From the NCBI RefSeq assembly GCF_018860165.1, contig NZ_JAHKNG010000009.1:1-64000 (forward strand): 64,000 nt of DNA. The letters are read 5' to 3'. The notes under the pieces were generated by a model, which saw nothing but the letters and a program-made list of their open reading frames with translations, did no database searches and was not told the DNA's origin. The DNA is from Paracoccus marinaquae (GTDB taxonomy: Bacteria; Pseudomonadota; Alphaproteobacteria; Rhodobacterales; Rhodobacteraceae). A program made the position numbers and the translations under genes. This document shows, one piece after another, positions 1 through 64,000 of this stretch (the first letter of the stretch is position 1; each line of letters begins with the position of its first letter).

Positions 1-121
1 TGGGGGCGAGCCACACCATATCCTTGTCGAGCCAGATCAGCAGCGACCCGCGCCGTTTCAGCGCTTCGTTGTAGGATTTCCAGTTCGTCGTGCGGTAACG
101 GGCGGGCTCGGGCTTGCTCAT
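1..121 (-). CDS. IS5-family transposase, N-terminal fragment (cut by window edge)
   Basis: The 40 visible codons begin MSKPEPARYRTTNWKSYNEA and run on through a stretch containing RRGSLLIWLD. This is the conserved beginning of a DDE transposase subgroup (IS1248/IS427-like) common in Paracoccus and other alphaproteobacteria. Only this N-terminus is in the window, so the catalytic DDE residues cannot be checked. It would catalyse cut-and-paste movement of its own element. The start at 121 is the conserved start of the family. Confidence 0.8.
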   Translation of the reverse strand, partial: MSKPEPARYRTTNWKSYNEALKRRGSLLIWLDKDMVWLAP

Positions 122-188
122 GTCGAGATTCTTAACCTACCGGATTCGCAGTGTGAATCCTTCCAGCGCCGAGCTCTGCAACAACGCC
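1..188 (-). mobile_element. IS5-family insertion sequence, one end only (continues past the window edge)
   Basis: The left edge holds the 5' end of a transposase gene (start at 121, minus strand). Outside it is a sequence at 171-188, GAGCTCTGCAACAACGCC on the plus strand, which resembles the GGCGTTGTTGCA-type terminal inverted repeats of IS5-family elements. The element therefore enters the window from the left and ends near 188, about 70 bp from the tRNA-Thr gene. The other end and the target duplication are not visible, so intactness cannot be judged. Confidence 0.75.
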
Positions 189-260
189 CATGCCCTGTAT
201 CAATGGGGCAGGTCACAGCCCTGAGAAATCAGGAAGTTCATGCAAATCAACCATGAGGGA

Positions 261-335
<75 letters not shown>

Positions 336-469
336 GCCGTGTGAGGGGCGTTTAGACAATGGCGGCGGCTCACGCAAGGGGGAAGGGGTGAAATTTCCGT
401 CGGGTCGATGACCGGGGGCGAAGGCCCGGCATGCTGGACTGTCGCCTCTCGCGGCGGTAACAGGTCGGG

Positions 470-640
470 ATGGACGATCGCCAGCAGGACAAGCCGGGGC
501 AAGGGGAAACGCGCGAGGACAGGCTGCGGGCCGCCCTGCGCGCGAATCTGCAGCGTCGCAAGGCACAGGCGCGGGTGCGTGCCGGGCGGTCGGATCAGGA
601 AAACGAGACGGGCAGCGAAACAGGCGGAGACGACAGCTAG
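470..640 (+). CDS. Small charged protein encoded directly upstream of murA
   Basis: The frame encodes 56 residues beginning MDDRQQDKPGQGETREDRLR and ending in an acidic tail. The middle carries a basic stretch (LRANLQRRKAQARVRAG) that would form an amphipathic helix; no membrane segment or signal is visible. Its TAG stop at 638-640 is followed at once by the murA ATG at 641, so the two are very likely one transcript and translationally coupled. Similar short RxNLxRRKAQAR-type proteins precede murA in other Rhodobacteraceae, as far as I recall. The function is unknown. No strong Shine-Dalgarno is seen before 470. Confidence 0.65.
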   Translation: MDDRQQDKPGQGETREDRLRAALRANLQRRKAQARVRAGRSDQENETGSETGGDDS

Positions 641-1912
<1,272 letters not shown>

Positions 1913-1915
1913 GCC

Positions 1916-2392
1916 ATGGCCGAGGACGCCCGTTTCTCTGACGCCGATCCCGGCCCGCTGTCGCTGCGGGCCGAGGATGAGGGCGATCTGCGGATCGTCT
2001 CGACACTGGTGCAGGATGCGATCCTGCCCGCCTCGGAGATCAGCTATGACGCGAAGGGGCGGCGTCTGGCGCTGTTGCTCAACCGGTTCCGCTGGGAGGA
2101 TGCGGAACGGGCGCGCGCCGAGGGCCGCGAATACGAGCGGGTGCGGGCGCTGCTGGTCGTGAACGACGTGATGGCGCTGCATGGCGACGGGATCGACCGC
2201 GACGCGGACACCGTGCTGGAACTGCTGGCCCTGGCATGGCAGCCGGGCGCTGACGGGACCGGCCGGCTGTCGCTGGATTTCGCGGGCGACGGGACGCTGA
2301 CGGCCGATGTCGAATGCATCAATCTGGACCTGCGCGACGTGACGCGGCCCTATCGCGCCGTCTCGGGCAAGGCACCGAGCCATCCCGATTAG
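1916..2392 (+). CDS. DUF2948 family protein
   Basis: The 158-residue protein matches the DUF2948 family of Alphaproteobacteria: SLRAEDEGDLRIVSTLVQDA at the N-terminus, then RRLALLLNRFRWED, then a C-terminal ECINLDLRDVTRPY segment. No signal peptide or membrane helix is visible, so it is probably cytosolic. It starts three bases after the murA stop behind the Shine-Dalgarno GGAGGGG, so it is cotranscribed with murA. No biochemical role is known for the family and none is inferred here. An 8-bp GC hairpin follows the stop. Confidence 0.85.
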   Translation: MAEDARFSDADPGPLSLRAEDEGDLRIVSTLVQDAILPASEISYDAKGRRLALLLNRFRWEDAERARAEGREYERVRALLVVNDVMALHGDGIDRDADTVLELLALAWQPGADGTGRLSLDFAGDGTLTADVECINLDLRDVTRPYRAVSGKAPSHPD

Positions 2393-2394
2393 GG

Positions 2395-2416
2395 GCAGGG
2401 GCGCGCTTGCCCCTGC
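2395..2416 (+). terminator. Candidate hairpin after the murA-DUF2948 unit
   Basis: An 8-bp perfect inverted repeat, GCAGGGGC at 2395-2402 and GCCCCTGC at 2409-2416 with a 6-base loop, begins three bases after the DUF2948 stop. It has no T-run, so it may be a weak or Rho-assisted stop, or may only protect mRNA ends before hisD. Confidence 0.4.
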
Positions 2417-2520
2417 GGGCGGGCGCGGCCTTCCGGTCCTGCCACCTCTTGCCCTCTGGACGCGCCGGCTTGAGGCAGGCCGGGCTTGCGGCTAACAAGG
2501 CGCAACTGCAGGGGAAGAAC

Positions 2521-3834
2521 ATGCCGGTCACGCTGAACACATCCGATGCCGATTTCGAGGCCGGCTTTGCCGCCATGCTGTCGGCCAAGCGCGAGGATTC
2601 GACCGATGTGAACGAGGTCGTGGCCGGGATCATCGCCGATGTCCGGGCGCGTGGCGATGCCGCGCTGTGCGAGCTGACCGCGCGTTTCGACCGGCTGGAT
2701 CTGTCGCCGGACCGGCTGCGGTTCTCGGCGGACGAGATCGCGGCCGAGGTGGCGCGGGTTCCGGACGAGGATCGCGCCGCGCTGACGCTGGCGGCCGAAC
2801 GGATCCGCGCCTATCACGCCCGGCAGATGCCCGAGGATGCCAGCTGGACCGATCCCGAGGGCGCGACGCTTGGCTGGCGCTGGACGCCGGTTTCGGCGGC
2901 CGGGCTTTATGTGCCGGGCGGGCAGGCGGCCTATCCCTCCTCGGTGCTGATGAACGCCATTCCCGCCCGCGTGGCCGGGGTCGGGCGGCTGGTGATCTGC
3001 GTGCCGACGCCGGGCGGTGTGATCAATCCGCTGGTGTTGCTGGCCGCGCAACTGTCCGGCGTGGACGAGATCTATCGCATCGGCGGGGCGCAGGCAGTGG
3101 CCGCCATGGCCTATGGCACCGCCAGCATCGCGCCGGTGGACAAGATCACCGGGCCGGGCAATGCCTATGTCGCGGCGGCCAAGCGGCAGGTCTTCGGGCG
3201 CGTCGGCATCGACATGATCGCCGGGCCGTCGGAGGTTCTGGTGATCGCCGAGGGGGCACAGAACCCCGACTGGCTGGCCTGGGACCTGCTGGCGCAGGCC
3301 GAGCATGACGCCGACGCGCAGTCGATCCTGATCACCACCGATCCGGGGCTGGGCCATGCCGTGGCCGGCGCCGTCGATCGCATCCTGCCCAGGCTTCCCC
3401 GGGCCGCGATCGCCGGCGCCAGCTGGCGCGATTACGGCACCATCATCACCGCCCGCGATCTCGACGAGGCGGCGCGGCTCTCGAACCGCATCGCGCCCGA
3501 GCATCTTGAGCTTTGCGTCGATGATCCCGAGGCGCTGGCCGCGAAATGCGTGCATGCCGGGGCGATCTTCCTCGGCGCGCATACGCCCGAGGCGGTGGGC
3601 GACTATGTCAGCGGGCCGAACCATGTGCTGCCGACGGCGCGCTCGGCCCGGTTTTCCTCGGGGCTGTCGGTGATGGATTTCCTGAAGCGCACGACCATGG
3701 CACGGCTCAGCCCCGGCGCGCTGGCCGCCATCGGGCCGGCAGCGATCCGGCTGGCCGCATCCGAGGGCTTGCAGGCGCATGGCGCTTCGGTGCAGGCTCG
3801 GCTGGCACAGCTGAACGAAAGGATGGCTGAATGA
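2521..3834 (+). CDS. hisD: Histidinol dehydrogenase
   Basis: It oxidises L-histidinol to L-histidine in two NAD-dependent steps, the last reactions of histidine synthesis, in the cytoplasm. The 437-residue product has the expected order of motifs: AAGLYVPGGQAAYPSSVLMN (NAD/substrate site), KITGPGNAYVAAAK, the zinc ligands in LLAQAEHDADAQS, and the catalytic IAPEHLEL Glu-His pair. The start at 2521 is preceded by GGGGAAG and gives the usual family length; an upstream in-frame extension to 2314 lies inside the preceding gene and is rejected. Its TGA overlaps the ATG of the UPF0262 gene by four bases, so the two are translationally coupled. Confidence 0.96.
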   Translation: MPVTLNTSDADFEAGFAAMLSAKREDSTDVNEVVAGIIADVRARGDAALCELTARFDRLDLSPDRLRFSADEIAAEVARVPDEDRAALTLAAERIRAYHARQMPEDASWTDPEGATLGWRWTPVSAAGLYVPGGQAAYPSSVLMNAIPARVAGVGRLVICVPTPGGVINPLVLLAAQLSGVDEIYRIGGAQAVAAMAYGTASIAPVDKITGPGNAYVAAAKRQVFGRVGIDMIAGPSEVLVIAEGAQNPDWLAWDLLAQAEHDADAQSILITTDPGLGHAVAGAVDRILPRLPRAAIAGASWRDYGTIITARDLDEAARLSNRIAPEHLELCVDDPEALAAKCVHAGAIFLGAHTPEAVGDYVSGPNHVLPTARSARFSSGLSVMDFLKRTTMARLSPGALAAIGPAAIRLAASEGLQAHGASVQARLAQLNERMAE

Positions 3835-4310
3835 GCAGGCTGATCCGGATCGAGATCGATGATTCTGCCATTCCGCCCGCGACGCCGGAGATGGAGCAGG
3901 AGCGCCGGGTGGCGGTGTTCGATCTGATCGAGGATAACAGCTTTGCCGTGCCGGGGCGCGATGGCCAGCCAGCGCAGGACGGCCCCTTCGTGCTGGACCT
4001 CGCCGTTCGCGAGGGACGGCTGGTCTTCGACCTGAATACCGAAGCGGATGAAAAGGTGGCCGAGTTTCACCTGTCACTGGGGCCGTTCCGGCAGGTGGTG
4101 AAGGATTATTTCCAGATTTGCGAAAGCTATTTCGATGCGGTGAAGAAGCTGCCGCCGGCCCAGATCGAGGCCATCGACATGGCCCGCCGCGGTATCCACA
4201 ACGAGGGCGCCCGCACCCTGCAGGAGCGGTTGGAGGGCAAGGCCGATCTGGATATCGACACGGCGCGGCGGCTGTTCACGCTGATCTGCGCGCTGCTTCC
4301 GCAAGGGTAG
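3831..4310 (+). CDS. UPF0262 family protein
   Basis: The 159-residue protein starts MSRLIRIEIDDSAIP and contains LGPFRQVVKDYFQICESYFDAVK and MARRGIHNEGARTLQERL-type segments typical of UPF0262, a family restricted to Alphaproteobacteria. It has no signal or membrane helices. It overlaps the hisD stop by four bases and is followed four bases later by a phosphatase gene; the trio hisD-UPF0262-phosphatase is a conserved order in Rhodobacteraceae. The function is unknown; coupling to hisD suggests coexpression but does not prove a role in histidine synthesis. Confidence 0.9.
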   Translation: MSRLIRIEIDDSAIPPATPEMEQERRVAVFDLIEDNSFAVPGRDGQPAQDGPFVLDLAVREGRLVFDLNTEADEKVAEFHLSLGPFRQVVKDYFQICESYFDAVKKLPPAQIEAIDMARRGIHNEGARTLQERLEGKADLDIDTARRLFTLICALLPQG

Positions 4311-4314
4311 GGCG

Positions 4315-4782
4315 ATGCCGCAGGACAAGATCCCCCATTCGGTCCTGTTCTGCTGCGATCACAACGCAATCCGTTCGCCCATGGCCGAAGGCATGATGAA
4401 GAAATTCTTCGGCCGGTCCGCCTATGTGCAATCCGCCGGCGTCAAGAACGACATGGAGATCGACGGCTTTGCCGTCACCGTCTGCGATGAGATCGGGGTG
4501 CCATTGTCGAATCACCGTACCCGCAGCTTCGAGGAGATGCAGGACTGGGGCGACGATCTGGGCGGCTTCGACCTGATCGTGGCGCTGTCTCCGGCCAGCC
4601 AGCGTCTGGCGCTGGAACTGACGCGGCTCTACCATCTCGAGATCGAATACTGGCCGATCATGGACCCCTCCGGTCTGGCCGAGGGGCGCGAGGCCAAGCT
4701 GGCGATGTATCGCCAGACGCGGGATCAGATCCAGACCCGGATGATTGCGAGGTTCGGCGCGCCCCCCGAGGACGAGGGCTGA
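4315..4782 (+). CDS. Low-molecular-weight phosphatase family protein
   Basis: The 155-residue protein has the LMW-PTP fold signature at its N-terminus: CDHNAIRS, a C-X5-R-S loop with predicted nucleophile Cys14 and Arg20. The sequence WPIMDPSG near the C-terminus supplies the general-acid Asp-Pro of the family. The usual VCxGNxCRS loop is replaced by CCDHNAIRS, a variant typical of this alphaproteobacterial subgroup. The substrate may be phosphotyrosine or another phosphoester; arsenate reductase activity cannot be excluded. It lies last in the hisD-UPF0262 unit, four bases after the preceding stop, with AGGGTAGGG as ribosome site. Confidence 0.85.
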   Translation: MPQDKIPHSVLFCCDHNAIRSPMAEGMMKKFFGRSAYVQSAGVKNDMEIDGFAVTVCDEIGVPLSNHRTRSFEEMQDWGDDLGGFDLIVALSPASQRLALELTRLYHLEIEYWPIMDPSGLAEGREAKLAMYRQTRDQIQTRMIARFGAPPEDEG

Positions 4783-4828
4783 GAGGCGCGCCTGTGGGCG
4801 TGGGCCGGTGTCATCTGCGGGCCGCTGG

Positions 4829-5059
4829 TCAGCCGCGATACCAGTGCAGCGGCGCATCCCATGCGGGACGGCGCATTTCCTCATCGACCTCGGCGCGGGT
4901 CAGGCCGATATCCTGCAACTGGCTGTCGCTCAGCCGGTCGAGCGCGATGGTCTTCTGGCGGCGGTCGAACAGGGTCAGAAGCTGTTCCAGCCATGCCGGC
5001 CGCGGGATGATGCCACGTCCGGTGACGACGCGCAGCAGGGCGGTTGAACGTTGTGCCAT
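4829..5059 (-). CDS. DUF1127 domain-containing protein
   Basis: The 76-residue basic protein ends in the classic DUF1127 helix-turn, LDRLSDSQLQDIGLTRAEVDEE, followed by a Trp/Pro-rich tail (RRPAWDAP). Proteins of this size with DUF1127 (YjiS-like) act in RNA binding or in phosphate/carbon and stress adaptation in Rhodobacter and Agrobacterium; the function here is not established. The ribosome site GGAGGTG lies 7 bases before the start. It is transcribed divergently from a LysR gene across a 137-bp AT-richer region, which suggests control by that regulator. Confidence 0.85.
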   Translation of the reverse strand: MAQRSTALLRVVTGRGIIPRPAWLEQLLTLFDRRQKTIALDRLSDSQLQDIGLTRAEVDEEMRRPAWDAPLHWYRG

Positions 5060-5083
5060 AATACACCTCCGGCATCATGAATG

Positions 5084-5158
5084 ATCAAGGATTTTGATTT
5101 ATTCTGCCGTTCTGCAGCAGATGGTTGATGATTACGCCAGCATGTTGTATTTGTACAA
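5084..5158. promoter_or_regulatory. Candidate LysR operators between the DUF1127 and LysR genes
   Basis: Two palindromes lie in the divergent intergenic region. ATCAAggattTTGAT at 5084-5098 is close to the DUF1127 start. TTGTAtttgTACAA at 5145-5158 has the T-N11-A shape of LysR-type boxes and lies about 40 bp before the LysR start. The position fits autoregulation plus control of the divergent gene, the usual LysR arrangement. This is inferred from symmetry only. Confidence 0.45.
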
Positions 5159-5196
5159 TGAATGATTTTGATCTGATACATCACGAAGGTTGAACG

Positions 5197-6066
5197 ATGA
5201 GAAATCTGGATATCGCCACGCTGCGGTCGCTTCAGGCGGTCGCCGAATATGGTGCGGTGACCCGTGCGGCCGAGGCGCTGAACATGACCCAAAGCGCGCT
5301 GTCGATGCAGGTCAAGCGGCTGGAAGAGGTGTTCGACCGGCCGCTTCTGGAAAAGCAGGGCAGGGGGGTGATGCTGACCGATTTCGCCCATCTGCTGCTG
5401 ACCGAAAGTCGCAAGCTGGTGGCGCAGAACGACGCCATCATCGCCCGTTTCACCGGCGTCCAGCCCGATTGCCGGCTGCGTGTGGGGCTGACGACCGACT
5501 GGCCGACACTGCATTTCACCCAGGCCGTGCGGCGCTTTCGCGAGGCCCATCCCAATGTCGAGATGGTGCTGACCGACGGGGTCAGCGTCGATCTGCGCAA
5601 GCAGTTCGAGCGTGATGAACTGGACGTGATCCTGACCACCGAGGCAGCCTGCGGGCCGGATGGCACGACGCTGATGCATATCCCGCTGATCTGGGTCGGG
5701 GCGAATGCCGGGATGGCGTGGCAGCAGCGCCCCCTGCGGCTGACGAACGGGCTGTGGTGCGCCTTCCTGAAACTGGCGATCACCGCGCTGGACCGGGCGG
5801 GAATCGCCTGGGAACATGCCTCGGGCGTCGGCGGCTGCGAGCGTAATCACATGCTGACGGCGGCCGATCAGGGCGTGAACATCGTGCTGAAATCCTTCAC
5901 CCGCGAGGGGCTGGAAGAGATCGAGCATGGCGGCACGCTGCCGCCCCTGCCGCCCGCCAGCCTCAACATGTACCTGACCCGTGGCAAGGTCAGCGCCATG
6001 GCCGGCGAGTTCGGCGGCTACCTTCGCCGTGCGGTGCGCGAAGAGGCGGAAGAACGCGCGGCCTGA
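5197..6066 (+). CDS. LysR family transcriptional regulator
   Basis: The 289-residue protein begins with a LysR winged helix: LDIATLRSLQAVAEYGAVTRAAEALNMTQSALSMQVKRLE (residues 4-43, quoted as the family pattern), with the recognition helix around residues 31-45. A periplasmic-binding-protein-like effector domain (about 90-285) follows. The inducer is not predictable. GAAGG lies before the ATG. The gene is divergent from the DUF1127 gene, and palindromes between them are candidate operators. It ends immediately before the convergent edd stop, with no spacer. Confidence 0.93.
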   Translation: MRNLDIATLRSLQAVAEYGAVTRAAEALNMTQSALSMQVKRLEEVFDRPLLEKQGRGVMLTDFAHLLLTESRKLVAQNDAIIARFTGVQPDCRLRVGLTTDWPTLHFTQAVRRFREAHPNVEMVLTDGVSVDLRKQFERDELDVILTTEAACGPDGTTLMHIPLIWVGANAGMAWQQRPLRLTNGLWCAFLKLAITALDRAGIAWEHASGVGGCERNHMLTAADQGVNIVLKSFTREGLEEIEHGGTLPPLPPASLNMYLTRGKVSAMAGEFGGYLRRAVREEAEERAA

Positions 6067-7869
6067 TCAGACCACGCAGGCCGCCCCCTCGGTCGCGGGG
6101 CCGGCATGGGTGCGGAAGAAGGCGAACATCTCGCGCCCCATGCCCTCGCTGCTGGTCGATGGGTCGAAGGCGGCCGGGCGGCGGGTCTCGAAATCCTCGG
6201 CCAGGCAGTCGATCGTGCCCATCGTCGCATCCATGCGGATTAGGTCGCCGTCGCGGACCCGCGCCAGCGGCCCGCCGGTCGAGGCCTCCGGCGAGATGTG
6301 GATCGCCGCCGGCACCTTGCCGGATGCGCCCGACATGCGGCCATCGGTGACCAGCGCCACCTTCAACCCGCGATCCTGCAGCACCGCCAGCGTCGGCGTC
6401 AGCGAATGCAATTCGGGCATGCCGTTGGCGCGCGGTCCCTGAAAGCGGACGACGACGATGGTATCCTCGGTGAACTCGCCGGCCTTGAAGGCGGCCTTGA
6501 CCTGTTCCTGATCGGAAAAGACCCGGGCTCTGGCCTCGATCACATGGCGTTCCTCGGCCACGGCGCTGACCTTGATGACGCCCCGGCCCAGATTGCCCTC
6601 GAGCTGTTTCAGCCCGCCGGTCCTGGCGAAGGGATCGCTGGCCGGGCGCAGGATCTTGTCGTTCAGGGTGTCGCGGGCACCTTCCTCCCAGCGGACGCGG
6701 GCACCGTCCAGCTTCGGCTCGACGGTATAGCCGCCAAGGCCGGTGCCGTTGATGGTCCTGACATCCTCATGCAGCAACCCGGCCTCCAGCAACTGCCCGA
6801 TCATGTAGCCGATGCCGCCGGCGGCGTGGAAATGGTTCACATCGGCCAGCCCGTTCGGATAGACCCGCGCCATCAGCGGCACGGCCTCGGAAATATCGTG
6901 GAAATCCTCGATGTCGATCAGGACGCCCGCGGCCCGTGCCATGGCCGGGATGTGCATGACCAGATTGGTCGAGCCGCCCGTTGCCATCAGCCCGACCATG
7001 CCGTTGACAAAGGCTTTCTCGTCAAGGATCTCGCCCGCCGGCAGATAGTCGTTGCCCAGCCGGGTGATCGCGGCGGCGCGTTCCACCCCGGCCACGGTCA
7101 GCGCCTCGCGCAGCGGCGTGTTCGGGTTCACGAAGCTGGACCCCGGCAGGTGCAGCCCCATGAATTCCATCAGCATCTGGTTGGAATTGGCGGTGCCGTA
7201 GAAGGTGCAGGTGCCGGGCGAGTGATAGGAGGCCATCTCGGCCGCCATCAGCGCATCGCGCCCGACCTCACCCGCCGCGAATTGCTGGCGGACCTTCGAT
7301 TTCTCGTCATTCGGCAGGCCCGAGGGCATCGGCCCGGCGGGGATGAAGACCGCAGGGACATGGCCGAACGTGGCCGCGGCGATGACCAGTCCCGGCACGA
7401 TCTTGTCGCAGACGCCGAGGTAGAGTGCCGCGTCGAAACAGTCATGCGACAGGGCGACGCCCGCCGCCAGCGCGATCACGTCGCGCGAAAACAGCGACAG
7501 TTCCATCCCGGCGCGGCCCTGCGTGACCCCGTCGCACATGGCCGGAACGCCGCCCGCCACCTGCACCGTCGCCCCCGCCGCGTGACCCGCGCGGCGGATG
7601 AGGTCGGGGAAACGCTCATAGGGCTGATGCGCCGACAGCATGTCGTTATAGGCGGTGACGATGCCCAGATTGGGCTTGCGCGTCGTCGCCATGTCGTCCT
7701 TGTCCGCCATCGCCGCATAGGCATGGGCCTGGTTGCCGCAGCTGAGATGGGCACGGCGCGGCCCTTCCTCGGCGGCTTTGGCGATCTTGCCGAGATAGGC
7801 GCTGCGCACGGGTTCCGAGCGCTGGCGGATACGGTCGGTGACGCGGTCAATGGTGGCGTGAAGGGTCAT
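6067..7869 (-). CDS. edd: Phosphogluconate dehydratase (Entner-Doudoroff)
   Basis: It converts 6-phosphogluconate to 2-keto-3-deoxy-6-phosphogluconate; it is a [4Fe-4S] dehydratase of the IlvD/Edd family in the cytoplasm. The 600-residue product carries CGNQAHAYAAMADKDDM-like and VPAMCDGVTQGRAGMELS motifs, GVCDKIVPGL, FYGTANSNQMLMEFMGLHLPG and TDGRMSGASGKVPAAIH. Three conserved cysteines for the cluster are present. The start at 7869 is chosen because AGAGGAGG lies just upstream and the length matches the family; an upstream extension would run through the promoter. No eda gene follows, so the aldolase must be encoded elsewhere. Its promoter contains the same operator type as zwf. Confidence 0.96.
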   Translation of the reverse strand: MTLHATIDRVTDRIRQRSEPVRSAYLGKIAKAAEEGPRRAHLSCGNQAHAYAAMADKDDMATTRKPNLGIVTAYNDMLSAHQPYERFPDLIRRAGHAAGATVQVAGGVPAMCDGVTQGRAGMELSLFSRDVIALAAGVALSHDCFDAALYLGVCDKIVPGLVIAAATFGHVPAVFIPAGPMPSGLPNDEKSKVRQQFAAGEVGRDALMAAEMASYHSPGTCTFYGTANSNQMLMEFMGLHLPGSSFVNPNTPLREALTVAGVERAAAITRLGNDYLPAGEILDEKAFVNGMVGLMATGGSTNLVMHIPAMARAAGVLIDIEDFHDISEAVPLMARVYPNGLADVNHFHAAGGIGYMIGQLLEAGLLHEDVRTINGTGLGGYTVEPKLDGARVRWEEGARDTLNDKILRPASDPFARTGGLKQLEGNLGRGVIKVSAVAEERHVIEARARVFSDQEQVKAAFKAGEFTEDTIVVVRFQGPRANGMPELHSLTPTLAVLQDRGLKVALVTDGRMSGASGKVPAAIHISPEASTGGPLARVRDGDLIRMDATMGTIDCLAEDFETRRPAAFDPSTSSEGMGREMFAFFRTHAGPATEGAACVV

Positions 7870-7893
7870 GGTGCCTCCTCTGGCTTCGCCCGG

Positions 7894-7922
7894 ACTATAT
7901 ACTGTTAGCGATAACGTAGCAA
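7894..7922 (-). promoter_or_regulatory. edd promoter with embedded LacI-type operator
   Basis: Read on the minus strand, a -35 box TTGCTA (7922-7917) and a -10 box TATAGT (7899-7894) are separated by exactly 17 bases. The spacer holds the near-palindrome CGTTATCGCTAACA (7916-7903). It matches the element in the zwf promoter in sequence and in placement. A repressor bound there would block RNA polymerase. Confidence 0.65.
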
Positions 7923-8097
7923 CCTGTGCTGTGCGGGTTCGCAGGGACTTCGCGGCCCCCGGCATTTGTCCCGTCGATGCGCGCGGATTTCGCGTCTTCG
8001 GGGAACATGCGCGCAGAAAGGATGCGCCCGGGCGGGCGGCCTTGTCGCTTGTGCAGGTCGGGAACCCGTGTCAGATCGGCAGTGAAAGGAATCCTGC

Positions 8098-9294
8098 ATG
8101 ACCGAACTGCCCGTCATTCGCCTTCGTCCGAAATCGAAACCACAGGCGATCCGCCACGGCTTCCCTTGGGTCTTTGCCGATGAGGCGGTTCTGGATCGCC
8201 GGACCCGCGCGCTGCCGCCCGGTGGATTCGCCGTGCTTGAGGATGCGGACCGGCGGCCGATGGCGCTGGTCACGGTGAACGCCGCCTCGAAGATCGTCGC
8301 ACGGGTGATGGATGCCGATCCGGCGGCCCGAATCGACCGGGGCTGGCTGGGCGGGCGGATCAAGCGGGCGCTGGCATTGCGCGCCCGGCTCTACGACACC
8401 CCCTTCTACCGGCTGGTTCATGCCGAGGCCGACGGATTGCCCGGCCTGGTCATCGACCGTTTCGGAGAGGTGGCGGTGATCCAGCCCAATGCCGCCTGGG
8501 CCGATGCGATGGCGGCCGAGATCGCCGCCGCGCTGGCCGAGGTTGCGGGCCTGTCCACGGTGATCCTGAACGGGCAGGGGCGCGCGCGCGGGCTGGAGGG
8601 GCTGGACGAGCGGATGGAGGTGCTGCTTGGCCAGGCGCCCGAGGCGCCGCTGCCGGTGGCGATGAACGGCGCCACCTATCTGGCCGACCTGATGGGTGGG
8701 CAGAAGACCGGGCTGTTCTACGACCAGCGCCCGAATCACGCCTTCGCGCAGCGACTGGCGAAGGGAGCGGCGGTGCTGGACGTGTTCAGCCATGTCGGCG
8801 GCTTCGGCCTCGCCGCACTGGCCGCAGGCGCCGAGCGGGCGACCTGTGTCGATGGCAGCGCCGCGGCGCTGGAGCTTGCGGCGGGTGGCGCGCGGGCCAT
8901 GGGCATGGCCGAGCGGCTGGACTGCGTGCAATCCGATGCCTTCAAGGCGATGGAGCAGATGGCCGAAGACGGCCGGCGCTTTGATCTGGTGGTCTGCGAC
9001 CCGCCCGCCTTTGCACCCTCGAAACCCGCGCTGGAGGCGGGGTTGCGCGCCTATGAGAGGGTGGCGAAACTGGCCGCGCCGCTGGTGGCGCCGGGCGGTT
9101 TTCTGGTGCTGTGCAGTTGCAGCCATGCCGCCGATCTGGCCCAGTTCCGCAATGTCAGCGCCCGTGGCATCGGACGCGGCGGCCGACGCGGCGTGCTGAT
9201 CCACAGCGGTCAGACAGGCCCCGACCATCCGGTGCTGCCGCAACTGGCGGAGACCGGCTATCTCAAGGCGCTGTTCTTCCGGCTGGACGGATGA
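8098..9294 (+). CDS. Class I SAM-dependent rRNA methyltransferase (RlmI-like, PUA domain)
   Basis: The 398-residue protein has the architecture of the RlmI/RlmK 23S rRNA m5C methyltransferases. There is an N-terminal PUA domain (about 5-80, with IRHGFPWVFADEA), a linking EEHD-like domain containing HAEADGLPGLVIDRFG, then a Rossmann domain with VLDVFSHVGGFGLAAL (SAM motif I) and the catalytic VVCDPPAFAPSK. The C-terminal LCSCSHAAD supplies the second active-site cysteine region. The exact target base is inferred only from family membership. Its stop overlaps the ATG of the PIN gene by four bases, so the two form a coupled pair. Confidence 0.9.
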   Translation: MTELPVIRLRPKSKPQAIRHGFPWVFADEAVLDRRTRALPPGGFAVLEDADRRPMALVTVNAASKIVARVMDADPAARIDRGWLGGRIKRALALRARLYDTPFYRLVHAEADGLPGLVIDRFGEVAVIQPNAAWADAMAAEIAAALAEVAGLSTVILNGQGRARGLEGLDERMEVLLGQAPEAPLPVAMNGATYLADLMGGQKTGLFYDQRPNHAFAQRLAKGAAVLDVFSHVGGFGLAALAAGAERATCVDGSAAALELAAGGARAMGMAERLDCVQSDAFKAMEQMAEDGRRFDLVVCDPPAFAPSKPALEAGLRAYERVAKLAAPLVAPGGFLVLCSCSHAADLAQFRNVSARGIGRGGRRGVLIHSGQTGPDHPVLPQLAETGYLKALFFRLDG

Positions 9295-9830
9295 GGGCCG
9301 TCCTTGACGCGAATGTGCTGTTTCCGACGATCCTGCGCGAGATCCTGACGGATGTGGCGGCGGCGGGCCTGTATCAGCCGCTGTGGTCGGCGCGTATCCT
9401 TGCCGAATGGCGCCATGCCGCCGCCCGGCTTGGCCCCGAGCACGAGGCTGTCGCCGGGGCCGAGGCGGCGCTGCTGGTGAACCGGTTTCCCGGTGCAGCG
9501 ATGCCCGATGCGGGGATGCGGGCGATAGATCTGGACTTTCCCGATCCGGCCGATCGTCATGTGGTCGAGGCGGCACTGGCCGGCGGGGCCTCACTGGTCG
9601 TCACCGCGAATCTGCGCGATTTCCCCCAGTCCCTGATGCAGCGTCTTGGCCTGCGGGCGATCCATCCCGACGCCTTCCTGCTTGATCTGTACCGGCGCAC
9701 GCCGGATCCGGTGGCCCTTGCCGTGCAGGCCGCGCGCGACAAGGCGGCGCGGATCGGCGGCGAGATGACTGTGGCCGAAATGCTGAAACGCAGCCGGCTG
9801 CCGCGTCTGGCCCGCGCATTGAAAGCTTGA
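9291..9830 (+). CDS. PIN domain-containing protein (putative RNase)
   Basis: The 179-residue protein begins MRAVLDANVLFPTILREIL, the first PIN acidic motif (Asp6). Further acidic residues follow in FPDPADRHVVEAAL and the VVTANLRDFP motif, completing a metal site for single-stranded RNA cleavage. No antitoxin gene precedes it; instead it overlaps by four bases the end of an rRNA methyltransferase gene. A free-standing RNA-processing or degradation role is as likely as a toxin role. VapC toxins are usually about 130 residues, and the longer C-terminal helical part is typical of the COG2405/COG1569-like relatives. Confidence 0.8.
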   Translation: MRAVLDANVLFPTILREILTDVAAAGLYQPLWSARILAEWRHAAARLGPEHEAVAGAEAALLVNRFPGAAMPDAGMRAIDLDFPDPADRHVVEAALAGGASLVVTANLRDFPQSLMQRLGLRAIHPDAFLLDLYRRTPDPVALAVQAARDKAARIGGEMTVAEMLKRSRLPRLARALKA

Positions 9831-9836
9831 TCCGAG

Positions 9837-9865
9837 TTGCTGTTAACGCTAACAAGCGATATGGC
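9837..9865 (+). promoter_or_regulatory. zwf operon promoter with embedded LacI-type operator
   Basis: TTGCTG (9837-9842) and TATGGC (9860-9865) form a -35/-10 pair with a 17-base spacer. The palindrome TGTTAACGCTAACA (9841-9854) overlaps the -35 end and the spacer. The layout is the same as at the edd promoter. A TTGATC/TAACAA pair at 9827/9850 is an alternative reading. Confidence 0.65.
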
Positions 9866-9890
9866 GGATGCCGGCGGTAAGGAGGGCAGC

Positions 9891-11342
9891 ATGGTTTCTC
9901 GTGTCATTCCGGTCGATGATTTCGATCTGGTGATTTTCGGTGCAACCGGCGATCTGGCGCATCGCAAGATCCTGCCGGGCCTGTTCCGGCGCTTTGTCGC
10001 GGGCCAGATCCCCGCGACCTCGCGAATCATCGGGGCGGCGCGGACCGAACAGGACGACCATGCCTTCCGGGACGAGGCCGCAAGGGCCATTTCCGAATTT
10101 GCCGGGGTCAAGGCGAACGATCCGCGCCTGGCCCAGTTTCTGGATCTGCTGGGCTATGTCGCCATCGACGCCCGGGGCGAGGGCGGCTGGACGGACCTGA
10201 AGGCCCGGGTTCGCGATGGCGCGGTGCAGGCATTCTATTTCTCGGTCGCCCCGGCGCTGTTCGGCGATATTGCCGAGCGCCTGGCCAACTTTGGCATCGT
10301 CGATTCCCGCAGCCGCATCGTCGTCGAAAAGCCCTTTGGCCGCGACCTCGATTCGGCGCGGGCGCTGAACGCCACCCTGGCCCGCCATTTCGACGAGCAT
10401 CAGATCTACCGGATCGATCACTATCTGGGCAAGGAAACGGTCCAGAACCTGATGGCCGTGCGCTTTGCCAATATCCTGTTCGAGCCCCTGTGGAACGCGC
10501 AGTTCATCGACCATGTGCAGATCACCGTGGCCGAGACCGTCGGCGTCGCCGGGCGCGGCAGCTATTACGACAAGTCGGGCGCCATCCGGGACATGGTGCA
10601 GAACCACATGATGCAGCTTCTGTGCCTGATCGCGATGGAGCCGCCCTATCACTTCGACCCCGATGCCGTGCGCGACGAGAAACTGAAGGTGATCCGCGCG
10701 CTTGAGCCGCTCGAACCCGGGGACATCGTGCGCGGCCAGTATCAGGCCGACGGCAGGGAGCCGGGTTATCTGGACGATTCCGAGAATCCCGAATCGCGCA
10801 CCGAAAGCTATGTCGCCATGAAGGTACGCATCTCGAACTGGCGCTGGCAGGGCACCCCCTTCTATCTGCGCACCGGCAAGAAACTGCGGGCGCGCACCAG
10901 CGAGATCGCCATCACCTTCAAGGAGCCGCCGCATTCGATCTTCGAGGATGCCGGTGCGCCCAAGGCCAACGAACTTGTCATCCGCCTGCAACCCAATGAG
11001 GGTATGAACCTGAAGGTGATGATCAAGGAGCCGGGGCCGGGCGGCATGCGGCTGGTGCAGGTGCCGCTGGACATGTCCTTTGCCGATGCCCTGGGCACCG
11101 ATGGGTCGGACATGCCGGATGCCTATGAGCGCCTGATCATGGATGTGATCCGCGGCAACCAGACCCTGTTCATGCGCGGCGACGAGGTCGAGGCCGCCTG
11201 GGCCTGGACCGACCCGATCATCGACGCGTGGGAGGACAGCAAGCGCCTTCCGGAACCCTATGATGCGGGCTCTTCGGGTCCCGAAGAGGCCCTGCGCCTG
11301 ATGCATCGCGACAACCGGCGCTGGAGGGAGATCAGGGCATGA
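9891..11342 (+). CDS. zwf: Glucose-6-phosphate 1-dehydrogenase
   Basis: It oxidises glucose 6-phosphate to 6-phosphogluconolactone with NAD(P)+, feeding both the oxidative pentose phosphate and Entner-Doudoroff routes. The 483-residue protein has the dinucleotide motif GATGDLAHRKILP near the N-terminus, the catalytic RIDHYLGKETVQN motif (about residues 175-190), and the full C-terminal alpha+beta domain. The ATG at 9891 is preceded by AAGGAGG at the ideal distance; an in-frame upstream start would place the operator inside the coding region. It heads a zwf-pgl-pgi operon, with a four-base overlap to pgl. Confidence 0.97.
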   Translation: MVSRVIPVDDFDLVIFGATGDLAHRKILPGLFRRFVAGQIPATSRIIGAARTEQDDHAFRDEAARAISEFAGVKANDPRLAQFLDLLGYVAIDARGEGGWTDLKARVRDGAVQAFYFSVAPALFGDIAERLANFGIVDSRSRIVVEKPFGRDLDSARALNATLARHFDEHQIYRIDHYLGKETVQNLMAVRFANILFEPLWNAQFIDHVQITVAETVGVAGRGSYYDKSGAIRDMVQNHMMQLLCLIAMEPPYHFDPDAVRDEKLKVIRALEPLEPGDIVRGQYQADGREPGYLDDSENPESRTESYVAMKVRISNWRWQGTPFYLRTGKKLRARTSEIAITFKEPPHSIFEDAGAPKANELVIRLQPNEGMNLKVMIKEPGPGGMRLVQVPLDMSFADALGTDGSDMPDAYERLIMDVIRGNQTLFMRGDEVEAAWAWTDPIIDAWEDSKRLPEPYDAGSSGPEEALRLMHRDNRRWREIRA

Positions 11343-12016
11343 GCATGGACTTTGTCGAATACCCGGACCGCGAACTGCTGGCCCTGTCGCTGGCCGACCG
11401 GCTGGCCTCGCAACTGGCCCAGCACCTGCGCGGGCATGAGAGTGCCAGCCTCTGCGTGCCCGGCGGGACCACGCCGATTCCGGTTTTCGAGACGTTCAGC
11501 GGGGCGGATATCGACTGGGACCGGGTGACGGTTTTTCTTGGCGACGAACGCTGGGTCGATGGCGAGCACAAGCGGTCCAACGGCCGGCTTCTGCGGCGGC
11601 ATCTGCTGAAGGATCGCGCGGCGGCGGCGAATTACATCGACCTCTATACCGGGGATGCGCAACCCGAGGAGGCGGTGGCGGCGCTGACCGGGGCGCTGAC
11701 ACCGCATCTGCCGATCACCGTGACCCTGCTGGGCATGGGCAATGACATGCACACCGCCAGCCTGTTTCCGGGCGCCGACCGTCTGGCCGAGGCGCTGGCC
11801 GGTGATGCCCCCTTGCTGATGCCGGTCCGGGCCGAAGGCGCGGATGAGCCGCGCATCACCCTGACCCGTCCAGCCCTGGCAGGGGCCATCCATATCCATC
11901 TGCTGATCATGGGGCCGGAAAAGCGCGAGGCGCTGGAACGGGCGCAGAAGCTTTCGCCGGAAGAGGCGCCGATCCGGGCCTTTCTGGATGCCGCCACCGT
12001 GCATTGGGCCGAATAG
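11339..12016 (+). CDS. pgl: 6-phosphogluconolactonase
   Basis: It hydrolyses 6-phosphogluconolactone to 6-phosphogluconate, the step between Zwf and Edd. The 225-residue protein is of the DevB/SOL type: [26 protein letters not shown] and [16 protein letters not shown] are the conserved sugar-phosphate isomerase-like motifs. Its ATG overlaps the zwf stop by four bases, so the two are translationally coupled, and pgi follows after 14 bases. The location guarantees coexpression with zwf under the predicted operator. Confidence 0.95.
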
Positions 12017-12030
12017 CAAGGACATCCGTC

Positions 12031-13641
12031 ATGACCGATATCTGGACCCGCCTGAAATCGCATCGGCAGGCGCAGGGAGAGTTGCGCATCACCGATCTGT
12101 TCGACGCCGATCCGGCGCGCGCCGAGGCGTTCAGCACCAGCGCCGACGATCTGGTTTTCGACTGGTCGAAGACGGTGATCGACGCCGGCGCGCGCGACCT
12201 GCTGCTGGATCTTGCGCGCGGCGCAGAGGTCGAGGCCCGCCGCGAGGCGATGTTCTCGGGCGCCCGGATCAATGAGACCGAGGGCCGCGCGGTGCTGCAT
12301 ACGGCGCTGCGCAACCTTGCCGGCAGCGTGACCGTCGATGGGCAGGACGTTCTGCCCGCGGTGCGCGAAACCCATGCCCGCATGGCCGATTTCGCGCGCC
12401 AGGTCCGCTCGGGTGCCTATCGGGGGCAGGGCGGTCCGATCACGGATGTGGTCAATATCGGCATCGGCGGCTCGGATCTCGGTCCCTATATGGCGGTGCT
12501 GGCGCTGGCCCCCTTTCATGACGGGCCGCGGACGCACTTCGTCAGCAATGTGGATGGCGCCGATATTGCCGACACGCTGAAGGGGCTGGATCCGGCGACG
12601 ACGCTGGTGATCGTGGCCTCGAAGACCTTCACCACCATCGAGACGATGACCAACGCGACGACCGCGCGGAACTGGATGGCCGGGACGGTGACCGATCCCG
12701 CGGCGCAATTCGCCGCACTTTCCTCGGCCGTGGACCGGACGGCCGCGTTCGGCATCGACGGCTCGCGCGTCTTCGGGTTCGAGGATTGGGTCGGCGGGCG
12801 CTATTCCGTCTGGGGACCGATCGGGCTGTCGCTGATGCTGGCGATCGGCCCCGAGGATTTCGATGCGTTCCTGGCCGGAGGGGCGGCCATGGACGCGCAT
12901 TTCCGCAACGCGCCGCTGGCCGAAAACCTGCCCGTCCTGCTGGCGCTGGTGGGCATCTGGCACCACCAGATCTGTGGTTATCCGACCCGCGCCGTGCTGC
13001 CCTATGACAACCGCCTGCTGCGCCTGCCGGCCTATCTGCAGCAGCTGGAGATGGAATCGAACGGCAAGCGCGTGGCAATGGATGGCAGCGATCTGGCCAT
13101 GGTCTCGGGTCCGGTGGTCTGGGGTGAGCCGGGCACCAACGGCCAGCATGCCTTCTATCAGCTGATCCATCAGGGCACCACGCCGGTGCCCTGCGAGTTC
13201 ATCCTCGCCGCCCGCGGCCACGAGCCCGACCTGGCCCATCATCACCTCCTTCTGGCGGCCAACTGCCTGGCGCAGTCCGAGGCGCTGATGCGTGGCCGCA
13301 GCCTGGACGAGGCCCGCGCGCTTATGGCCGCCAAGGGATTGCTGGGCGACGAACTCGACCGGCAGGCCCGTCATCGCGTGTTCCCCGGCAACCGTCCCTC
13401 GACCACATTGCTGATCCCGCAACTGACCCCCTTCACGCTGGGGCAGATCGTCGCGCTGTATGAACATCGCGTCTTTGTCGAAGGGGTGATTCTTGGCATC
13501 AACAGCTTCGATCAGTGGGGGGTCGAGCTGGGCAAGGAACTGGCGCTGAAGGTCGAGCCGCTGCTGCAAGGCGCGGACGCCCCGGGGCACGATCCCTCGA
13601 CCGAGCGTCTGGCAGGACTGTTCCGGGCCATGCGCGGATAG
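12031..13641 (+). CDS. pgi: Glucose-6-phosphate isomerase
   Basis: It interconverts glucose 6-phosphate and fructose 6-phosphate in the cytoplasm. The 536-residue product shows [40 protein letters not shown], and the C-terminal [12 protein letters not shown] and [13 protein letters not shown] motifs of the large PGI family. The ATG at 12031 follows AAGGA; an in-frame start 27 bases upstream has no ribosome site and overlaps pgl. In a strain using the Entner-Doudoroff route, Pgi in the zwf operon allows fructose-derived or gluconeogenic carbon to reach Zwf. Confidence 0.96.
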
Positions 13642-13664
13642 GCGATGCGGCGCAGGGTGGTGGC

Positions 13665-13692
13665 CGCGCGAGCGCAGGTCAGCGCTCGCGCG
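13665..13692. terminator. Bidirectional terminator-like hairpin between pgi and trmO
   Basis: A perfect 11-bp inverted repeat, CGCGCGAGCGC (13665-13675) and GCGCTCGCGCG (13682-13692) with a 6-base loop, sits between convergent genes and includes the trmO stop codon in its loop. There is no T-run on either side, as is common in GC-rich alphaproteobacteria. Confidence 0.5.
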
Positions 13693-14134
13693 CCGTCACC
13701 GGCTTGATGTCGAGCAGCGGGGTGCCGGCCACGCAGTCGAGTCCACGGACGACAAGTTCACGCCCCTTCACCTCCAGCAGCCTCACATCCGACAAGGCGA
13801 TCGGATTGGGGCGCACCGGTGAACGAATGGCGAAGGTGCCGACGAGCTGATCGCTGAAACGCGGGTTCTGCAGGACCAGATCGCGCCGGGACAGGTGCAT
13901 CCAGTAGAGGACCTGCAGCCATTCCAGCCCTTCGACCCCCTCCAGTGCCCGGTCCCAGGGAGGAAACAGCTCGATCCGGCAGGGCGGCCCGTCCTCGGCA
14001 TTGCCCCGATTGGGGCAGTCCCGGCGTTCCGGCCAGGGCGTATGGATGCGCCCGATGAAACGCAGAAAGGCGTCCTGCCGTTCGGGTTCGGCGACGGCGA
14101 TTTCCAGCGGGCGCAGGCTCGCGCCGTCAGTCAT
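13679..14134 (-). CDS. trmO: tRNA (N6-threonylcarbamoyladenosine37-N6)-methyltransferase
   Basis: This is a TsaA/UPF0066 family protein of about 151 residues; it methylates N6 of t6A37 in threonine tRNAs using SAM. The family hallmarks are present: FIGRIHTPWPERRDCPNRG near the N-terminus, the beta-barrel stretch RIELFPPWDRALEGVEG, and SPVRPNPIALSDVRLLEVKG. A GTG six bases upstream (14140) is an alternative start; the ATG at 14134 is preferred. It overlaps the end of the mop-type gene by eight bases, so the two are cotranscribed. Confidence 0.88.
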   Translation of the reverse strand: MTDGASLRPLEIAVAEPERQDAFLRFIGRIHTPWPERRDCPNRGNAEDGPPCRIELFPPWDRALEGVEGLEWLQVLYWMHLSRRDLVLQNPRFSDQLVGTFAIRSPVRPNPIALSDVRLLEVKGRELVVRGLDCVAGTPLLDIKPVTARER

Positions 14135-14336
14135 CGACACCGATCATCACATCCGTTGCCTTGATCACGGCGCTGGCCTGATCGCCGGTTTTCAGCCCCA
14201 GTTCGGCCACGGCTTCATTGGTGATGGATGCGGTCACGGTCGTGCCGCCGACATCCAGCCTGACATGGCTGGTCACGGCACCCTTCACGATCTCGACCAC
14301 CGTGCCCCGAAGGACGTTCCTCGCGCTCATCTTCAT
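14127..14336 (-). CDS. Mop-type TOBE-domain molybdate-binding protein
   Basis: The 69-residue protein is a single TOBE/Mop domain: SARNVLRGTVVEIVKGAVTS at the N-terminus, then TASITNEAVAELGLKTGD and a final VIKATDVMIG strand. Molbindins of this size form hexamers that store or buffer molybdate or tungstate in the cytoplasm. A second possible start (Met3) lies two codons in. It precedes and overlaps trmO, with no obvious functional link. The region upstream (14337-14598) separates it from the divergent SARP-like gene. Confidence 0.85.
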   Translation of the reverse strand: MKMSARNVLRGTVVEIVKGAVTSHVRLDVGGTTVTASITNEAVAELGLKTGDQASAVIKATDVMIGVDD

Positions 14337-14598
14337 GGTTCAACCTCAACCGGATGTGTTCCATCGGAAATATCTCTATTCGCTATGAGCCGGTCAACCG
14401 CGAAATGGCCTGCCGGCGCAGGGGATGCTGGCGGGCGCAGGCTGTCGCGAGGGGCCGGGGCGAGGCGAATTGTGGCCCGCCGAAAGCCCCGGGACGGGGG
14501 CGGCGGATTTCCGTCTCGGCCCCTCATCTGCGCAGGACAGGATTTGCAACTTCAGCCGCTTGGTGATCTATTGCAGCGGCAATTTGAACAGCGCTGAC

Positions 14599-16500
14599 AT
14601 GACCGGCAGATCAACCTCTTCCATCCTTCTGAAGACACTGGCTGCGGTGCGGCTGCGCAAGGCTCAGGCGCTGTTCCTGTTCCTCGCCGCCGACCCCAAT
14701 GCCTTCCATCGCGCCGAGAAGGTGATCGACCTGTTCTGGCAGGAGACCGACCAGCAGCGCGCCGCTGCCTCGTACCGGCAGGTGATCCGGCATATCCGCC
14801 GCGACATGGAGGCGGATTGCGGCCTCAACCTGAAGACGGAAATCGGCCAGATCACGCTGGAAATCCTCGACAGGAAGACCCCGAAGGACGAGTTCCGCGA
14901 GACCATCCTGGCCGAACGCTGGGATGCCGCCGCGGCCGACAGGATGCGCGAATTCCTGAGCTATACGACACGGCTCGAAGGGATCAGCAACTCGTTCGAC
15001 AGCTGGCTGGTGATCACCCGGTCGGTTCTGCTGCGGACCATCCGCGAGGCTCTGGATGAACGGCTTGCGAATGTGCAGTCCGCCCGCTTCGACGAGTTGC
15101 GCCGGCCGGCCGAACTTGCCCTCGAACTCGAGCCGTCGAACGAAACCGCGGTCCGGATCCTGATGACGCTGGACTGGCGCGGGGGGCATTCGACCCGCGC
15201 GATCGAGCGGTATGACATGCTCTACCGCTATCTCGACGAAGAGTTCGATCAGGAACCGGAGGCGGAAACCATCGAGCTTCTGGCGGCCGTCAAGCTCAAC
15301 CCGGCGGGGAAATCGGCCCGCAACGATCTGACCAACCGCAGGCCCGAGGTCAGCATCTCGGTCAGCCTGCTGCCCTCGTCCGACGAAATCCCCGGCGAGA
15401 TGCGCGGCTTCGGCACGGTCCTGTTCGCCGACCTGCGCATGCGGATGGGGCGTTTCCGCGAATGGCGCGTCCTCGACGAGGACAGCACCGAATCCTGCAC
15501 CGTGAACGTCAAGCTGCGCCCCGTCTACGGGCTGGGACGGTATCAGCTTTATGTGGACGTGCAGCGGGTCGAGGACAGCCAGCTTCTGTGGTCCGAGGTC
15601 ATCGACAGCCCCGAGACCGACTGGGAGGCCAAGGCGCGTCTGCTGCTGGCCAATCTGGCAAACGCGCTGTCGGTGGTGGTGTCGGACCGGTCGCTGTCCG
15701 ATTCGGGGCTGGCGATCTATGACCGCTGGCTGAAGGCGCAGGCCCTGCTGGATTCCTGGTCGCCCGAGGCCGAACGCGCCGCGCTGTCCATGCTTGAGGA
15801 CATCATCGCCGACACGCCCAAATTCGGGCCGGCCCATGCCGAACTGGCCGGGGCGCTGAATGTCCGCCATGTGCTGCAACCCGGCAGCACCCAGACCGAA
15901 GAGGTCAAGCAGCGGGCGCTGCACCACGCGATCATGGCGGTGTCCATCGACCCTTTGGACACCCGGGCGCATCGTGTCGTCGCCTGGTGCTATTGCCACA
16001 AGCGCGAATTCGGGCTGGCGGAATTTCACTTCGAGCAGGCCCTGAACCTCAATCGCAGCAACCCGCTGACGCTGGCCTCGTCGGCCCTGGGCTTCGCCTT
16101 TGCCGGCAATCTCGACCGGGCGGCCGCGCTGGTCGCGGAAACCCGTCGCAATTCAGCGGTGATGGAGCCTTTTCACATCATCTATCTGGCCGCAGCCGAC
16201 TACCTTCTGGGAAACTATGCCTCGGCCGAAGAGCAATGCCGCCGCGGCACCGGGCTGATGCCAACCGTCGGCGGCTGGCACAGCCTGGCGTTGTGGAAAC
16301 TGGGACGGCAGGACGACTCAGTGCGGCGGCTGCAGTCCTATTTCGACGAGATTCGCCCGAAATGGCAGGGCGACGCAGTTCCGGGCGACGCCGAAATCAT
16401 CGACTGGTTCACATCCAGCTTTCCGCTGGGTGACGAAAAGGCGCTTGCGGACCTGCATCAGACCATCGCCAGCATCATGGCCGCGCGCGGCGCCGCCTAG
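14599..16500 (+). CDS. SARP-like transcriptional activator (winged helix, BTAD, TPR)
   Basis: The 633-residue protein matches the SARP/BTAD architecture. There is an OmpR-like winged helix (about 15-90, with RKAQALFLFLAADPN and a YRQVIRHIRRDM recognition region) and a bacterial transcriptional activation domain (about 100-250, with ELALELEPSNETAVRILMTL and AIERYDMLYRYLDEEF). A TolB-like middle (310-400) and TPR repeats (about 440-600) follow. No membrane helix or signal is visible. The in-frame sequence just upstream of the ATG (LVIYCSGNLNSAD) resembles the missing first strand of the domain, so a GTG at 14563 or TTG at 14560 may be the true start; neither has a clear ribosome site. It converges on, and overlaps by four bases (CTAG), the last gene of the YcaO-peroxidase unit, its probable target. 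Confidence 0.8.
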   Translation: MTGRSTSSILLKTLAAVRLRKAQALFLFLAADPNAFHRAEKVIDLFWQETDQQRAAASYRQVIRHIRRDMEADCGLNLKTEIGQITLEILDRKTPKDEFRETILAERWDAAAADRMREFLSYTTRLEGISNSFDSWLVITRSVLLRTIREALDERLANVQSARFDELRRPAELALELEPSNETAVRILMTLDWRGGHSTRAIERYDMLYRYLDEEFDQEPEAETIELLAAVKLNPAGKSARNDLTNRRPEVSISVSLLPSSDEIPGEMRGFGTVLFADLRMRMGRFREWRVLDEDSTESCTVNVKLRPVYGLGRYQLYVDVQRVEDSQLLWSEVIDSPETDWEAKARLLLANLANALSVVVSDRSLSDSGLAIYDRWLKAQALLDSWSPEAERAALSMLEDIIADTPKFGPAHAELAGALNVRHVLQPGSTQTEEVKQRALHHAIMAVSIDPLDTRAHRVVAWCYCHKREFGLAEFHFEQALNLNRSNPLTLASSALGFAFAGNLDRAAALVAETRRNSAVMEPFHIIYLAAADYLLGNYASAEEQCRRGTGLMPTVGGWHSLALWKLGRQDDSVRRLQSYFDEIRPKWQGDAVPGDAEIIDWFTSSFPLGDEKALADLHQTIASIMAARGAA

Positions 16501-17219
16501 CGGCACATGTTCGTCGCGTATATGCCGACCGAACGATAGAAGGCGCGCAGCGGGCTCTTCATGATCTCGTTCTTCACATCGTCTGCCGGGGCGCCGTTCG
16601 CGTCCCTGAAGATGCTGCGCTGCTGGACCGCGTCGATCACATGCGCTTCCAGCGCGTCCTGCAGCTGCTGCGTCCAGCCGGCCACGCCCTTGGCGGCGAA
16701 TTCGCGGGCGATCTCGACGATCTCGGCCTTCAGGCTGGCCAGCATCAGCGCCTTGTCCAGCTCGTAGGACAGCGGGGGCCGGAACCCTTCCGCCTGTCCC
16801 GTCGCCTGAAGCAGCGCGTCGGTGATTTCCAGCGTCTGGTCCGAGGGCACGACAAGGATACGCGAGTTCTTGTCGACCCCGTTATGGCAACGGTCGCGGG
16901 TTTCGAATTCGATCCGGACGTCGGTGCCCTCAAGGATGTTGTCGCGGTCGGAATCGCTGAGGACCGCGCCGCCATCCTGAACCGAGAAATCCTGTACCAT
17001 CAGCGCGTGCTTGATATGGTCCTGATAGCGGTCTAGCTCGTCCTCGCCCACGTTCTTTTCGCCGCGCTTGGACAGTTCGACCATCAGTTTGCCGATATAT
17101 TCGACATTCAGCGGCTGCCCGTCCGCGCCCTTGTCCCTGTCGATGCTGCCGTCGCCATGCAGGTAATATTCCGCCTGATCGACTTCGCTGCCGACGATCA
17201 CATATTTGCTGTCACTCAT
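16497..17219 (-). CDS. Uncharacterised 240-residue protein of the YcaO-peroxidase unit
   Basis: I do not recognise this family. The protein is acidic and soluble-looking, with no signal peptide or membrane segment. It starts MSDSKYVIVGSEVDQAEYYL, has a beta-rich central part (VRIEFETRDRCHNGVDKNSR, then ILVVPSDQTLEITDALL), a helical stretch (ALMLASLKAEIVEIAREFAAKG) and ends SVGIYATNMCR. Only two cysteines occur, one of them the penultimate residue, so a modified C-terminus is conceivable. It begins four bases after the peroxidase stop with its ribosome site AGAGAGG inside the end of the peroxidase gene, so it is tightly coupled to it. It could be a partner, substrate or carrier of the two enzymes. 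No function is assigned. Confidence 0.75.
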   Translation of the reverse strand: MSDSKYVIVGSEVDQAEYYLHGDGSIDRDKGADGQPLNVEYIGKLMVELSKRGEKNVGEDELDRYQDHIKHALMVQDFSVQDGGAVLSDSDRDNILEGTDVRIEFETRDRCHNGVDKNSRILVVPSDQTLEITDALLQATGQAEGFRPPLSYELDKALMLASLKAEIVEIAREFAAKGVAGWTQQLQDALEAHVIDAVQQRSIFRDANGAPADDVKNEIMKSPLRAFYRSVGIYATNMCR

Positions 17220-17223
17220 GAGA

Positions 17224-18654
17224 TTATACCTCTCTGACCAGTTCGATGAGTTTCATCATGGTTGCGGGACGCGGCAGGTTGCCGGCCCCCTCTTGCTCGG
17301 GTGCCAGAACCACCCGGTCGATCGTGCCGGTGATCGAGGCGCGCAGCAGGGCGCTGCCAAAGGGGCCAAGCCCGCCCTTCTGGCCGTAAAGCTGCGCCTC
17401 GATCATGATCATCTGGAACAGGGGGCCCCATTCGATCATGTCTGCCGTGACATCGACCGGCGAATCGGGGTGGCGGGCGCGGAACTCGGTGGCCAGGGCC
17501 AGCGGTGCCAGCCGGGTGGGCCAGGGCGCGGGCAAAAGCGCCAGCGCGGCCTCGATCTTGGCGTTGCCGGGTCGCAATGGCCGGGCCTCGGCGGCAGCCG
17601 AATTGTCCAGCGCGATCACCGCCGCGGCCGTGGTGGGTGCGCGCAATTCGGGCGCGACGCTGGCCGAGAGGCCGGTCATCGGCCCGCCCGGCTTCAGCCC
17701 GAAGAACAGCGGCCAGTCGATGTTCCAGTCGCTTTCCGCCTCGCTGACATCGAAGCCGGATTTCAGCAGATCGGCGAGGTTGTGCATCCCCTGCCGGCCC
17801 AGATCATAGGCGGCCAGCGGCATCGCGTGGAAGGCACGGAACAGGCCGTGCAGCAGCGTCACCTCGTCCAGACGCCATTCGGGGGGCAGATCGTCCTCGG
17901 CCATGGCGGCGATCTCGGGATGCAGGAAACGCGCCAGGATGTCGTCGCGGATGATCCCGTGCCAGACGCGCACGGAATGGGCGCGCGCCATCGCATAGGC
18001 CTCGAAAGGCTTGCGCCCCGAAGCAAGCAGCCTGCGCGCGCAGAGATTGTGGAACTGCATCCAGGCCACCGCAAGCTCGTGCAGCATCAGCGTGTCGCGG
18101 TTGCGTTCGTCGTAAAGCGCCCGGATCGGGCGGTTGTCGGCCTGCGACATCGGGTCGTGGCTGCCGCGATAGACCCGCGCCAGCCGGGCGCCCGGGGTCA
18201 GCCGGAACAGCATCGTGTCCGGATCATAGACATGCGACAGCATCATCGGCCCCGAGCCGTAGACGGTTTCCAGCGTCAGCGGATTGTCGATCAGGTTGTA
18301 CCGGCGTGGCCCGAGGACCGAGACGGCACCGATGACATTGCCGCGGGTCACATGCGGGACGCTGGACAGCGGCACGCTGCTGCCCATGTCATGCCCCATC
18401 AACTGGCCGAGATAGGTATAGCCCGACGGGATATGTGCGGTGGCCTGCAGAGATGTCTTCCGCCATGCATGGTTTGACCGCAGCAGGATTTCGGGCGGCA
18501 GCCGATCCCTGACCCCGGCGTCATCTGCCGCCGCCCCGGCTGCACGGGGCGTTGCGGCGCCGCGCGGGGCGGGTCGCGGCGCGGGACTGACCGGCACGGG
18601 GCCACAGCCGAACCGGCAATCCTGCAGGTCGTCGAAGTCCGGTTCCTCAGGCAT
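17224..18654 (-). CDS. Animal-type heme peroxidase family protein
   Basis: The 476-residue protein belongs to the animal heme peroxidase (peroxidase-cyclooxygenase) superfamily. The distal-histidine motif is LGQLMGHDMG (His88, Asp89). NPLTLETVYGSG is the conserved turn before the ADNRP segment. The helix LHELAVAWMQFHNLCARRLL (about 191-210) matches the family REHNRIA helix, and LFRAFHAMPLAAY carries the likely proximal His276. There is no signal peptide, so it is predicted to be cytoplasmic, unlike secreted haem peroxidases. The N-terminal 45 residues are Pro/Ala-rich. The start at 18654 has AGGAGG at the right distance; a longer upstream frame lies inside the ycaO gene. It is the second gene of the unit, 20 bases after the YcaO stop. 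Confidence 0.87.
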   Translation of the reverse strand: MPEEPDFDDLQDCRFGCGPVPVSPAPRPAPRGAATPRAAGAAADDAGVRDRLPPEILLRSNHAWRKTSLQATAHIPSGYTYLGQLMGHDMGSSVPLSSVPHVTRGNVIGAVSVLGPRRYNLIDNPLTLETVYGSGPMMLSHVYDPDTMLFRLTPGARLARVYRGSHDPMSQADNRPIRALYDERNRDTLMLHELAVAWMQFHNLCARRLLASGRKPFEAYAMARAHSVRVWHGIIRDDILARFLHPEIAAMAEDDLPPEWRLDEVTLLHGLFRAFHAMPLAAYDLGRQGMHNLADLLKSGFDVSEAESDWNIDWPLFFGLKPGGPMTGLSASVAPELRAPTTAAAVIALDNSAAAEARPLRPGNAKIEAALALLPAPWPTRLAPLALATEFRARHPDSPVDVTADMIEWGPLFQMIMIEAQLYGQKGGLGPFGSALLRASITGTIDRVVLAPEQEGAGNLPRPATMMKLIELVREV

Positions 18655-18674
18655 GCTGGTCCTCCTATGCGCCC

Positions 18675-19568
18675 CTAGATGAAGGGCGTGCTGCTTTGGG
18701 CGCCGGGTTGAGTGTGCGGCAGAAGTGGCCTGCACATCCAGACATTTATTGGCCCGTCCGGTGGGGTTATGCTGCGAATCTCGATCTCTGAGCCGAACCA
18801 GTCGCGGGTATTCTGAAAGTCGGTCTGGTGCTGAGCGGCGGCAGGCGACGGACCTTCGCCCGCCGGCAGCAGATGCGGGCAGTTGCGGGCATAGGTGGCA
18901 ATCTTCTCGCGCAGCGCGCCGAGGGAATCGCTCAGCCCGACCGTGCGGCTGGCAAGAAGCTCCATCAGGTTCATCTCCATCAGGAACAGCTCGCGCAGGG
19001 CCTTGCGAGCGGCGGAAACCGGGTCGGGATCGGCTCCGAAGCCCAGCAGCATGTCCTGTCCTTCGGGGCTCATGCTGCGGCAGATCATGACCTGCGGGCA
19101 ACCGGGCGCGGTGTCGACCTGCCACCAGTCGGTGCGCCGCTTCAGGGCCGCGCCCTGCCGCGCCTCATGAAGGAAACCGGTCAGTCCCGCCTCGTCAAGC
19201 CAAGCTTCGGGCAGGGCCAGCGCGGGCAGCCGGCCGTGCCACCAGGACATCACCGCGTAACGCTCGAACGCCTCCAGAATGGCACCGTCGCGCGCCCGGT
19301 CGGCTTCGACATGCGCGGCCAGCCCGATCCGGGCGGTGTCGACGGCCTGTCCGCCCTGCCCAAGCGCCGCAAGAGCATGCAGTTCCGCCGTCTCGCCGAG
19401 GCAGCGCTGAAACGCGGTTTCGCGGTCGCGGCCGGCGCCGCTGGCGGTCTTGCCGGCAGAGGTCAGGGCCTGCAGAATGAAAATCTTCGGAGCAAAAAAA
19501 CTTTCACGCCAGTCATATCTCTGCCAATACGCCAGCAGATCATTTGGCTCGCGCTGTAATTCGTTCAT
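18675..19568 (-). CDS. YcaO-domain protein (putative ATP-dependent cyclodehydratase/thioamidase type)
   Basis: The 297-residue protein carries the YcaO ATP-binding pattern. SAGKTASGAGRDRETAFQRC leads into GETAE (Glu59, Glu62). DGAILEAFERYAVMSWW (Glu99, Glu102, Arg103) corresponds to the AllExxERdA motif of azoline-forming YcaO proteins. LGFGADPDPVSAARKALREL (about 175-194) matches the GfGahxdpexAxxRAltE motif. It is shorter than most YcaO enzymes (about 400 residues) and no E1-like or TfuA partner gene is adjacent. YcaO enzymes phosphorylate the peptide backbone to form azolines, thioamides or amidines; the substrate here is unknown. It is the first gene of the minus-strand unit with the heme peroxidase and the 240-residue protein. 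Confidence 0.83.
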   Translation of the reverse strand: MNELQREPNDLLAYWQRYDWRESFFAPKIFILQALTSAGKTASGAGRDRETAFQRCLGETAELHALAALGQGGQAVDTARIGLAAHVEADRARDGAILEAFERYAVMSWWHGRLPALALPEAWLDEAGLTGFLHEARQGAALKRRTDWWQVDTAPGCPQVMICRSMSPEGQDMLLGFGADPDPVSAARKALRELFLMEMNLMELLASRTVGLSDSLGALREKIATYARNCPHLLPAGEGPSPAAAQHQTDFQNTRDWFGSEIEIRSITPPDGPINVWMCRPLLPHTQPGAQSSTPFI

Positions 19569-19611
19569 GGCACGCCCGCGGTGAAAATGTCGTGAGACGC
19601 TAGCAAGCCGA

Positions 19612-19629
19612 TGTGATTTTTCTGTGATC
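19612..19629. promoter_or_regulatory. Two heptameric direct repeats upstream of the YcaO gene (candidate SARP site)
   Basis: TGTGATT (19612-19618) and TGTGATC (19623-19629) are direct repeats with a 4-base spacer, that is, an 11-base period. Known SARP regulators bind heptamer direct repeats with 4-base spacing. They lie about 45-60 bases before the ycaO start, and a SARP-like gene is in the same locus. Only two copies are present, so chance remains possible. Confidence 0.35.
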
Positions 19630-19665
19630 GAGCGGGTTCCCCGGCCTCAGCCCCTGCCTTGGCCG

Positions 19666-20211
19666 TCAGGCGGGGCGGCGGGGCTTTTCCGCCACCGTCA
19701 CCACGCCCTCGAGAACGCCCGGTGCCGCGATCGTCTTGGCGCCGAGGTCGCGGGCCAGCGCGCGCATGCGCTGGTTTCCATGCACATACAGCATCCGCAC
19801 GGTTCCGATCCCGGTGCGCCGGGCGGCAAGAATCAGGGCCAATGTCAGCATCTTGCCGATGCCCATATGCTGATAGGGCTTCTCGACCGAGATCGACAAC
19901 TCGCCCTCGTCGGTGCCCTCCAGCGGCACCAGTTCGCCCACGCCGCGCAGGGTGCCGTCGACGAAGGCGCCGAAAACCCAGGCGTGGTTCCAGTCGAGAC
20001 CCCGCGAATAGGCGATCACGGCCTTGTCGCTGATCGCGCTGTGAAACCGGGCGCGGCGATCCTCGGCCGACAGGCGCAGCAGATGCGCCGTGTGCAGCCG
20101 GCGGTCACGCGCGGTCAGGCCACGCAGGCGCAGCTTGCCCAGATGTGCGGGCGACAGATCGGTGCCATGCGGTGGGCCGTCGGCGTGACGGCTGAGATAG
20201 TGCAGGTGCAT
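19666..20211 (-). CDS. GNAT family N-acetyltransferase
   Basis: The 181-residue protein has the GNAT core. The beta4 strand ELSISVEKPYQHMGIGKMLT contains the acetyl-CoA pyrophosphate loop (QHMGIGKML, a Q/RxxGxG/A variant), preceded by FGAFVDGTLRGVGELVPL and followed by ARRTGIGTVRMLYVHGNQRM. The substrate is unknown. The N-terminal 35 residues, with a His-rich MHLHYLSRHADGPPHGTD, are not part of the fold. AAAGGAC lies before the ATG. It lies upstream of the ycaO gene on the same strand with a 97-base gap that holds a candidate promoter, so it is probably separate from that unit. Confidence 0.85.
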   Translation of the reverse strand: MHLHYLSRHADGPPHGTDLSPAHLGKLRLRGLTARDRRLHTAHLLRLSAEDRRARFHSAISDKAVIAYSRGLDWNHAWVFGAFVDGTLRGVGELVPLEGTDEGELSISVEKPYQHMGIGKMLTLALILAARRTGIGTVRMLYVHGNQRMRALARDLGAKTIAAPGVLEGVVTVAEKPRRPA

Positions 20212-20353
20212 CGTCTCGTCCTTTCGCGATCACATGCGAGCCCGGCCATCCGGCGTTCATCCGGATTGCTGCAGCGCAGAACAAAGCTGGCGACGACAGC
20301 GATTCCTGTCAATGGTGACCCAAGGTCCCTGAGGTGTGGCCCAAAGGCCGCAC

Positions 20354-20389
20354 CCCGGATCCTGGCCCGGATCTTGGCCCGGATCTTGG
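20354..20389. repeat. Three tandem copies of a 12-bp unit CCCGGATCYTGG
   Basis: The units at 20354-20365 (CCCGGATCCTGG), 20366-20377 and 20378-20389 (both CCCGGATCTTGG) are perfectly tandem apart from one base. They lie between the phaC end and the GNAT start. No coding role is visible; this may be a replication-slippage repeat. Confidence 0.9.
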
Positions 20390-20401
20390 GTCGTGATCGT
20401 T

Positions 20402-20448
20402 CCGCCGCGGCGGCAGGCTGCCCAAGGGCGGACAGCCGGCCGCGGCGG
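20402..20448 (-). terminator. Candidate hairpin downstream of phaC
   Basis: A 10-bp inverted repeat, CCGCCGCGGC (20402-20411) and GCCGCGGCGG (20439-20448), begins eight bases after the phaC stop on the minus strand. The 27-base loop can pair further. No U-tract follows, so this is a weak call. Confidence 0.35.
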
Positions 20449-20455
20449 TCAGGTA

Positions 20456-22207
20456 TCAGTCGGCGCGGACATAGCTGCCGGGGGCGGGTTCGATGGCCTT
20501 CAGCTTGCCCTTGCCCGGCTGATAGGCGGGCACCTGCTCGCCGTCGCCATGGCTCTCGATCCATGCCGACCAGTGCGGCCACCACGAGCCTTCGTGCTTC
20601 TCGGCGCCGGCCAGCCATTCATGGGGATTGGCCGGGTAATCCGCGCGCGTCCAGTAGCCGTATTTCGGCCGCTTGCCCGGCGGGTTGATGACGCCCGCGA
20701 TATGGCCCGAACCGCCCAGAACGAAGGTGGTGTTCCCGCCCAGAAGCCCGGTCGTGGGATAGATCGAGTTCCAGGGCGCGATGTGATCCTCTTTCGTGGC
20801 CAGCACATAGAAGGGGATGTCGATCTTGCTGATATCGATCGGGGTGCCGTCCAGCGTCAGATGGCCCGGCTTGCGCAACCCGTTCTCGATATAGATCTTT
20901 TCCAGATACCACAGCAGCATCGCCGCCGGCAGCCGGGTGCTGTCGCTGTTCCAGTAGAGCAGATCGAAGGCCGGCGGCTTGCGGCCCATCAGGTAGTTCA
21001 TCACATGGAAGGACCAGATCAGGTCGTTCTCGCGGATCATCGAGAACATGTCCTGCAGGTGATGGTTTTCCAGGTAACCCTTCTCGGCCATATGCTCGCG
21101 CAGCACCGTCAGCCGGTCGCGGTCGATGAACACGCCGATCTCGCCGACATCGGTGAAATCGACCATCGTGGCCAGCGTCGTCGCGGTCTTGATCCGGCGG
21201 TCGCCCTTGGCCGCCATGAAGGCCAGCGTGGCGGTGACCAGGATCCCGCCGATGCAGAAGCCGAGAATGTCGAACTCGCTCTCACCGGTCGCCTTTCCGG
21301 CAACGTCCAGCGCCTCCAGCGGCCCGAGGCGCATGTAGTCCTCGAAGCTCATCTCGGCATGGTCCTTGCTGGGATTGACCCAGGAGATCAGGAAGACGCT
21401 GTGCCCCTGTTCCAGCATGTAGCGGACGAGGCTGTTTTCCGGCTTCATGTCGAAGATGTAGTATTTGTTGATCCAGGGCGGCACGAAGATCAGCGGGCGC
21501 TTGTGCTGGGTCGGGGTCAGCGGGGCATAGTGGATCAGCTGCATCAGGTCGTTCTGCCAGATCACCTGACCCGGCGTGGTGGCCAGATCACGGCCGACCT
21601 CGAAGGCCTCGCGGTCGGTCATGTTGATGTCCAGCCGGCCCTCGCCGCGTTCCAGATCGTCCAGCAGGTTGCGGAACCCGTCCAGCAGGCTGCGCCCCTC
21701 GGTCTCGAGGAAACGGTCCCGCGCGGCCGGGTTCAGGGCCAGATAGTTGCTGGGGGACAGCGCGCTGAGCAATTGCCGGGTGTAGAAACGCACCCGCAGA
21801 CTGTCCTTGTCGCCTTCGGGCAGCGAATCCAGAAGCCGTTCGGCCGAGTGCTCGATGGCCAGATGCACATCGCGCAACCCGCGGCTGAGGGGATCGGTGT
21901 TCCAGCGCCCGTCGCGGAACCGGCGGTCCTTGCTGTCCTCACCCTTGCCCGACCAGGCCCCGAGCCAGGCCCGAGAACTGTCCTTCCAGAGATCCATCTG
22001 GAACTCCAGCATCGCCCAGGGGTTCCGCGCCAGTTCCACCCCGGCCCGCGCATAGGCATTGGCCACCGTCTTTGCATCGACGATCGAGAAATCCTTGCCG
22101 GATGCCTTGGCCACGGCGGTGGCCTGCCTGCGCCGGCCCAGTTCCCGCGCCCGATCCATCAGGTTGACGAATTCCGTGGTCTGTTCAGCGATTGTCGTCT
22201 GGTCCAT
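20456..22207 (-). CDS. phaC: Class I poly(3-hydroxyalkanoate) synthase
   Basis: It polymerises (R)-3-hydroxyacyl-CoA to PHA at the granule surface. The 583-residue size fits class I synthases. The lipase-like box is GFCIGG with nucleophile Cys318; the catalytic Asp lies in TKEDHIAPW and the His in GGSGHIAGVINPPGK. The N-terminal domain (residues 1-200) is also present. The start at 22207 has GGGGAGAG upstream; a longer frame adds 27 residues inside the leader. No phaA, phaB, phaP or phaR gene is adjacent in this window. The region upstream contains TGC/GCA repeats resembling PhaR sites. Confidence 0.97.
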   Translation of the reverse strand: MDQTTIAEQTTEFVNLMDRARELGRRRQATAVAKASGKDFSIVDAKTVANAYARAGVELARNPWAMLEFQMDLWKDSSRAWLGAWSGKGEDSKDRRFRDGRWNTDPLSRGLRDVHLAIEHSAERLLDSLPEGDKDSLRVRFYTRQLLSALSPSNYLALNPAARDRFLETEGRSLLDGFRNLLDDLERGEGRLDINMTDREAFEVGRDLATTPGQVIWQNDLMQLIHYAPLTPTQHKRPLIFVPPWINKYYIFDMKPENSLVRYMLEQGHSVFLISWVNPSKDHAEMSFEDYMRLGPLEALDVAGKATGESEFDILGFCIGGILVTATLAFMAAKGDRRIKTATTLATMVDFTDVGEIGVFIDRDRLTVLREHMAEKGYLENHHLQDMFSMIRENDLIWSFHVMNYLMGRKPPAFDLLYWNSDSTRLPAAMLLWYLEKIYIENGLRKPGHLTLDGTPIDISKIDIPFYVLATKEDHIAPWNSIYPTTGLLGGNTTFVLGGSGHIAGVINPPGKRPKYGYWTRADYPANPHEWLAGAEKHEGSWWPHWSAWIESHGDGEQVPAYQPGKGKLKAIEPAPGSYVRAD

Positions 22208-22549
22208 GTGCTCTCCCCCCCAAGCGTTGGTACCGATGCCGGCTGTCGCCCGGCCACGATTGCCTGCCTTCCGGCTGCAATCCTGCACGAAGCGGCCTCA
22301 CCACCGACTGCAATGGTATCACCGAGATCCTGCGTCGGATGCAAGGCGCGGGCGGGCGAATATCGTCGCGGCGCCCCGAAAACCGGCTTTCACCCTCGCA
22401 TGATAGCAATCTCAGCCCTTCGGTGCCATCGCGCTGCTGTCGCCAGCATTTGCCTGAACCGCCGGGAAATGCGAGGGTTAGCGATACCTGCCTCTGTCTT
22501 GTGCCGCTGGCGCGATTCTGGAAGCGGGATGACCTGACGGAGAGCGGGC
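22208..22549. other. 342-bp intergenic region between divergent phaC and bluB
   Basis: No credible gene is seen here. The phaC-proximal half holds repeated TGC/GCA motifs (22275-22343). The bluB-proximal half holds a perfect 10-bp inverted repeat (22392-22401 with 22469-22478) enclosing a small TGCTG-TCGC-CAGCA hairpin (22435-22448). Both gene promoters should lie here. I did not find a cobalamin riboswitch consensus. Confidence 0.7.
22275..22343. promoter_or_regulatory. TGC-rich candidate PhaR operator region upstream of phaC
   Basis: CTGCAA at 22275, CTGCA at 22283, CTGCAA at 22308 and TGCgtcggaTGCA at 22331-22343 form a cluster of TGC/GCA elements 70-135 bases before the phaC start. The Paracoccus repressor PhaR is known to bind TGC-rich sequences near phaC and phaP. 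No PhaR gene is in the window. Confidence 0.3.
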
Positions 22550-23173
22550 GTGCAGTTTGACGAAAGCGAGATCGAGCGGCTGCTGACGCTGATGCGCTGG
22601 CGGCGCGACGTGCGGCATTTCCGCACCGACCCGGTGCCCGAGACGGCCATCGCGCGGCTGCGCGAGGCGATGACGCTGGCGCCCTCGGTCGGCAATGCGC
22701 GGCCCTGGCGGGTGATCCGGGTCGAGGATCCGGCGATCCGCGCCGCCGTGCGTGAAGATTTCGCCCGCTGCAATGCCGAGGCTGCCCGGCGTTATCAGGG
22801 CGGTCAGCGCGATGCCTATGCGGCGCTGAAACTGGCCGGGCTTGAGGCGGCGCCGGTGCAGCTGGCGGTGTTCTGCGAGGGTGAGCCCGTGCAGGGCCAC
22901 GGGCTTGGCCGGCAGACCATGCCCGAGACGCTGGCGCAATCGGCGGCGATGGCGGTCTTTGCCATGTGGCTGGCGGCGCGGGCGCAGAATCTGGGGTTGG
23001 GCATGGTCTCGATCCTCGATCCGGCGCGGATCGAGGCGCTGCTGGAGGTGCCGCCCGACTGGCGCTTTGTCGCCTGGCTGTGCATCGGCTGGCCGGAATT
23101 TCAGGACGACACGCCGCTGCTGCATCGCAGCGGCTGGCAGGAAAACGACGAAAGCGGCTGGCAGACGCGCTGA
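22550..23173 (+). CDS. bluB: 5,6-dimethylbenzimidazole synthase
   Basis: BluB cleaves FMNH2 with oxygen to make DMB, the lower ligand of vitamin B12. The 207-residue nitroreductase-fold protein contains MRWRRDVRHFRTDPVP, MTLAPSVGNARPWRVIRV (flavin site, SVGxxQPWR-like), the QTMPETLAQSAAMAV helix and LGLGMVSILDP, all BluB-specific. The start is GTG at 22550 behind GGAGAGCGGGC; no in-frame ATG lies before the upstream stop. The cobalamin genes are not adjacent. Its neighbour nadC, which lies next to it in the opposite direction, probably has no regulatory link. Confidence 0.93.
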   Translation: MQFDESEIERLLTLMRWRRDVRHFRTDPVPETAIARLREAMTLAPSVGNARPWRVIRVEDPAIRAAVREDFARCNAEAARRYQGGQRDAYAALKLAGLEAAPVQLAVFCEGEPVQGHGLGRQTMPETLAQSAAMAVFAMWLAARAQNLGLGMVSILDPARIEALLEVPPDWRFVAWLCIGWPEFQDDTPLLHRSGWQENDESGWQTR

Positions 23174-23177
23174 AGCG

Positions 23178-24029
23178 TCAGAAATCCAGCCCCAGATCCA
23201 GCGTCCGCGCCGAATGGGTCAGCGCCCCGGACGAGATGTAATCGACCCCGGTCGCCGCGACCTCGGCGATCCGGTCGAGCCGCATGTTGCCCGAGGCTTC
23301 CAGCACCACCCGGCCCCTTGCCATGCCGACCGCCTCGCGCAGCGTGGGCGTGTCCATATTGTCCAGTAGCACCACATCGGCGCCGCCTTCCGCCAGCACT
23401 TCGGCCAGCTGGTCCAGGCGATCGACCTCGATCTCGACCCGCATCATGTGCGAGGCGCGCGCCTTCACCGCCTGCAGCACCGGGCGGATGCCCCCGGCGG
23501 CGGCGATGTGGTTGTCCTTGATGAGAATCGCATCCGACAGCGAAAAGCGATGGGCGAAGCCGCCGCCATGCAGCACCGCCTGTTTCTCGACCAGCCGCAG
23601 GCCGGGCGTGGTCTTGCGGGTGCAGGTGATGCGCGTCGCGGTGCCCGCGGTCTCGGCCACGAAGGCGGCGGCCAGGGTGGCGATCCCGCACAGGCGGCCG
23701 GCGAAGTTCAGCGCCACCCGCTCGGCCGAAAGGATCGAGGCGGCCTCGCCCGCGATCTCGGCCAGCACATCGCCCGGCTCGAAGCCTGCGCCGTCATCGC
23801 GCAGGATGCGCATCTCAAGCGCCGGATCGATCAGGCGGAAGGCGATCCGGGCCAGCTGCATCCCCGAGGCGATGCCGGCCTCGCGCGCGCGGATGCGGGC
23901 GGCATAGCGGGTGCCGGCGGGAATCACCGTGCGGGTGGTGATGTCGCCATTGGTTCCCAGATCCTCGATCAGCGCGGCGCGGACCAGCGGTTCAAGGATC
24001 ATCTCGGGCAGTGGGGGCAGGGCGGTCAT
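23178..24029 (-). CDS. nadC: Nicotinate-nucleotide pyrophosphorylase (carboxylating)
   Basis: It converts quinolinate and PRPP to nicotinate mononucleotide, the last step of the de novo branch here. The 283-residue protein shows LIEDLGTNGDITTRTVIP, LNFAGRLCGIATLAA, TCTRKTTPGLRLVEKQAVLHGGGFAHRF (conserved Arg/Lys PRPP and quinolinate residues, about 135-160), LIKDNHIAAAG and VLLDNMDTPTLREAV. The start at 24029 has CGGAGGTGA upstream and overlaps the nadB stop by four bases; the long in-frame upstream extension is antisense to nadB and rejected. It is the last gene of nadA-nadB-nadC. Confidence 0.96.
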   Translation of the reverse strand: MTALPPLPEMILEPLVRAALIEDLGTNGDITTRTVIPAGTRYAARIRAREAGIASGMQLARIAFRLIDPALEMRILRDDGAGFEPGDVLAEIAGEAASILSAERVALNFAGRLCGIATLAAAFVAETAGTATRITCTRKTTPGLRLVEKQAVLHGGGFAHRFSLSDAILIKDNHIAAAGGIRPVLQAVKARASHMMRVEIEVDRLDQLAEVLAEGGADVVLLDNMDTPTLREAVGMARGRVVLEASGNMRLDRIAEVAATGVDYISSGALTHSARTLDLGLDF

Positions 24030-25585
24030 GTCACCTCCGGGTGCAGCGCGTCGCGGATCGCCCGCGCCTCGTCCAGCGTCATGCGGCTGCGGCGGGCCGT
24101 CGGGGCCGGATCGGGGAAATCCGACCGGAAATGGGCGCCACGGCTTTCCTCGCGGGTCAGCGCGGCGGCGCAGATCAGGGTGGCGGTGGCACTCATGTTC
24201 AGCAGCGTCTCGCAATCGGGCTGGGCGGCCTCGACGGTGGCGATTTCGGCCAGCGCGCGGCGCAGCCCGCCGGCGTCGCGAACCACGCCCGCGCCATCGG
24301 TCATGGCCCGGCGCAGACGCGCCACCAGCGCCGGGTCGGGCAGGGGCGCGGGCGGCAGGTCCGGCAGGGTCAGCGGCGGCGCGTCGGCCAAGGGACCAAG
24401 CGCCGCCCCAATGCCGAGGGCGCAGATGCGGGCGAAGACCAGCGCCTCCAGCAACCCGTTCGAGGCCAGCCGGTTGGCGCCATGCAGCCCGGTCGATGAG
24501 GCCTCGCCCGCGACCCACAGCCCGGCAAGGCTGGCGCGGCCCCGGGCATCCACGGCGACGCCGCCCATATGGTAATGCGCGGCAGCCGCGACCGGGATCG
24601 GCTGACTGGCCGGATCGATGCCGGCGCGCGCGCAGGCGGCGGCAACGGCGGGAAATTCGCTCAGGATGCGCGGCCCGAGGCAGGCGCGCGTGTCCAGGAC
24701 CGGCCGCAGCCCGGCCTGGCTCTGCGCATAGACCGCGCGGGCGACGACATCGCGCGGGGCCAGTTCGGCATCGGGATGGATCGCCAGCATGAACCGCTCG
24801 TCCCGGCGGTTCACGAGATGCGCGCCCTCGCCGCGCAGGGCTTCCGTGGCCAGCGGCGCCGGATCCTCGCCGCAATCGATGGCGGTGGGGTGGAACTGCA
24901 CGAATTCGGCATCGGCAATCACCGCGCCCGCGCGCGCCGCCATGCCGATCACCTGCCCGCGGATACGCGGCGGATTGGTGGTCACGGCGTAAAGCCCGCC
25001 CGAGCCGCCACCGGCCAGCAGCACCGCGGGCGCGGTGATCGTCACCGGCTGCGATCCCTCGGCGCGGGCGATGCGGATGCCGGTTACCCGGCCCGCCCCG
25101 GTCACGAGGCCGGTCGCGATCCTCCCCTCCAGCACCTGCACCGACGGGGTGTCGCGGACGGCGGCGATCAGGGCGCGCATGATCTCGGCCCCGGCCTGAT
25201 CGCCCTTGACGCGCACCACGCGGGCAATGCTGTGCGCCGCCTCGCGCGACATCACATAGCCACCCTCGGGGGTGCGGTCGAAGGGGGTGCCGAGCGTGGT
25301 CAGATCGAGGATATGGGCGCGGGCCTCATCGGTGACCAGCTGCGCGATGCCGGCATCGACCGTGCCGGCACCGGCGCGCACCGTGTCATCGGCATGGGCA
25401 TCGGCGCTGTCCCGCGGGTCCATGGCCGCCGCCACCCCGCCCTGCGCCCAGGCCGAGCTTGCGCCCTGACCCAGCGGCTCGGGCGAGATCATCAGCACCG
25501 GGCGCGGGGCCAGTTTCAGCGCGGCATAAAGCGCGGCCAGACCCGCGCCGACGATGACGACGCGATCGGTTGCGATTTCGGTCAT
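24026..25585 (-). CDS. nadB: L-aspartate oxidase
   Basis: It oxidises L-aspartate to iminoaspartate with FAD, using oxygen or fumarate as acceptor, and hands the product to NadA. The 519-residue protein has the N-terminal FAD motif VVIVGAGLAALYAAL, the SAWAQGGVAAA flavin loop, VLLAGGGSGGLYAVTTNPP, the active-site FVQFHPTA and GLWVAGEASSTGLHGANRLASNGLLE. It lies 13 bases after the nadA stop and overlaps nadC by four bases. The weak ribosome site implies translational coupling from nadA. Confidence 0.96.
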   Translation of the reverse strand: MTEIATDRVVIVGAGLAALYAALKLAPRPVLMISPEPLGQGASSAWAQGGVAAAMDPRDSADAHADDTVRAGAGTVDAGIAQLVTDEARAHILDLTTLGTPFDRTPEGGYVMSREAAHSIARVVRVKGDQAGAEIMRALIAAVRDTPSVQVLEGRIATGLVTGAGRVTGIRIARAEGSQPVTITAPAVLLAGGGSGGLYAVTTNPPRIRGQVIGMAARAGAVIADAEFVQFHPTAIDCGEDPAPLATEALRGEGAHLVNRRDERFMLAIHPDAELAPRDVVARAVYAQSQAGLRPVLDTRACLGPRILSEFPAVAAACARAGIDPASQPIPVAAAAHYHMGGVAVDARGRASLAGLWVAGEASSTGLHGANRLASNGLLEALVFARICALGIGAALGPLADAPPLTLPDLPPAPLPDPALVARLRRAMTDGAGVVRDAGGLRRALAEIATVEAAQPDCETLLNMSATATLICAAALTREESRGAHFRSDFPDPAPTARRSRMTLDEARAIRDALHPEVT

Positions 25586-25598
25586 GCGGGATCCGGCC

Positions 25599-26651
25599 TC
25601 AGGCCGCCAGTCGGCGCGACAGGTCGATCATCCGCTGCACCGCGACGCGCGCGCGCGCGGCGATCTCGGGATCGACCTCGACCACGCCACTCATCGTGTG
25701 CAGCGACCACAGCACCTTTTCCAGCGTGATCTTCTTCATGTAGGGGCACATGTTGCACGGCCCCAGAAATTCGACCTCGGGATGCGCATCCGAGATGTTC
25801 GCGGCCATCGAGCATTCGGTGACCAGCATGGCCTGCGCCGGGCGCTCGCGCCCAACCCAGTCGAGGATGCCGGCGGTCGAGCCGGCGAAATCCGCCTCGG
25901 CCACGACATCGGGCGGGCATTCGGGATGGGCGATGATCTTCAGATCGGGATGCCAGCCGCGGAAATCGCGCAGGTCCTGGGCGGTGAACTTCTCATGCAC
26001 GATGCAGCGCCCGTCCCACCAGACGATGCGCTTGTGCGGCACCTGCTTTGCCACGTTCTGCGCCAGATACTTGTCGGGCGTCATGATGACCGTGTCGCCC
26101 TCCATCGCGGCGACGATCTGGGCCGCGTTGGCCGAGGTGCAGCAGATATCGGATGCGGCCTTCACCTCGGCGGTGGTGTTGACATAGCTGACCACCGGCG
26201 CGCCGGGATATCGCGCCCGCATCTCGGCAATGCCCTCGGCGGTGATGCTTTCGGCCAGCGAGCAGCCGGCCTCCATGTCGGGCATCAGCACGGTCTTCGC
26301 GGGATTCAGGATCTTCGAGGTCTCGGCCATGAAATGCACGCCGCATTGCACGATCACATCGGCCTTGACCTTGGTGGCCTCGATGGCCAGCGCTAGACTG
26401 TCGCCGACCACGTCCGAGATGCCGTGATAGATCTGCGGCGTCATGTAGTTATGCGCCAGGACCGCGGCATTGCGTTCCTTCTTCAGCCGGTTGATGGCGG
26501 CGACATAGGGGGCGGCCACGGCCCAGTCGGGAAACGGCACCACGCGGTCCATGCGGGCATGGATGTCGGACATGCTTTCGGCAAGCTCGATCGAGGGTGC
26601 CAGATCGTAATGGGCTTCCAGCTCCGAACGGATGGCCGTCAGGTCAAGCAA
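25599..26651 (-). CDS. nadA: Quinolinate synthase A ([4Fe-4S])
   Basis: It condenses iminoaspartate with dihydroxyacetone phosphate to quinolinate. The 350-residue size fits NadA. The cluster ligands are visible in DVIVQCGVHFM, AHPECPPDV and LGPCNMCPYMKK; VLAHNYMTPQI and MTPDKYLAQNVAKQ are substrate motifs. The start is inferred to be TTG at 26651: GGGAGGAG lies six bases before it and the next in-frame ATG upstream (26684) has no ribosome site. It heads nadA-nadB-nadC. A 9-bp inverted repeat lies upstream (26747-26796). Confidence 0.95.
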   Translation of the reverse strand: MLDLTAIRSELEAHYDLAPSIELAESMSDIHARMDRVVPFPDWAVAAPYVAAINRLKKERNAAVLAHNYMTPQIYHGISDVVGDSLALAIEATKVKADVIVQCGVHFMAETSKILNPAKTVLMPDMEAGCSLAESITAEGIAEMRARYPGAPVVSYVNTTAEVKAASDICCTSANAAQIVAAMEGDTVIMTPDKYLAQNVAKQVPHKRIVWWDGRCIVHEKFTAQDLRDFRGWHPDLKIIAHPECPPDVVAEADFAGSTAGILDWVGRERPAQAMLVTECSMAANISDAHPEVEFLGPCNMCPYMKKITLEKVLWSLHTMSGVVEVDPEIAARARVAVQRMIDLSRRLAA

Positions 26652-26746
26652 TATGGTCTCCTCCCTACGCGTGCCGGGCGGCACGATACCCGATGCTATC
26701 TGGGTCGCGCAGGCTTAGCGTGAAAGCCGCGACGGGGCTAGTTAAC

Positions 26747-26796
26747 GGAAACTTGACCTTGGGGCAATCGCTGTCGGGGGCCATTGGCAAGTTTCC
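26747..26796. repeat. 9-bp inverted repeat between opgC end and nadA
   Basis: GGAAACTTG (26747-26755) and CAAGTTTCC (26788-26796) are perfect inverted repeats with a 32-base spacer, lying 96-145 bases upstream of the nadA start and ending five bases before the opgC stop. They may be an opgC terminator on the minus strand or an operator pair for nadA. Confidence 0.55.
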
Positions 26797-26801
26797 AGCG
26801 C

Positions 26802-27926
26802 CTAGCCGGCGGGTGGCGCCTTGCGGGCCTTCTGGCGCGGGGCGCCATAGGCCAGCCAGATGGCCGACAGCCACCACAGCGTCAGGATCGCCCACAGATC
26901 GACGGCCAGCCGGCGCAGCACGCCCTGATCCGCGGGGTTCATCTGGAAGGCATCGCCGATCACCGACAGCAGCACGCAGGCGATGAAGGACCACAGCCCG
27001 CCGCGCCCGATCTGTTGCATCCCGACGCCCAGCCGCGAGGCGGCCAGCCGTTCCATGATGCCGGCCAGCGGCACCGCAACCAGCCAGCTTGCGGCCATGA
27101 TCGCCAGATAGCGGGTGCCGTCGAGGTGCCATTTGTCGATGCTGCCATAGATCAGCTTCAGCGCGTTGCGCAGCGGCAGGGCCGGCTCGCCGAATTTCGA
27201 GGCGATGACGATGGTGGCGCCGAACAGGAAGACGACGGTCGAGGCGATGGTGATCAGCCGGGCGTGGCGCATCAGCACCGGCATGAACTGCTGCCGGAAC
27301 AGGCCCATGGCGACGCCGGAGAAGAACAGCATCTGCCAGCCGAAGGGGTTGAACAGCAGCCCGCCCGCATTGTGATTCGGGATCAGCGGGTTCAGCACCG
27401 GCGCAAACCACCACAGCGCCAGCGATCCGAGCGCGAAGCTGAAGGGAAAGCGCAGCAGCAGCGGCACCAGCAGCGGCGCCGAGGCCAGCAGGATCACATA
27501 GACCGCCAGCACGTCCAGGAGGTTCGGCTGCAGCCACATCAGCGCCAGCGTGCCCAGATAGCCCCAGGGGTTGTCGATCACCCATTCGGCATACTGGTTC
27601 CAGATGGCGGTATGCTGCAGCCCCAGGGCCAGCAGCCCCGCCGACAGCAGCGCCATGACGATGCCGCCCAGTACCAGCGCCCGCCAGACCTCGAAGGCGC
27701 GCCGGGCGAAACGCCATTGCGCGGCCCGCCGCCCCTCCTTGCGTTCGACGCCCAGCCAGACGAGGCCGACCAGAAAACCCGACAGCAGCACGAACAGTTC
27801 GGCCGCATCGAAGATCGAGAAATTCGCCAGCGTGAAGTTGCGCAGGGGCGAGATCGGCATGTGGTCCAGCATGATGCAGATCAGCGCATAGCCGCGCAGC
27901 ATGTCGAGGGCGATCAGACGTTTCAT
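26802..27926 (-). CDS. opgC: OpgC-type acyltransferase/succinyltransferase for periplasmic glucans
   Basis: The 374-residue membrane protein matches OpgC (acyltransferase-3 relative): MKRLIALDMLRGYALICIML (Arg-Gly and a following His in ICIMLDHMP, the acyltransfer motif), about ten hydrophobic helices, and FNPFGWQMLFFSGVAMGLF. OpgC adds succinyl residues to osmoregulated periplasmic glucans at the inner membrane. It lies 30 bases after opgH and is last of opgG-opgH-opgC. The ribosome site is weak, again suggesting coupling. Confidence 0.9.
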   Translation of the reverse strand: MKRLIALDMLRGYALICIMLDHMPISPLRNFTLANFSIFDAAELFVLLSGFLVGLVWLGVERKEGRRAAQWRFARRAFEVWRALVLGGIVMALLSAGLLALGLQHTAIWNQYAEWVIDNPWGYLGTLALMWLQPNLLDVLAVYVILLASAPLLVPLLLRFPFSFALGSLALWWFAPVLNPLIPNHNAGGLLFNPFGWQMLFFSGVAMGLFRQQFMPVLMRHARLITIASTVVFLFGATIVIASKFGEPALPLRNALKLIYGSIDKWHLDGTRYLAIMAASWLVAVPLAGIMERLAASRLGVGMQQIGRGGLWSFIACVLLSVIGDAFQMNPADQGVLRRLAVDLWAILTLWWLSAIWLAYGAPRQKARKAPPAG

Positions 27927-27956
27927 GAGATCCGTTAACCTGTCGGCGCTGGCGGC

Positions 27957-30047
27957 TCAACCGGGAAGCCGGCTCCAGCGTTCCAGAAGGGTGGCGTCCG
28001 AGACCAGCGCCTGGGTCTCGTCGCGGGTCAGGAAGTGCAGCGCCTCGGCGCGGCTGGTGGCATGGGCGATCTTGGCCTCGGCGGTGATTCGCGGCATCCG
28101 CTGCGGGGTCGGCAGATCGCCCGGCGGCTCGAGCAGGGCGATATGGCGCGCGCGCGCCGCGGCATCGCGGCCCAGATGCAGGATCGCCTCGGCCCCGCGC
28201 ATCGGGCGGGGCAGCGCGCGGCTGGCGGCGCTGGCCTCGGACAGGATCGGCGGCGTGGCGCGTTCCTCGGGCGTGACCAGCAGCCCGCGCATCCGTGCCC
28301 AGCGGCCGAATACCGGGCTGGCGGAATAGCGCGAGGTCAGGGGCGACAGGATCAGCCCGGCCAGAATCGGCGACAGCCAGATCAGTTGCGGCGGCGAAAA
28401 CTGCGCCAGCACGACCAGCGTGCCGAGGCCCAGCGTCACATGCGGCCAGTGCCGCGCGATCACCACCCCCCAGCCGGGCATCGAGCCGGCCCGCACCTGC
28501 GCCTTCCAGCCACTGTCGCGGCCGCGCAGGATCTCGTAGATCTGCCGGGTCTGGATCAGCATCTGCACCGGCGCGATCAGGGCCGACAGCACGATCTCGA
28601 ACAGGGCGCTGGTGAAGATGCGCACCGGCCCGCCGGAATTGCGCGCCAGCGGCCGCAGCCAGGCGCGGACGGTGGCGATCAGCTTGGGCAGCAGCAGCAG
28701 AGCCATGGCGGCGATGAACAGCCACAGCATGCGGCGGGCGTCGAAGACCGGCCAGTCGGGGAACAACTGGTAGGAATTCGGGAAATATTCTGGCGTCGAC
28801 AGGAGCACGGTGGCCGACAGGACCAGACCGACAAGGATCAGCATCAGCCAGATCGGACTCATCAGAAAGCCGAGGATGCCGATGGCGAAATGCACCCGGG
28901 TGATGGCCCGGGCGCCGCGCATGCCGAACAGCCGCCCGTGCTGCAGGTTGCCCTGCGCCCAGCGGCGTTCGCGCGCCGCCATGTCCAGCAGCGTCGGCGG
29001 GCAGCCCTCATAGCTGCCGCGCAGGTCGTGATCCAGCCGCACCTTCCAGCCGCGCCGGCCAAGCGCGGCCGCCTCGACGAAATCATGGCTGAGGATGGTG
29101 CCGCCGAAGGGCGGACGCCCGGGCAGGCGCGGCAGGCCGCAGGCCTCGGCGAAGGCCGGGATACGCAGGATCGCGTTGTGGCCCCAGTAATTTCCGGTAT
29201 CGCCCGACCAGGCGGCGACGCCGCGGGCGATCATCGGGCCATAGACCCGGCCCGCGAACTGGGTCAGCCGGGCAAAGATCGTCTCGCCGCCGACCAGCAC
29301 CGGCATGGTCTGGATCAGCGCCAGATCGGGATCGGCATTCATCCGCGCCGACAGTTCGCGGATCGTTGCCCCGCTCATCACGCTATCGGCGTCCAGCACC
29401 ACCATCTGGTCATAGCGCCCGCCCCAGCGGCGGATGAATTCGGCCAGATTGCCGGACTTCCGATCCTCGTTGCTGCGTCGCCGCCGATACCAGATCGGCA
29501 GGGGCGAGGTCTCGCGGGCGGCGGCGACAGTCAGCGTCTCGTTCACTGCCGTGGCCGGATCCGTGGTGTCGGACAGCACGAAGATCTCGGCCCGCTGGCC
29601 CAGCCCCTCGCGCAGAAGATCATGGGCCAGCGCGGTCAGCAGGCCGATGCTTTTCGAGGCGTTCTCGTGATAGATCGGCATGACCACGGCAAGGCGCGCC
29701 TCGTTCGGCCCTGCGGGCGTCTTCGGTTGCGGTGCCAGCAGCCCGGCCAGCAGCGAACAGAAGGAAAAGCCCACCCAGGCGAAGGTCGGCACGAACAGCA
29801 CCAGAAGGGCGAACTGCATCGGCGTCGGGCGATCGCCGAAGGCCGCCAGCATCTGCGTATAGCCGATCACGGCCAGCGCGGCGGTGCCGCCGAAGGCAAT
29901 CAGCCGGGCCAGCCAGACCCGCCATCGCTGATGGTGATGCGGCTGGCGGCGCTGCGGGCGCAGGTAAAAATCCTGCACCGGCATCTTCAGCGGCGCCTCG
30001 GGCGGAACCGCCGCAAGGCCGGGGACCGGGTGCGGGCTGTCGGTCAT
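27957..30047 (-). CDS. opgH: Glucans biosynthesis glucosyltransferase
   Basis: OpgH (MdoH) makes the linear beta-1,2-glucan backbone from UDP-glucose in the inner membrane. The 696-residue protein has N-terminal membrane helices and a GT2 domain with RLAVVMPIYHEN, VVLDADSVMSG (DxD metal site), ILSHDFVEAAALGRRGWKV (catalytic acid region) and RRRWAQGNLQH-like RERRWAQGNLQH (QxxRW variant). Several helices follow. E. coli MdoH is about 847 residues, so this is a shorter form typical of Rhodobacteraceae. It overlaps opgG by four bases. Confidence 0.95.
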   Translation of the reverse strand: MTDSPHPVPGLAAVPPEAPLKMPVQDFYLRPQRRQPHHHQRWRVWLARLIAFGGTAALAVIGYTQMLAAFGDRPTPMQFALLVLFVPTFAWVGFSFCSLLAGLLAPQPKTPAGPNEARLAVVMPIYHENASKSIGLLTALAHDLLREGLGQRAEIFVLSDTTDPATAVNETLTVAAARETSPLPIWYRRRRSNEDRKSGNLAEFIRRWGGRYDQMVVLDADSVMSGATIRELSARMNADPDLALIQTMPVLVGGETIFARLTQFAGRVYGPMIARGVAAWSGDTGNYWGHNAILRIPAFAEACGLPRLPGRPPFGGTILSHDFVEAAALGRRGWKVRLDHDLRGSYEGCPPTLLDMAARERRWAQGNLQHGRLFGMRGARAITRVHFAIGILGFLMSPIWLMLILVGLVLSATVLLSTPEYFPNSYQLFPDWPVFDARRMLWLFIAAMALLLLPKLIATVRAWLRPLARNSGGPVRIFTSALFEIVLSALIAPVQMLIQTRQIYEILRGRDSGWKAQVRAGSMPGWGVVIARHWPHVTLGLGTLVVLAQFSPPQLIWLSPILAGLILSPLTSRYSASPVFGRWARMRGLLVTPEERATPPILSEASAASRALPRPMRGAEAILHLGRDAAARARHIALLEPPGDLPTPQRMPRITAEAKIAHATSRAEALHFLTRDETQALVSDATLLERWSRLPG

Positions 30048-31612
30048 GCGGTCCAGCGGGTCAGCCAGGTTTCGCTGAGCGCAAGACCGTTGCCGTCGGT
30101 CAGCCGCGCCTGCAGGTCGGCCAGCGTCGCGTCGCCCGGCTCGAATTCGAAGGCGAGGCGCAGCACGTTCTGGTCGGGCAGGGGCTTCAGATAGGCATGG
30201 ACGATCCGGCCGGCCGAGGTCGTGACGGTGGATGCGGGCAATTCCGCGGAAAACAGCGACAGGTCGAAATCGACGATGAAGCTGCGGGTGGTGGCGACGT
30301 TGATCGACCGGCCCGAACGCACCTGCCGCACCTTCGCCAATGGCACGTCGGTGGGCGGCAGCTGCGCGAAGCTGAGCCGATAGCGGAACTCGTGCCGCTG
30401 ACCCTTGGCCATCGGGGCCGTGGGCAGCCAGTAGCTGACGATATTGTCGTTGAACTCGTTCTCGACCGGGATCTCGATCAGCCGTACCTCGCCTTCGCCC
30501 CAGTCGCCCTCGGGCTCGATCCAGGCCGAGGGGCGCAGATCGTACTGCGCCTCGGCGTCCTGATAATCGGTGAAGCTGCGGTTGCGCTGGATCAGGCCGA
30601 AGCCCCGCGGGTCATTGTCCACGAATGAGGAAATCTGCAGGTTCCGGTGCGAGGCGAGGCTGCGCCACAGCGCCTGGCCGGCACCGGTATGCATCTGCAG
30701 CCCGTCGCTGTCATGGACAGCGGGGCGGTAGTCGTCGACATTGCGCCGGCTGCCCGGGCCGAACCAGAACATCGAGGTCAGCGGCGCGATGCCCGTATAT
30801 TGCAACTCGACGCGCGGGAAGATGGCGACGCGGCTGCGGATCATGGTCACCGCGCCGGGACGGACATCGAACTGGAAGGCGGCGGTGGTGGACTTGCTGT
30901 CGAGGATCGCATGAATGCGGATCGCCTCGGCCCCCTCCTTCGGGACATGGACCCAGAAATCGGTGAACAGCGGGAATTCCTCGCCGTCGGGACTGCCGGT
31001 CTTGATCGCAAGCCCGCGCGCCGAAAGGCCATAGAGCGTGCCGCGGGCCACCGCGCGGAAATAGCTGGCGCCCTGGAAGACCAGAAATTCGTCCATCACG
31101 CCCGGCCGGTTCAGCTGGGTGCGCAGCCGAAAGCCCGACCAGCCCATCTCACCCTTTGTTTCCAGATCGGCGCCATTCGGGAATTGCGAGGGGTCGAATT
31201 CCAGCAGTGCCGGATCGAATTCCAGCTTTTCGGGCCGGCCGTCGCGCACGATACTGATCTGGACCGGCTCATAGAAAATGGCGCCGGGCGGCAGCAGGTC
31301 CATGCTGAAGCGATCATTCTCGCTCAGCGGATCGCGGTCGCGTCGAAAGCGGATCCCGCGATACTGGTCATAGTTCAGATCGGCGAAGCTGCCGACCTGA
31401 TCGGCCACCGGCTGCTTGTAGACCTGATCCGCCCGCTCGGCCGCAAGTGCCGCGACCTCTTCGAAACCGAAAGCGGCCCGGATCGGGGATGACAGATTTT
31501 CCGGCTCGGTTTCCAGTTGCTCCGGCGTGGTCTGAGCCTGAACCGGAATTGCGGCGAACGAGCCGCCGGCGGCCAAGGCAGTGGCGGCATTGAGGAAATG
31601 ACGACGCTTCAT
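30044..31612 (-). CDS. opgG: Periplasmic glucan biosynthesis protein OpgG/OpgD family
   Basis: The 522-residue periplasmic protein carries the MdoG domain: LNYDQYRGIRFRRDRDPLSE, GLSARGLAIKTG, LTSMFWFGPGSRRNVDDYRP, SAWIEPEGDWGEGEVRLIEI. The N-terminus MKRRHFLNAATALAAGG is a Tat-like twin-arginine signal, a feature of E. coli OpgD rather than OpgG, so folded export is possible. It branches or modifies the glucan made by OpgH. The chosen start puts the twin arginines at 3-4; no clear Shine-Dalgarno precedes it. The TGA overlaps the opgH ATG by four bases. Confidence 0.93.
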   Translation of the reverse strand: MKRRHFLNAATALAAGGSFAAIPVQAQTTPEQLETEPENLSSPIRAAFGFEEVAALAAERADQVYKQPVADQVGSFADLNYDQYRGIRFRRDRDPLSENDRFSMDLLPPGAIFYEPVQISIVRDGRPEKLEFDPALLEFDPSQFPNGADLETKGEMGWSGFRLRTQLNRPGVMDEFLVFQGASYFRAVARGTLYGLSARGLAIKTGSPDGEEFPLFTDFWVHVPKEGAEAIRIHAILDSKSTTAAFQFDVRPGAVTMIRSRVAIFPRVELQYTGIAPLTSMFWFGPGSRRNVDDYRPAVHDSDGLQMHTGAGQALWRSLASHRNLQISSFVDNDPRGFGLIQRNRSFTDYQDAEAQYDLRPSAWIEPEGDWGEGEVRLIEIPVENEFNDNIVSYWLPTAPMAKGQRHEFRYRLSFAQLPPTDVPLAKVRQVRSGRSINVATTRSFIVDFDLSLFSAELPASTVTTSAGRIVHAYLKPLPDQNVLRLAFEFEPGDATLADLQARLTDGNGLALSETWLTRWTA

Positions 31613-31756
31613 ATCAGGAGAGTGCTGCCCAAAAACTTGTTTACTATAGAGGTTCTGCCGCGATGCAGCAAGAAGCTTGGGCGGCGCGGACAGGTGGATG
31701 GCGGTCGATATTGCCGCGCCATTCCGCATCCTTCGGCGCTTTTGCGCCGATGCCGA

Positions 31757-34003
31757 CTATTGCCGGGCCAGCCATTCGGTGACCGGGCGGCGCAGGTTGG
31801 TCAGCCCGCTGGCCTGCGCCTCGTCGATGACCTTGCGCAGATCGGCGATCGAGACCCGGCGGATCAGATGCTTGACCGGGCCGATCGAGGCCGGGCGCAT
31901 CGACAGCCGCCGGATGCCGAGGGCGGCGAAGGTCAACGCCTCGATCGGCCGGCCGGCATCCTCGCCGCAGAAGGACAGCGGCACCCGCGCGTCCTCGCAG
32001 CGGCCGACGATCTGGCGCAGCAGCGACAGGAACGAGGTGTTCATGGTGTCATAGCGGCGGCGCACACGCTCGTTCTCGCGGTCGGCGGCAAAGAAGAACT
32101 GCTTCAGGTCATTGCCGCCGATCGAGATGAAGTCGCACATCTCGAAGAACTTCTTCGGCGCGAAGGCCAGCGACGGGGTCTCCAGCATCGCGCCCACCCG
32201 GATATCGCTGGGCATCTCGTGGCCCAGCCGCTGTTCGCGCGACAGTTCCTGCATCAGGATGCGATATGCGGCCTCGTATTCGCCCATATCCGCGATGAAG
32301 GGGAACATGACGTGAAGCGGCCGGCCGACCGAGGCGCGGATCAGCGCCTGCAACTGCATGCGCAGCACGCCGCGCTTGTCCAGCCCGACGCGGATCGCCC
32401 GCCAGCCCATCGCCGGGTTCGGCTCGTCCTGCGGCTTCATGTAGGGCAGCACCTTGTCCGAGCCGATATCCAGCGTGCGGAACATCACCGGCTTGCCCTT
32501 GGCCTGATCCATGACATGGCGATAGAGATCGGCCAGTTCGCCGCGGCGCGGGACATGGCGGCGGATCAGGAATTGCAGCTCGGTGCGGAACAGGCCGACG
32601 CCCTCGGCGCCCGATCCCTCAAGCGATGGCAGATCGGCCATCAGCCCGGCATTCATGTAAAGCTGGATCGTGGTGCCGCAGGTGCCGGTGGCGGGCAGGT
32701 TGCGCAGGCTGGCATAGCGGTTCTGCGCCTCGGCCTGCATCGCCATCTTGTCGCGGAACGCCGCGGCCACGGTTTCTTCCGGGCGCAGATGCACGATGCC
32801 CTGATCGCCATCGACCAGGATCGGGTCGCCGTTCAGCGCCTCGGCGGTGATACGCTCGGCATGGATGACCAGCGGTATCGCCAGCGCGCGGGCAACGATG
32901 GCGGCGTGGCTGCCGACCGAGCCTTCCTCCAGCACCACGCCCTTCAGCCGCCGGCCATATTCCAGCAGTTCGGCCGGGCCGATATTGCGGGCCACAAGGA
33001 TCGGGTTGTCGGGCATCTCGGCTCCGGTGTTGCTGCCCTGTCCGGTCAGGATCCGCAACAGCCGGTTCGACAGGTCGTTCAGGTCGTGCAGCCGGTCGCG
33101 AAGGTAGGGATCGGCGGCCATTTCCAGCCGGGCACGGGCGGTGGACTGTTCCTTCTCAACCGCGGCCTCGGCCGAGAGGCCAAGCCGGATATCCTCGGAC
33201 ATGCGGCTCAGCCAGCCGCGCGAATGCGCGAACATCCGATAGGTTTCCAGCACCGCCGCATGTTCGCCGTCGCCATCCATGTCGACAGCGGCCATCATCG
33301 TGTCGACCGTCTGGCGCAGCCGCGCGACGCCCTCCTCAAGCCGGCCGAGTTCGGTGTCCGGGTCGTCGCCGACCGGATTGGCCACCACCACCCGCGCCTC
33401 GTGCAGCCAGACCCGCCCCTCGGCCGATCCTTCCTGCCCGGTCGCGCCGCGGATCATCAGCGGGAAATGGTGAACCAGCGGCAGGCTGTCGGTCTGGCTG
33501 CCCTGGAAGGCGCCCAGTTCGGTCATCTCGGCCAGCACCATGGCGACGACCTCGAGCCCGTAAAGCTCGTCCTCGCTGAACTGCCGCGCATCGCGGGACT
33601 GCACGACCAGCACCCCCAGGCGTTCGCCGACGCGCTGGATCGGGACGCCGAGAAAGCTGGGAAACACCTCTTCGCCGGTTTCGGGCATGAAGCGGAAGCC
33701 CGGCTCGGCCGGGGCGTTCGCGGTGTTCACATGCCGGCCCGAGCGGGCCACCCGGCCGACCAGACCCTCGCCCAGCCGCAGCCGGGTCTGGTGGACCGAT
33801 TCGGCCCGCAACCCCTCGGTCGCGCAGAGTTCCAGCGTTTCGGGATCGCGGAACAGGTAGATCGAACAGACCTCGGTTCCCATCGAATCGGCGATGTGAT
33901 GGGTGATCTGATCAAGCCGGTCCTGACCGCCGCCGGGGGCCGCCAATATTCCCTTCAGCCGCTGCAGCAGCTTGCGCGAGTCACTGTCCTTGCGGTCTTG
34001 CAT
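31757..34003 (-). CDS. ptsP: Phosphoenolpyruvate-protein phosphotransferase PtsP (EI-Ntr)
   Basis: This is the first enzyme of the nitrogen PTS: it takes phosphate from PEP and passes it to NPr. The 748-residue protein has an N-terminal GAF domain (about 20-165, with GLVGRVARSGRHVN), then the EI domains. The phospho-histidine is His366 in GSVGSHAAIVARAL, the PEP-binding pieces include FRTELQFLIRR, FRTLDIGSDK and EFGVMFPFI-like HVMFPFIADMGE, and the proton-donor cysteine is in SFCGEDAGRP. No ptsN or ptsO gene is adjacent; lysC lies just upstream. Confidence 0.96.
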   Translation of the reverse strand: MQDRKDSDSRKLLQRLKGILAAPGGGQDRLDQITHHIADSMGTEVCSIYLFRDPETLELCATEGLRAESVHQTRLRLGEGLVGRVARSGRHVNTANAPAEPGFRFMPETGEEVFPSFLGVPIQRVGERLGVLVVQSRDARQFSEDELYGLEVVAMVLAEMTELGAFQGSQTDSLPLVHHFPLMIRGATGQEGSAEGRVWLHEARVVVANPVGDDPDTELGRLEEGVARLRQTVDTMMAAVDMDGDGEHAAVLETYRMFAHSRGWLSRMSEDIRLGLSAEAAVEKEQSTARARLEMAADPYLRDRLHDLNDLSNRLLRILTGQGSNTGAEMPDNPILVARNIGPAELLEYGRRLKGVVLEEGSVGSHAAIVARALAIPLVIHAERITAEALNGDPILVDGDQGIVHLRPEETVAAAFRDKMAMQAEAQNRYASLRNLPATGTCGTTIQLYMNAGLMADLPSLEGSGAEGVGLFRTELQFLIRRHVPRRGELADLYRHVMDQAKGKPVMFRTLDIGSDKVLPYMKPQDEPNPAMGWRAIRVGLDKRGVLRMQLQALIRASVGRPLHVMFPFIADMGEYEAAYRILMQELSREQRLGHEMPSDIRVGAMLETPSLAFAPKKFFEMCDFISIGGNDLKQFFFAADRENERVRRRYDTMNTSFLSLLRQIVGRCEDARVPLSFCGEDAGRPIEALTFAALGIRRLSMRPASIGPVKHLIRRVSIADLRKVIDEAQASGLTNLRRPVTEWLARQ

Positions 34004-34074
34004 CGCGTGCCTGCCTCTGCTGTCGCGATGGCCCCGCGGGCCTTGCTGTGCCGGGTTCTTCGCCGGGCCCGCTT

Positions 34075-35331
34075 TCAGGCCTCGTCGAGGTCAAAGGCAT
34101 CATGCAGCGCCTGCACCGCCAGTTCCATATACTTCCGGTCGATCAGCACCGAGATCTTGATCTCGCTGGTGGCGATGACCTTGATGTTGATGTTTTCATC
34201 AGCCAGCGCCTTGAACATCCGCGCCGCGACGCCGGTATGGCTGCGCATGCCGATCCCGACCACGCTGACCTTGGCGACTTCGGTATCCACGATCAACTCG
34301 TCATAGGCGATGCGGCCGGCGGCCTTGGATTCTTCCATGGCCTTCTTGGCGCGCTCGACCTGGTTGATCGGCACCGAGAAGGTCATGTCGGTGACCGAGC
34401 CGAGGTGATCCTCGTAGTCCTTTTCCGAGATATTCTGGACGATCATGTCCACGTTCACGCCGGCATCCGCCAGGGGGGCGAAGATCGAGGCCGAGATGCC
34501 GGGCCGGTCCTCGACCGTGACCAGGGTGATCTTGGCCTCTTCGCGTGAATAGGCGACGCCGTTGACGACTTTCGATTCCATGATTTCTCCCTCATCGCAG
34601 ACCAGCGTGCCCGAGTTCTCGTCGGTGTCCTCGAACGAGGACAGAACGCGCAGCCGCACCTTGTTGCGCATCGCCAACTCGACCGAGCGGGTCTGCAGAA
34701 CCTTCGCGCCGAGGCTGGCCAGTTCCAGCATTTCCTCGAAGGCGATCTTGTGCAGCTTGCGCGCCTTCGAGGTGATCCGTGGATCGGTGGTATAGATGCC
34801 GTCCACGTCGGTATAGATGTCGCAGCGCTCGGCCTCGAAGGCGGCGGCGAAGGCGACGGCTGTGGTGTCCGAGCCGCCGCGTCCCAGCGTGGTGATGCGC
34901 CCGTCCGGTCCGATCCCCTGAAAGCCCGCGACCACCGCGACCTTGAAGCCCTCGGCGAATTTCTGGTCGAGGTTGGCCCGCGGAATGTCGGTGAAGCGGG
35001 CGGCGGAATGGGCGTCGGTGGTATGGATCGGCACCTGCCAGCCCTGCCAGCTGCGCGCCGGCACGCCCAGCTCCTGCAGCGTCAGCGCCATCAGCCCGGC
35101 GGTCACGTTCTCGCCCGAGCTGACCACCGCGTCATATTCGCGCGCGTCGAACAGCGGCGAGGTCTGCTCGACCCAGCCGACCAGTTCGTTGGTCTTGCCC
35201 GACATGGCGCTGACGATGACGATGACGTCATAGCCGCGCTCGACCTCGCGCTGCACCTTCGTCGCGGCATTCTTGATCCGATCAAGATCGGCCACGGATG
35301 TACCGCCGAATTTCATCACCAGAAGCGGCAT
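34075..35331 (-). CDS. lysC: Aspartate kinase
   Basis: It phosphorylates L-aspartate at the head of the lysine, threonine and methionine pathway. The 418-residue protein starts PLLVMKFGGTSVADLDRI (nucleotide site), with GRGGSDTTAVAFAAAF and DVDGIYTTDPR in the kinase domain (1-245) and two ACT domains (about 265-418) with ITLVTVEDRPGISASIF and VSVVGIGMRSHTGVA, so it is a feedback-regulated single-function enzyme. GGAGG precedes the start at 7 bases. A separate transcription unit from ptsP is probable but the spacer is only 71 bases. Confidence 0.96.
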   Translation of the reverse strand: MPLLVMKFGGTSVADLDRIKNAATKVQREVERGYDVIVIVSAMSGKTNELVGWVEQTSPLFDAREYDAVVSSGENVTAGLMALTLQELGVPARSWQGWQVPIHTTDAHSAARFTDIPRANLDQKFAEGFKVAVVAGFQGIGPDGRITTLGRGGSDTTAVAFAAAFEAERCDIYTDVDGIYTTDPRITSKARKLHKIAFEEMLELASLGAKVLQTRSVELAMRNKVRLRVLSSFEDTDENSGTLVCDEGEIMESKVVNGVAYSREEAKITLVTVEDRPGISASIFAPLADAGVNVDMIVQNISEKDYEDHLGSVTDMTFSVPINQVERAKKAMEESKAAGRIAYDELIVDTEVAKVSVVGIGMRSHTGVAARMFKALADENINIKVIATSEIKISVLIDRKYMELAVQALHDAFDLDEA

Positions 35332-35389
35332 GGCGGGCCTCCAGACTTGGATTTGTGTCGGCGCGGCTTTTATGGGGGGCGGGGCGAAA

Positions 35390-35407
35390 GGGCAAGGGGC
35401 TTTGCCC
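35390..35407 (-). terminator. Candidate hairpin after the kdtA-DUF1178 unit
   Basis: GGGCAA (35390-35395) and TTGCCC (35402-35407) enclose a 6-base loop about 85 bases beyond the DUF1178 stop on the minus strand, ahead of lysC. The stem is short and there is no clean U-run. Confidence 0.3.
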
Positions 35408-35490
35408 GTGCCAGCCCCCTGAAATGGCGGGTCTGGTCACCCCATCAGCGGTGAGGGCGAGGATCGCTTTCGCGGGCAGCGGGGCAGGGG

Positions 35491-35919
35491 TCAGTTGGCC
35501 TTCTGGCGCGGGACGAAGGGCAGCGGGGCGACCGGCACCCCGTCCTCGACCAGCTTTCTGGCGTCATCGGCGCGGGCCTCGCCATGGATCGCGCGATGCG
35601 GGCTGCGGCCCTCGTGAATCGCGCGGGCCTCGTCGGCGAAACGCAGGCCGACATAGTCCGAATTCGTCTCGATATGGTGGCGCAATTCGGCCAGCGCGGC
35701 CTCGGCCGGTGATTGCGGTTCGGACAGGCGGGGCGCATCGGCGGCTGCCGGCGTCTCTTTCGGGACTGCCGGTGCCATCAGCGCCTTCTCGACGCTGGTC
35801 GAGCCGCATTGCGCACAGGCGATCTGCCCTGCGGCCCGCATCGTCTCGAACCCTTCGGACGAGCGGAACCAGCCGTCGAAATCGTGCCGATGTTCGCAGC
35901 GCAAATTATAGCGGATCAT
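35491..35919 (-). CDS. DUF1178 family protein (putative zinc-ribbon)
   Basis: The 142-residue protein begins MIRYNLRCEHRHDFDGWFRSS and has a second CAQCGS motif, together forming a CxxxH...CxxC zinc-ribbon of the DUF1178 family. ETNSDYVGLRFADEARAIHEG and the C-terminal PLPFVPRQKAN follow. The role is unknown; the zinc ribbon suggests nucleic acid or protein binding. Its ATG overlaps the stop of the Kdo-transferase-like gene by four bases, so the pair is translationally coupled. Confidence 0.9.
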   Translation of the reverse strand: MIRYNLRCEHRHDFDGWFRSSEGFETMRAAGQIACAQCGSTSVEKALMAPAVPKETPAAADAPRLSEPQSPAEAALAELRHHIETNSDYVGLRFADEARAIHEGRSPHRAIHGEARADDARKLVEDGVPVAPLPFVPRQKAN

Positions 35920-37148
35920 GACGAATCCCTTGTCATCATCCCGTCTATATCGGGTTCGGAGGGCGCAATCGCAAGGCTGCGGAGATGCGCCACCAGTGCG
36001 GCCGGATCGCCCGCCCGCTGCTCCAGCAGATGCCTCGCCGCCGAACCCATGCGCCGGGCCGCGGCGGGAGCGCCGGTCAGGTTGGCGATCTCGGTGGCAA
36101 GCGATTCGGCCGTGACTTCGCGCGCTGCGTCGGCGGCACCCAGGGCCGCGTAGGCATCGGTGAAATTGCCGACATGCGGCCCGTGCAGGATCGCGCAGCG
36201 ATGGGCGGCGGGCTCCCATGGCGTGTGGCCGCCCCGGTCGGTCAGCGAGCCGCCGACCAGGCAGAGGCCGGCTTGCCGGTACCAGATCTCCATCTCGCCC
36301 AGGGTATCGGCCAGCAGCAGCGGGCCGCCGGCTGCGCCTTCGGAGCGCCGTGCCGCCGTCAGGCCCTGCGCGGCGATCAGCGCGGCCACCTCGTCACCGC
36401 GCCGGGGGTGCCGGATCGCCAGAATCAGCCGCAGGTCGGCATGGATCCGCCGGGCGGCAAGCCAGGCCTCGAGGATCATCGCCTCCTCGCCCTCATGCGT
36501 CGAGGCGGCCAGCAATGTCAGGTCGCGGGCGGCGCTGTCGGGCGATGGCCGGACTTGCGCCGGGGTCAGCAGCTTGAGGTCCAGCCGTGGCAGGATCGCC
36601 GCCTCGGGCAGGCCCAACTGGCGAAGCCGCGCCTCGCTGTAGGGGTCCTGCGCGGACAGTGCGGAGATGCGCCGCAGCATCGGCCCGATCACGCCGGGCA
36701 GCCGCGCCCAGAGCGAGGCCGAGCGTTGCGACATCCGGGCCCCGATCATCGCCTGACGGATGCCGCGTTCGGCCAGCAGGCGCGAGCGCAGCGGCCAGAA
36801 CTCGTTTTCCATCGTCAGTTGCAGGCGCGGTTGCACGGCATCCAGAAACCGCCGCAGCGCGCCCGGCATGTCCAGCGGCGCAAGCCGCGCGGGCAGGCCC
36901 CAGCCAAGCGCCATGTCGCGCCCGGTTTCACTGTTCGCGGTGACCATGACGCTTTGATCGGCGGCCAATGCCTCGATCACCGGGCGGGCCGAGGTCAGTT
37001 CCCCGACCGAGGCGCCATGCACCCACAGATCGGCCCGCGCCGGGGCAGGGCCGCTGACCAGCCGTTCGCGCAGGCTCTCCGAGCCACCCAGCCGCGCCCG
37101 GACCCGCAGCGCGGCTTCGGCCAGGCCGGTGGTCGCGGCGTAGATCAT
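35916..37148 (-). CDS. 3-deoxy-D-manno-octulosonic acid (Kdo) transferase family glycosyltransferase
   Basis: The 410-residue protein matches the WaaA/KdtA-type family. DLWVHGASVGELTSARPVIEAL contains the catalytic Glu of the family (GASVGE), then NEFWPLRSRLLAERG and a C-terminal sugar-nucleotide site LADTLGEMEIWYRQAGLCLVGGS and GGHTPWEPAAHRCAI. It would transfer Kdo from CMP-Kdo to lipid A at the inner membrane. Its first 30 residues are not very hydrophobic, which is unusual, as many KdtA proteins carry an N-terminal anchor. It could be a paralogue of the essential waaA; I leave the symbol open. AGGAG precedes the start at 37148. Confidence 0.82.
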   Translation of the reverse strand: MIYAATTGLAEAALRVRARLGGSESLRERLVSGPAPARADLWVHGASVGELTSARPVIEALAADQSVMVTANSETGRDMALGWGLPARLAPLDMPGALRRFLDAVQPRLQLTMENEFWPLRSRLLAERGIRQAMIGARMSQRSASLWARLPGVIGPMLRRISALSAQDPYSEARLRQLGLPEAAILPRLDLKLLTPAQVRPSPDSAARDLTLLAASTHEGEEAMILEAWLAARRIHADLRLILAIRHPRRGDEVAALIAAQGLTAARRSEGAAGGPLLLADTLGEMEIWYRQAGLCLVGGSLTDRGGHTPWEPAAHRCAILHGPHVGNFTDAYAALGAADAAREVTAESLATEIANLTGAPAAARRMGSAARHLLEQRAGDPAALVAHLRSLAIAPSEPDIDGMMTRDSS

Positions 37149-37323
37149 CGGGCTACTCCTGAAGCGAGGCGGGGCCATGCGGGACGGCGCCCAACCGTCC
37201 TAGGGGGCGCAGCCGCGCCTGTAAACGTGCTTTCCGTCTGGAATATCCGTGCCTTGCCGGCCCTGCGGCCCCGTCGCAGCCAAGGCCGGCCGTCGGGTCG
37301 CATCATCCGGGGATGGCCCTCGT

Positions 37324-37707
37324 TCAATCCCACCACAGGCGAATGGGCGGGCGGCAGAAGTTTCCGACAGCCATTCCGACAGGAATGGACCCGTCCCGCG
37401 GACCCGAGCCGAAATGGGACAGACCCGCGCCTTCGGCCTTCTGCGCCGGATCGAGCGTGAAGAGGATCCCCTCCGCCGCCTTGCGCGGCTTTGGCGATGC
37501 CCGCCAGATCCGGGTCTTGCCCGGCAGTTTCATGACCCGCTCGGCGAAATCGCCGGCGGCGCACCAGTAATCGGTGTCCTGTCGCGGGGAATCAAAGGGC
37601 ACCGCGATCTCGGTGGGGCCGACCTGCATGGCCGTCATGCCGTTCTGTGCCGTGAAGGCCGCCGCCGGAAGCGGCAAGAGTAGCGGGACAAGGAAACATA
37701 CTCGCAT
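37324..37707 (-). CDS. Small secreted protein of unknown function
   Basis: The 127-residue protein starts with a clear signal peptide: MRVCFLVPLLLPLPAAAFT with cleavage near residue 17, so the mature protein is periplasmic. The rest contains MQVGPTEIAVPFDSPR, YWCAAGDFAERVM and VGNFCRPPIRLWWD. Two cysteines in the mature part may form a disulfide. It resembles hypothetical proteins found in Paracoccus and relatives, but no function is known. AGAGGAG precedes the start. Confidence 0.75.
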   Translation of the reverse strand: MRVCFLVPLLLPLPAAAFTAQNGMTAMQVGPTEIAVPFDSPRQDTDYWCAAGDFAERVMKLPGKTRIWRASPKPRKAAEGILFTLDPAQKAEGAGLSHFGSGPRDGSIPVGMAVGNFCRPPIRLWWD

Positions 37708-37831
37708 CGCAAGCTCCTCTGCATCCGTCACAGGGTCGCGCCGGCGGTCGCGCTTGGCAAGCCCGGAACGATCGCCCCGGCGTTTTCGCGGGTGGTGCCG
37801 CCCGAGTGACGCCGCCGGGCGAGATTTCGGT

Positions 37832-37845
37832 TTGATCGAAATCAA
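37832..37845 (+). promoter_or_regulatory. FNR-type box upstream of the small membrane protein
   Basis: TTGATcgaaATCAA is a perfect FNR/CRP-superfamily site, centred 64 bases before the ATG at 37903. Paracoccus uses FnrP, NarR and Nnr, whose sites look alike, so the regulator cannot be named. The intact palindrome and the gap make oxygen or nitric oxide control likely. Confidence 0.65.
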
Positions 37846-37902
37846 TGACACATTCGCAGGAATGCATATCATCCGTGCCGATCGACCGGACGGAGGTGTT
37901 CG

Positions 37903-38091
37903 ATGCAGCGTCTTTTCATGCTCTTGCTGACCATTGCCATGGGCACCATGGCCGGGATCGGGGTGATCGTCGTTCTGGTCCTGGGCCATGTCGGTCTCTG
38001 GCCGATCCTGATCGGCGCGGGAACCGGCGCGATCCTGGCAGTCCCGGTCAGCTGGATGATCGCCCGCCGGATGATCGCGGGCGAGGGCTGA
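37903..38091 (+). CDS. Small two-helix membrane protein
   Basis: The 62-residue protein has two hydrophobic helices (about 3-27 and 30-52, the latter containing WPILIGAGTGAILAVPVSWM) and a basic C-terminus, so it is an inner-membrane hairpin. Proteins of this kind in Rhodobacterales are sometimes labelled CTP synthetase, which is plainly wrong by size and content. GGAGG lies seven bases before the ATG. An FNR-type box 64 bases upstream suggests induction under low oxygen or nitric oxide stress; the function is unknown. Confidence 0.8.
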   Translation: MQRLFMLLLTIAMGTMAGIGVIVVLVLGHVGLWPILIGAGTGAILAVPVSWMIARRMIAGEG

Positions 38092-38126
38092 CGCCCGCGC
38101 CGACACCGCGACGCGGGGATCCGGGG

Positions 38127-39305
38127 TCAGTCTCCGGGCAGGGCCTCGGACAGGTAGCGCATCATGTTGCCGCCCATCACCTTGGCGATCTGCGCCTCGT
38201 TCAACCCCGCATCCATCAGCGCCTGGGTCAGCGCCGCCAGATTGGCCGCATCGAAGGGCGCATCGACCGAGCCGTCATAGTCCGAGCCAAGCGCCACCTG
38301 ATCCTCGCCCAGCAGATCGACGGCGGCCCGGATCGCGCCGGCGATATCGGCCGGTGTCCCGCCGCAGACCACGTCGGACCAGTAGCCGATCCCGACCAGC
38401 CCGCCCTTGCCCGCAATCGCCTGCATCTGCTGATCGGGCAGGTTCCGCGGCGTGTCGCAATGCGAGCGGATGCCGGTATGGGACAGGATCGGTCTGGTAC
38501 CCTCGATGGCCAGAACCTCATCGACCATCTGCGGCGAGGCATGGGCCAGATCGATGATCATGTCCTTCGCGATCATCGCCTCGACCATCTGCCGCCCGAA
38601 GGCGCTGAGCCCGGCGCCCGTCCCGCCCTCGCCGTGCAGGCTGCCGCCCAGTTCATTGTCGAAGAAATGGGTCAGCCCCATGATCCGGAAGCCGGCGTCG
38701 AACAGCACCTCCAGATTGCCCGGGTCGCCCTCCAGCGGATGGCTGCCCTCGGAACCCAGGATCGCGCCCAGCACCTGCTGGCCGCCGGCCCGCGCCTCCA
38801 GCACCGCGGCCAGATCGGCGCGCGTGCGGATCACCCGCAGCCGGTCGGAATCGCGCGCCGCCATGTTGCGCAGCGCCCGCGCCTGCACCAGTGCGCGTTC
38901 CTTCAGCGAGAACCACGATTCGACCGGCCGCAACTGGCCGATGAACAGGGGCGTGATATTGTCGGGCGCCGCAGCGCTGTTCTGGTCATAGTTCTGGCCG
39001 CGCGGGCTTTTGGTCACGGTGGTAAAGACCTGCACCGCGACATTGCCTTCCAGCAGGCGCGGAACGTCGGTATGGCCGCGATTGCCGCGTTCAAGCAGGT
39101 CCCGGTCCCACAGCAGCGGGTCGGCATGCAGATCCCCGATCACCAGCCGCTGATGCAGGGTGCGCGCCTCGGCGCTGACCGGCCAGCCCTCGTCGGGCAT
39201 GCGCAGCGGGTTCAGCGCACGTTCGACATATCCCGGCGCCAGCGCGAAAAACGCGACAGCCCCCGCGATCAGCACCACAATCAGAATCAACAGAATGCGC
39301 TTCAT
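38127..39305 (-). CDS. Membrane-anchored renal dipeptidase-family protein
   Basis: The 392-residue protein has an N-terminal membrane anchor (MKRILLILIVVLIAGAVAFF) followed by a peptidase M19 domain on the periplasmic side. The zinc ligands are seen in VIGDLHADPLLW (HxD), LGSEGSHPLEG (bridging Glu), LAHASP and LSHTGIRSHCDTPRNL, with GSDYDG near the C-terminus. Such enzymes hydrolyse dipeptides, often D-containing ones; the substrate here is not predictable. The chosen start at 39305 follows AAAGGCGGAGG and puts the anchor at the very N-terminus. Confidence 0.9.
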   Translation of the reverse strand: MKRILLILIVVLIAGAVAFFALAPGYVERALNPLRMPDEGWPVSAEARTLHQRLVIGDLHADPLLWDRDLLERGNRGHTDVPRLLEGNVAVQVFTTVTKSPRGQNYDQNSAAAPDNITPLFIGQLRPVESWFSLKERALVQARALRNMAARDSDRLRVIRTRADLAAVLEARAGGQQVLGAILGSEGSHPLEGDPGNLEVLFDAGFRIMGLTHFFDNELGGSLHGEGGTGAGLSAFGRQMVEAMIAKDMIIDLAHASPQMVDEVLAIEGTRPILSHTGIRSHCDTPRNLPDQQMQAIAGKGGLVGIGYWSDVVCGGTPADIAGAIRAAVDLLGEDQVALGSDYDGSVDAPFDAANLAALTQALMDAGLNEAQIAKVMGGNMMRYLSEALPGD

Positions 39306-39423
39306 CCTCCGCCTTTCTGCCGCAGCATAGCGCCCGTCTGTCACAGGGCGATGAAAAACCGGGCTTCTTTACCGCTGAAATGCCCGCGACGGGTGCCGCC
39401 GCGGGGCGAGGGCGAGGCGGCCC

Positions 39424-41238
39424 CTATTCCAGCGCCTCCAGCTGATCGATCAGCCCCTCGATCATCGCCAGCCCCTTGTCCCAGAAGGCCGGGTCCGAGG
39501 CATCCAGCCCGAAGGGCGCCAGCAACTCCTTGTGGTGCTTCGATCCGCCCGCCGCCAGCAGGTCGAAATATTTCGACTGGAAATCCGGCAGCCCGTCCTC
39601 GTAGGCGGCATAAAGCGCGTTCACCAGACCGTCGCCGAAGGCATAGGCGTAGACGTAGAAGGGCGAATGCACGAAATGCGGCACATAGGTCCAGAAGGTC
39701 TCATAGCCCGGCATGAACTCGAAGACCGGCCCAAGGCTTTCGGCCTGCACGCTCATCCACAGCGCGTTGATGTCGTCGGGGGTCAGCTCGCCTTCGGCGC
39801 GGGCGGCATGCAGCTTGCATTCGAAATCGTAGAAGGCGATCTGGCGCACGACCGTGTTGATCATGTCCTCGACCTTGCCGGCCAGCAGCGCCTTTTTCTG
39901 CACCGGGTCGGTGGTCTCGGCCAGAAGCGCGCGGAAGGTCAGCATCTCGCCGAAGACCGAGGCTGTCTCGGCCAGGGTCAGCGGCGTCGAGGCCAGCAGT
40001 TCCCCCTGCGCGGCCGCCAGCCGCTGATGCACGCCATGGCCCAGTTCATGCGCCAGCGTCATCACGTCGCGCGGCTTGCCGAGGTAGTTCAGCAGCACAT
40101 AGGGATGCACCGTCACCACCGTCGGATGGGCGAAGGCACCCGGCGCCTTGCCCGGTGTCACCGCGGCGTCGATCCAGCCCTTGTCGAAGAACGGCCGGGC
40201 GAGATCGGCCAGTTTCGGCGCGAAGCCGGCATAGGCGTTCAGGACCGTCTGCCGCGCCTCGTCCCAGCCGATGGTCCGGGGCGTCTCGGTCGGCAGCGGC
40301 GCGTTGCGGTCCCAGACCTGCAGCTTGTCCAGCCCCAGCCATCGGGCCTTCAGCGCGTAATAGCGATGCGACAGCCGCGGATAGGCCGCGGTGACGGCGT
40401 TGCGCAGCGCCTCGACCACCTCGGGTTCGACATGGTTCGACAGGTGCCGGCCATGCTGCGGCGTGGGCATCTTGCGCCACTTGTCCTCGACGGCCTTTTC
40501 CTTGGCCAAGGTGTTGTGGATGCGCGAGAACAGCTTGACGTTCCTGCGAAATACCTGCGCCAGCGCCCGCGCGCCGGCCTCGCGCCGGGCCCGGTCATGA
40601 TCGGTCAGCAGGTTCAGCGTCGCCTCGAGGCCCAGCGTCTCGCCGTCCAGGTCGAATTCCAGCGCCGCGGTGGTTTCGTCGAAGAGGCGATTCCAGGCGG
40701 CGGCCCCGACGACCGAGTTGTCGTGCAGGAACTGCTCCAGCTCGTCGGACAGCTGATGCGGGCGCATGGCGCGCATCCGGTCGAAGACCGGCTTGTAGCG
40801 GGCAGGACCGTCGGGCGCGGCGAAGACCGCGGCATAGGTTTCATCGGGCACGCGGTTGAACTCGAGGCTGAAGAACACCAGTGGCGTGGTGATATCCGTG
40901 ATCCGGGCCTGCAGATCGCCCAGCATCTTGGCGCGGCCGGCATCGGTGGTGTCCTGATAATAGCGCAGCCCGGCATAGGACATGATCCGCCCGGCGGTGA
41001 TGTCGATCCGCTCATAGGCTTCGATGCAGGCCAGCATGGCGGCCGGCTCCAGTTCGGCCAGCCGGCCCTGATGGCGGGCGGCGAAATCCTTCACCTCGCG
41101 GTCCAGCCGTTCGAGATCGGCCTTGAGTTCGGCGGATTCGGGACCGGGATAGAGATCGGTCAGATCCCATTCGGGAAGATTGCCGAAGGGGCGGCCCTTC
41201 ACTGCCTCGGCGGCATCGAATGTCGGTTGTCCTGCCAT
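39424..41238 (-). CDS. pepF: Oligoendopeptidase F
   Basis: The 604-residue M3-family metallopeptidase cleaves oligopeptides in the cytoplasm. The zinc site is MTLAHELGHGVHQRL (HExxH), with a downstream Glu in LAETASVFGEMLTFRALL. The N-terminal helical domain starts FGNLPEWDLTDLYPGPESAE, which is family-typical. Alternative starts upstream have no benefit; at 41238 AAAGGA lies seven bases before. Its neighbours (a dipeptidase and a fusion gene) are on the same strand but spaced, so this is likely its own unit. Confidence 0.94.
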   Translation of the reverse strand: MAGQPTFDAAEAVKGRPFGNLPEWDLTDLYPGPESAELKADLERLDREVKDFAARHQGRLAELEPAAMLACIEAYERIDITAGRIMSYAGLRYYQDTTDAGRAKMLGDLQARITDITTPLVFFSLEFNRVPDETYAAVFAAPDGPARYKPVFDRMRAMRPHQLSDELEQFLHDNSVVGAAAWNRLFDETTAALEFDLDGETLGLEATLNLLTDHDRARREAGARALAQVFRRNVKLFSRIHNTLAKEKAVEDKWRKMPTPQHGRHLSNHVEPEVVEALRNAVTAAYPRLSHRYYALKARWLGLDKLQVWDRNAPLPTETPRTIGWDEARQTVLNAYAGFAPKLADLARPFFDKGWIDAAVTPGKAPGAFAHPTVVTVHPYVLLNYLGKPRDVMTLAHELGHGVHQRLAAAQGELLASTPLTLAETASVFGEMLTFRALLAETTDPVQKKALLAGKVEDMINTVVRQIAFYDFECKLHAARAEGELTPDDINALWMSVQAESLGPVFEFMPGYETFWTYVPHFVHSPFYVYAYAFGDGLVNALYAAYEDGLPDFQSKYFDLLAAGGSKHHKELLAPFGLDASDPAFWDKGLAMIEGLIDQLEALE

Positions 41239-41355
41239 CTGGGGTCCTTTCTGATCTGCTCTAGATGTGGACCGCAGGCGGCGGAACCGCAAGCCTTGGC
41301 CCGGCGGCAGCGCGCCCGATGGCGGGCTGACCGGAAATGCCGGACCCGATGGCGG

Positions 41356-42162
41356 TCAGAGCGCGGCGAAGGCCGGGGCGTGGCGGATGGTGCAGCCCTG
41401 GGGCAGATCGCCTAGGGTTTGCAGGCAGGGGCCGGCATAGACCGAGTCGAGATCGGCGGGTGCAAAGCCGAAGCGCCCGTAATAGGCCGGATCGCCCAGC
41501 ACGACGATCGGAAGCCCGCCGGATCGGGCGATCGCGTCGCGGATCAGCGCGCTGCCGATGCCGAGGCGCTGCGCCCTGGGCGTGACCGCGACCGGCGCCA
41601 ACGCCAGGGCAGGGCGGTCGCCCCCGATCGGCGACAGCGCGACATGGCCGAGGATGGTTCCGGCCGCATGGGCGACAAGCGACAGGCTGAGATCGCCCTG
41701 ATCGCGCAACAGCCGGACCAGCCGGGCCTCATCCGGCCCCTCGAAGGCCGCCTGCAGCAGGGCGTCGATGGCGGCGTGGTCGGTCGCGGTCTCGGCGCGG
41801 ATCGCGGGCAGGATGTCGTGCTGGTGGAAATCCCGGGTGATCGCGCCGCTGGCCTGACCCCAGAGGCTGTTTCCGGTGCGGGCCTTGTGTGCGGCGAAGG
41901 CATCTTCATCGGTGAACAGTTCTGCAAGGTTCCAGATCAGCGGATCGTCGTCCTGCCGGATGTCGAAATGCAGGCAACCCGGCTCGGCCCGGCTGAGTTC
42001 GACGTGATCGGGCAGCAGTGACAACGCGGTCATCATCTGCGCGGCGTCGGTGCAGATCAGCCGCCCGTTGAGGGCAATCATCGGTCGGGCGAGGGGGATC
42101 GCTGTCCCGCCCGGCGCGCAACCGTCCTGGCGGGGGTGATGATGTCCGCAGGCGCAGCTCAT
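41356..42162 (-). CDS. Fusion of an antibiotic-biosynthesis-monooxygenase-like domain and a GNAT acetyltransferase
   Basis: The 268-residue protein is two domains in one frame. Residues 1-20 (MSCACGHHHPRQDGCAPGG) are Cys/His-rich and may bind metal. Residues about 28-112 (IALNGRLICTDAAQMMTALS, CLHFDIRQDDDPLIWNLAEL) form an ABM/quinol-monooxygenase-like ferredoxin fold with the typical DEDAFAAHK. From residue 115 a GNAT domain follows (IRAETATDHAAIDALLQAAF) and the acetyl-CoA loop VTPRAQRLGIGSALIRDAI; the ending FGFAPADLD is YhbS-like. A frameshift joining two genes is unlikely because the linker is in frame and short. Function unknown. Confidence 0.8.
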   Translation of the reverse strand: MSCACGHHHPRQDGCAPGGTAIPLARPMIALNGRLICTDAAQMMTALSLLPDHVELSRAEPGCLHFDIRQDDDPLIWNLAELFTDEDAFAAHKARTGNSLWGQASGAITRDFHQHDILPAIRAETATDHAAIDALLQAAFEGPDEARLVRLLRDQGDLSLSLVAHAAGTILGHVALSPIGGDRPALALAPVAVTPRAQRLGIGSALIRDAIARSGGLPIVVLGDPAYYGRFGFAPADLDSVYAGPCLQTLGDLPQGCTIRHAPAFAAL

Positions 42163-42178
42163 ACAGGTGTTCCTTTCT

Positions 42179-42907
42179 TCAGGACAGGCGCTCGATCAGG
42201 GCCAGGGCCGCCGCGGGATTGCGCGGCTTTTCGCCCGAGATGACATAGAGATAAAGGTCGCGCCCTCTGGCGATCTCGCGGGCCTGCCGGGCCCAATCGT
42301 CCAGCGCGGCATCGGGATAGCCTTGCGGCAGGTCTGTCGTGCCCATCAGCCGCAGATAGGCGAAATCGGCGGTGTCCAGGTCGATCTCGGGAAATTTTCC
42401 GTCGCAGGCCCGGATCAGGGCGATATTGCGGTCGCGGCAAAGGGTCGCGGCGGTGTCGCAGGCAAAGCTGGCGTGCCGGGCCTCGATCGCGTGGCGCAGC
42501 GGCAGGCCGTCATGGCTGTCGGGCAGCAGGGTCAGGAAGGCCCCGAAATCCGCGGTGTCGAATGCCTTGGTTTCGGCGAACTGCCAGTTGATCGGCCCCA
42601 GCTTGGCCGCCAGCCGGGTGACGCCGGAGTCCAGAAACCGCGCGATGCTGTCCCCGGCCTCGGCGAGGACGCGGCGGTTGGTGGCGAAACGCGGCCCCTT
42701 GACCGCGAAGACGAAGTCGTCGGGGGTTTCGTCGTGCCATTTCTGAAAGCTCACGGGCTTCTGGCTGCCGTAATAGGTGGCGTTGATCTCGATCGAACTC
42801 AGCGCGCGGCTGGCATATTCCAGTTCGCGCCGCTGCGGCAGGCCCTCGGGATAGAAGACCCCGCGCCAGGGGGCAAAATTCCAGCCGCCGATACCGATGC
42901 GGATCAT
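42179..42907 (-). CDS. DUF72 family protein
   Basis: The 242-residue protein fits DUF72 (YecE-like): IRIGIGGWNFAPWRGVFYPEG at the start, YASRALSSIEINATYYGSQK, FVFAVKGPRFATNRR, KLGPINWQFAETKAFD and a C-terminal AYLRLMGTTDLPQGYPDAAL. The fold is a TIM barrel; the biochemical function is unknown. GGGAGGGG lies before the start at 42907. The preceding (downstream) fusion gene starts only 17 bases after its stop, so the two may share a transcript. Confidence 0.9.
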   Translation of the reverse strand: MIRIGIGGWNFAPWRGVFYPEGLPQRRELEYASRALSSIEINATYYGSQKPVSFQKWHDETPDDFVFAVKGPRFATNRRVLAEAGDSIARFLDSGVTRLAAKLGPINWQFAETKAFDTADFGAFLTLLPDSHDGLPLRHAIEARHASFACDTAATLCRDRNIALIRACDGKFPEIDLDTADFAYLRLMGTTDLPQGYPDAALDDWARQAREIARGRDLYLYVISGEKPRNPAAALALIERLS

Positions 42908-43074
42908 CGGACCCCTCCCGTTCTGCGCCATGACCGGCACCCATCTATCGGGTCGCCGCACGGGTATCGTCAAGTCGGACAATGGGCGGGAATGACGCGA
43001 ACCCCACCGGCCCGACCGGACCGGCAAGACGGGTTGCCGCGCGCCCTCCGCGCGTGATAAACAACCGCGGCGTC

Positions 43075-43149
43075 GCCCCTATAGCACAGCGGTAGTGCAG
43101 CGGTTTTGTAAACCGAAGGTCGGGAGTTCAAATCTCTCTGGGGGCACCA
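43075..43149 (+). tRNA. tRNA-Thr (anticodon UGU)
   Basis: A complete cloverleaf is read on the plus strand: acceptor GCCCCTA/TGGGGGC, D arm GCAC/GTGC, anticodon stem GCGGT/ACCGA around loop TTTGTAA (anticodon TGT), T arm GGGAG/CTCTC with TTCAAAT, discriminator A and an encoded CCA. It reads ACA and ACG codons. A 27-43 mismatch in the anticodon stem is tolerated. Confidence 0.95.
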
Positions 43150-43342
43150 TTTCTTCCTATTCCGCCGATGAAATTCCCGGACATTTTGAAGATAAGGCTG
43201 GATTTTAATCCTGCAGGCCGGGTGCGGCAATATGCCGGAGGCTTGCGTGAAAACGCCTTCAAGCCCTAATGAACATGGTGGAAATCCGATTTCGCGATGG
43301 CCGGCCTGAAGCGGAGACAAGTCGCCATGCCATTGAATTCAT

Positions 43343-43416
43343 TGGAGGTGGGTACCGGAATCGAACCGGTCTTCACGGATTTGCAATCCGGTGCGTAACC
43401 TCTCCGCCAACCCACC
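43343..43416 (-). tRNA. tRNA-Cys (anticodon GCA)
   Basis: The minus strand folds as acceptor GGTGGGT/ACCCACC, anticodon loop TTGCAAA (anticodon GCA), T arm with GGTTCGATTCC and U as discriminator (the identity base of tRNA-Cys), plus an encoded CCA at 43343-43345. It reads UGC/UGU codons and lies 193 bases from tRNA-Thr on the opposite strand. Confidence 0.95.
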
Positions 43417-43542
43417 GCCGAACAGAGTAAACACCGCATAATGGATTGCCGCGCGCCATGCAAGACGGGAACGACCGGCGTTGCCTAGTGCAGGAAATCG
43501 TGGCATTAAGTTGAAAAAGCAGGTCGAGCAGAGGTTCCCGAC

Positions 43543-44196
43543 ATGACCGAATTCGCCGCAAGCCGAACCATGATGGTTGACACTCAGGTTCGACCGAACG
43601 ACGTCTTCAAGTTTCCGATCATCGAGGCGATGCTGTCCATCCCGCGCGAGGAATTCGTGCCGCCGTCGCGCCGCAATGTCGCCTATACGGGCGAGAATAT
43701 CGAGATCGGCGGCGGTCGCGTTCTGCTTGAGCCGCGGACCCTGGCCAAGATGGTCGATGTACTGGATGTGAAGCCCGAGGATCTGGTTCTGGATCTGGCC
43801 TGCGGCTATGGCTATTCCTCGGCGGTTCTGGCGCGGCTGGCCGAGGCCGTCGTCGCCATCGAGGATAACGAGGAAATGGCCGGTGAGGCCGAACGGCGGC
43901 TGGCCGAGGCGGGCGTCTTCAACGCCGCGGTTCTGACCGGGCCGCTGTCCGAGGGGGCGCCGAAGCAGGGACCTTACGATGCGATCCTGATCGGCGGCGG
44001 CGTCGAAGAGGTGCCGGCGACGCTTCTTGACCAGTTGAAGGAGGAAGGGCGGATCGTCGCGCTGTTCCTCGAGGGCAGGCTGGGCGTGGTGCGTTTGGGG
44101 CACCGCCTGAACGGCCGGGTGACCTGGCGGTATGCCTTCAATGCCCATGCGCCGCTGTTGCAGGGATTTGGCCGGGCGCGGGGGTTCTCGCTATGA
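43543..44196 (+). CDS. Protein-L-isoaspartate O-methyltransferase family protein
   Basis: The 217-residue protein is a PCMT-family member. [31 protein letters not shown] is the family N-terminus, and [20 protein letters not shown] is SAM motif I. It differs from the true Pcm encoded at 48.2 kb, which carries the [10 protein letters not shown] substrate motif; here the corresponding region reads [19 protein letters not shown], so repair activity on isoaspartate is doubtful. This paralogue sits next to tolC in many Rhodobacteraceae. Its stop overlaps the tolC start by four bases. Confidence 0.85.
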
Positions 44197-45581
44197 GGGG
44201 CGCGCGCATGTTCCGTCTGGCTGCCGGTGCGGCCCTCATGCTGTCGGTGGCGCTGCCGGCGGCGGCCGATTCGCTGGCCGACACGATGGTCGCGGCCTAT
44301 CGTCATTCAGCGTTGATCGAGAAGAACCGTGCCGTGTTGCGCGCCGCGGATGAGGATGTGGCCAACGCGGTGGCGCAGCTGCGCCCGATCCTGCAATGGG
44401 CGCTGGAATATTCGGTCGAGCATACCGAGGGCCGGGACACCGTTCGCTCCGGTTCGCTGTCGCTTGGGGCCGAGATGGTCCTCTATGACTGGGGGCGTTC
44501 GCAAATCGCGATCGATGCGGCCAAGGAACAGGTGCTTGCCACCCGCGAGGCGCTGGTCGGGGTCGAACAGGACATCTTGCTTGCCGCGGCAAGTTCCTAT
44601 TTCGGAATCCTGCAGGCGCAGGAACAGGTTGCGCTGCAACTGAACTCGGTCGAGGTGCTGGAGCGGGTGCGGCAGGCGGCCCAGGACCGTTTCGATGTCG
44701 GTGAACTGACCCGCACCGATGTGTCGCTGGCCGATGCGCAACTGGCCGCGACGCGGGCCACATTGGCCACCGCCGAGGGTGACCTGCAGATCGCGCGCGA
44801 GAATTACCTGGCGGTGACCGGGCGCAGGGCCGGTTCGCTGGATCGCCCGCCGCCCTTGCCGCAACGGCCGGCATCGGTCGACGCCGCGCGGGCCGTCGCG
44901 CAGAAGACGCATCCGCTGATTCTTCAGGCACAGCGTCAGGCGGCGGTAAGCGAACTGGGAGTTGCCGCGGCGGCGGCCGAGCGGCGGCCGTCGCTGACCG
45001 CCAATGCCGGGCTGGGGATCGGTCGCAGCCCGGACGGGGGCGGACAATACGACAACCGGATCGGGGCATCGGCCAGTCTTGAGCTTGCGCAGCCGCTTTA
45101 TACCGGCGGGCGCCTGTCCTCGGCCTATCGCAAGTCGATGGCGCTGCGCGATGACGCCCGTTCCAGCCTGCTGAACGCCTCGCGGCAGATCAGCCTCGAG
45201 GTTGGCGAGGTCTGGGCGAATATCGATGTCGCGCGGGCGCAGATCGGCGCGATCGACACGCGGATCGTCGCGGCGCAACAGGCCTATGACGGGGTGCGCG
45301 AAGAGGCTTTGCTGGGCGCGCGGACCACGCTGGACGTGCTGGATGCCGAACAGTCGCTGCTTGAGGCGCGGGCCGAGAAGATCGTGGCCCAGTCCAATCT
45401 CCAGTTAGCACATTATCAACTTCTGGCTGCTATGGGTTTGCTGACGGTAGAACACCTGAAGCTTGGGATTCCGACCTATGACCCATCGCAATACTACAAT
45501 GCCGTGCGCGACGCGCCCTATACCAGCACCCAGGGGGAAAGCCTCGATCGCGTTCTGCGCGCGATCGGCAGGGGCAACTGA
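44193..45581 (+). CDS. TolC family outer membrane protein
   Basis: The 462-residue protein has a signal peptide ([20 protein letters not shown], cleavage near residue 28, after PAAA) and two OEP domains. The conserved pieces are the repeated helical stretches [11 protein letters not shown]-like [16 protein letters not shown] and [21 protein letters not shown], and the second-half motif [11 protein letters not shown]. TolC trimers form the channel-tunnel of type I secretion and efflux systems. The start may instead be Met6. No inner-membrane or periplasmic partner is adjacent, so the channel probably serves systems encoded elsewhere. Confidence 0.92.
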
Positions 45582-45604
45582 CCCCTCCGCCAAGGGGGTG
45601 CGTC

Positions 45605-46918
45605 ATGGCTGAGCCCCGTCCGCAGCAGGGCGCCGCGCGGCTGTCCGAAGATATCGGCGACGTACTGGGCGCGATCCGTCGGCTGCTTGCCGAGGATGAT
45701 GCCTTCATCCCGGTCCGCGACGACGACCATTCCGAGGCCAGAGATACGGATATCGGCAGCTTCCTGGCCAACCGCCATGGCGGCAATGCATCGCTGGCCC
45801 GGCGGCTGGTTGCCTCCGGCAGCGAAGGCGCCGTGACCGATCGTCAGCCCCCCCGGGTGTTACCGCCCAGTGCTGCGGTTGACCCGGATGCCGATGTCTG
45901 GCCTCTGGGAGGGCGGGGCAATGCCGCCGACGCGTCCCGTCCCCGTCTGGCGGTGGCGCCAGAGCCGGCTGGTTTCACGCCCGGGCAGCCGCGAATTCAG
46001 CGGCACGATACGGAAAGCGACCAGAAGGCGGCAGGTGATCAGCCGCAGGTGCCAGTGCTGCAGAACGGGTTGGCGCGGTCGCTTTCGGAACGGATCGGAG
46101 GCAAGTCCGCGGACAGGCCGGCCCAACAGTCAGCCCCGCCCGAGCGGATCGATTTCCGTCCGGTCAGTGCCGAGACGCGCCGATCCCAGCCATGGCTGCA
46201 GATCCCGACGAGAGGGGGCGATGACACCCGGCTGCGCCTCGATGCGGCGCGCCGCGTGGTCACGACGATGGCCGCCGCGCCCGGTTCCGGATCGGAAGGG
46301 CAGGGCGGCATTCGGCCTGAGCCGCCCCTTTCGCGACCGGATCTTCGCGCGACTGCACCGGCGCAGATGTCGCGGGAAGGTGTCGTCGCGACAGCCTCGC
46401 CCGATTGCGTGGAGGATTTTGCCGAGGCCCTTGATTGGAAGGCGCGGATGCGGCCCGTTCTCGAGGAACCCTCCGCCTGCTTGGCAAACACTGCTGTCAC
46501 CGCGATGGGGATGCCTCGGGCCAAGCCGGCGGAACCGGCCGGTGGCGATGCCATTGGCCGCGCGCCCACAGCGCCCGGCGCGGATCCGGCGGGACTGGCG
46601 CCTCTGGCGCCGCTCGCCTCACCGTCCGGGGAGGCCGAGGGGTTCGCCGACGTGATCGCCGCCCTGGACCGTTCCGGATCCGAGGGCGATATGGCCACCC
46701 CGACAGGGCGTTCGGAGGCGGATCATCCGCCCTTGGTCCATGACACGATCACCGGTTTGTCGCCGGAGGCCGAGGAGCAGAGCATCCGTGACCTTCTTCG
46801 CGAGATGATCCGGGAGGAACTTCACGGCGAATTGGGTGAACGCTTCTCGCGCAACCTTCGGGCGGTGATCCGCCGCGAAGTGGCGGCGGCCATCGACGAT
46901 CAGCTCGAGCGGTTCTGA
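45605..46918 (+). CDS. PopZ-like polar organising protein candidate (long disordered linker)
   Basis: The 437-residue protein has short ordered ends and a long Pro/Ala/Arg-rich middle. The N-terminal EDIGDVLGAIRRLLAEDDA (residues 15-33) matches the PopZ/DUF2497 N-terminal helix pattern MEEILASIRRIIAEDD. The C-terminal 53 residues (IRDLLREMIREELHGELGER, then an RREVAAAIDDQLERF end) resemble the PopZ oligomerisation helices. No signal or membrane segment is present. It starts 24 bases after tolC and may share its transcript. Similarity is by eye; a structural PopZ role is inferred. Confidence 0.6.
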   Translation: MAEPRPQQGAARLSEDIGDVLGAIRRLLAEDDAFIPVRDDDHSEARDTDIGSFLANRHGGNASLARRLVASGSEGAVTDRQPPRVLPPSAAVDPDADVWPLGGRGNAADASRPRLAVAPEPAGFTPGQPRIQRHDTESDQKAAGDQPQVPVLQNGLARSLSERIGGKSADRPAQQSAPPERIDFRPVSAETRRSQPWLQIPTRGGDDTRLRLDAARRVVTTMAAAPGSGSEGQGGIRPEPPLSRPDLRATAPAQMSREGVVATASPDCVEDFAEALDWKARMRPVLEEPSACLANTAVTAMGMPRAKPAEPAGGDAIGRAPTAPGADPAGLAPLAPLASPSGEAEGFADVIAALDRSGSEGDMATPTGRSEADHPPLVHDTITGLSPEAEEQSIRDLLREMIREELHGELGERFSRNLRAVIRREVAAAIDDQLERF

Positions 46919-46930
46919 AACGACCTGACG

Positions 46931-46960
46931 GCCCCGGTTCCGATGGATCGGGGTCGGGGC
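46931..46960 (+). terminator. Terminator hairpin after the PopZ-like gene
   Basis: GCCCCGGTTCCGAT (46931-46944) pairs fully with ATCGGGGTCGGGGC (46947-46960) when G-U pairs are allowed, leaving a 2-base spacer (effectively a slightly larger loop). The wobble pairs work only in plus-strand RNA, so it terminates the plus transcript, 12 bases after the stop. Confidence 0.6.
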
Positions 46961-47001
46961 ATATCGTTCAAGGCCGGATGGAACCCGGGCGGCCGGGACG
47001 G

Positions 47002-48156
47002 TCAGCGCAGATACTTCTCGGGATCGACGCTGTCAAAGCCCTGGCGGACCTCGAAATGAACGAAGCCGCTATTGCCCGCCGTCCCGATCTTCTGCCCTGC
47101 CGAGACCTGTTCGCCCTTCGCGACGCTCAGCTCGTCAAGGCCGGTATAGACCGTCATCAGGTTGCCGCTGTGGCGCACGACCACGATCGGAACCCCCGAT
47201 GTGTCGCGGGTGATGGCCGCGACCGTGCCGCTGGCGCCCGCGCCGACCGGTGTGCCGACGGGTGCGGAAATGTCGATGCCCTCGTTGCGGCCCTTTTCAT
47301 AGACCCGGATGATCGCGCCCGGGACCGGCATCTGGAAGCGACCGCCGGATGAGGCCGCGGTTCGGGTCGAGCCGAGGTCGGTGCTGGGCGGGGTGGGCGC
47401 CGGTTCGGCGGCGGGCCGCGTATCCTCCTTCGGCAACGGCTGGGCCGCCGAGGGCGGGCGCGGCGTCGGGCTGCCGCTGCCGGGCGCGGTGGTGACATTG
47501 GCCGGCGCCGGTGCCGCCTGACCCGCGACCGGGATCATCAACCGCTGGCCGGTCCTGATGCTCATGTTGGCGGGCAGGCCGTTCCACGATGCCAGATCCT
47601 GCACGCTGATGCCGTATTTGCGCGAAATCGACCAGGCCGTCTCGCCCGCCACGACGACATGTTGGCGGGGCTGCGCCGTGGCCGGCGTCTCGGCTGCCGC
47701 GGCGGCGGGGCTGCGCCCGGGCACCTCGGGTTTCGCGGCGCCCTGACCGGCGAACGGGTCGGTGACGAGGCCGGTGGTGCTGGTAGTGCCGCCCGTTGCG
47801 GGCGTTCCGGCGACCACGCGCCGCGGCAGGACCAGAACCGCGCCCTGCTGCAGCTTTGCATCCGGCGCCAGCGCGTTGTGGCGGGCCAGTTCATCGGCAC
47901 CCAGCCCCAGCCGGGCGGCCATGCTGGCCGGCGTGTCGTCCTTGCCGGCGACGGCGACCTGGTAGTCCGGGAAGCTGATCACCCCGCGATCGTCCGGCAG
48001 CGGGCGCGGCGCGGCCTGGGCCGCAGCCTCGGCCGTGCTCAGCGCGCCGGGCATCCAGCGGCGCAGGTCCGGATCGAAGCTGCCGTTCTGGCCGCATGAG
48101 GCCAACAGCCCAAGCACGGCGCATGCGCCGGCGAGATGCAAGACTTTACTGCTCAT
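47002..48156 (-). CDS. LysM/LytM lipoprotein, NlpD-like (degenerate M23 peptidase)
   Basis: The 384-residue protein is a lipoprotein: the lipobox LLASCG gives Cys21. Two LysM-like regions (about 65-110, and VVVAGETAWSISRKYGISVQ near 167-210) precede a C-terminal M23 domain (275-384). The active-site HxGxD is replaced by NEGID and HxH by FVHFEV, so catalytic zinc ligands are lost, as in NlpD and EnvC, which activate amidases. It is last of the surE-pcm-nlpD unit, 36 bases after pcm. It probably acts at the division septum in the periplasm. Confidence 0.88.
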   Translation of the reverse strand: MSSKVLHLAGACAVLGLLASCGQNGSFDPDLRRWMPGALSTAEAAAQAAPRPLPDDRGVISFPDYQVAVAGKDDTPASMAARLGLGADELARHNALAPDAKLQQGAVLVLPRRVVAGTPATGGTTSTTGLVTDPFAGQGAAKPEVPGRSPAAAAAETPATAQPRQHVVVAGETAWSISRKYGISVQDLASWNGLPANMSIRTGQRLMIPVAGQAAPAPANVTTAPGSGSPTPRPPSAAQPLPKEDTRPAAEPAPTPPSTDLGSTRTAASSGGRFQMPVPGAIIRVYEKGRNEGIDISAPVGTPVGAGASGTVAAITRDTSGVPIVVVRHSGNLMTVYTGLDELSVAKGEQVSAGQKIGTAGNSGFVHFEVRQGFDSVDPEKYLR

Positions 48157-48192
48157 TCTGTCGTCCTCAACCTGCTTTCGCCCGGTCCGGGG

Positions 48193-48855
48193 TCATGTCT
48201 GTCCCAACCCCTCGACCAGCGGCACGAAGCGTACCTGCCGCAACTCGTCATAGTCGAAACCGGTCTCGGATCGGGTGACGCGGATCAATGTCTGCACGGC
48301 ATCCGACTGTCCGACCGGCACCACCATGATACCGCCGATCTTCAACTGTGCCAACAGTGGCCCCGGCGGATCCTCGGCCGCGGCGGTCACAAGGATGCGG
48401 TCGAAGGGCGCCTGGTCGGGCAGCCCGCGCGAACCATCGGCGACCTGCGCGGTGATGTTCGAGATGCCGAGGTCGTGGAAGATCGCCTCGGCCTCCTGCA
48501 CCAGCCGGCGATGACGATCGACCGTATAGACCCGGCGGCACAGCGCCGACAGCACCGCCGCCTGATAGCCCGAGCCGGTGCCCACCTCCAGCACCGTGTC
48601 GCGCGGGCCGGGGTTCAGCGCCTGCGTCATCAGTCCGACCACCGAGGGCTGGCTGATGGTCTGCCCGCAGGGGATCGGCAGCGGCGTATCCTCATAGGCG
48701 CGATCCGAGAACTGGCCACGCACGAACAGGCCCCGGTCGATCCGCTCCATCGCCTCCAGAACCCGTGGATCGGTCACCCCGCGCGAACGCAGCTGGAACA
48801 GGAAGCGCATCTTGCGCTCGGCCGGGTCTTCCGCGTCGTCCTCGGGATCGTTCAT
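48193..48855 (-). CDS. pcm: Protein-L-isoaspartate O-methyltransferase
   Basis: It methylates isoaspartyl residues to repair damaged proteins, using SAM. The 220-residue protein carries [21 protein letters not shown] (substrate site), [18 protein letters not shown] (SAM motif I), [11 protein letters not shown] and [19 protein letters not shown]. The ATG at 48855 shares a base with the surE stop, so the two are translationally coupled; an upstream in-frame extension lies inside surE. The order surE-pcm-nlpD is conserved across many proteobacteria. Confidence 0.95.
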
Positions 48856-49688
48856 CAGGTTCCGCTGACCTCCTCCTTGTGGCGGTTCGCTCCGGGCTCG
48901 CCGTCCAGTGCCTGCGCCAGCCGCTCCAGCGAGAGATGGCAGGTCAGATCGGCGCGCATCGGCGTCACCGACACGAAACCGGCCATGTTCACCGCGACGT
49001 CGCTGCCCTCCCGCGCCGGGGCCAGCTGCGAGCCGCCCGAGACCCACATGAAGCGCCGGCCGTTCGGCGCCGTGAAGGGGACGGCCCCGAAGCGGGTTCC
49101 CTGACGGCGACCCTGCGGCGCCACCCGGACGCCCTTTACGGCAGAGGCAGGCACCGGCGGGAAGTTCACGTTGTAGAACAGCCGGAAATCCTCGTCCGAG
49201 GTCCAGTCGCCGTGATCCAGAAGCCGCCGGATGACCGCCGCGCCGTGCCGGCGGGCGGTTTCGAACGGGTCGGCCAGATCGGCGGTCTCGGGGCCCAGAT
49301 ATTGCGACAGGGCGATGGCGGGCAGGCCCTGAAGCGCGGCCTCCATGGCACCCCCGATGGTGCCCGAATACATCGCATTCTCGCCGGCATTGTTGCCGCG
49401 GTTCACCCCCGACAGCACCAGATCGGGCGGGGTCTCGGCCATCACATCGGCGACCGCGGCCAGCACGCAGTCGGCCGGGCTGCCCTCGGCGGCATAGCGC
49501 CGCTCGGCCAGGCGCGCGATCATGGTCGGATGGGTATAGCTGATGGAATGCGCGACGCCCGATTGCTCGAAGGCCGGTGCCACCGTCCAGACCTCGCCCC
49601 GCGGGCCGGCCAGTTCGGTGGCGATCTCGGCCAGCACCTCCAGCCCCGGCGCGTTGATCCCGTCGTCATTGGTGATGAGTATGCGCAT
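48855..49688 (-). CDS. surE: 5'-nucleotidase SurE
   Basis: It dephosphorylates nucleoside monophosphates and polyphosphate in stationary-phase and stress conditions. The 277-residue protein begins [20 protein letters not shown] (metal site Asp8-Asp9), has [20 protein letters not shown] and [19 protein letters not shown]-type C-terminal stretches. First gene of surE-pcm-nlpD. Confidence 0.95.
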
Positions 49689-49860
49689 TCCGGCCCCGCG
49701 CCACCTGCTGCCGCCCCCGCCATCCGCGAGCGCCCTGTTCCATCCCTTTGCTTAGCCTTGCGCCGGGTCCGCTTCAACCCGTTGATCGCCACGACGAAAG
49801 CGGTTTGACCTGCGATGTGGCCCGTTGCATCCTTCCGCTGTCTCAACCGGCGCGCGGCAC

Positions 49861-50775
49861 ATGCAGATCTATCTTCCCATCGCAGAAGTCTCGGTCAATG
49901 CCTTCGTTCTGACGGGGCTTGGCGGGCTGGTCGGTCTGATGAGCGGGCTGTTCGGCGTCGGCGGCGGGTTCCTGATCACGCCGCTGCTGTTCTTCATCGG
50001 CATTCCGCCTCCGATCGCGGTGGCGACGGGGGCCAATCAGGTCGTCGCCTCCTCAGTCAGCGGTGTTCTGGCGCATGTCAAGCGCAAGACGGTGGATTTC
50101 CGCATGGGCGGGGTCCTGCTGGCGGGCGGTCTGGTCGGGTCGTGGCTGGGCGTCTGGGTCTTCACCATCCTGCAGACCATCGGTCAGGTCGATCTGGTGG
50201 TGCAGTTGTGCTATGTGGTGTTTCTGGGCCTGATCGGGGCGATGATGCTGCACGAAAGCATCGTCGCGCTGCGCCGGTCCAAGAACCCCACCTATCGCAA
50301 GCGCCTGCATCAGCATAACTGGGTCCATCGCTGGCCGGTGAAGATGAAGTTCCGCGCCTCGGGCCTTTATATCAGCGTCTTTCCCCCGCTGATGGTCGGC
50401 GTCGCTGTCGGGATTCTGGCCGCGATCATGGGGGTCGGGGGCGGCTTCATCATGGTGCCGGCGATGATCTATCTCTTGGGGATGCCGACCAAGGTGGTCG
50501 TCGGCACCTCGCTGTTCCAGATCACCTTCGTTACTGCCTTCACGACGTTGATGCATGCGGTCAGCTACAACACCGTCGATGTCATGCTGGCGGTGCTGCT
50601 GATCGTCGGCGGCGTGATCGGCGCGCAGGTCGGCACAACATTGGGCGCGAAGCTCAGGGCCGAGCAACTGCGCATCCTGCTGGCCCTGCTGGTGCTGCTG
50701 GTCTGCGGCAAGCTGGCGCTGGACCTGTTTCTGACCCCGGACGAGCTTTACTCGATCCGCACGGGGGCCAACTGA
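49861..50775 (+). CDS. TauE/SafE family sulfite/anion exporter
   Basis: The 304-residue inner-membrane protein has the two-repeat TauE/SafE pattern: GLFGVGGGFLITPLLFF (about 27-43) and GVGGGFIMVPAMIYLLGMP in the second half, with about eight hydrophobic helices. Family members export sulfite, sulfonates or related anions. It starts at 49861 (a TTG at 49825 is also in frame; the ATG is preferred) and shares one base with the next gene (TGATG), so the pair is coupled. The substrate is not known. Confidence 0.9.
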   Translation: MQIYLPIAEVSVNAFVLTGLGGLVGLMSGLFGVGGGFLITPLLFFIGIPPPIAVATGANQVVASSVSGVLAHVKRKTVDFRMGGVLLAGGLVGSWLGVWVFTILQTIGQVDLVVQLCYVVFLGLIGAMMLHESIVALRRSKNPTYRKRLHQHNWVHRWPVKMKFRASGLYISVFPPLMVGVAVGILAAIMGVGGGFIMVPAMIYLLGMPTKVVVGTSLFQITFVTAFTTLMHAVSYNTVDVMLAVLLIVGGVIGAQVGTTLGAKLRAEQLRILLALLVLLVCGKLALDLFLTPDELYSIRTGAN

Positions 50776-51653
50776 TGCGTGGGGCGTGGACCCTCGCGCT
50801 GTGCCTGTCGCTGGCCGCGCCGGCCGCGATGGCGCAGGCGCCCGGCTCGACCGTGCCGCCGGCGCCGGCGGGAAGTGATTTCCCGGTCTATCCTCATCCC
50901 GACCAGCGTGGCGTGTCGAAAAGCGACGAGGCCAGGGTTCCCGCCGAGAAGGTCGTGGCCGGCCTGTCCAGCGATGCGGTGGCGATCACGGCCAGTTTCG
51001 ACGGCTCGGACATCCTCATCTACGGCGCCGTCAAGCGCGAGACGCCGATTCCCGATGGCCCGCCCCTGCAGGTGATCATCACCGTCGAGGCCCCGGCCGA
51101 GGCGCTGACGATCTGGCGCAAGCAGCGCCGGGCCGGCATCTGGATCAATACCGATCGGGTCGATATCGGCGCCGCGCCGGGTTTTTACGCCGTCGCCACC
51201 AGCGGGCCGCTGGACCGGATCCTGCTGCCGGAATGGGACAGCCGCTATCGCATCTCGTTGCCGCTGGCGCTGCGGGCCTTTGGCGGCGCGCAGAGCGTCG
51301 AGGACACGGTGCCCTATACCGAGGCGCTGATCCGGCTGCGCGAGCAGAACGGGCTTTATCGCCTCGAGGAAGGCAGTGTGAAGCTGGTCGACCAGACCCT
51401 GTTCCGCGCCGATGTCAGCCTGCCGGCCAACCTGATCGAGGGCGACTACAAGACCCGGATCTTTCTGCTGCGCAATGGCGAGGTTGTCGATGTCTATCGC
51501 GCGCCGATCGAGGTCAGGAAGGTGGGGGTCGAACGCTGGCTCTATCGCCTGGCCTTCGACCAGCCGCTGCTCTACGGGCTGATGTCGCTGGCCGTCGCGG
51601 TGGTGGCGGGCTGGGGCGCCTCGACCGCCTTTCGCAAGCTGCGCCGGGCATGA
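50775..51653 (+). CDS. TIGR02186 family membrane-anchored protein
   Basis: The 292-residue protein has a signal peptide (MRGAWTLALCLSLAAPAAMA, cleavage near residue 21), a periplasmic beta-rich domain (EKVVAGLSSDAVAITASFDG, WRKQRRAGIWINTDRV) and a C-terminal membrane helix (LLYGLMSLAVAVVAGWGAS). TIGR02186 proteins are almost always next to a TauE/SafE exporter gene, as here, with a one-base overlap, so it is a probable periplasmic partner of that exporter. The biochemical role is unknown. Confidence 0.88.
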   Translation: MRGAWTLALCLSLAAPAAMAQAPGSTVPPAPAGSDFPVYPHPDQRGVSKSDEARVPAEKVVAGLSSDAVAITASFDGSDILIYGAVKRETPIPDGPPLQVIITVEAPAEALTIWRKQRRAGIWINTDRVDIGAAPGFYAVATSGPLDRILLPEWDSRYRISLPLALRAFGGAQSVEDTVPYTEALIRLREQNGLYRLEEGSVKLVDQTLFRADVSLPANLIEGDYKTRIFLLRNGEVVDVYRAPIEVRKVGVERWLYRLAFDQPLLYGLMSLAVAVVAGWGASTAFRKLRRA

Positions 51654-51744
51654 CCCGGGTGGCCCGTGCCGCACCGGGCATCCTCAGCGGGCGTTGCGAC
51701 CGATGGCGACTGTGCCTCGCGGGCAACGGGTGGCCCGACGGCCG

Positions 51745-52203
51745 CTAATCATCCACCACGTTCAGGATCTGCGGCAGGGCCGGGCAGGGCAGAAGCTGGT
51801 TCTTTGCCACATCGGCCAGCGAATGGTTGTGCAGGAAGACATAGACATGGGCCGACAGGCTTTCCCACAGCCGGTTGGACAGGGTCTGGGCGCGCGAGCC
51901 CGAAATGCCGCCCGAGGCGCCGGCGCCGACATGCATGGCGCTGACGGTTTCATCCACCGCTTCCAGCACCTCGGCCACGCGGATCGTCTCGGGCGCGCGG
52001 GCGAGGCGATAGCCGCCGCCCGGTCCGCGCACCGATTCCACAAGGCCGGCGCGGCGCAGGCGGACGAAAAGCTGCTCCAGATAGGGCAGCGAGATATCCT
52101 GGCGGCGCGAGATCTCGGCCAGCGAGGTCAGGTCGTCGCCTTTGGCGATGGCCAGGTCGGTCAGCGCGATGATCGCGTAGCGGCCCTTGGTTGACAGTTT
52201 CAT
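51745..52203 (-). CDS. Rrf2 family regulator, IscR-like
   Basis: The 152-residue protein has the IscR/Rrf2 winged helix: MKLSTKGRYAIIALTDLAIA, ISLPYLEQLFVRLRRAGLV and VRGPGGGYRLARAP. The E. coli IscR cluster cysteines (three in about 15 residues) are missing; the stretch MHVGAGASGGISGSRAQTL occupies their place and the only cysteine is Cys140. Rhodobacter IscR is likewise known to bind an iron-sulfur cluster with an atypical ligand set including one cysteine. It should repress Fe-S assembly genes. GGAGGA lies before the start. The downstream suf/isc genes are not in the window. Confidence 0.88.
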   Translation of the reverse strand: MKLSTKGRYAIIALTDLAIAKGDDLTSLAEISRRQDISLPYLEQLFVRLRRAGLVESVRGPGGGYRLARAPETIRVAEVLEAVDETVSAMHVGAGASGGISGSRAQTLSNRLWESLSAHVYVFLHNHSLADVAKNQLLPCPALPQILNVVDD

Positions 52204-52312
52204 CGCGTGATCCTCCATGATGGCTGGCGCCCGCATTGACGGGTGGCGCGCGGCTGCGCTATGCCGCCCAAGCCCGTTTCTTGCGCAATCGACGCTGGCT
52301 TCCCAGATAGCT

Positions 52313-52341
52313 GGTCTAGAAGCCGGACGCCGAGGCGTCAA
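52313..52341 (-). promoter_or_regulatory. Candidate promoter of the IscR-like gene
   Basis: On the minus strand TTGACG (52341-52336) and TAGACC (52318-52313) are spaced by 17 bases, about 110 bases before the start at 52203. The -35 is good and the -10 is poor. No further operator was recognised. Confidence 0.3.
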
Positions 52342-52368
52342 GGAACCACCAAGTTGTGAAGGACGACG

Positions 52369-53031
52369 ATGCCAGAGCTGATTTTTCCCGGTCCCGAAGG
52401 CCGTCTTGAAGGCCGTTACCACCCGCAGGCGGGCAAGCCCGACGCTCCCATCGCCATCGTCCTGCATCCGCATCCGCAATATGGCGGAACGATGAACAAC
52501 CGGGTGGTCTATAACCTGCATTACGCCTTCCACCAGATGGGCTTCACCGTGATGCGGTTCAATTTCCGCGGCGTGGGCCGCAGCCAGGGCGAGTTCGACC
52601 AGGGCATCGGCGAGCTGTCGGACGCGGCCTCGGCGCTGGACTACCTGCAGGCGATGAACCCGAATTCCAAGCATTGCTGGGTCGCCGGCTTCAGCTTTGG
52701 CGCCTGGATCGGGATGCAGCTGCTGATGCGCCGCCCCGAGATCACCGGCTTCATCAGCGTGGCGCCGCCGGCGAACATGTATGATTTCAGCTTCCTCGCG
52801 CCCTGTCCCTCGTCGGGGCTGATCGTGAATGGCACCTCGGACCGGGTGGCGCCGCCGAAGGACACGCATGGTTTGGTGGGCAAGCTGCGCGAGCAGAAGG
52901 GCATCACCATCACCCATGAAGAGATCGAGGGCGCGGATCACTTCTTCCGCGACGACGAGGCGCATATGAAGCCGATGATCGATCTGGTCCAGGCCTATGT
53001 GCGGCGGCGCCTGACCGAAACCACGCGCTGA
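52369..53031 (+). CDS. Alpha/beta hydrolase (dienelactone hydrolase-like)
   Basis: The 220-residue protein has an alpha/beta-hydrolase fold: VLHPHPQYGGTMNN oxyanion region, WVAGFSFGAWIGMQ with the nucleophile Ser in GFSFG, NGTSDRVAPP (Asp) and EGADHFFRD (His). Proteins of this type in Rhodobacteraceae lie beside iscR and may act on small esters or thioesters; the substrate is unknown. GAAGGA lies before the ATG. It diverges from the IscR-like gene; the 165-bp gap should hold both promoters. Confidence 0.88.
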   Translation: MPELIFPGPEGRLEGRYHPQAGKPDAPIAIVLHPHPQYGGTMNNRVVYNLHYAFHQMGFTVMRFNFRGVGRSQGEFDQGIGELSDAASALDYLQAMNPNSKHCWVAGFSFGAWIGMQLLMRRPEITGFISVAPPANMYDFSFLAPCPSSGLIVNGTSDRVAPPKDTHGLVGKLREQKGITITHEEIEGADHFFRDDEAHMKPMIDLVQAYVRRRLTETTR

Positions 53032-53035
53032 AGGC

Positions 53036-54166
53036 ATGTCAGAGCGGATCGCCCGGCAGATCGGCTTCCTGTGCGAGGCGGACCGGCTGAAATCGATCGA
53101 TCGCGCAAATGTGCTGATGGATCTGTCGCGGTCCGAGAACAGCGCCGAGCACAGCTGGCATGTGGCGCTTTTCGCGATGGTCTTCGGGGCTTCGGACCGG
53201 GCCATCGCGATGCTGCTGATCCATGATCTGGTCGAGATCGACGTGGGCGATCAGCCGATCCATCTGGGCCACGACGCAGCCGCGCTGGCCGAGGCCGAGG
53301 CGCGGGCGGCCGCGCGGATCTTCGGGCTGTCACCGGATGGCCCAAGCCTGCTGGCGATGTGGCGCGAATTCGAGGCCCATGGCAGCCCCGATGCGGTGAT
53401 GGCCAAGCGGATGGATCACGGCCAGCCGCTGTTTCAGGTCTTGCTGGCGCCCGAACCGCGGCCCGATCATGTCGGGATCGTGCGCGACAATCTGGACGGC
53501 GGGCGCGCAGCCCGGCTGCACCGTGAATGGCCCGAGGCGATGGCGGCGGCGCGGGCGATGCTGGCCGGGGGCGCGGCGGGCGCGGATGATCTGGGCCGGC
53601 GGCTGCGCTTTCTGGCCGAGGCCGACGGGCTGAAATCGGTCTATCGGGCGAATACGCTGATCGACGGCTCGCGTCACGAGAACAGCGGAGAACATAGCTG
53701 GCATCTGGCGCTCTATGCGCTGGCGCTGTCCGATCTGGCCGGGCCGGGCGTCCGGATCGGGCGGGTAATCCGCATGCTGCTGATCCATGATCTGGTCGAA
53801 ATCGATGTGGGGGACGTACCGCTTCATTCTGCCGCGGGTCAGGCACATGGCTCGGCCGAAGTTCAGGCGGCCGAGGCCGCGGCGGCGCGGCGGATCTTCG
53901 GCTTGCTGCCGGCAGGGCAGAGCCGCGCCTTCCTGTCGCTGTGGCAGGAATTCGAGGCTGCCGCCTCGCCCGATGCGATCTTTGCCAAGGCGCTCGACCG
54001 CTGTCAGCCGGCGGTGCAGAACCTGCGCTCGGGCGGGGTCGGATGGCGCGACTATGGCGTCAGCTTCGCCGATATCGAACATCGGGTGGGGCGCAAGGTC
54101 GCGCTCGGCGCCCCGGCCCTGTGGGCGTGGCTGCGACCCGAGGTCGCAGCCTTCCTGTCCGATTGA
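53036..54166 (+). CDS. Tandem HD-domain phosphohydrolase (YfbR-like, duplicated)
   Basis: The 376-residue protein consists of two copies of one HD_3-type domain. The first (1-170) has EADRLKSIDRANVLMDLSRS, ENSAEHSWHVALFAM and LLIHDLVEIDVGD; the second (about 190-376) has EADGLKSVYRANTLIDGSRH, ENSGEHSWHLALYA and LLIHDLVEIDVGD. Both keep the metal-binding His/His-Asp residues and a later AKxxDxxQP motif. Single-domain relatives are nucleotidases for 5'-dNMPs or related substrates. The gene lies five bases after the alpha/beta hydrolase stop and is probably cotranscribed. Confidence 0.87.
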   Translation: MSERIARQIGFLCEADRLKSIDRANVLMDLSRSENSAEHSWHVALFAMVFGASDRAIAMLLIHDLVEIDVGDQPIHLGHDAAALAEAEARAAARIFGLSPDGPSLLAMWREFEAHGSPDAVMAKRMDHGQPLFQVLLAPEPRPDHVGIVRDNLDGGRAARLHREWPEAMAAARAMLAGGAAGADDLGRRLRFLAEADGLKSVYRANTLIDGSRHENSGEHSWHLALYALALSDLAGPGVRIGRVIRMLLIHDLVEIDVGDVPLHSAAGQAHGSAEVQAAEAAAARRIFGLLPAGQSRAFLSLWQEFEAAASPDAIFAKALDRCQPAVQNLRSGGVGWRDYGVSFADIEHRVGRKVALGAPALWAWLRPEVAAFLSD

Positions 54167-54184
54167 GCCTGTCGCCGCCCCGTC

Positions 54185-55351
54185 TCAGTTCGCCAGCGGC
54201 TGTTGATTGGTGGCATGGCGGCGGGCCAGTTGCCGTGCGCGCCGGCCGGCGGCGAGGGGACGGGCCGTGTCGACGGCCGCAGGATCGTCACGCAGTTGCG
54301 GGAACAGGGTGAAGACCTCTTCGGCCGCTTCGCCCAGTGCCTCGATGGTCTGCGGGCCGGGATAAAGCGATTCGGTTTCGGCGCCGTTGGACATCAGCAC
54401 CTCGTGCCGGTCGAACAGCAGATGCACATAGCTGACACCTTGGGCGTCGGTCAGTTCCTCGATCCCCGGCACCTCGGTCAACTGGCGCGCCGCGACCAGC
54501 AGTTCGGGGGCGTTGAACATACGCTGCGCGATCTGCGAGCGGACCAGAATGCGGTGCTGGGGCGAGACGGTCAGATCCCGGTCGGGCCGGTTCGGGCCAA
54601 GCGCATTGGCCAGGATGCGGATCGGCCGCAGCCGGGGACTGGCGGCCAGTTCCGAGGCCGAGAGGCTGCGCAGCCCGCGCCAGCGAACCGGCTGGAAGCC
54701 ATGGTCACGGGTCCAGACCAGGTCGCCGACCTCCAGATCCTCGACCTTGCGTTCGCCCGCCTCGGTCAGGATCATGGTGCCGGCGGCGAAACAGGGAACG
54801 AAGGACGACTGATCGTACAGCTCGGTCGATGTCCGCGAGAAATAGGTGTCGTAATCGGCCTCATCGGTCGACATGGTGATGCTGACGATCGGATAGGTGG
54901 TCAGCGCCGCAATCTCATCGGGCGCGGCCGCCGACGCGGGCGGCGGCATCATGAAGGCGTTGCCGGAAACGTCCTGAAAGATCCGCACGGTCGTGTAGAT
55001 GGTATCGGTCGAGCCATCCGGCAGCAGGCGCGTCACCGCGACATTGCTGACCACGATCGCGCTGTCGATCTCGTTTTCGTGGAACTCACCGTTCAGCGTG
55101 TAGGAGACGGTTTCCTGCGTGCCGGCGGCGTTGTTGTGCTGGATCGAGCCGTTTGCGTCGTCGTCGTTCATGGTGACCGCGGTCACCCGTCCGTAAAGGG
55201 GCGCACCCGCACTGCCGGCCGTCTGGCCGTTGATCTGGTCGTAGGCACGCTCGGCATCGTATTCCGGAAAGGTGAAGCCGAGGAAGGAAAAGGTCTCTTG
55301 CGCGTCAACGTCGGGATAGCTCCCGAGATGGATCATGTCATAGGTCGGCAC
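54185..55351 (-). CDS. Hint (Hedgehog/intein) domain-containing protein
   Basis: The 388-residue protein has an N-terminal part rich in Asp, Thr and Ser (residues 1-180) that looks like a secreted adhesin-type region, then a Hint domain starting at VPCFAAGTMILTEAGER with nucleophile Cys187, followed by VEDLEVGDLVWTRDHGFQPV and SPQHRILVRS. Hint domains autocatalytically process proteins. Such proteins occur in Rhodobacteraceae as secreted or surface proteins. The start is GTG at 55351 with AGAGGG upstream. No signal peptide is visible, so secretion by a type I system is possible. It converges with the preceding HD gene. Confidence 0.82.
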   Translation of the reverse strand: MPTYDMIHLGSYPDVDAQETFSFLGFTFPEYDAERAYDQINGQTAGSAGAPLYGRVTAVTMNDDDANGSIQHNNAAGTQETVSYTLNGEFHENEIDSAIVVSNVAVTRLLPDGSTDTIYTTVRIFQDVSGNAFMMPPPASAAAPDEIAALTTYPIVSITMSTDEADYDTYFSRTSTELYDQSSFVPCFAAGTMILTEAGERKVEDLEVGDLVWTRDHGFQPVRWRGLRSLSASELAASPRLRPIRILANALGPNRPDRDLTVSPQHRILVRSQIAQRMFNAPELLVAARQLTEVPGIEELTDAQGVSYVHLLFDRHEVLMSNGAETESLYPGPQTIEALGEAAEEVFTLFPQLRDDPAAVDTARPLAAGRRARQLARRHATNQQPLAN

Positions 55352-55559
55352 GGTGAACCCTCTTCCTTGTAAGCCACATTGATGCCGGCATGTCCGGCAC
55401 CCTGTCCATTCATAGAGTCCTTCATCATTGAAATAAATATGTTCTGTCCGTTTGCGGAGCGGCTACGAAAATTCGGCATACAGTCGCATACAATCTTTCC
55501 TTTTCGATGCAAAGCCGCTATAGCCCGCTCAGCAGCAAACCAACGCCAAGGGGGCCAGC

Positions 55560-56771
55560 ATGTCTAAGATCAAGGTAGAGAACCCCGTCGTCGAGCTCGA
55601 CGGCGACGAGATGACCCGGATCATCTGGGATTTCATCAAGCAGAAGCTGATCCTGCCCTACCTGGACATCGATCTGAAATACTACGATCTGGGCATCGAA
55701 GAGCGTGACCGCACCGACGACCAGATCACCGTCGATGCCGCCGAGGCGATCAAGCAGCATGGCGTCGGTGTGAAATGCGCCACCATCACCCCCGATGAGG
55801 CCCGGGTCGAGGAATTCGGCCTCAAGAAGATGTGGCGCAGCCCCAACGGCACGATCCGCAACATCCTTGGCGGCGTCATCTTCCGCGAGCCGATCATCTG
55901 CAAGAACGTGCCGCGCCTGGTGCCGGGCTGGACCCAGCCGATCATCGTTGGCCGCCACGCCTTCGGTGACCAGTATCGTGCCACCGACTTCCGCTTCCCC
56001 GGCAAGGGCAAGCTGACCATCAGGTTCGTCGGCGAGGATGGCGAGACCATCGAGCATGAGGTCTTCGATGCCCCGTCCTCGGGCGTCACCATGGCGATGT
56101 ACAACCTTGACGAGTCGATCCGCGATTTCGCCCGCGCCAGCATGAATTACGGTCTGAACCGCGGCTATCCGGTTTACCTCTCGACCAAGAACACCATCCT
56201 CAAGGCCTATGATGGCCGCTTCAAGGACCTGTTCCAGGAGGTTTACGAGGCCGAGTTCGAGGACCAGTTCAAGAAGGCCGGCATCCATTACGAGCATCGC
56301 CTGATCGACGACATGGTCGCCTCGGCGCTGAAATGGTCGGGCGGCTATGTCTGGGCCTGCAAGAACTATGACGGCGACGTGCAGTCCGACACCGTCGCGC
56401 AGGGCTTCGGCAGCCTTGGCCTGATGACCTCGGTCCTGATGACGCCGGACGGGAAGATCGTGGAATCGGAAGCCGCGCATGGCACCGTGACCCGCCATTA
56501 CCGCGAGCATCAGAAGGGCAATGCGACCTCGACCAACTCGATCGCCTCGATCTTCGCCTGGACCGGCGGCCTGAAACACCGCGCCAAGCTGGACGGCAAC
56601 GATGCGCTGAGGACCTTTGCCGAGACGCTGGAAAAAGTCACCGTGCAGGCCGTGGAAGACGGCTTCATGACCAAGGATCTGGCGCTGCTGGTCGGGCCGG
56701 ACCAGAAGTGGCTGACCACCATGGGCTATCTGGAAAAGGTGGACGAATATCTGAACAAGGCACTGGCCTGA
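55560..56771 (+). CDS. icd: NADP-dependent isocitrate dehydrogenase
   Basis: It converts isocitrate to 2-oxoglutarate in the TCA cycle with NADP. The 403-residue protein is of the type II (eukaryote-like) homodimeric class rather than the E. coli type. It starts [20 protein letters not shown], has [20 protein letters not shown] (substrate Ser/Asn), [13 protein letters not shown], the [16 protein letters not shown] metal site and [12 protein letters not shown] for NADP. AAGGGGG precedes the ATG. A strong terminator hairpin follows. Confidence 0.97.
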
Positions 56772-56795
56772 GCCATCGTCCGTTCTGAAAAAGGG

Positions 56796-56822
56796 GGCCG
56801 CGCGGGGATCCGCGCGGCCTTT
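56796..56822 (+). terminator. Rho-independent terminator after icd
   Basis: GGCCGCGCGG (56796-56805) and CCGCGCGGCC (56810-56819) form a perfect 10-bp stem with a GGAT loop, followed by TTTCC. It begins 24 bases after the icd stop and ends about 95 bases before purQ. Confidence 0.75.
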
Positions 56823-56917
56823 CCATGGCTGGCGCCGCCACGCGGCCCCCGCGGGATGCTTCCATGCGCCGGCTCATTGCGCTATCAGTCGCGCAGCATA
56901 TTTCGCAGGATTCGCCC

Positions 56918-57586
56918 ATGAAAGCCGCTGTCATCACCTTTCCCGGATCGAATTGCGACCGTGATCTGGCCCTTGCGCTCGGGCAGGCGGGGGCCGAGGT
57001 CAGCCGCGTCTGGCACAAGGACGAGGCGCTGCCCGCGGGCACCGATCTGGTCGCCGTGCCGGGCGGGTTTTCCTATGGCGATTATCTGCGCTGCGGCGCC
57101 ATCGCCGCGCATTCGCCCATTGCCGGGGCGCTGCGCGGCCATGCGGCGAAGGGCGGCTATGTCCTCGGCATCTGCAACGGCTTTCAGGTCCTGACCGAAC
57201 TGGGCCTGCTGCCCGGCGCGCTGATGCGCAATCAGGGCCTGACCTTCATCTGCAGACCCGCGATGCTGCAGGTGGTGACGGCTGACAGCAACTTTACCCG
57301 CGGTTACGCAGTGGGTCAGCAGATCCGCGTGCCGGTCGCGCATCACGACGGCAATTACCAGATCGGCGCCGAGGGGCTGGCGCAGTTGCGCGATCAGGAG
57401 CGCATCGCCTTTACCTATGCGCCCGGACTCAATGGCTCGGTCGCCGATATCGCCGGGGTGCTGTCGGAGAACCGCCGGGTGCTGGGCATGATGCCGCATC
57501 CCGAACGCGCGGCCGATCCGGCGCTTGGCGGAACTGACGGGGCGGCGCTTTTTTCGGGCCTGGTCCGGGGCCTTCAGCACGCGTGA
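56918..57586 (+). CDS. purQ: Phosphoribosylformylglycinamidine synthase subunit PurQ (glutaminase)
   Basis: It is the glutamine amidotransferase subunit for the fourth step of purine synthesis; it works with PurL and PurS. The 222-residue protein begins MKAAVITFPGSNCDRDLAL and has the catalytic cysteine in LGICNGFQVLTE, the oxyanion strand and the His/Glu pair in MMPHPERA. The start at 56918 gives a normal N-terminus; an upstream in-frame extension (56825) would include the icd terminator region. purL and purS are not adjacent here. Confidence 0.95.
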   Translation: MKAAVITFPGSNCDRDLALALGQAGAEVSRVWHKDEALPAGTDLVAVPGGFSYGDYLRCGAIAAHSPIAGALRGHAAKGGYVLGICNGFQVLTELGLLPGALMRNQGLTFICRPAMLQVVTADSNFTRGYAVGQQIRVPVAHHDGNYQIGAEGLAQLRDQERIAFTYAPGLNGSVADIAGVLSENRRVLGMMPHPERAADPALGGTDGAALFSGLVRGLQHA

Positions 57587-57645
57587 CTTGAGCGCAGGCG
57601 ATTTGAGGCATAAATTGCGTCAGTTAGCGATTTCGCCGGATTGAC

Positions 57646-59445
57646 GTGGTGACCAGGGATCGGAAGGCAAAGGACGATGCGCCCGGCTGGGCCGGTGGAG
57701 GCGCCGAGCAGCCGGCCAATCCCTGGTGGCTGCGCGCGGCCATCGGGCTGATCTTCCTGACCGCGCTGATGGTGATCTGGACCACCAATGCCTGGTTGAC
57801 CGCGCGTTTCGCCGAAAATACCAGGGTCCGGGCCGATCTGCGGCTGGCGCTTTATACCGGCAACCTGAAATCCGAACTGGACCGCAACGAGGTCGTGCCG
57901 CTGCTGCTGGCGCGCGATCCGGCGCTGATCGGGGCGCTGAACGGCAATGATTTCTCGACCACGTCGGCCAGGCTGATCGCCGCGCAGAAGGAGATCGGGG
58001 CCGCCTCGCTGCGGCTGCTGGATGCCTCGGGCCGCACCGTGGCCTCGACCGACCGCTATCAGATCGGCACCAACAACGCCGCGGCGCCCTATTTCGTCGA
58101 GGCCCTGCGATCGCGCGATACGGTCTTTACCGTCTCGACCACCGAGACCGGCGCCTATGAGTTCAATCATTCGCGGTCCATTGTCGCGGATGGCAAGACC
58201 CTGGGCGTGATCGTCGTCGGCGCCGATCTGACACGGCTGGAGCGGTCCTGGGCGGGGATCGCCGATGCGGTGGTGGTCACCGACAGCGAGGGCACCATCA
58301 TCCTTGCGACCGAGTCGCGCTGGCGCGGGCTGGCCCTGCCGGATGCGCTGGAGGTGCGCTCGGCCCCCTCGGCGATCCAGCGCGCCTTCCAGGTGACCGC
58401 CGACTGGACCTCGCCGCCGGCCGACGCCTATCTGCGCGGCCGGGCGGTGATGCGCAGCGAAGCGCGGATCCAGTTCCGCGGCTGGAAGATGATCAGCTTT
58501 ACCACCTATGCCTCGACGCGCGAGCGGGTGAATGCGGTCCTGGCGCTGGAAATCATGGGCTTCGCGATCCTGCTGGCACTGGCCTTCTGGCTGTTGTCGC
58601 GCCGCGCCCGGCTGCAATCGGCGGCCTATATGCGCGAATCCGCCGATCTTCGGGCGCTGAACGCGCGGCTGCGGCGCGAGATCGCCGAGCGTGAGCGGGT
58701 GCAGAAGGAACTGCGCGTGGCCGAGCAGACGGTTCAGCAAAGCTCGAAACTGGCGGCACTGGGCGAGATGTCGGCCGGGGTCAGCCATGAGCTGAACCAG
58801 CCGCTGGCGGCGATGAAGACCTATCTGGCCGGCGCAAGGCTGCTGTTGCAGCGCGGCCGCAGCGAGGAGGCCCTGTCCTCGTTCCAGCGCATCGACGACC
58901 TGATCGATCGCATGGGCGGGATCACGCGGCAGCTGAAATCCTATGCCCGCAAGGGCGGCGACGCGGTCGAGCCGATCGATCTGCGCGCCGCCGTCAGCAG
59001 CGCCCTGACCATGATGGAGCCGCAACTGCGCGCAGGCACCATCCGCATCACCCGCAACGTGCCGCGCGAGAGGGTCATGGTGCTGGCCGACCGGATCCGG
59101 CTTGAGCAGGTGATCATCAACCTGCTGCGCAACGCCTTCGACGCGGTCAAGGACCGGCGCGATGCGCGGGTCGAGATCACCGTCGAAAGCGGCGCTCACG
59201 CCTATGTGTCCGTTCGCGACAACGGACCGGGTGTATCGGATCTGGAAAAACTGTTTGAACCCTTCTGGACGACCAAGAAACCCGGTGAGGGCACCGGTCT
59301 GGGTCTGGCGATCTCCTCCACCATCGTGGCAGATTTCGGAGGACGCCTGACCGCGCATAACGAAACCGGGGGAGGGGCCGTGTTCCAGGTCGAACTGCCC
59401 CTGCATCGGCCGGGCGAACCCCGCAGGGCGCTGGCCGCCGAATGA
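57646..59445 (+). CDS. Sensor histidine kinase, DctB-like
   Basis: The 599-residue protein has two membrane helices (about 30-50 and 297-317) around a periplasmic sensory domain of the double-Cache type (60-290), then a coiled linker and the kinase. The H-box is GEMSAGVSHELNQPL with phospho-His381, N-box NLLRNAFDAV, G1 DNGPGV and G2 GEGTGLGLAIS. The layout matches DctB, which senses C4-dicarboxylates. Start codons GTG at 57646 and 57649 are both possible. The partner regulator gene follows 19 bases later. Confidence 0.88.
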   Translation: MVTRDRKAKDDAPGWAGGGAEQPANPWWLRAAIGLIFLTALMVIWTTNAWLTARFAENTRVRADLRLALYTGNLKSELDRNEVVPLLLARDPALIGALNGNDFSTTSARLIAAQKEIGAASLRLLDASGRTVASTDRYQIGTNNAAAPYFVEALRSRDTVFTVSTTETGAYEFNHSRSIVADGKTLGVIVVGADLTRLERSWAGIADAVVVTDSEGTIILATESRWRGLALPDALEVRSAPSAIQRAFQVTADWTSPPADAYLRGRAVMRSEARIQFRGWKMISFTTYASTRERVNAVLALEIMGFAILLALAFWLLSRRARLQSAAYMRESADLRALNARLRREIAERERVQKELRVAEQTVQQSSKLAALGEMSAGVSHELNQPLAAMKTYLAGARLLLQRGRSEEALSSFQRIDDLIDRMGGITRQLKSYARKGGDAVEPIDLRAAVSSALTMMEPQLRAGTIRITRNVPRERVMVLADRIRLEQVIINLLRNAFDAVKDRRDARVEITVESGAHAYVSVRDNGPGVSDLEKLFEPFWTTKKPGEGTGLGLAISSTIVADFGGRLTAHNETGGGAVFQVELPLHRPGEPRRALAAE

Positions 59446-59464
59446 CGACGAGAGAGGAAAGCAG

Positions 59465-60790
59465 ATGTCCCGCAAGTTGAAGATCGCGATTGTCGATGAC
59501 GAACCGGATATGCGGGAATCGATCAGCCAGTGGCTGGTCCTGTCCGGCTTCGAGACCGAAACCTATGCCAGCGCGGAAGATGCGCTGAAGGTGATCGGTG
59601 CCGACTGGCCCGGCGTGGTGGTCTCCGACATCCGCATGCCCGGCATGGACGGGATCGCCTTCCTGAAACGGCTGATGGGGCTGGATTCGGGGCTGCCGGT
59701 GATCCTGATCACCGGGCATGGCGACGTGCCGATGGCGGTCGAGGCGATGCGGATCGGCGCCATGGATTTCATGGAAAAGCCCTTCAACCCCGACAAGATG
59801 ACGGCGCTGGCCAAGAAGGCCACGCAGGCCCGGCGCATGACGCTGGACAACCGCGCCCTGCGCCGCGATCTCAGCGAGGGCCAGCAGGTCATGTCCAAGC
59901 TGATCGGCTCGAGCCCGGTGATGGACCGGCTGCGCGAGGATATCCTCGATCTGGGCCAGGCGGACGGTCATGTGCTGATCGACGGCGAGACCGGCACCGG
60001 CAAGACGCTGGTCGCCCATGCGCTGCATGCCGTGGGGCCGCGCGCCTCGAAGAAATTCGTGCCGATCTCCTGCGCGGCCTATAATGACGAGGCGCTGACG
60101 GCGCGGCTGTTCGGGCCGATGGAGGACGGCCTGCCCGCCGTCGAGGAGGCGCGGGGCGGCACCCTCTGCCTCGAGGATGTCGAGGCCCTGTCCGAGCCCC
60201 TCCAGGCCCGGCTTCTGGCCTTCATCAGCGAACAGGGCAGCCCGGCCGAAACGCGGATCATCGCCATCTCGAACGCCCGGGCCGAGGGTCGCAAGGCCGA
60301 GGATTCGCTTCGTCCCGACCTGTTCTACCGCCTCTCGGCGCTGAAGATCGCGCTGCCGCCCCTGCGCGCGCGCGGCGAGGATATCCTGCAGCTGTTCACC
60401 CGCATGACCGAGCAGTTCTCGGAGGAATATGGCTGCGAGCCGCCGCAGGTTTCGGCGCAGGAGGCGGCCCAGCTTCTGCAGGCGCCGTGGCCCGGCAATA
60501 TCCGCCAGCTGATCAATGTGGCCGAACGCGCGGTGCTGCAGAACCGCCGCGGCTCGGGCAGCATCGCCTCGCTGCTGATGGCGGATGGCGACGACAACCA
60601 GCAGGCCACCACGACCGAGGGCAAGCCGCTGAAGGAATATGTCGAAAGCTTCGAGAAGATGCTGATCGACAACACCATGCGCCGCCACAAGGGCAGCATC
60701 GCCAGCGTCATGGAGGAACTGTGCCTGCCGCGCAGGACGCTGAACGAGAAGATGGCGAAATACGGGTTGCAACGCAGCGACTACCTGTAG
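59465..60790 (+). CDS. DctD-like response regulator lacking the GAFTGA loop
   Basis: The 441-residue protein has a receiver domain (1-120; Asp55 phospho-acceptor, Lys105), an AAA+ domain (about 145-370) and a Fis-type HTH (about 400-440). The Walker A GETGTGKT (173-180) is intact, but the segment that should contain GAFTGA reads LFGPMEDGLPAVEEARGG with several residues missing. The Walker B region is GTLCLEDV rather than GTLFLDE. DLFYRLSALKIALPPLRAR is kept. Without GAFTGA it should not remodel sigma54 polymerase in the usual way, so it may work with sigma70. GAGAGGAAAG precedes the ATG. Confidence 0.88.
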   Translation: MSRKLKIAIVDDEPDMRESISQWLVLSGFETETYASAEDALKVIGADWPGVVVSDIRMPGMDGIAFLKRLMGLDSGLPVILITGHGDVPMAVEAMRIGAMDFMEKPFNPDKMTALAKKATQARRMTLDNRALRRDLSEGQQVMSKLIGSSPVMDRLREDILDLGQADGHVLIDGETGTGKTLVAHALHAVGPRASKKFVPISCAAYNDEALTARLFGPMEDGLPAVEEARGGTLCLEDVEALSEPLQARLLAFISEQGSPAETRIIAISNARAEGRKAEDSLRPDLFYRLSALKIALPPLRARGEDILQLFTRMTEQFSEEYGCEPPQVSAQEAAQLLQAPWPGNIRQLINVAERAVLQNRRGSGSIASLLMADGDDNQQATTTEGKPLKEYVESFEKMLIDNTMRRHKGSIASVMEELCLPRRTLNEKMAKYGLQRSDYL

Positions 60791-60821
60791 CCACCGCCGT
60801 TCTACACGGCCCGGCCGACAA

Positions 60822-60862
60822 GAAGACCGCGCCGGCCCTCTGGCCGGCGCGATGCCGTCTTC
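60822..60862. terminator. Bidirectional terminator between dctD-like gene and lytic transglycosylase
   Basis: A perfect 10-bp stem CGCGCCGGCC (60828-60837)/GGCCGGCGCG (60842-60851) with loop CTCT is flanked by GAAGAC (60822-60827) and GTCTTC (60857-60862), which extend the pairing beyond a 5-base bulge. It lies between convergent genes, 31 bases after the first stop. Confidence 0.65.
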
Positions 60863-60893
60863 GATCCCGCAAGATCCCGTGACCCCGCGCGGG

Positions 60894-61421
60894 TCAGCTG
60901 CGCAGGCCGGTCAGTTTCAGCAATCCCTTGCGCTTGGCCTCGTAGTAATAGCCGCGCGCATACCACATGACCGTGTCGTCGGGATCGCCATCGGCCACCA
61001 GCCATGCCCCGTAGAGGTATTTCACGCCGTAGCGCAGGTTGGTATCGGCATCCAGGAGGCCGGAGGCCGGGCCGCGATAGCCCATGGTGCGCGCGGTCTG
61101 CGGCAGGATCTGCATCAGCCCGTAATAGGGACCGTTGCGCGCCTCGGGGCGATGGCTCGATTCCCGGATCACCACCCGCTGCACCAGTTCCGCCGGCACC
61201 CCGTAATGCCGCGCCCAGAAATTGATGCGTGAGCGCAGATAGGGCGTCTCGTTCGGATAGAGCCCGTCGGCCTGCAGGCCCGGCGGCATCCGCCCGGAAC
61301 CGCCGCCACTGCCGCAGGCGGCCAGCGCCAGGACGCCCAGCAGCAGCGCCCGGCGTCCCGTCCGTGCGGCGCAGGGGCCGTGGGCGCGCGGGGGCAGCGC
61401 CCCCGCCATGCCGTCAGACAT
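60894..61421 (-). CDS. Lytic transglycosylase lipoprotein
   Basis: The 175-residue protein has a lipoprotein signal ([18 protein letters not shown]; Cys36) and an SLT domain. [19 protein letters not shown] carries the catalytic Glu of the ES motif, with [15 protein letters not shown] and [10 protein letters not shown] family motifs. It cleaves peptidoglycan glycosidic bonds at the outer membrane inner face. Its start overlaps the lpdA end by eight bases, so it may be cotranscribed with it, although the pairing is unusual. Alternative start at 61409 is possible. Confidence 0.88.
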
Positions 61422-62808
61422 GGATGGCCCCGTCGCCGCAGGCCAGCGCCGCCTCGCGCACCGCTTCGGAGGTGGTCGGGTGGGCGTGGCAGGTCAGGGC
61501 CAGATCCTCGGCCGAGGCGCCGAATTCCATCGCCACGCAGACCTCGTGGATCATCTCGCCGGCATTCGGGCCGACGATATGGCAGCCGAGGATGCGGTCG
61601 GTCCCGGCATCGACGATCAGCTTGACGAAGCCCTCGGACTGGAACATGGCCTTGGCGCGGGCATTGCCCATGAAGGGGAACTTGCCGATCTTCACCTTGC
61701 GACCAGCCTGTTTCGCCGCCTCTTCGGTCAGGCCGACATTGGCGACCTCGGGGGCGGTGTAGATGACCCCGGGGATGACGTCATAGTTCACGTGACCGGC
61801 CTTGCCGGCGATCACCTCGGCCGCGGCCATGCCCTCGTCCTCGGCCTTGTGGGCCAGCATCGGGCCGGGCACGCAGTCGCCGATGGCGTAGATGCCGCCG
61901 ACATTCGTGGCCCAGTGCCTGTCGATCCTGACGAAGCCGCGCTCGGTCATCTCGACGCCCAGCTTGTCGAGGCCCAGGCCATCGACCACCGGGCGGCGGC
62001 CGGTGGCGACCAGCACGCAATCGGCCTCGAGCACATGCTCGCTGTCGTCCTTTTTCAGCGCATAGGTCAGCTTGGCCTTGGTCTTGGTCGCGGTGGCGCC
62101 CTTGACCGCGGCGCCGAGGATGAATTTCAGCCCCTGCTTGGCCAGGATCTTCTGGAACTGCTTCTGCACCTCGCCATCCATGCCCGGGGTGATCGCGTCC
62201 AGATATTCGACCACCGTCACATCCGTGCCGAGGCGCGCATAGACCGAACCCAGTTCAAGCCCGATGACGCCGGCGCCGATCACCACCATGGATTTAGGAA
62301 TCTTCGGCAGGGTCAGCGCGCCGGTCGAATCGACGATGACGCCGGCGGCGTTATCGACCTCGACGCCCTTCAATTCGCTGGGGGCGGAACCCGTGGCAAT
62401 GACGATGTTCTTCGTCTCGTGCAGCGTATCGCCGACCTTGACCTTGCCCGGCGCCTCGATGCTGGCCCAGCCCTTCAGCCAGTCGATCTTGTTCTTCTTG
62501 AACAGGAATTCGATGCCCTTGGTATTGGTGCCGACGGTCTCGGCCTTGTAGTCCTGCATCTTCGACCAGTCGACCTTCACCTTGGCGCCGGTCAGGCCCA
62601 TGCGGTCGAAATTCGCATGCGTCTCATGCAGCATGTGGCTGGCATGCAGCAGCGCCTTCGACGGGATGCAGCCCACGTTCAGGCAGGTGCCGCCGAGGGT
62701 CTCGCGGCCCTCGACGCAGGCGACCTTCAGGCCCAGCTGGGCCGCGCGGATGGCGCAGACATAGCCGCCGGGACCGGCGCCGATCACGATCAGGTCATAG
62801 GTGGACAT
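61414..62808 (-). CDS. lpdA: Dihydrolipoyl dehydrogenase
   Basis: The 464-residue flavoprotein reoxidises lipoamide in 2-oxoacid dehydrogenase complexes. It has the FAD motif [20 protein letters not shown], the redox-active disulfide [17 protein letters not shown], an NAD motif [20 protein letters not shown] and the catalytic [18 protein letters not shown] precedes the start. The usual neighbours sucA, sucB or pdh genes are not in the window; a MAPEG gene lies upstream on the same strand. Confidence 0.96.
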
Positions 62809-62872
62809 GATTTACTCCTTCTTGTCCCTCGGGCCGGCACGGAAAACGCGCCGTCATTGCAGATGCCGCGGC

Positions 62873-63265
62873 TCAGAACAGCGCGGCCAGTAACATCACC
62901 ATGGTGGCGCCGAAACCGGCGGCCCAGATCATCGAGCGCCCCGGCACCCAACCCAGCAGATAGGCCGGGATATAGAGGATCCGCGCGGCCAGATAGAGCC
63001 AGGCGCAGGCGGCGGTCAGGGCGTTGCTTTGGTTGCCGAGCGTGACCACCAGAACGGCGAGGGTGAAGAGGATCAGACCCTCGAAATGGTTGTTCAGCGC
63101 GCGCTGCATCCTGCCGACGACACCGGCCGGGACCAGCGGCGTGTCGCGCGGGCCCATGGTGGCGCGCGGGCCAAGCTGGCGCGTGGCGGCGACGGAATAG
63201 GCGCAGAACTGCAGGCCCTGCAGCAGCCCGGCCAGCGCCAGAGCGGTCAGTTCGGGCGTCATCAT
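62873..63265 (-). CDS. MAPEG family membrane protein
   Basis: The 130-residue protein has four hydrophobic helices and the MAPEG pattern: LGPRATMGPRDTP and MQRALNNHFEGLILFTLAVL. MAPEG members handle glutathione or eicosanoid-like substrates; the bacterial role here is unknown. ATGATGA overlap: its start (63265 or 63262) shares the stop of the preceding small gene, so the two are coupled. The spacer to lpdA is 64 bases and shows nothing notable. Confidence 0.87.
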   Translation of the reverse strand: MMTPELTALALAGLLQGLQFCAYSVAATRQLGPRATMGPRDTPLVPAGVVGRMQRALNNHFEGLILFTLAVLVVTLGNQSNALTAACAWLYLAARILYIPAYLLGWVPGRSMIWAAGFGATMVMLLAALF

Positions 63266-63519
63266 CAGGCGGTTTCCACGACATGGAAGCTGGTCGCGGT
63301 GACGCCGGCCTGGCTGTTGAAGGCGCCGGCCCCGCCGTCCAGATAGGCGCGCGCCGCCTGCGCGTCGCCGATGCTGAACAGCGCCCAGGCGCTGGTCCCG
63401 CTTTCGCGCCACAATTGCAGCAAAGACAGGCTGTTATGGGCGCGATCCTCGGCATCGGCATCGAAGGCGGCCTTGAAGCCCGCATAGTCCTTGACGGTGT
63501 AATGGGCGATCAGTTGCAT
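63265..63519 (-). CDS. Small conserved hypothetical protein (ferredoxin-like fold predicted)
   Basis: The 84-residue protein (MQLIAHYTVKDYAGFKAAFD, LLQLWRESGTSAWALFSIGD, TSFHVVETA) has the beta-alpha-beta repeat shape of small dimeric alpha+beta barrel proteins. I cannot name its family. It overlaps the start of the MAPEG gene, implying joint expression. AGGACA lies before the ATG. Its function is unknown. Confidence 0.7.
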   Translation of the reverse strand: MQLIAHYTVKDYAGFKAAFDADAEDRAHNSLSLLQLWRESGTSAWALFSIGDAQAARAYLDGGAGAFNSQAGVTATSFHVVETA

Positions 63520-64000
63520 GCGACATGTCCTGCCATGGCGGCGCGGATAGACCGGCGATCCGCGCCGGTGATTTCGTAAAGCCCGCGCCGGGCCGGCCTA
63601 TTCCGGGTGCCGCGGGCAAGATCCATAGGGCCAGACAACGCCGCAACCGGGGCCGGGGTTGCCGCAGGCCCGGCGATCCGGTGACGGCGCCTCATGCCGG
63701 CCGCAGGGTGTTGCGCAACGGCGGCGTGCGTTGCGTGTCGCGCAGCGCCGCCGTGCGGCACCCGGAACGCCAGCATTTGCCGGGTTTTGGCCCGCACAGC
63801 GCGTCCACCGGAGGCGCACAGGGCCTGCACAGGCTGTACACAGCTTGCGGGCGTTGCGCGTGGAAAGCGTTTACCAGATGGCGTTTCACGGGGGGCGGCA
63901 TTGCCGGTGAGGGTCAGGAGAACCACCAACGCGCCGCTGTCGAGCCTGACGGGCGTCCGAAGGGCAAGCGAACCAAGGTCGCTGGTTGCCTGCACTCCGG
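63520..64000. other. 481-bp region at the right edge without a convincing gene
   Basis: No frame shows a recognisable domain. A minus-strand open frame (63510-63995) has an Arg/Ala-rich product typical of a GC-rich shadow. A 9-bp inverted repeat, ACGGCGGCG (63718-63726) and CGCCGCCGT (63746-63754), lies in the middle. The region is presumably the leader/promoter of the small gene at 63519 plus the edge of a neighbouring unit beyond 64000. Confidence 0.6.

Follow-up and report, generated by a model that had tools for sequence, protein, structure and literature searches.

A YcaO–haem peroxidase gene cassette as a candidate system for protein-tail maturation in alphaproteobacteria

Four adjacent genes in a 64,000-nucleotide stretch of Paracoccus marinaquae DNA (the window) probably make up a dedicated protein-maturation cassette. 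Judged from sequence, and with moderate confidence, a short YcaO-domain protein (Y) and an animal-type haem peroxidase (X) would jointly modify the Cys- and Tyr-containing tail of a carrier protein (U); a SARP-like regulator (S) is encoded beside them. Support comes from the co-occurrence of the genes, their order, the retained active-site residues of the enzymes and a frozen tail on U. No paper on a YcaO–haem peroxidase pathway was found in the literature searched, in agreement with the preliminary description of this locus, which knew of no described pathway with this set.

Layout and distribution of the four genes

Table 1. Features of the cassette, in window coordinates
Feature	Position	Strand	Basis
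Y: short YcaO-domain protein, 297 aa	18675..19568	−	Pfam YcaO (E 5.6e-16); YcaO fold; alignment with E. coli YcaO
X: animal-type haem peroxidase, 476 aa	17224..18654	−	alignment of 12 rows; relatives match An_peroxidase
U: 240 aa, outside known families, candidate substrate	16497..17219	−	co-occurs with X, Y and S
U C-terminal tail RSVGIYATNMCR, putative modified core (Tyr234, Cys239)	16500..16535	−	best-conserved part of U
S: SARP-like regulator, 633 aa, BTAD and TPR	14599..16500	+	BTAD (E 1.8e-6); relatives adjoin X and Y

Y, X and U had been described as tightly packed, with the SARP-like gene converging on the last of them. Re-derivation gave the same figures: gaps of 20 bases between Y and X and of 4 bases between X and U, and a 3′ overlap of 4 bases between U and S. 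The ATG of S is at 14599, slightly downstream of 14563, the start given for the locus in that description. PADLOC matched none of the four proteins, and a reading of the locus as a defence system was dropped.

The absence of an E1-like or TfuA partner, already remarked upon, was borne out among the 12 ORFs flanking the window cassette and in the annotation of four other stretches (L097, L098, L145 and L146). No such gene was seen in common among the cassette loci, and an unlinked partner is conceivable. An ordinary nitroreductase-family gene lies at 22550–23173, ∼3 kb from Y, and is absent from the 25 largest clusters of flanking ORFs listed for the cassette loci. As the nitroreductase superfamily includes known azoline dehydrogenases, a flavin oxidant may still play a part.

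A survey of co-occurrence across genomes had been proposed as a check on a joint system. We found that the genes recur widely with their order kept, a single locus (L151) being ordered differently. U is present in 11 of 148 related genomes and strong matches to X, Y and S occur in exactly the same 11; the association is therefore not due to chance. All four genes were found in the same order in five of five further genera. The pairwise distances of the four proteins agree over the 11 loci (r 0.93–0.97, partly reflecting shared species history), and for each of the six protein pairs none of 2000 permutations gave a correlation as high. In a sample of the class, and leaving aside the genome of the window, X and Y were found together in four genomes against an expected 0.5 (P 7e-4), and lay ≤5 kb apart in every genome where both were met; a match to X was missing in nine of the 14 Y-bearing genomes, and one to Y in seven of the 12 X-bearing genomes. 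Plasmid records with X-like matches numbered 36 in one search and 33 in another, and four of the six regions opened had no annotated YcaO. Searching 87 relatives of one genome (G565) gave matches in four others; the one opened (G124:C8) had no Y or S match.

The cassette is sparsely distributed (6 of 247 genera, including the window's). It is plasmid-borne in some loci, and a Phaeobacter plasmid carries all four genes. Both the sparse spread and the plasmids would be expected if the genes were mere neighbours on a mobile accessory island with no joint function. However, gene content and, mostly, gene order survive large divergence while the flanks have hardly anything in common, and a shared tail links U-like proteins to X and Y, so that we regard an island of unconnected genes as highly improbable. 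The flanks were compared as ORFs around 17 cassette loci (25 largest clusters): hardly any flanking gene was common, and, with frames inside the cassette genes set aside, a single family recurred in three loci (L078, L081 and L135), where it appears ABC transporter-like by eye. In L145, a DMT-family transporter gene lies directly upstream of X. No dedicated exporter or protease common to the cassette loci was seen.

The C-terminal tail of U and its distant counterparts

U gave no significant match in Pfam, NCBIfam, PHROGs or PDB sequences. Its structure model is poor (pLDDT 61.6), with the tail drawn as a low-confidence helix, and fold comparisons with this weak model (Foldseek, VIA) gave poor matches only (best Z 5.5). 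Conservation is concentrated at the C-terminus, where residues 228–239 rank first of 229 windows along the protein and follow the motif R-[SA]-V-G-I-Y-x-T-x-[MA]-C-x-stop. The penultimate Cys is invariant in all 12 U sequences. A second conserved stretch, GFRPPLSYELDK, lies in the body of the protein. The tail is retained in loci that lack the overlap of U with S (e.g. L099, L103, L133, L145 and L146); this overlap is therefore not its explanation.

Distant versions of the cassette occur in six more alphaproteobacterial loci (L133, L134, L135, L145, L146 and L151), with a longer YcaO where this is complete. In these loci a protein of 130–183 aa, whose relation to U is not detectable, is encoded directly downstream of X. 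All six counterparts end in aromatic-x4-Cys-x(1–2)-stop (Tyr in five, Phe in one), an ending found in 11 of 640 other gene-like ORFs, and all six have a Cys among the last three residues. L151 is an outlier, with a peroxidase that lacks the proximal His, Phe replacing Tyr in the tail and a different gene order. When a window-type U profile was compared with five of the counterparts, the sole similarity was a weak stretch in co-linear position (probability 2.7 percent, E 0.017), and common ancestry of the protein bodies is neither shown nor excluded by sequence. By eye the counterparts resemble nitrile hydratase-like leaders, for which the models in the libraries scanned gave no support. Neither U nor its counterparts matched NHLP or nitrile hydratase models (NCBIfam, Pfam, PDB sequences), in a test that is perhaps insensitive, an NHLP-looking protein from L136 being likewise matchless.

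U thus looks like the substrate of the cassette enzymes. The frozen, Cys-containing tail, to which the preliminary description made no reference, makes this idea stronger and adds weight to the RiPP-like or protein-modifying pathway of the preliminary description, the chemistry of which we infer. A Cys in the C-terminal core, the mark of a TOMM precursor, is present in U and its counterparts if the tail is taken as a putative core; the candidate substrates together span 130–244 aa. Alternatively, U could be an accessory or scaffold protein whose tail docks into X or Y, the real substrate lying elsewhere in the cell. The large body with its second conserved stretch is unlike a plain leader and would suit such a role. 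Yet the Cys and the aromatic residue are kept even in proteins that are otherwise not detectably alike, and a position at the extreme C-terminus is typical of a core; we consider a scaffold unlikely. The substrate reading is directly testable, as the tail peptide SVGIYATNMCR is tryptic.

Active sites of Y and X

The Pfam YcaO match of Y (59.2 bits against a cut-off of 25.7) covers profile positions 118–273 of 325, and its fold is that of YcaO (Z 13–17 against solved YcaO structures). There was no Pfam match to a leader-recognition domain on Y, nor to any further domain. The preliminary description had made a joint system depend on ATP-binding residues in a proper alignment. When aligned with E. 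coli YcaO, E59, E62, E99, E102 and R103 of Y correspond to E75, E78, E199, E202 and R203, so that five ATP-site residues are kept; E75, E78, E199 and R203 are what we take to be the ATP site of the E. coli enzyme, and E202 is a position with a tested mutant. Four other positions of the E. coli enzyme, S184, N187, E191 and R286, are not kept in Y. Between motifs 1 and 2, Y is ∼85 residues shorter than E. coli YcaO, and in this short form the motif-3 Gln is replaced by Leu. Y therefore has neither the complete middle region nor the motif-3 Gln of a canonical full-length YcaO.

These losses, together with a Gln at the E202 position in the YcaO of L099, mean that some short YcaOs could be weak or inactive. 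Taken further, the missing ∼85 residues and motif-3 Gln would allow the short YcaO to be a catalytically dead binding partner, with X acting alone, for example by oxidative joining of Tyr and Cys in the tail. We think this very unlikely, given the five ATP-site residues kept in Y and the YcaOs of L134, L135 and L145, whose matches span nearly the whole Pfam profile (119–149 bits).

For the type of reaction that Y may catalyse, azoline-type enzymes rank best among solved structures in the Foldseek list. In the VIA comparison, archaeal YcaOs, which are thioamide enzymes, and YcaOs of the azoline type score within 1 Z unit of each other. This tie would fit a reading in which Y alters the backbone of the tail in another way, for example by making a thioamide, and X acts separately on Tyr or sulfur. 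The neighbours of S-related genes also lend it some support. S carries a BTAD domain (28.8 bits against a cut-off of 22.1) and TPR matches; its N-terminus has no Pfam match and a pattern that is winged-helix-like by eye. An S profile matched 30 of 200 genomes of the phylum, the window's included, and 11 loci were opened. YcaO adjoins the S-related regulator in three of these (L168, L169 and L170), as in the cassette, and in L168 and L170 Pfam also finds TfuA, the partner in the YcaO–TfuA thioamide clusters of Proteobacteria. No TfuA was found in the cassette, and none of the 11 loci has a convincing X, the match in L170 being weak (E 6.4e-5, in a 970-aa edge frame). Some Sinorhizobium YcaO–TfuA clusters encode a haem-oxygenase-like protein, not a peroxidase, in the available part of the source (PMC8120280). 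Finally, E. coli YcaO thioamidates uL16 as a stand-alone enzyme without TfuA on a folded, conserved protein, as would the YcaO of the cassette; its housekeeping target is changed in a loop, and the available text mentions no peroxidase (PMC13063428). The E. coli enzyme is also larger, at 586 aa against 297 aa for Y. Against thioamide formation, an azoline requires Cys, which is invariant here, whereas a thioamide does not; the cassette has no TfuA or sulfur carrier; and the structures ranked best by Foldseek are azoline-type. We therefore give the thioamide reading little weight.

X of the window lies below the Pfam cut-off for An_peroxidase (11.4 bits, E 0.11). Nine of the 12 rows of the X alignment, the window row not among them, match this family at E ≤0.1 (best 4.5e-8), and all six distant counterparts score above the cut-off. 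His88, Arg184 and His202 are invariant in all 12 rows; from myeloperoxidase, we take these to be the distal His, the Arg and the proximal His, motifs that X shares with the peroxidase–cyclooxygenase superfamily (animal haem peroxidases). All three are kept in the cassette loci except L151. By eye, X has no signal peptide. X differs from other members of the superfamily in adjoining a YcaO gene and in its separation in the tree from the bacterial members sampled, a single branch (support 99/94) dividing the cassette peroxidases from 12 solitary ones. In the stretches around solitary peroxidases (L086, L087 and L138–L144), some of them short contigs, neither Y nor S was matched and an ORF with a Tyr-x4-Cys tail was not found.

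Proposed pathway and relation to known systems

In the pathway that we favour, S would turn the operon on, and U, or its counterpart in the distant loci, would act as a carrier presenting its last ∼12 residues to Y and X. Using ATP, Y would activate the peptide carbonyl that directly precedes the penultimate Cys; closure of a thiazoline at this point is the most likely outcome. X, with peroxide, would then oxidise the tail, converting the thiazoline to a thiazole, which is usually the job of a flavin dehydrogenase; alternatively, it may oxidise the aromatic residue that precedes the Cys by five positions. A further, tentative possibility is that the tail becomes a protein-derived cofactor or reactive tail, in which the YcaO would close a ring at the penultimate Cys and the haem peroxidase would oxidise the Tyr five positions upstream, so that the C-terminus of U would permanently bear a redox or metal-binding group. 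The motif would then have been kept or acquired by carriers whose bodies share no detectable ancestry.

YcaO enzymes rank among the main tools for chemistry on the peptide backbone, and the oxidative enzyme that usually accompanies them is a flavin enzyme. The cassette resembles the azol(in)e YcaO RiPPs (TOMMs; LynD, McbD, TruD, MusD) in the YcaO fold and ATP-site residues, in a neighbouring gene's product with Cys in its C-terminal segment, and in having an oxidising partner enzyme. Unlike TOMMs, it is without an E1-like C protein and a flavin dehydrogenase and has a haem peroxidase. TOMM cores are variable and rich in Cys, Ser and Thr, whereas the candidate of 130–244 aa carries a single Cys in a tail that hardly varies. 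A shared dedicated transporter or protease, another point of difference, was not seen in the cassette loci, suggesting that the product probably remains protein-bound or intracellular. Stand-alone YcaO pathways such as that of bottromycin also have no E1-like partner, according to the available part of PMC4603692. As proposed for U, the YcaO of NHLP pathways (MprC/MprE) recognises a folded leader protein, in the portion of the source available (PMC12455567); in contrast, the tail of the cassette proteins is a single conserved motif.

The cassette suggests an undescribed chemical finishing of a protein tail in scattered alphaproteobacteria. If this is true, a YcaO and a haem peroxidase that are conserved as a pair and act on one large carrier protein would represent a new branch of YcaO chemistry. 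It would also reveal the task of some stand-alone YcaOs and assign a role to one branch of the bacterial animal-type peroxidases.

Conservation of the four-gene cassette

The genes for the YcaO-domain protein (Y), the animal-type haem peroxidase (X) and the 240-aa proposed substrate (U) follow one another in that order on the minus strand, with gaps of 20 bases (Y to X) and 4 bases (X to U). The gene for the SARP-like regulator (S) converges on U and has 4 bases in common with its end.

Cassette genes in the window and their profile matches
Gene	Position	Strand	Match
Y, YcaO	18675-19568	minus	Pfam YcaO, profile positions 118-273 only
X, peroxidase	17224-18654	minus	below Pfam cut-off when scanned alone
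U	16497-17219	minus	no family
S	14599-16500	plus	BTAD + TPR

Twelve flanking ORFs of the window were scanned. They are mostly housekeeping genes (glucose metabolism, TrmO, GNAT, PhaC, NadA, others), one had no match at all, and none was TfuA- or E1-like. An ordinary nitroreductase-family gene lies at 22550-23173, 3 kb from Y; its superfamily includes the azoline dehydrogenases of TOMM pathways, but the gene is absent from the shared clusters listed for the remaining loci with the cassette. The window's own genome has no YcaO match other than Y; an An_peroxidase search there was uninformative, the controls being equally blank. A second, weaker S-profile match lies away from the cassette (G000:C92:25304-25915, E 5.7e-21).

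A rival explanation, held very unlikely, is that the cassette genes are merely neighbours. The nearest named relatives of the window found here belong to Paracoccus. U is present in 11 of 148 related genomes, and the strong X matches fall in exactly these 11, with weak matches in two more; Y matches the same 11 and, weakly, one other. S scores 9.7e-91 or better in the U-bearing genomes and 1.4e-14 or worse in the rest. For nine of the 10 other loci, all four genes were found on one fetched stretch in identical order; the exception is G084, where X and Y are separated by the end of a contig. Over 11 loci, the U, X, Y and S distances correlate with r of 0.93-0.97. In one genome (G058, L080:8056-10987) U is in two frames and S in three, reflecting either a decayed copy or assembly errors. 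Another, Paracoccus G059, has, in addition to the short YcaO of its cassette, a YcaO domain at the C-terminal end of a 796-aa frame that lies ∼0.9 kb upstream of S (L081:4539-6929).

Searching 248 genomes of the family with the U profile added five further genera, all with the four cassette genes. A Phaeobacter inhibens plasmid also carries all four. On a plasmid of Paracoccus SMMA_5_TC, Y, X and U are grouped; the fetched stretch gave no S match, and an S-like gene lies elsewhere on the plasmid.

Distant versions of the cassette

Across 289 genomes of the class, the U profile found no member besides the window's own. The X profile matched 12 of these genomes and the Y profile 14, with both in five, including the window's own. 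Chance would give an overlap of 0.5 genomes, compared with the four observed besides the window's (P 7e-4). In these four (G428, G431, G565 and G608) X and Y lie no more than 5 kb apart, and an S relative is present in three of them (E 8.6e-78 to 7.6e-92). A second YcaO in G565 matching the Y profile sits at the edge of contig C49 (L137:1-1046), so that any partner genes would lie beyond the contig end. Plasmid searches with two distant peroxidases as queries matched 36 and 33 records; of six regions opened, those of Mesorhizobium huakuii and Paroceanicella profunda contained X, a small protein, an S relative and a YcaO. An S search yielded the cassette of strain QY30 (L151), which is on a plasmid with the gene order Y-S-X-U (L151:3378-9343); its U has a weak EF-hand match. 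Where the distant YcaO gene is complete (L134, L135, L145, L146 and L151) it encodes 360-465 aa; that of L133 is cut off by the contig end.

The two enzymes and the tail of U

The predicted model of Y (pLDDT 67.4, pTM 0.74) has the YcaO fold. Foldseek placed MusD and LynD at the top (E from 2e-7), and in VIA, MusD (Z 16.9, rmsd 3.6, 259 aligned), McbD, LynD and archaeal YcaO were tied. Residues E59, E62, E99, E102 and R103 of the window's Y correspond to the ATP-site residues E75, E78, E199, E202 and R203 in the E. coli enzyme, which speaks against the rival possibility, held very unlikely, that the YcaO is dead. In favour of that rival, the short form has about 85 fewer residues between motifs than E. 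coli YcaO and Leu for the motif-3 Gln, and the L099 protein has Gln at the E202 position.

For X, nine of the 12 alignment rows match An_peroxidase at E 0.1 or better, and all six distant counterparts are above the Pfam cut-off. His88, Arg184 and His202, whose roles we assume to be those in myeloperoxidase, are kept in all 12 window-type rows; the same motifs occur in five of the six distant rows, that of L151 being without the proximal His. In a 31-row tree, a branch with support 99/94 splits the cassette peroxidases from 12 solitary ones; the six distant peroxidases are not recovered as a group of their own, the long branches leaving details unsure.

Two ungrouped peroxidases fall on the solitary side of that branch. 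After one of them (L149:5755-9154, a Spirosoma plasmid), the annotation shows a protein of the YegP family and then an E1-like adenylyltransferase of the ThiF family. The other (L136:7575-11078) adjoins a YcaO, beside which is a divergent 136-aa protein ending LIRSCASC; L136 is possibly a separate YcaO-peroxidase precursor system.

R229, V231, G232, I233, Y234, T236 and C239 are invariant in 12 aligned U sequences, of which the 11 from elsewhere show 30-69 percent identity to that of the window. Residues 228-239 rank first of 229 windows for conservation (0.81, where the mean column value is 0.40 and the best window outside the tail reaches 0.73). The S overlap cannot explain this conservation, since the two genes are free of overlap in loci such as L099, L103, L133, L145 and L146. 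In the six distant loci, a protein of 130-183 aa is encoded directly after X on the same strand. Those of L133-L135 and L151 gave no U-profile match, and profile comparison detected no relation to the body of U for five counterparts (L151 left out). Their tails read ...RVGDYTVANCA, ...RFADYTLSHCGP and ...RVGDYTIAQCG in three loci and ...RLGDYVMSRCK, ...RLGDYVLQHCD and ...LIATFAFTRCR in the others, with Phe in place of Tyr in L151. Of 640 other gene-like ORFs across the examined loci, 11 end in Cys plus one or two residues, a count that excludes 18 more such ORFs that are U or its counterparts.

Proposed pathway and related regulators

In the simplest model, Y would use ATP to close a ring at the penultimate Cys of the U tail, X would oxidise the tail using peroxide and S would act as activator. 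Less likely rival readings of the same tail and enzymes are that Y carries out thioamidation instead of ring closure, or that U has a docking role. The bases for comparison were a stand-alone YcaO for Y (PMC13063428) and structured leaders (PMC12455567). The literature searched, mostly outside subscription papers, gave no description of a YcaO-haem peroxidase pathway, and the word 'peroxidase' was not found in the accessible parts of PMC4603692, PMC8442711 and PMC8120280. Among the shared clusters listed across 17 cassette loci there is no E1-like, TfuA or protease family and ABC-transporter-like ORFs occur in three loci; a dedicated export route is therefore unlikely.

Relatives of S also lie beside full-length YcaO proteins (L168:6996-11455, L169:5797-9604 and L170:5249-9520). 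None of these three loci has a convincing peroxidase, and TfuA was confirmed in L168 and L170. The S regulator family may thus mark several YcaO pathways.
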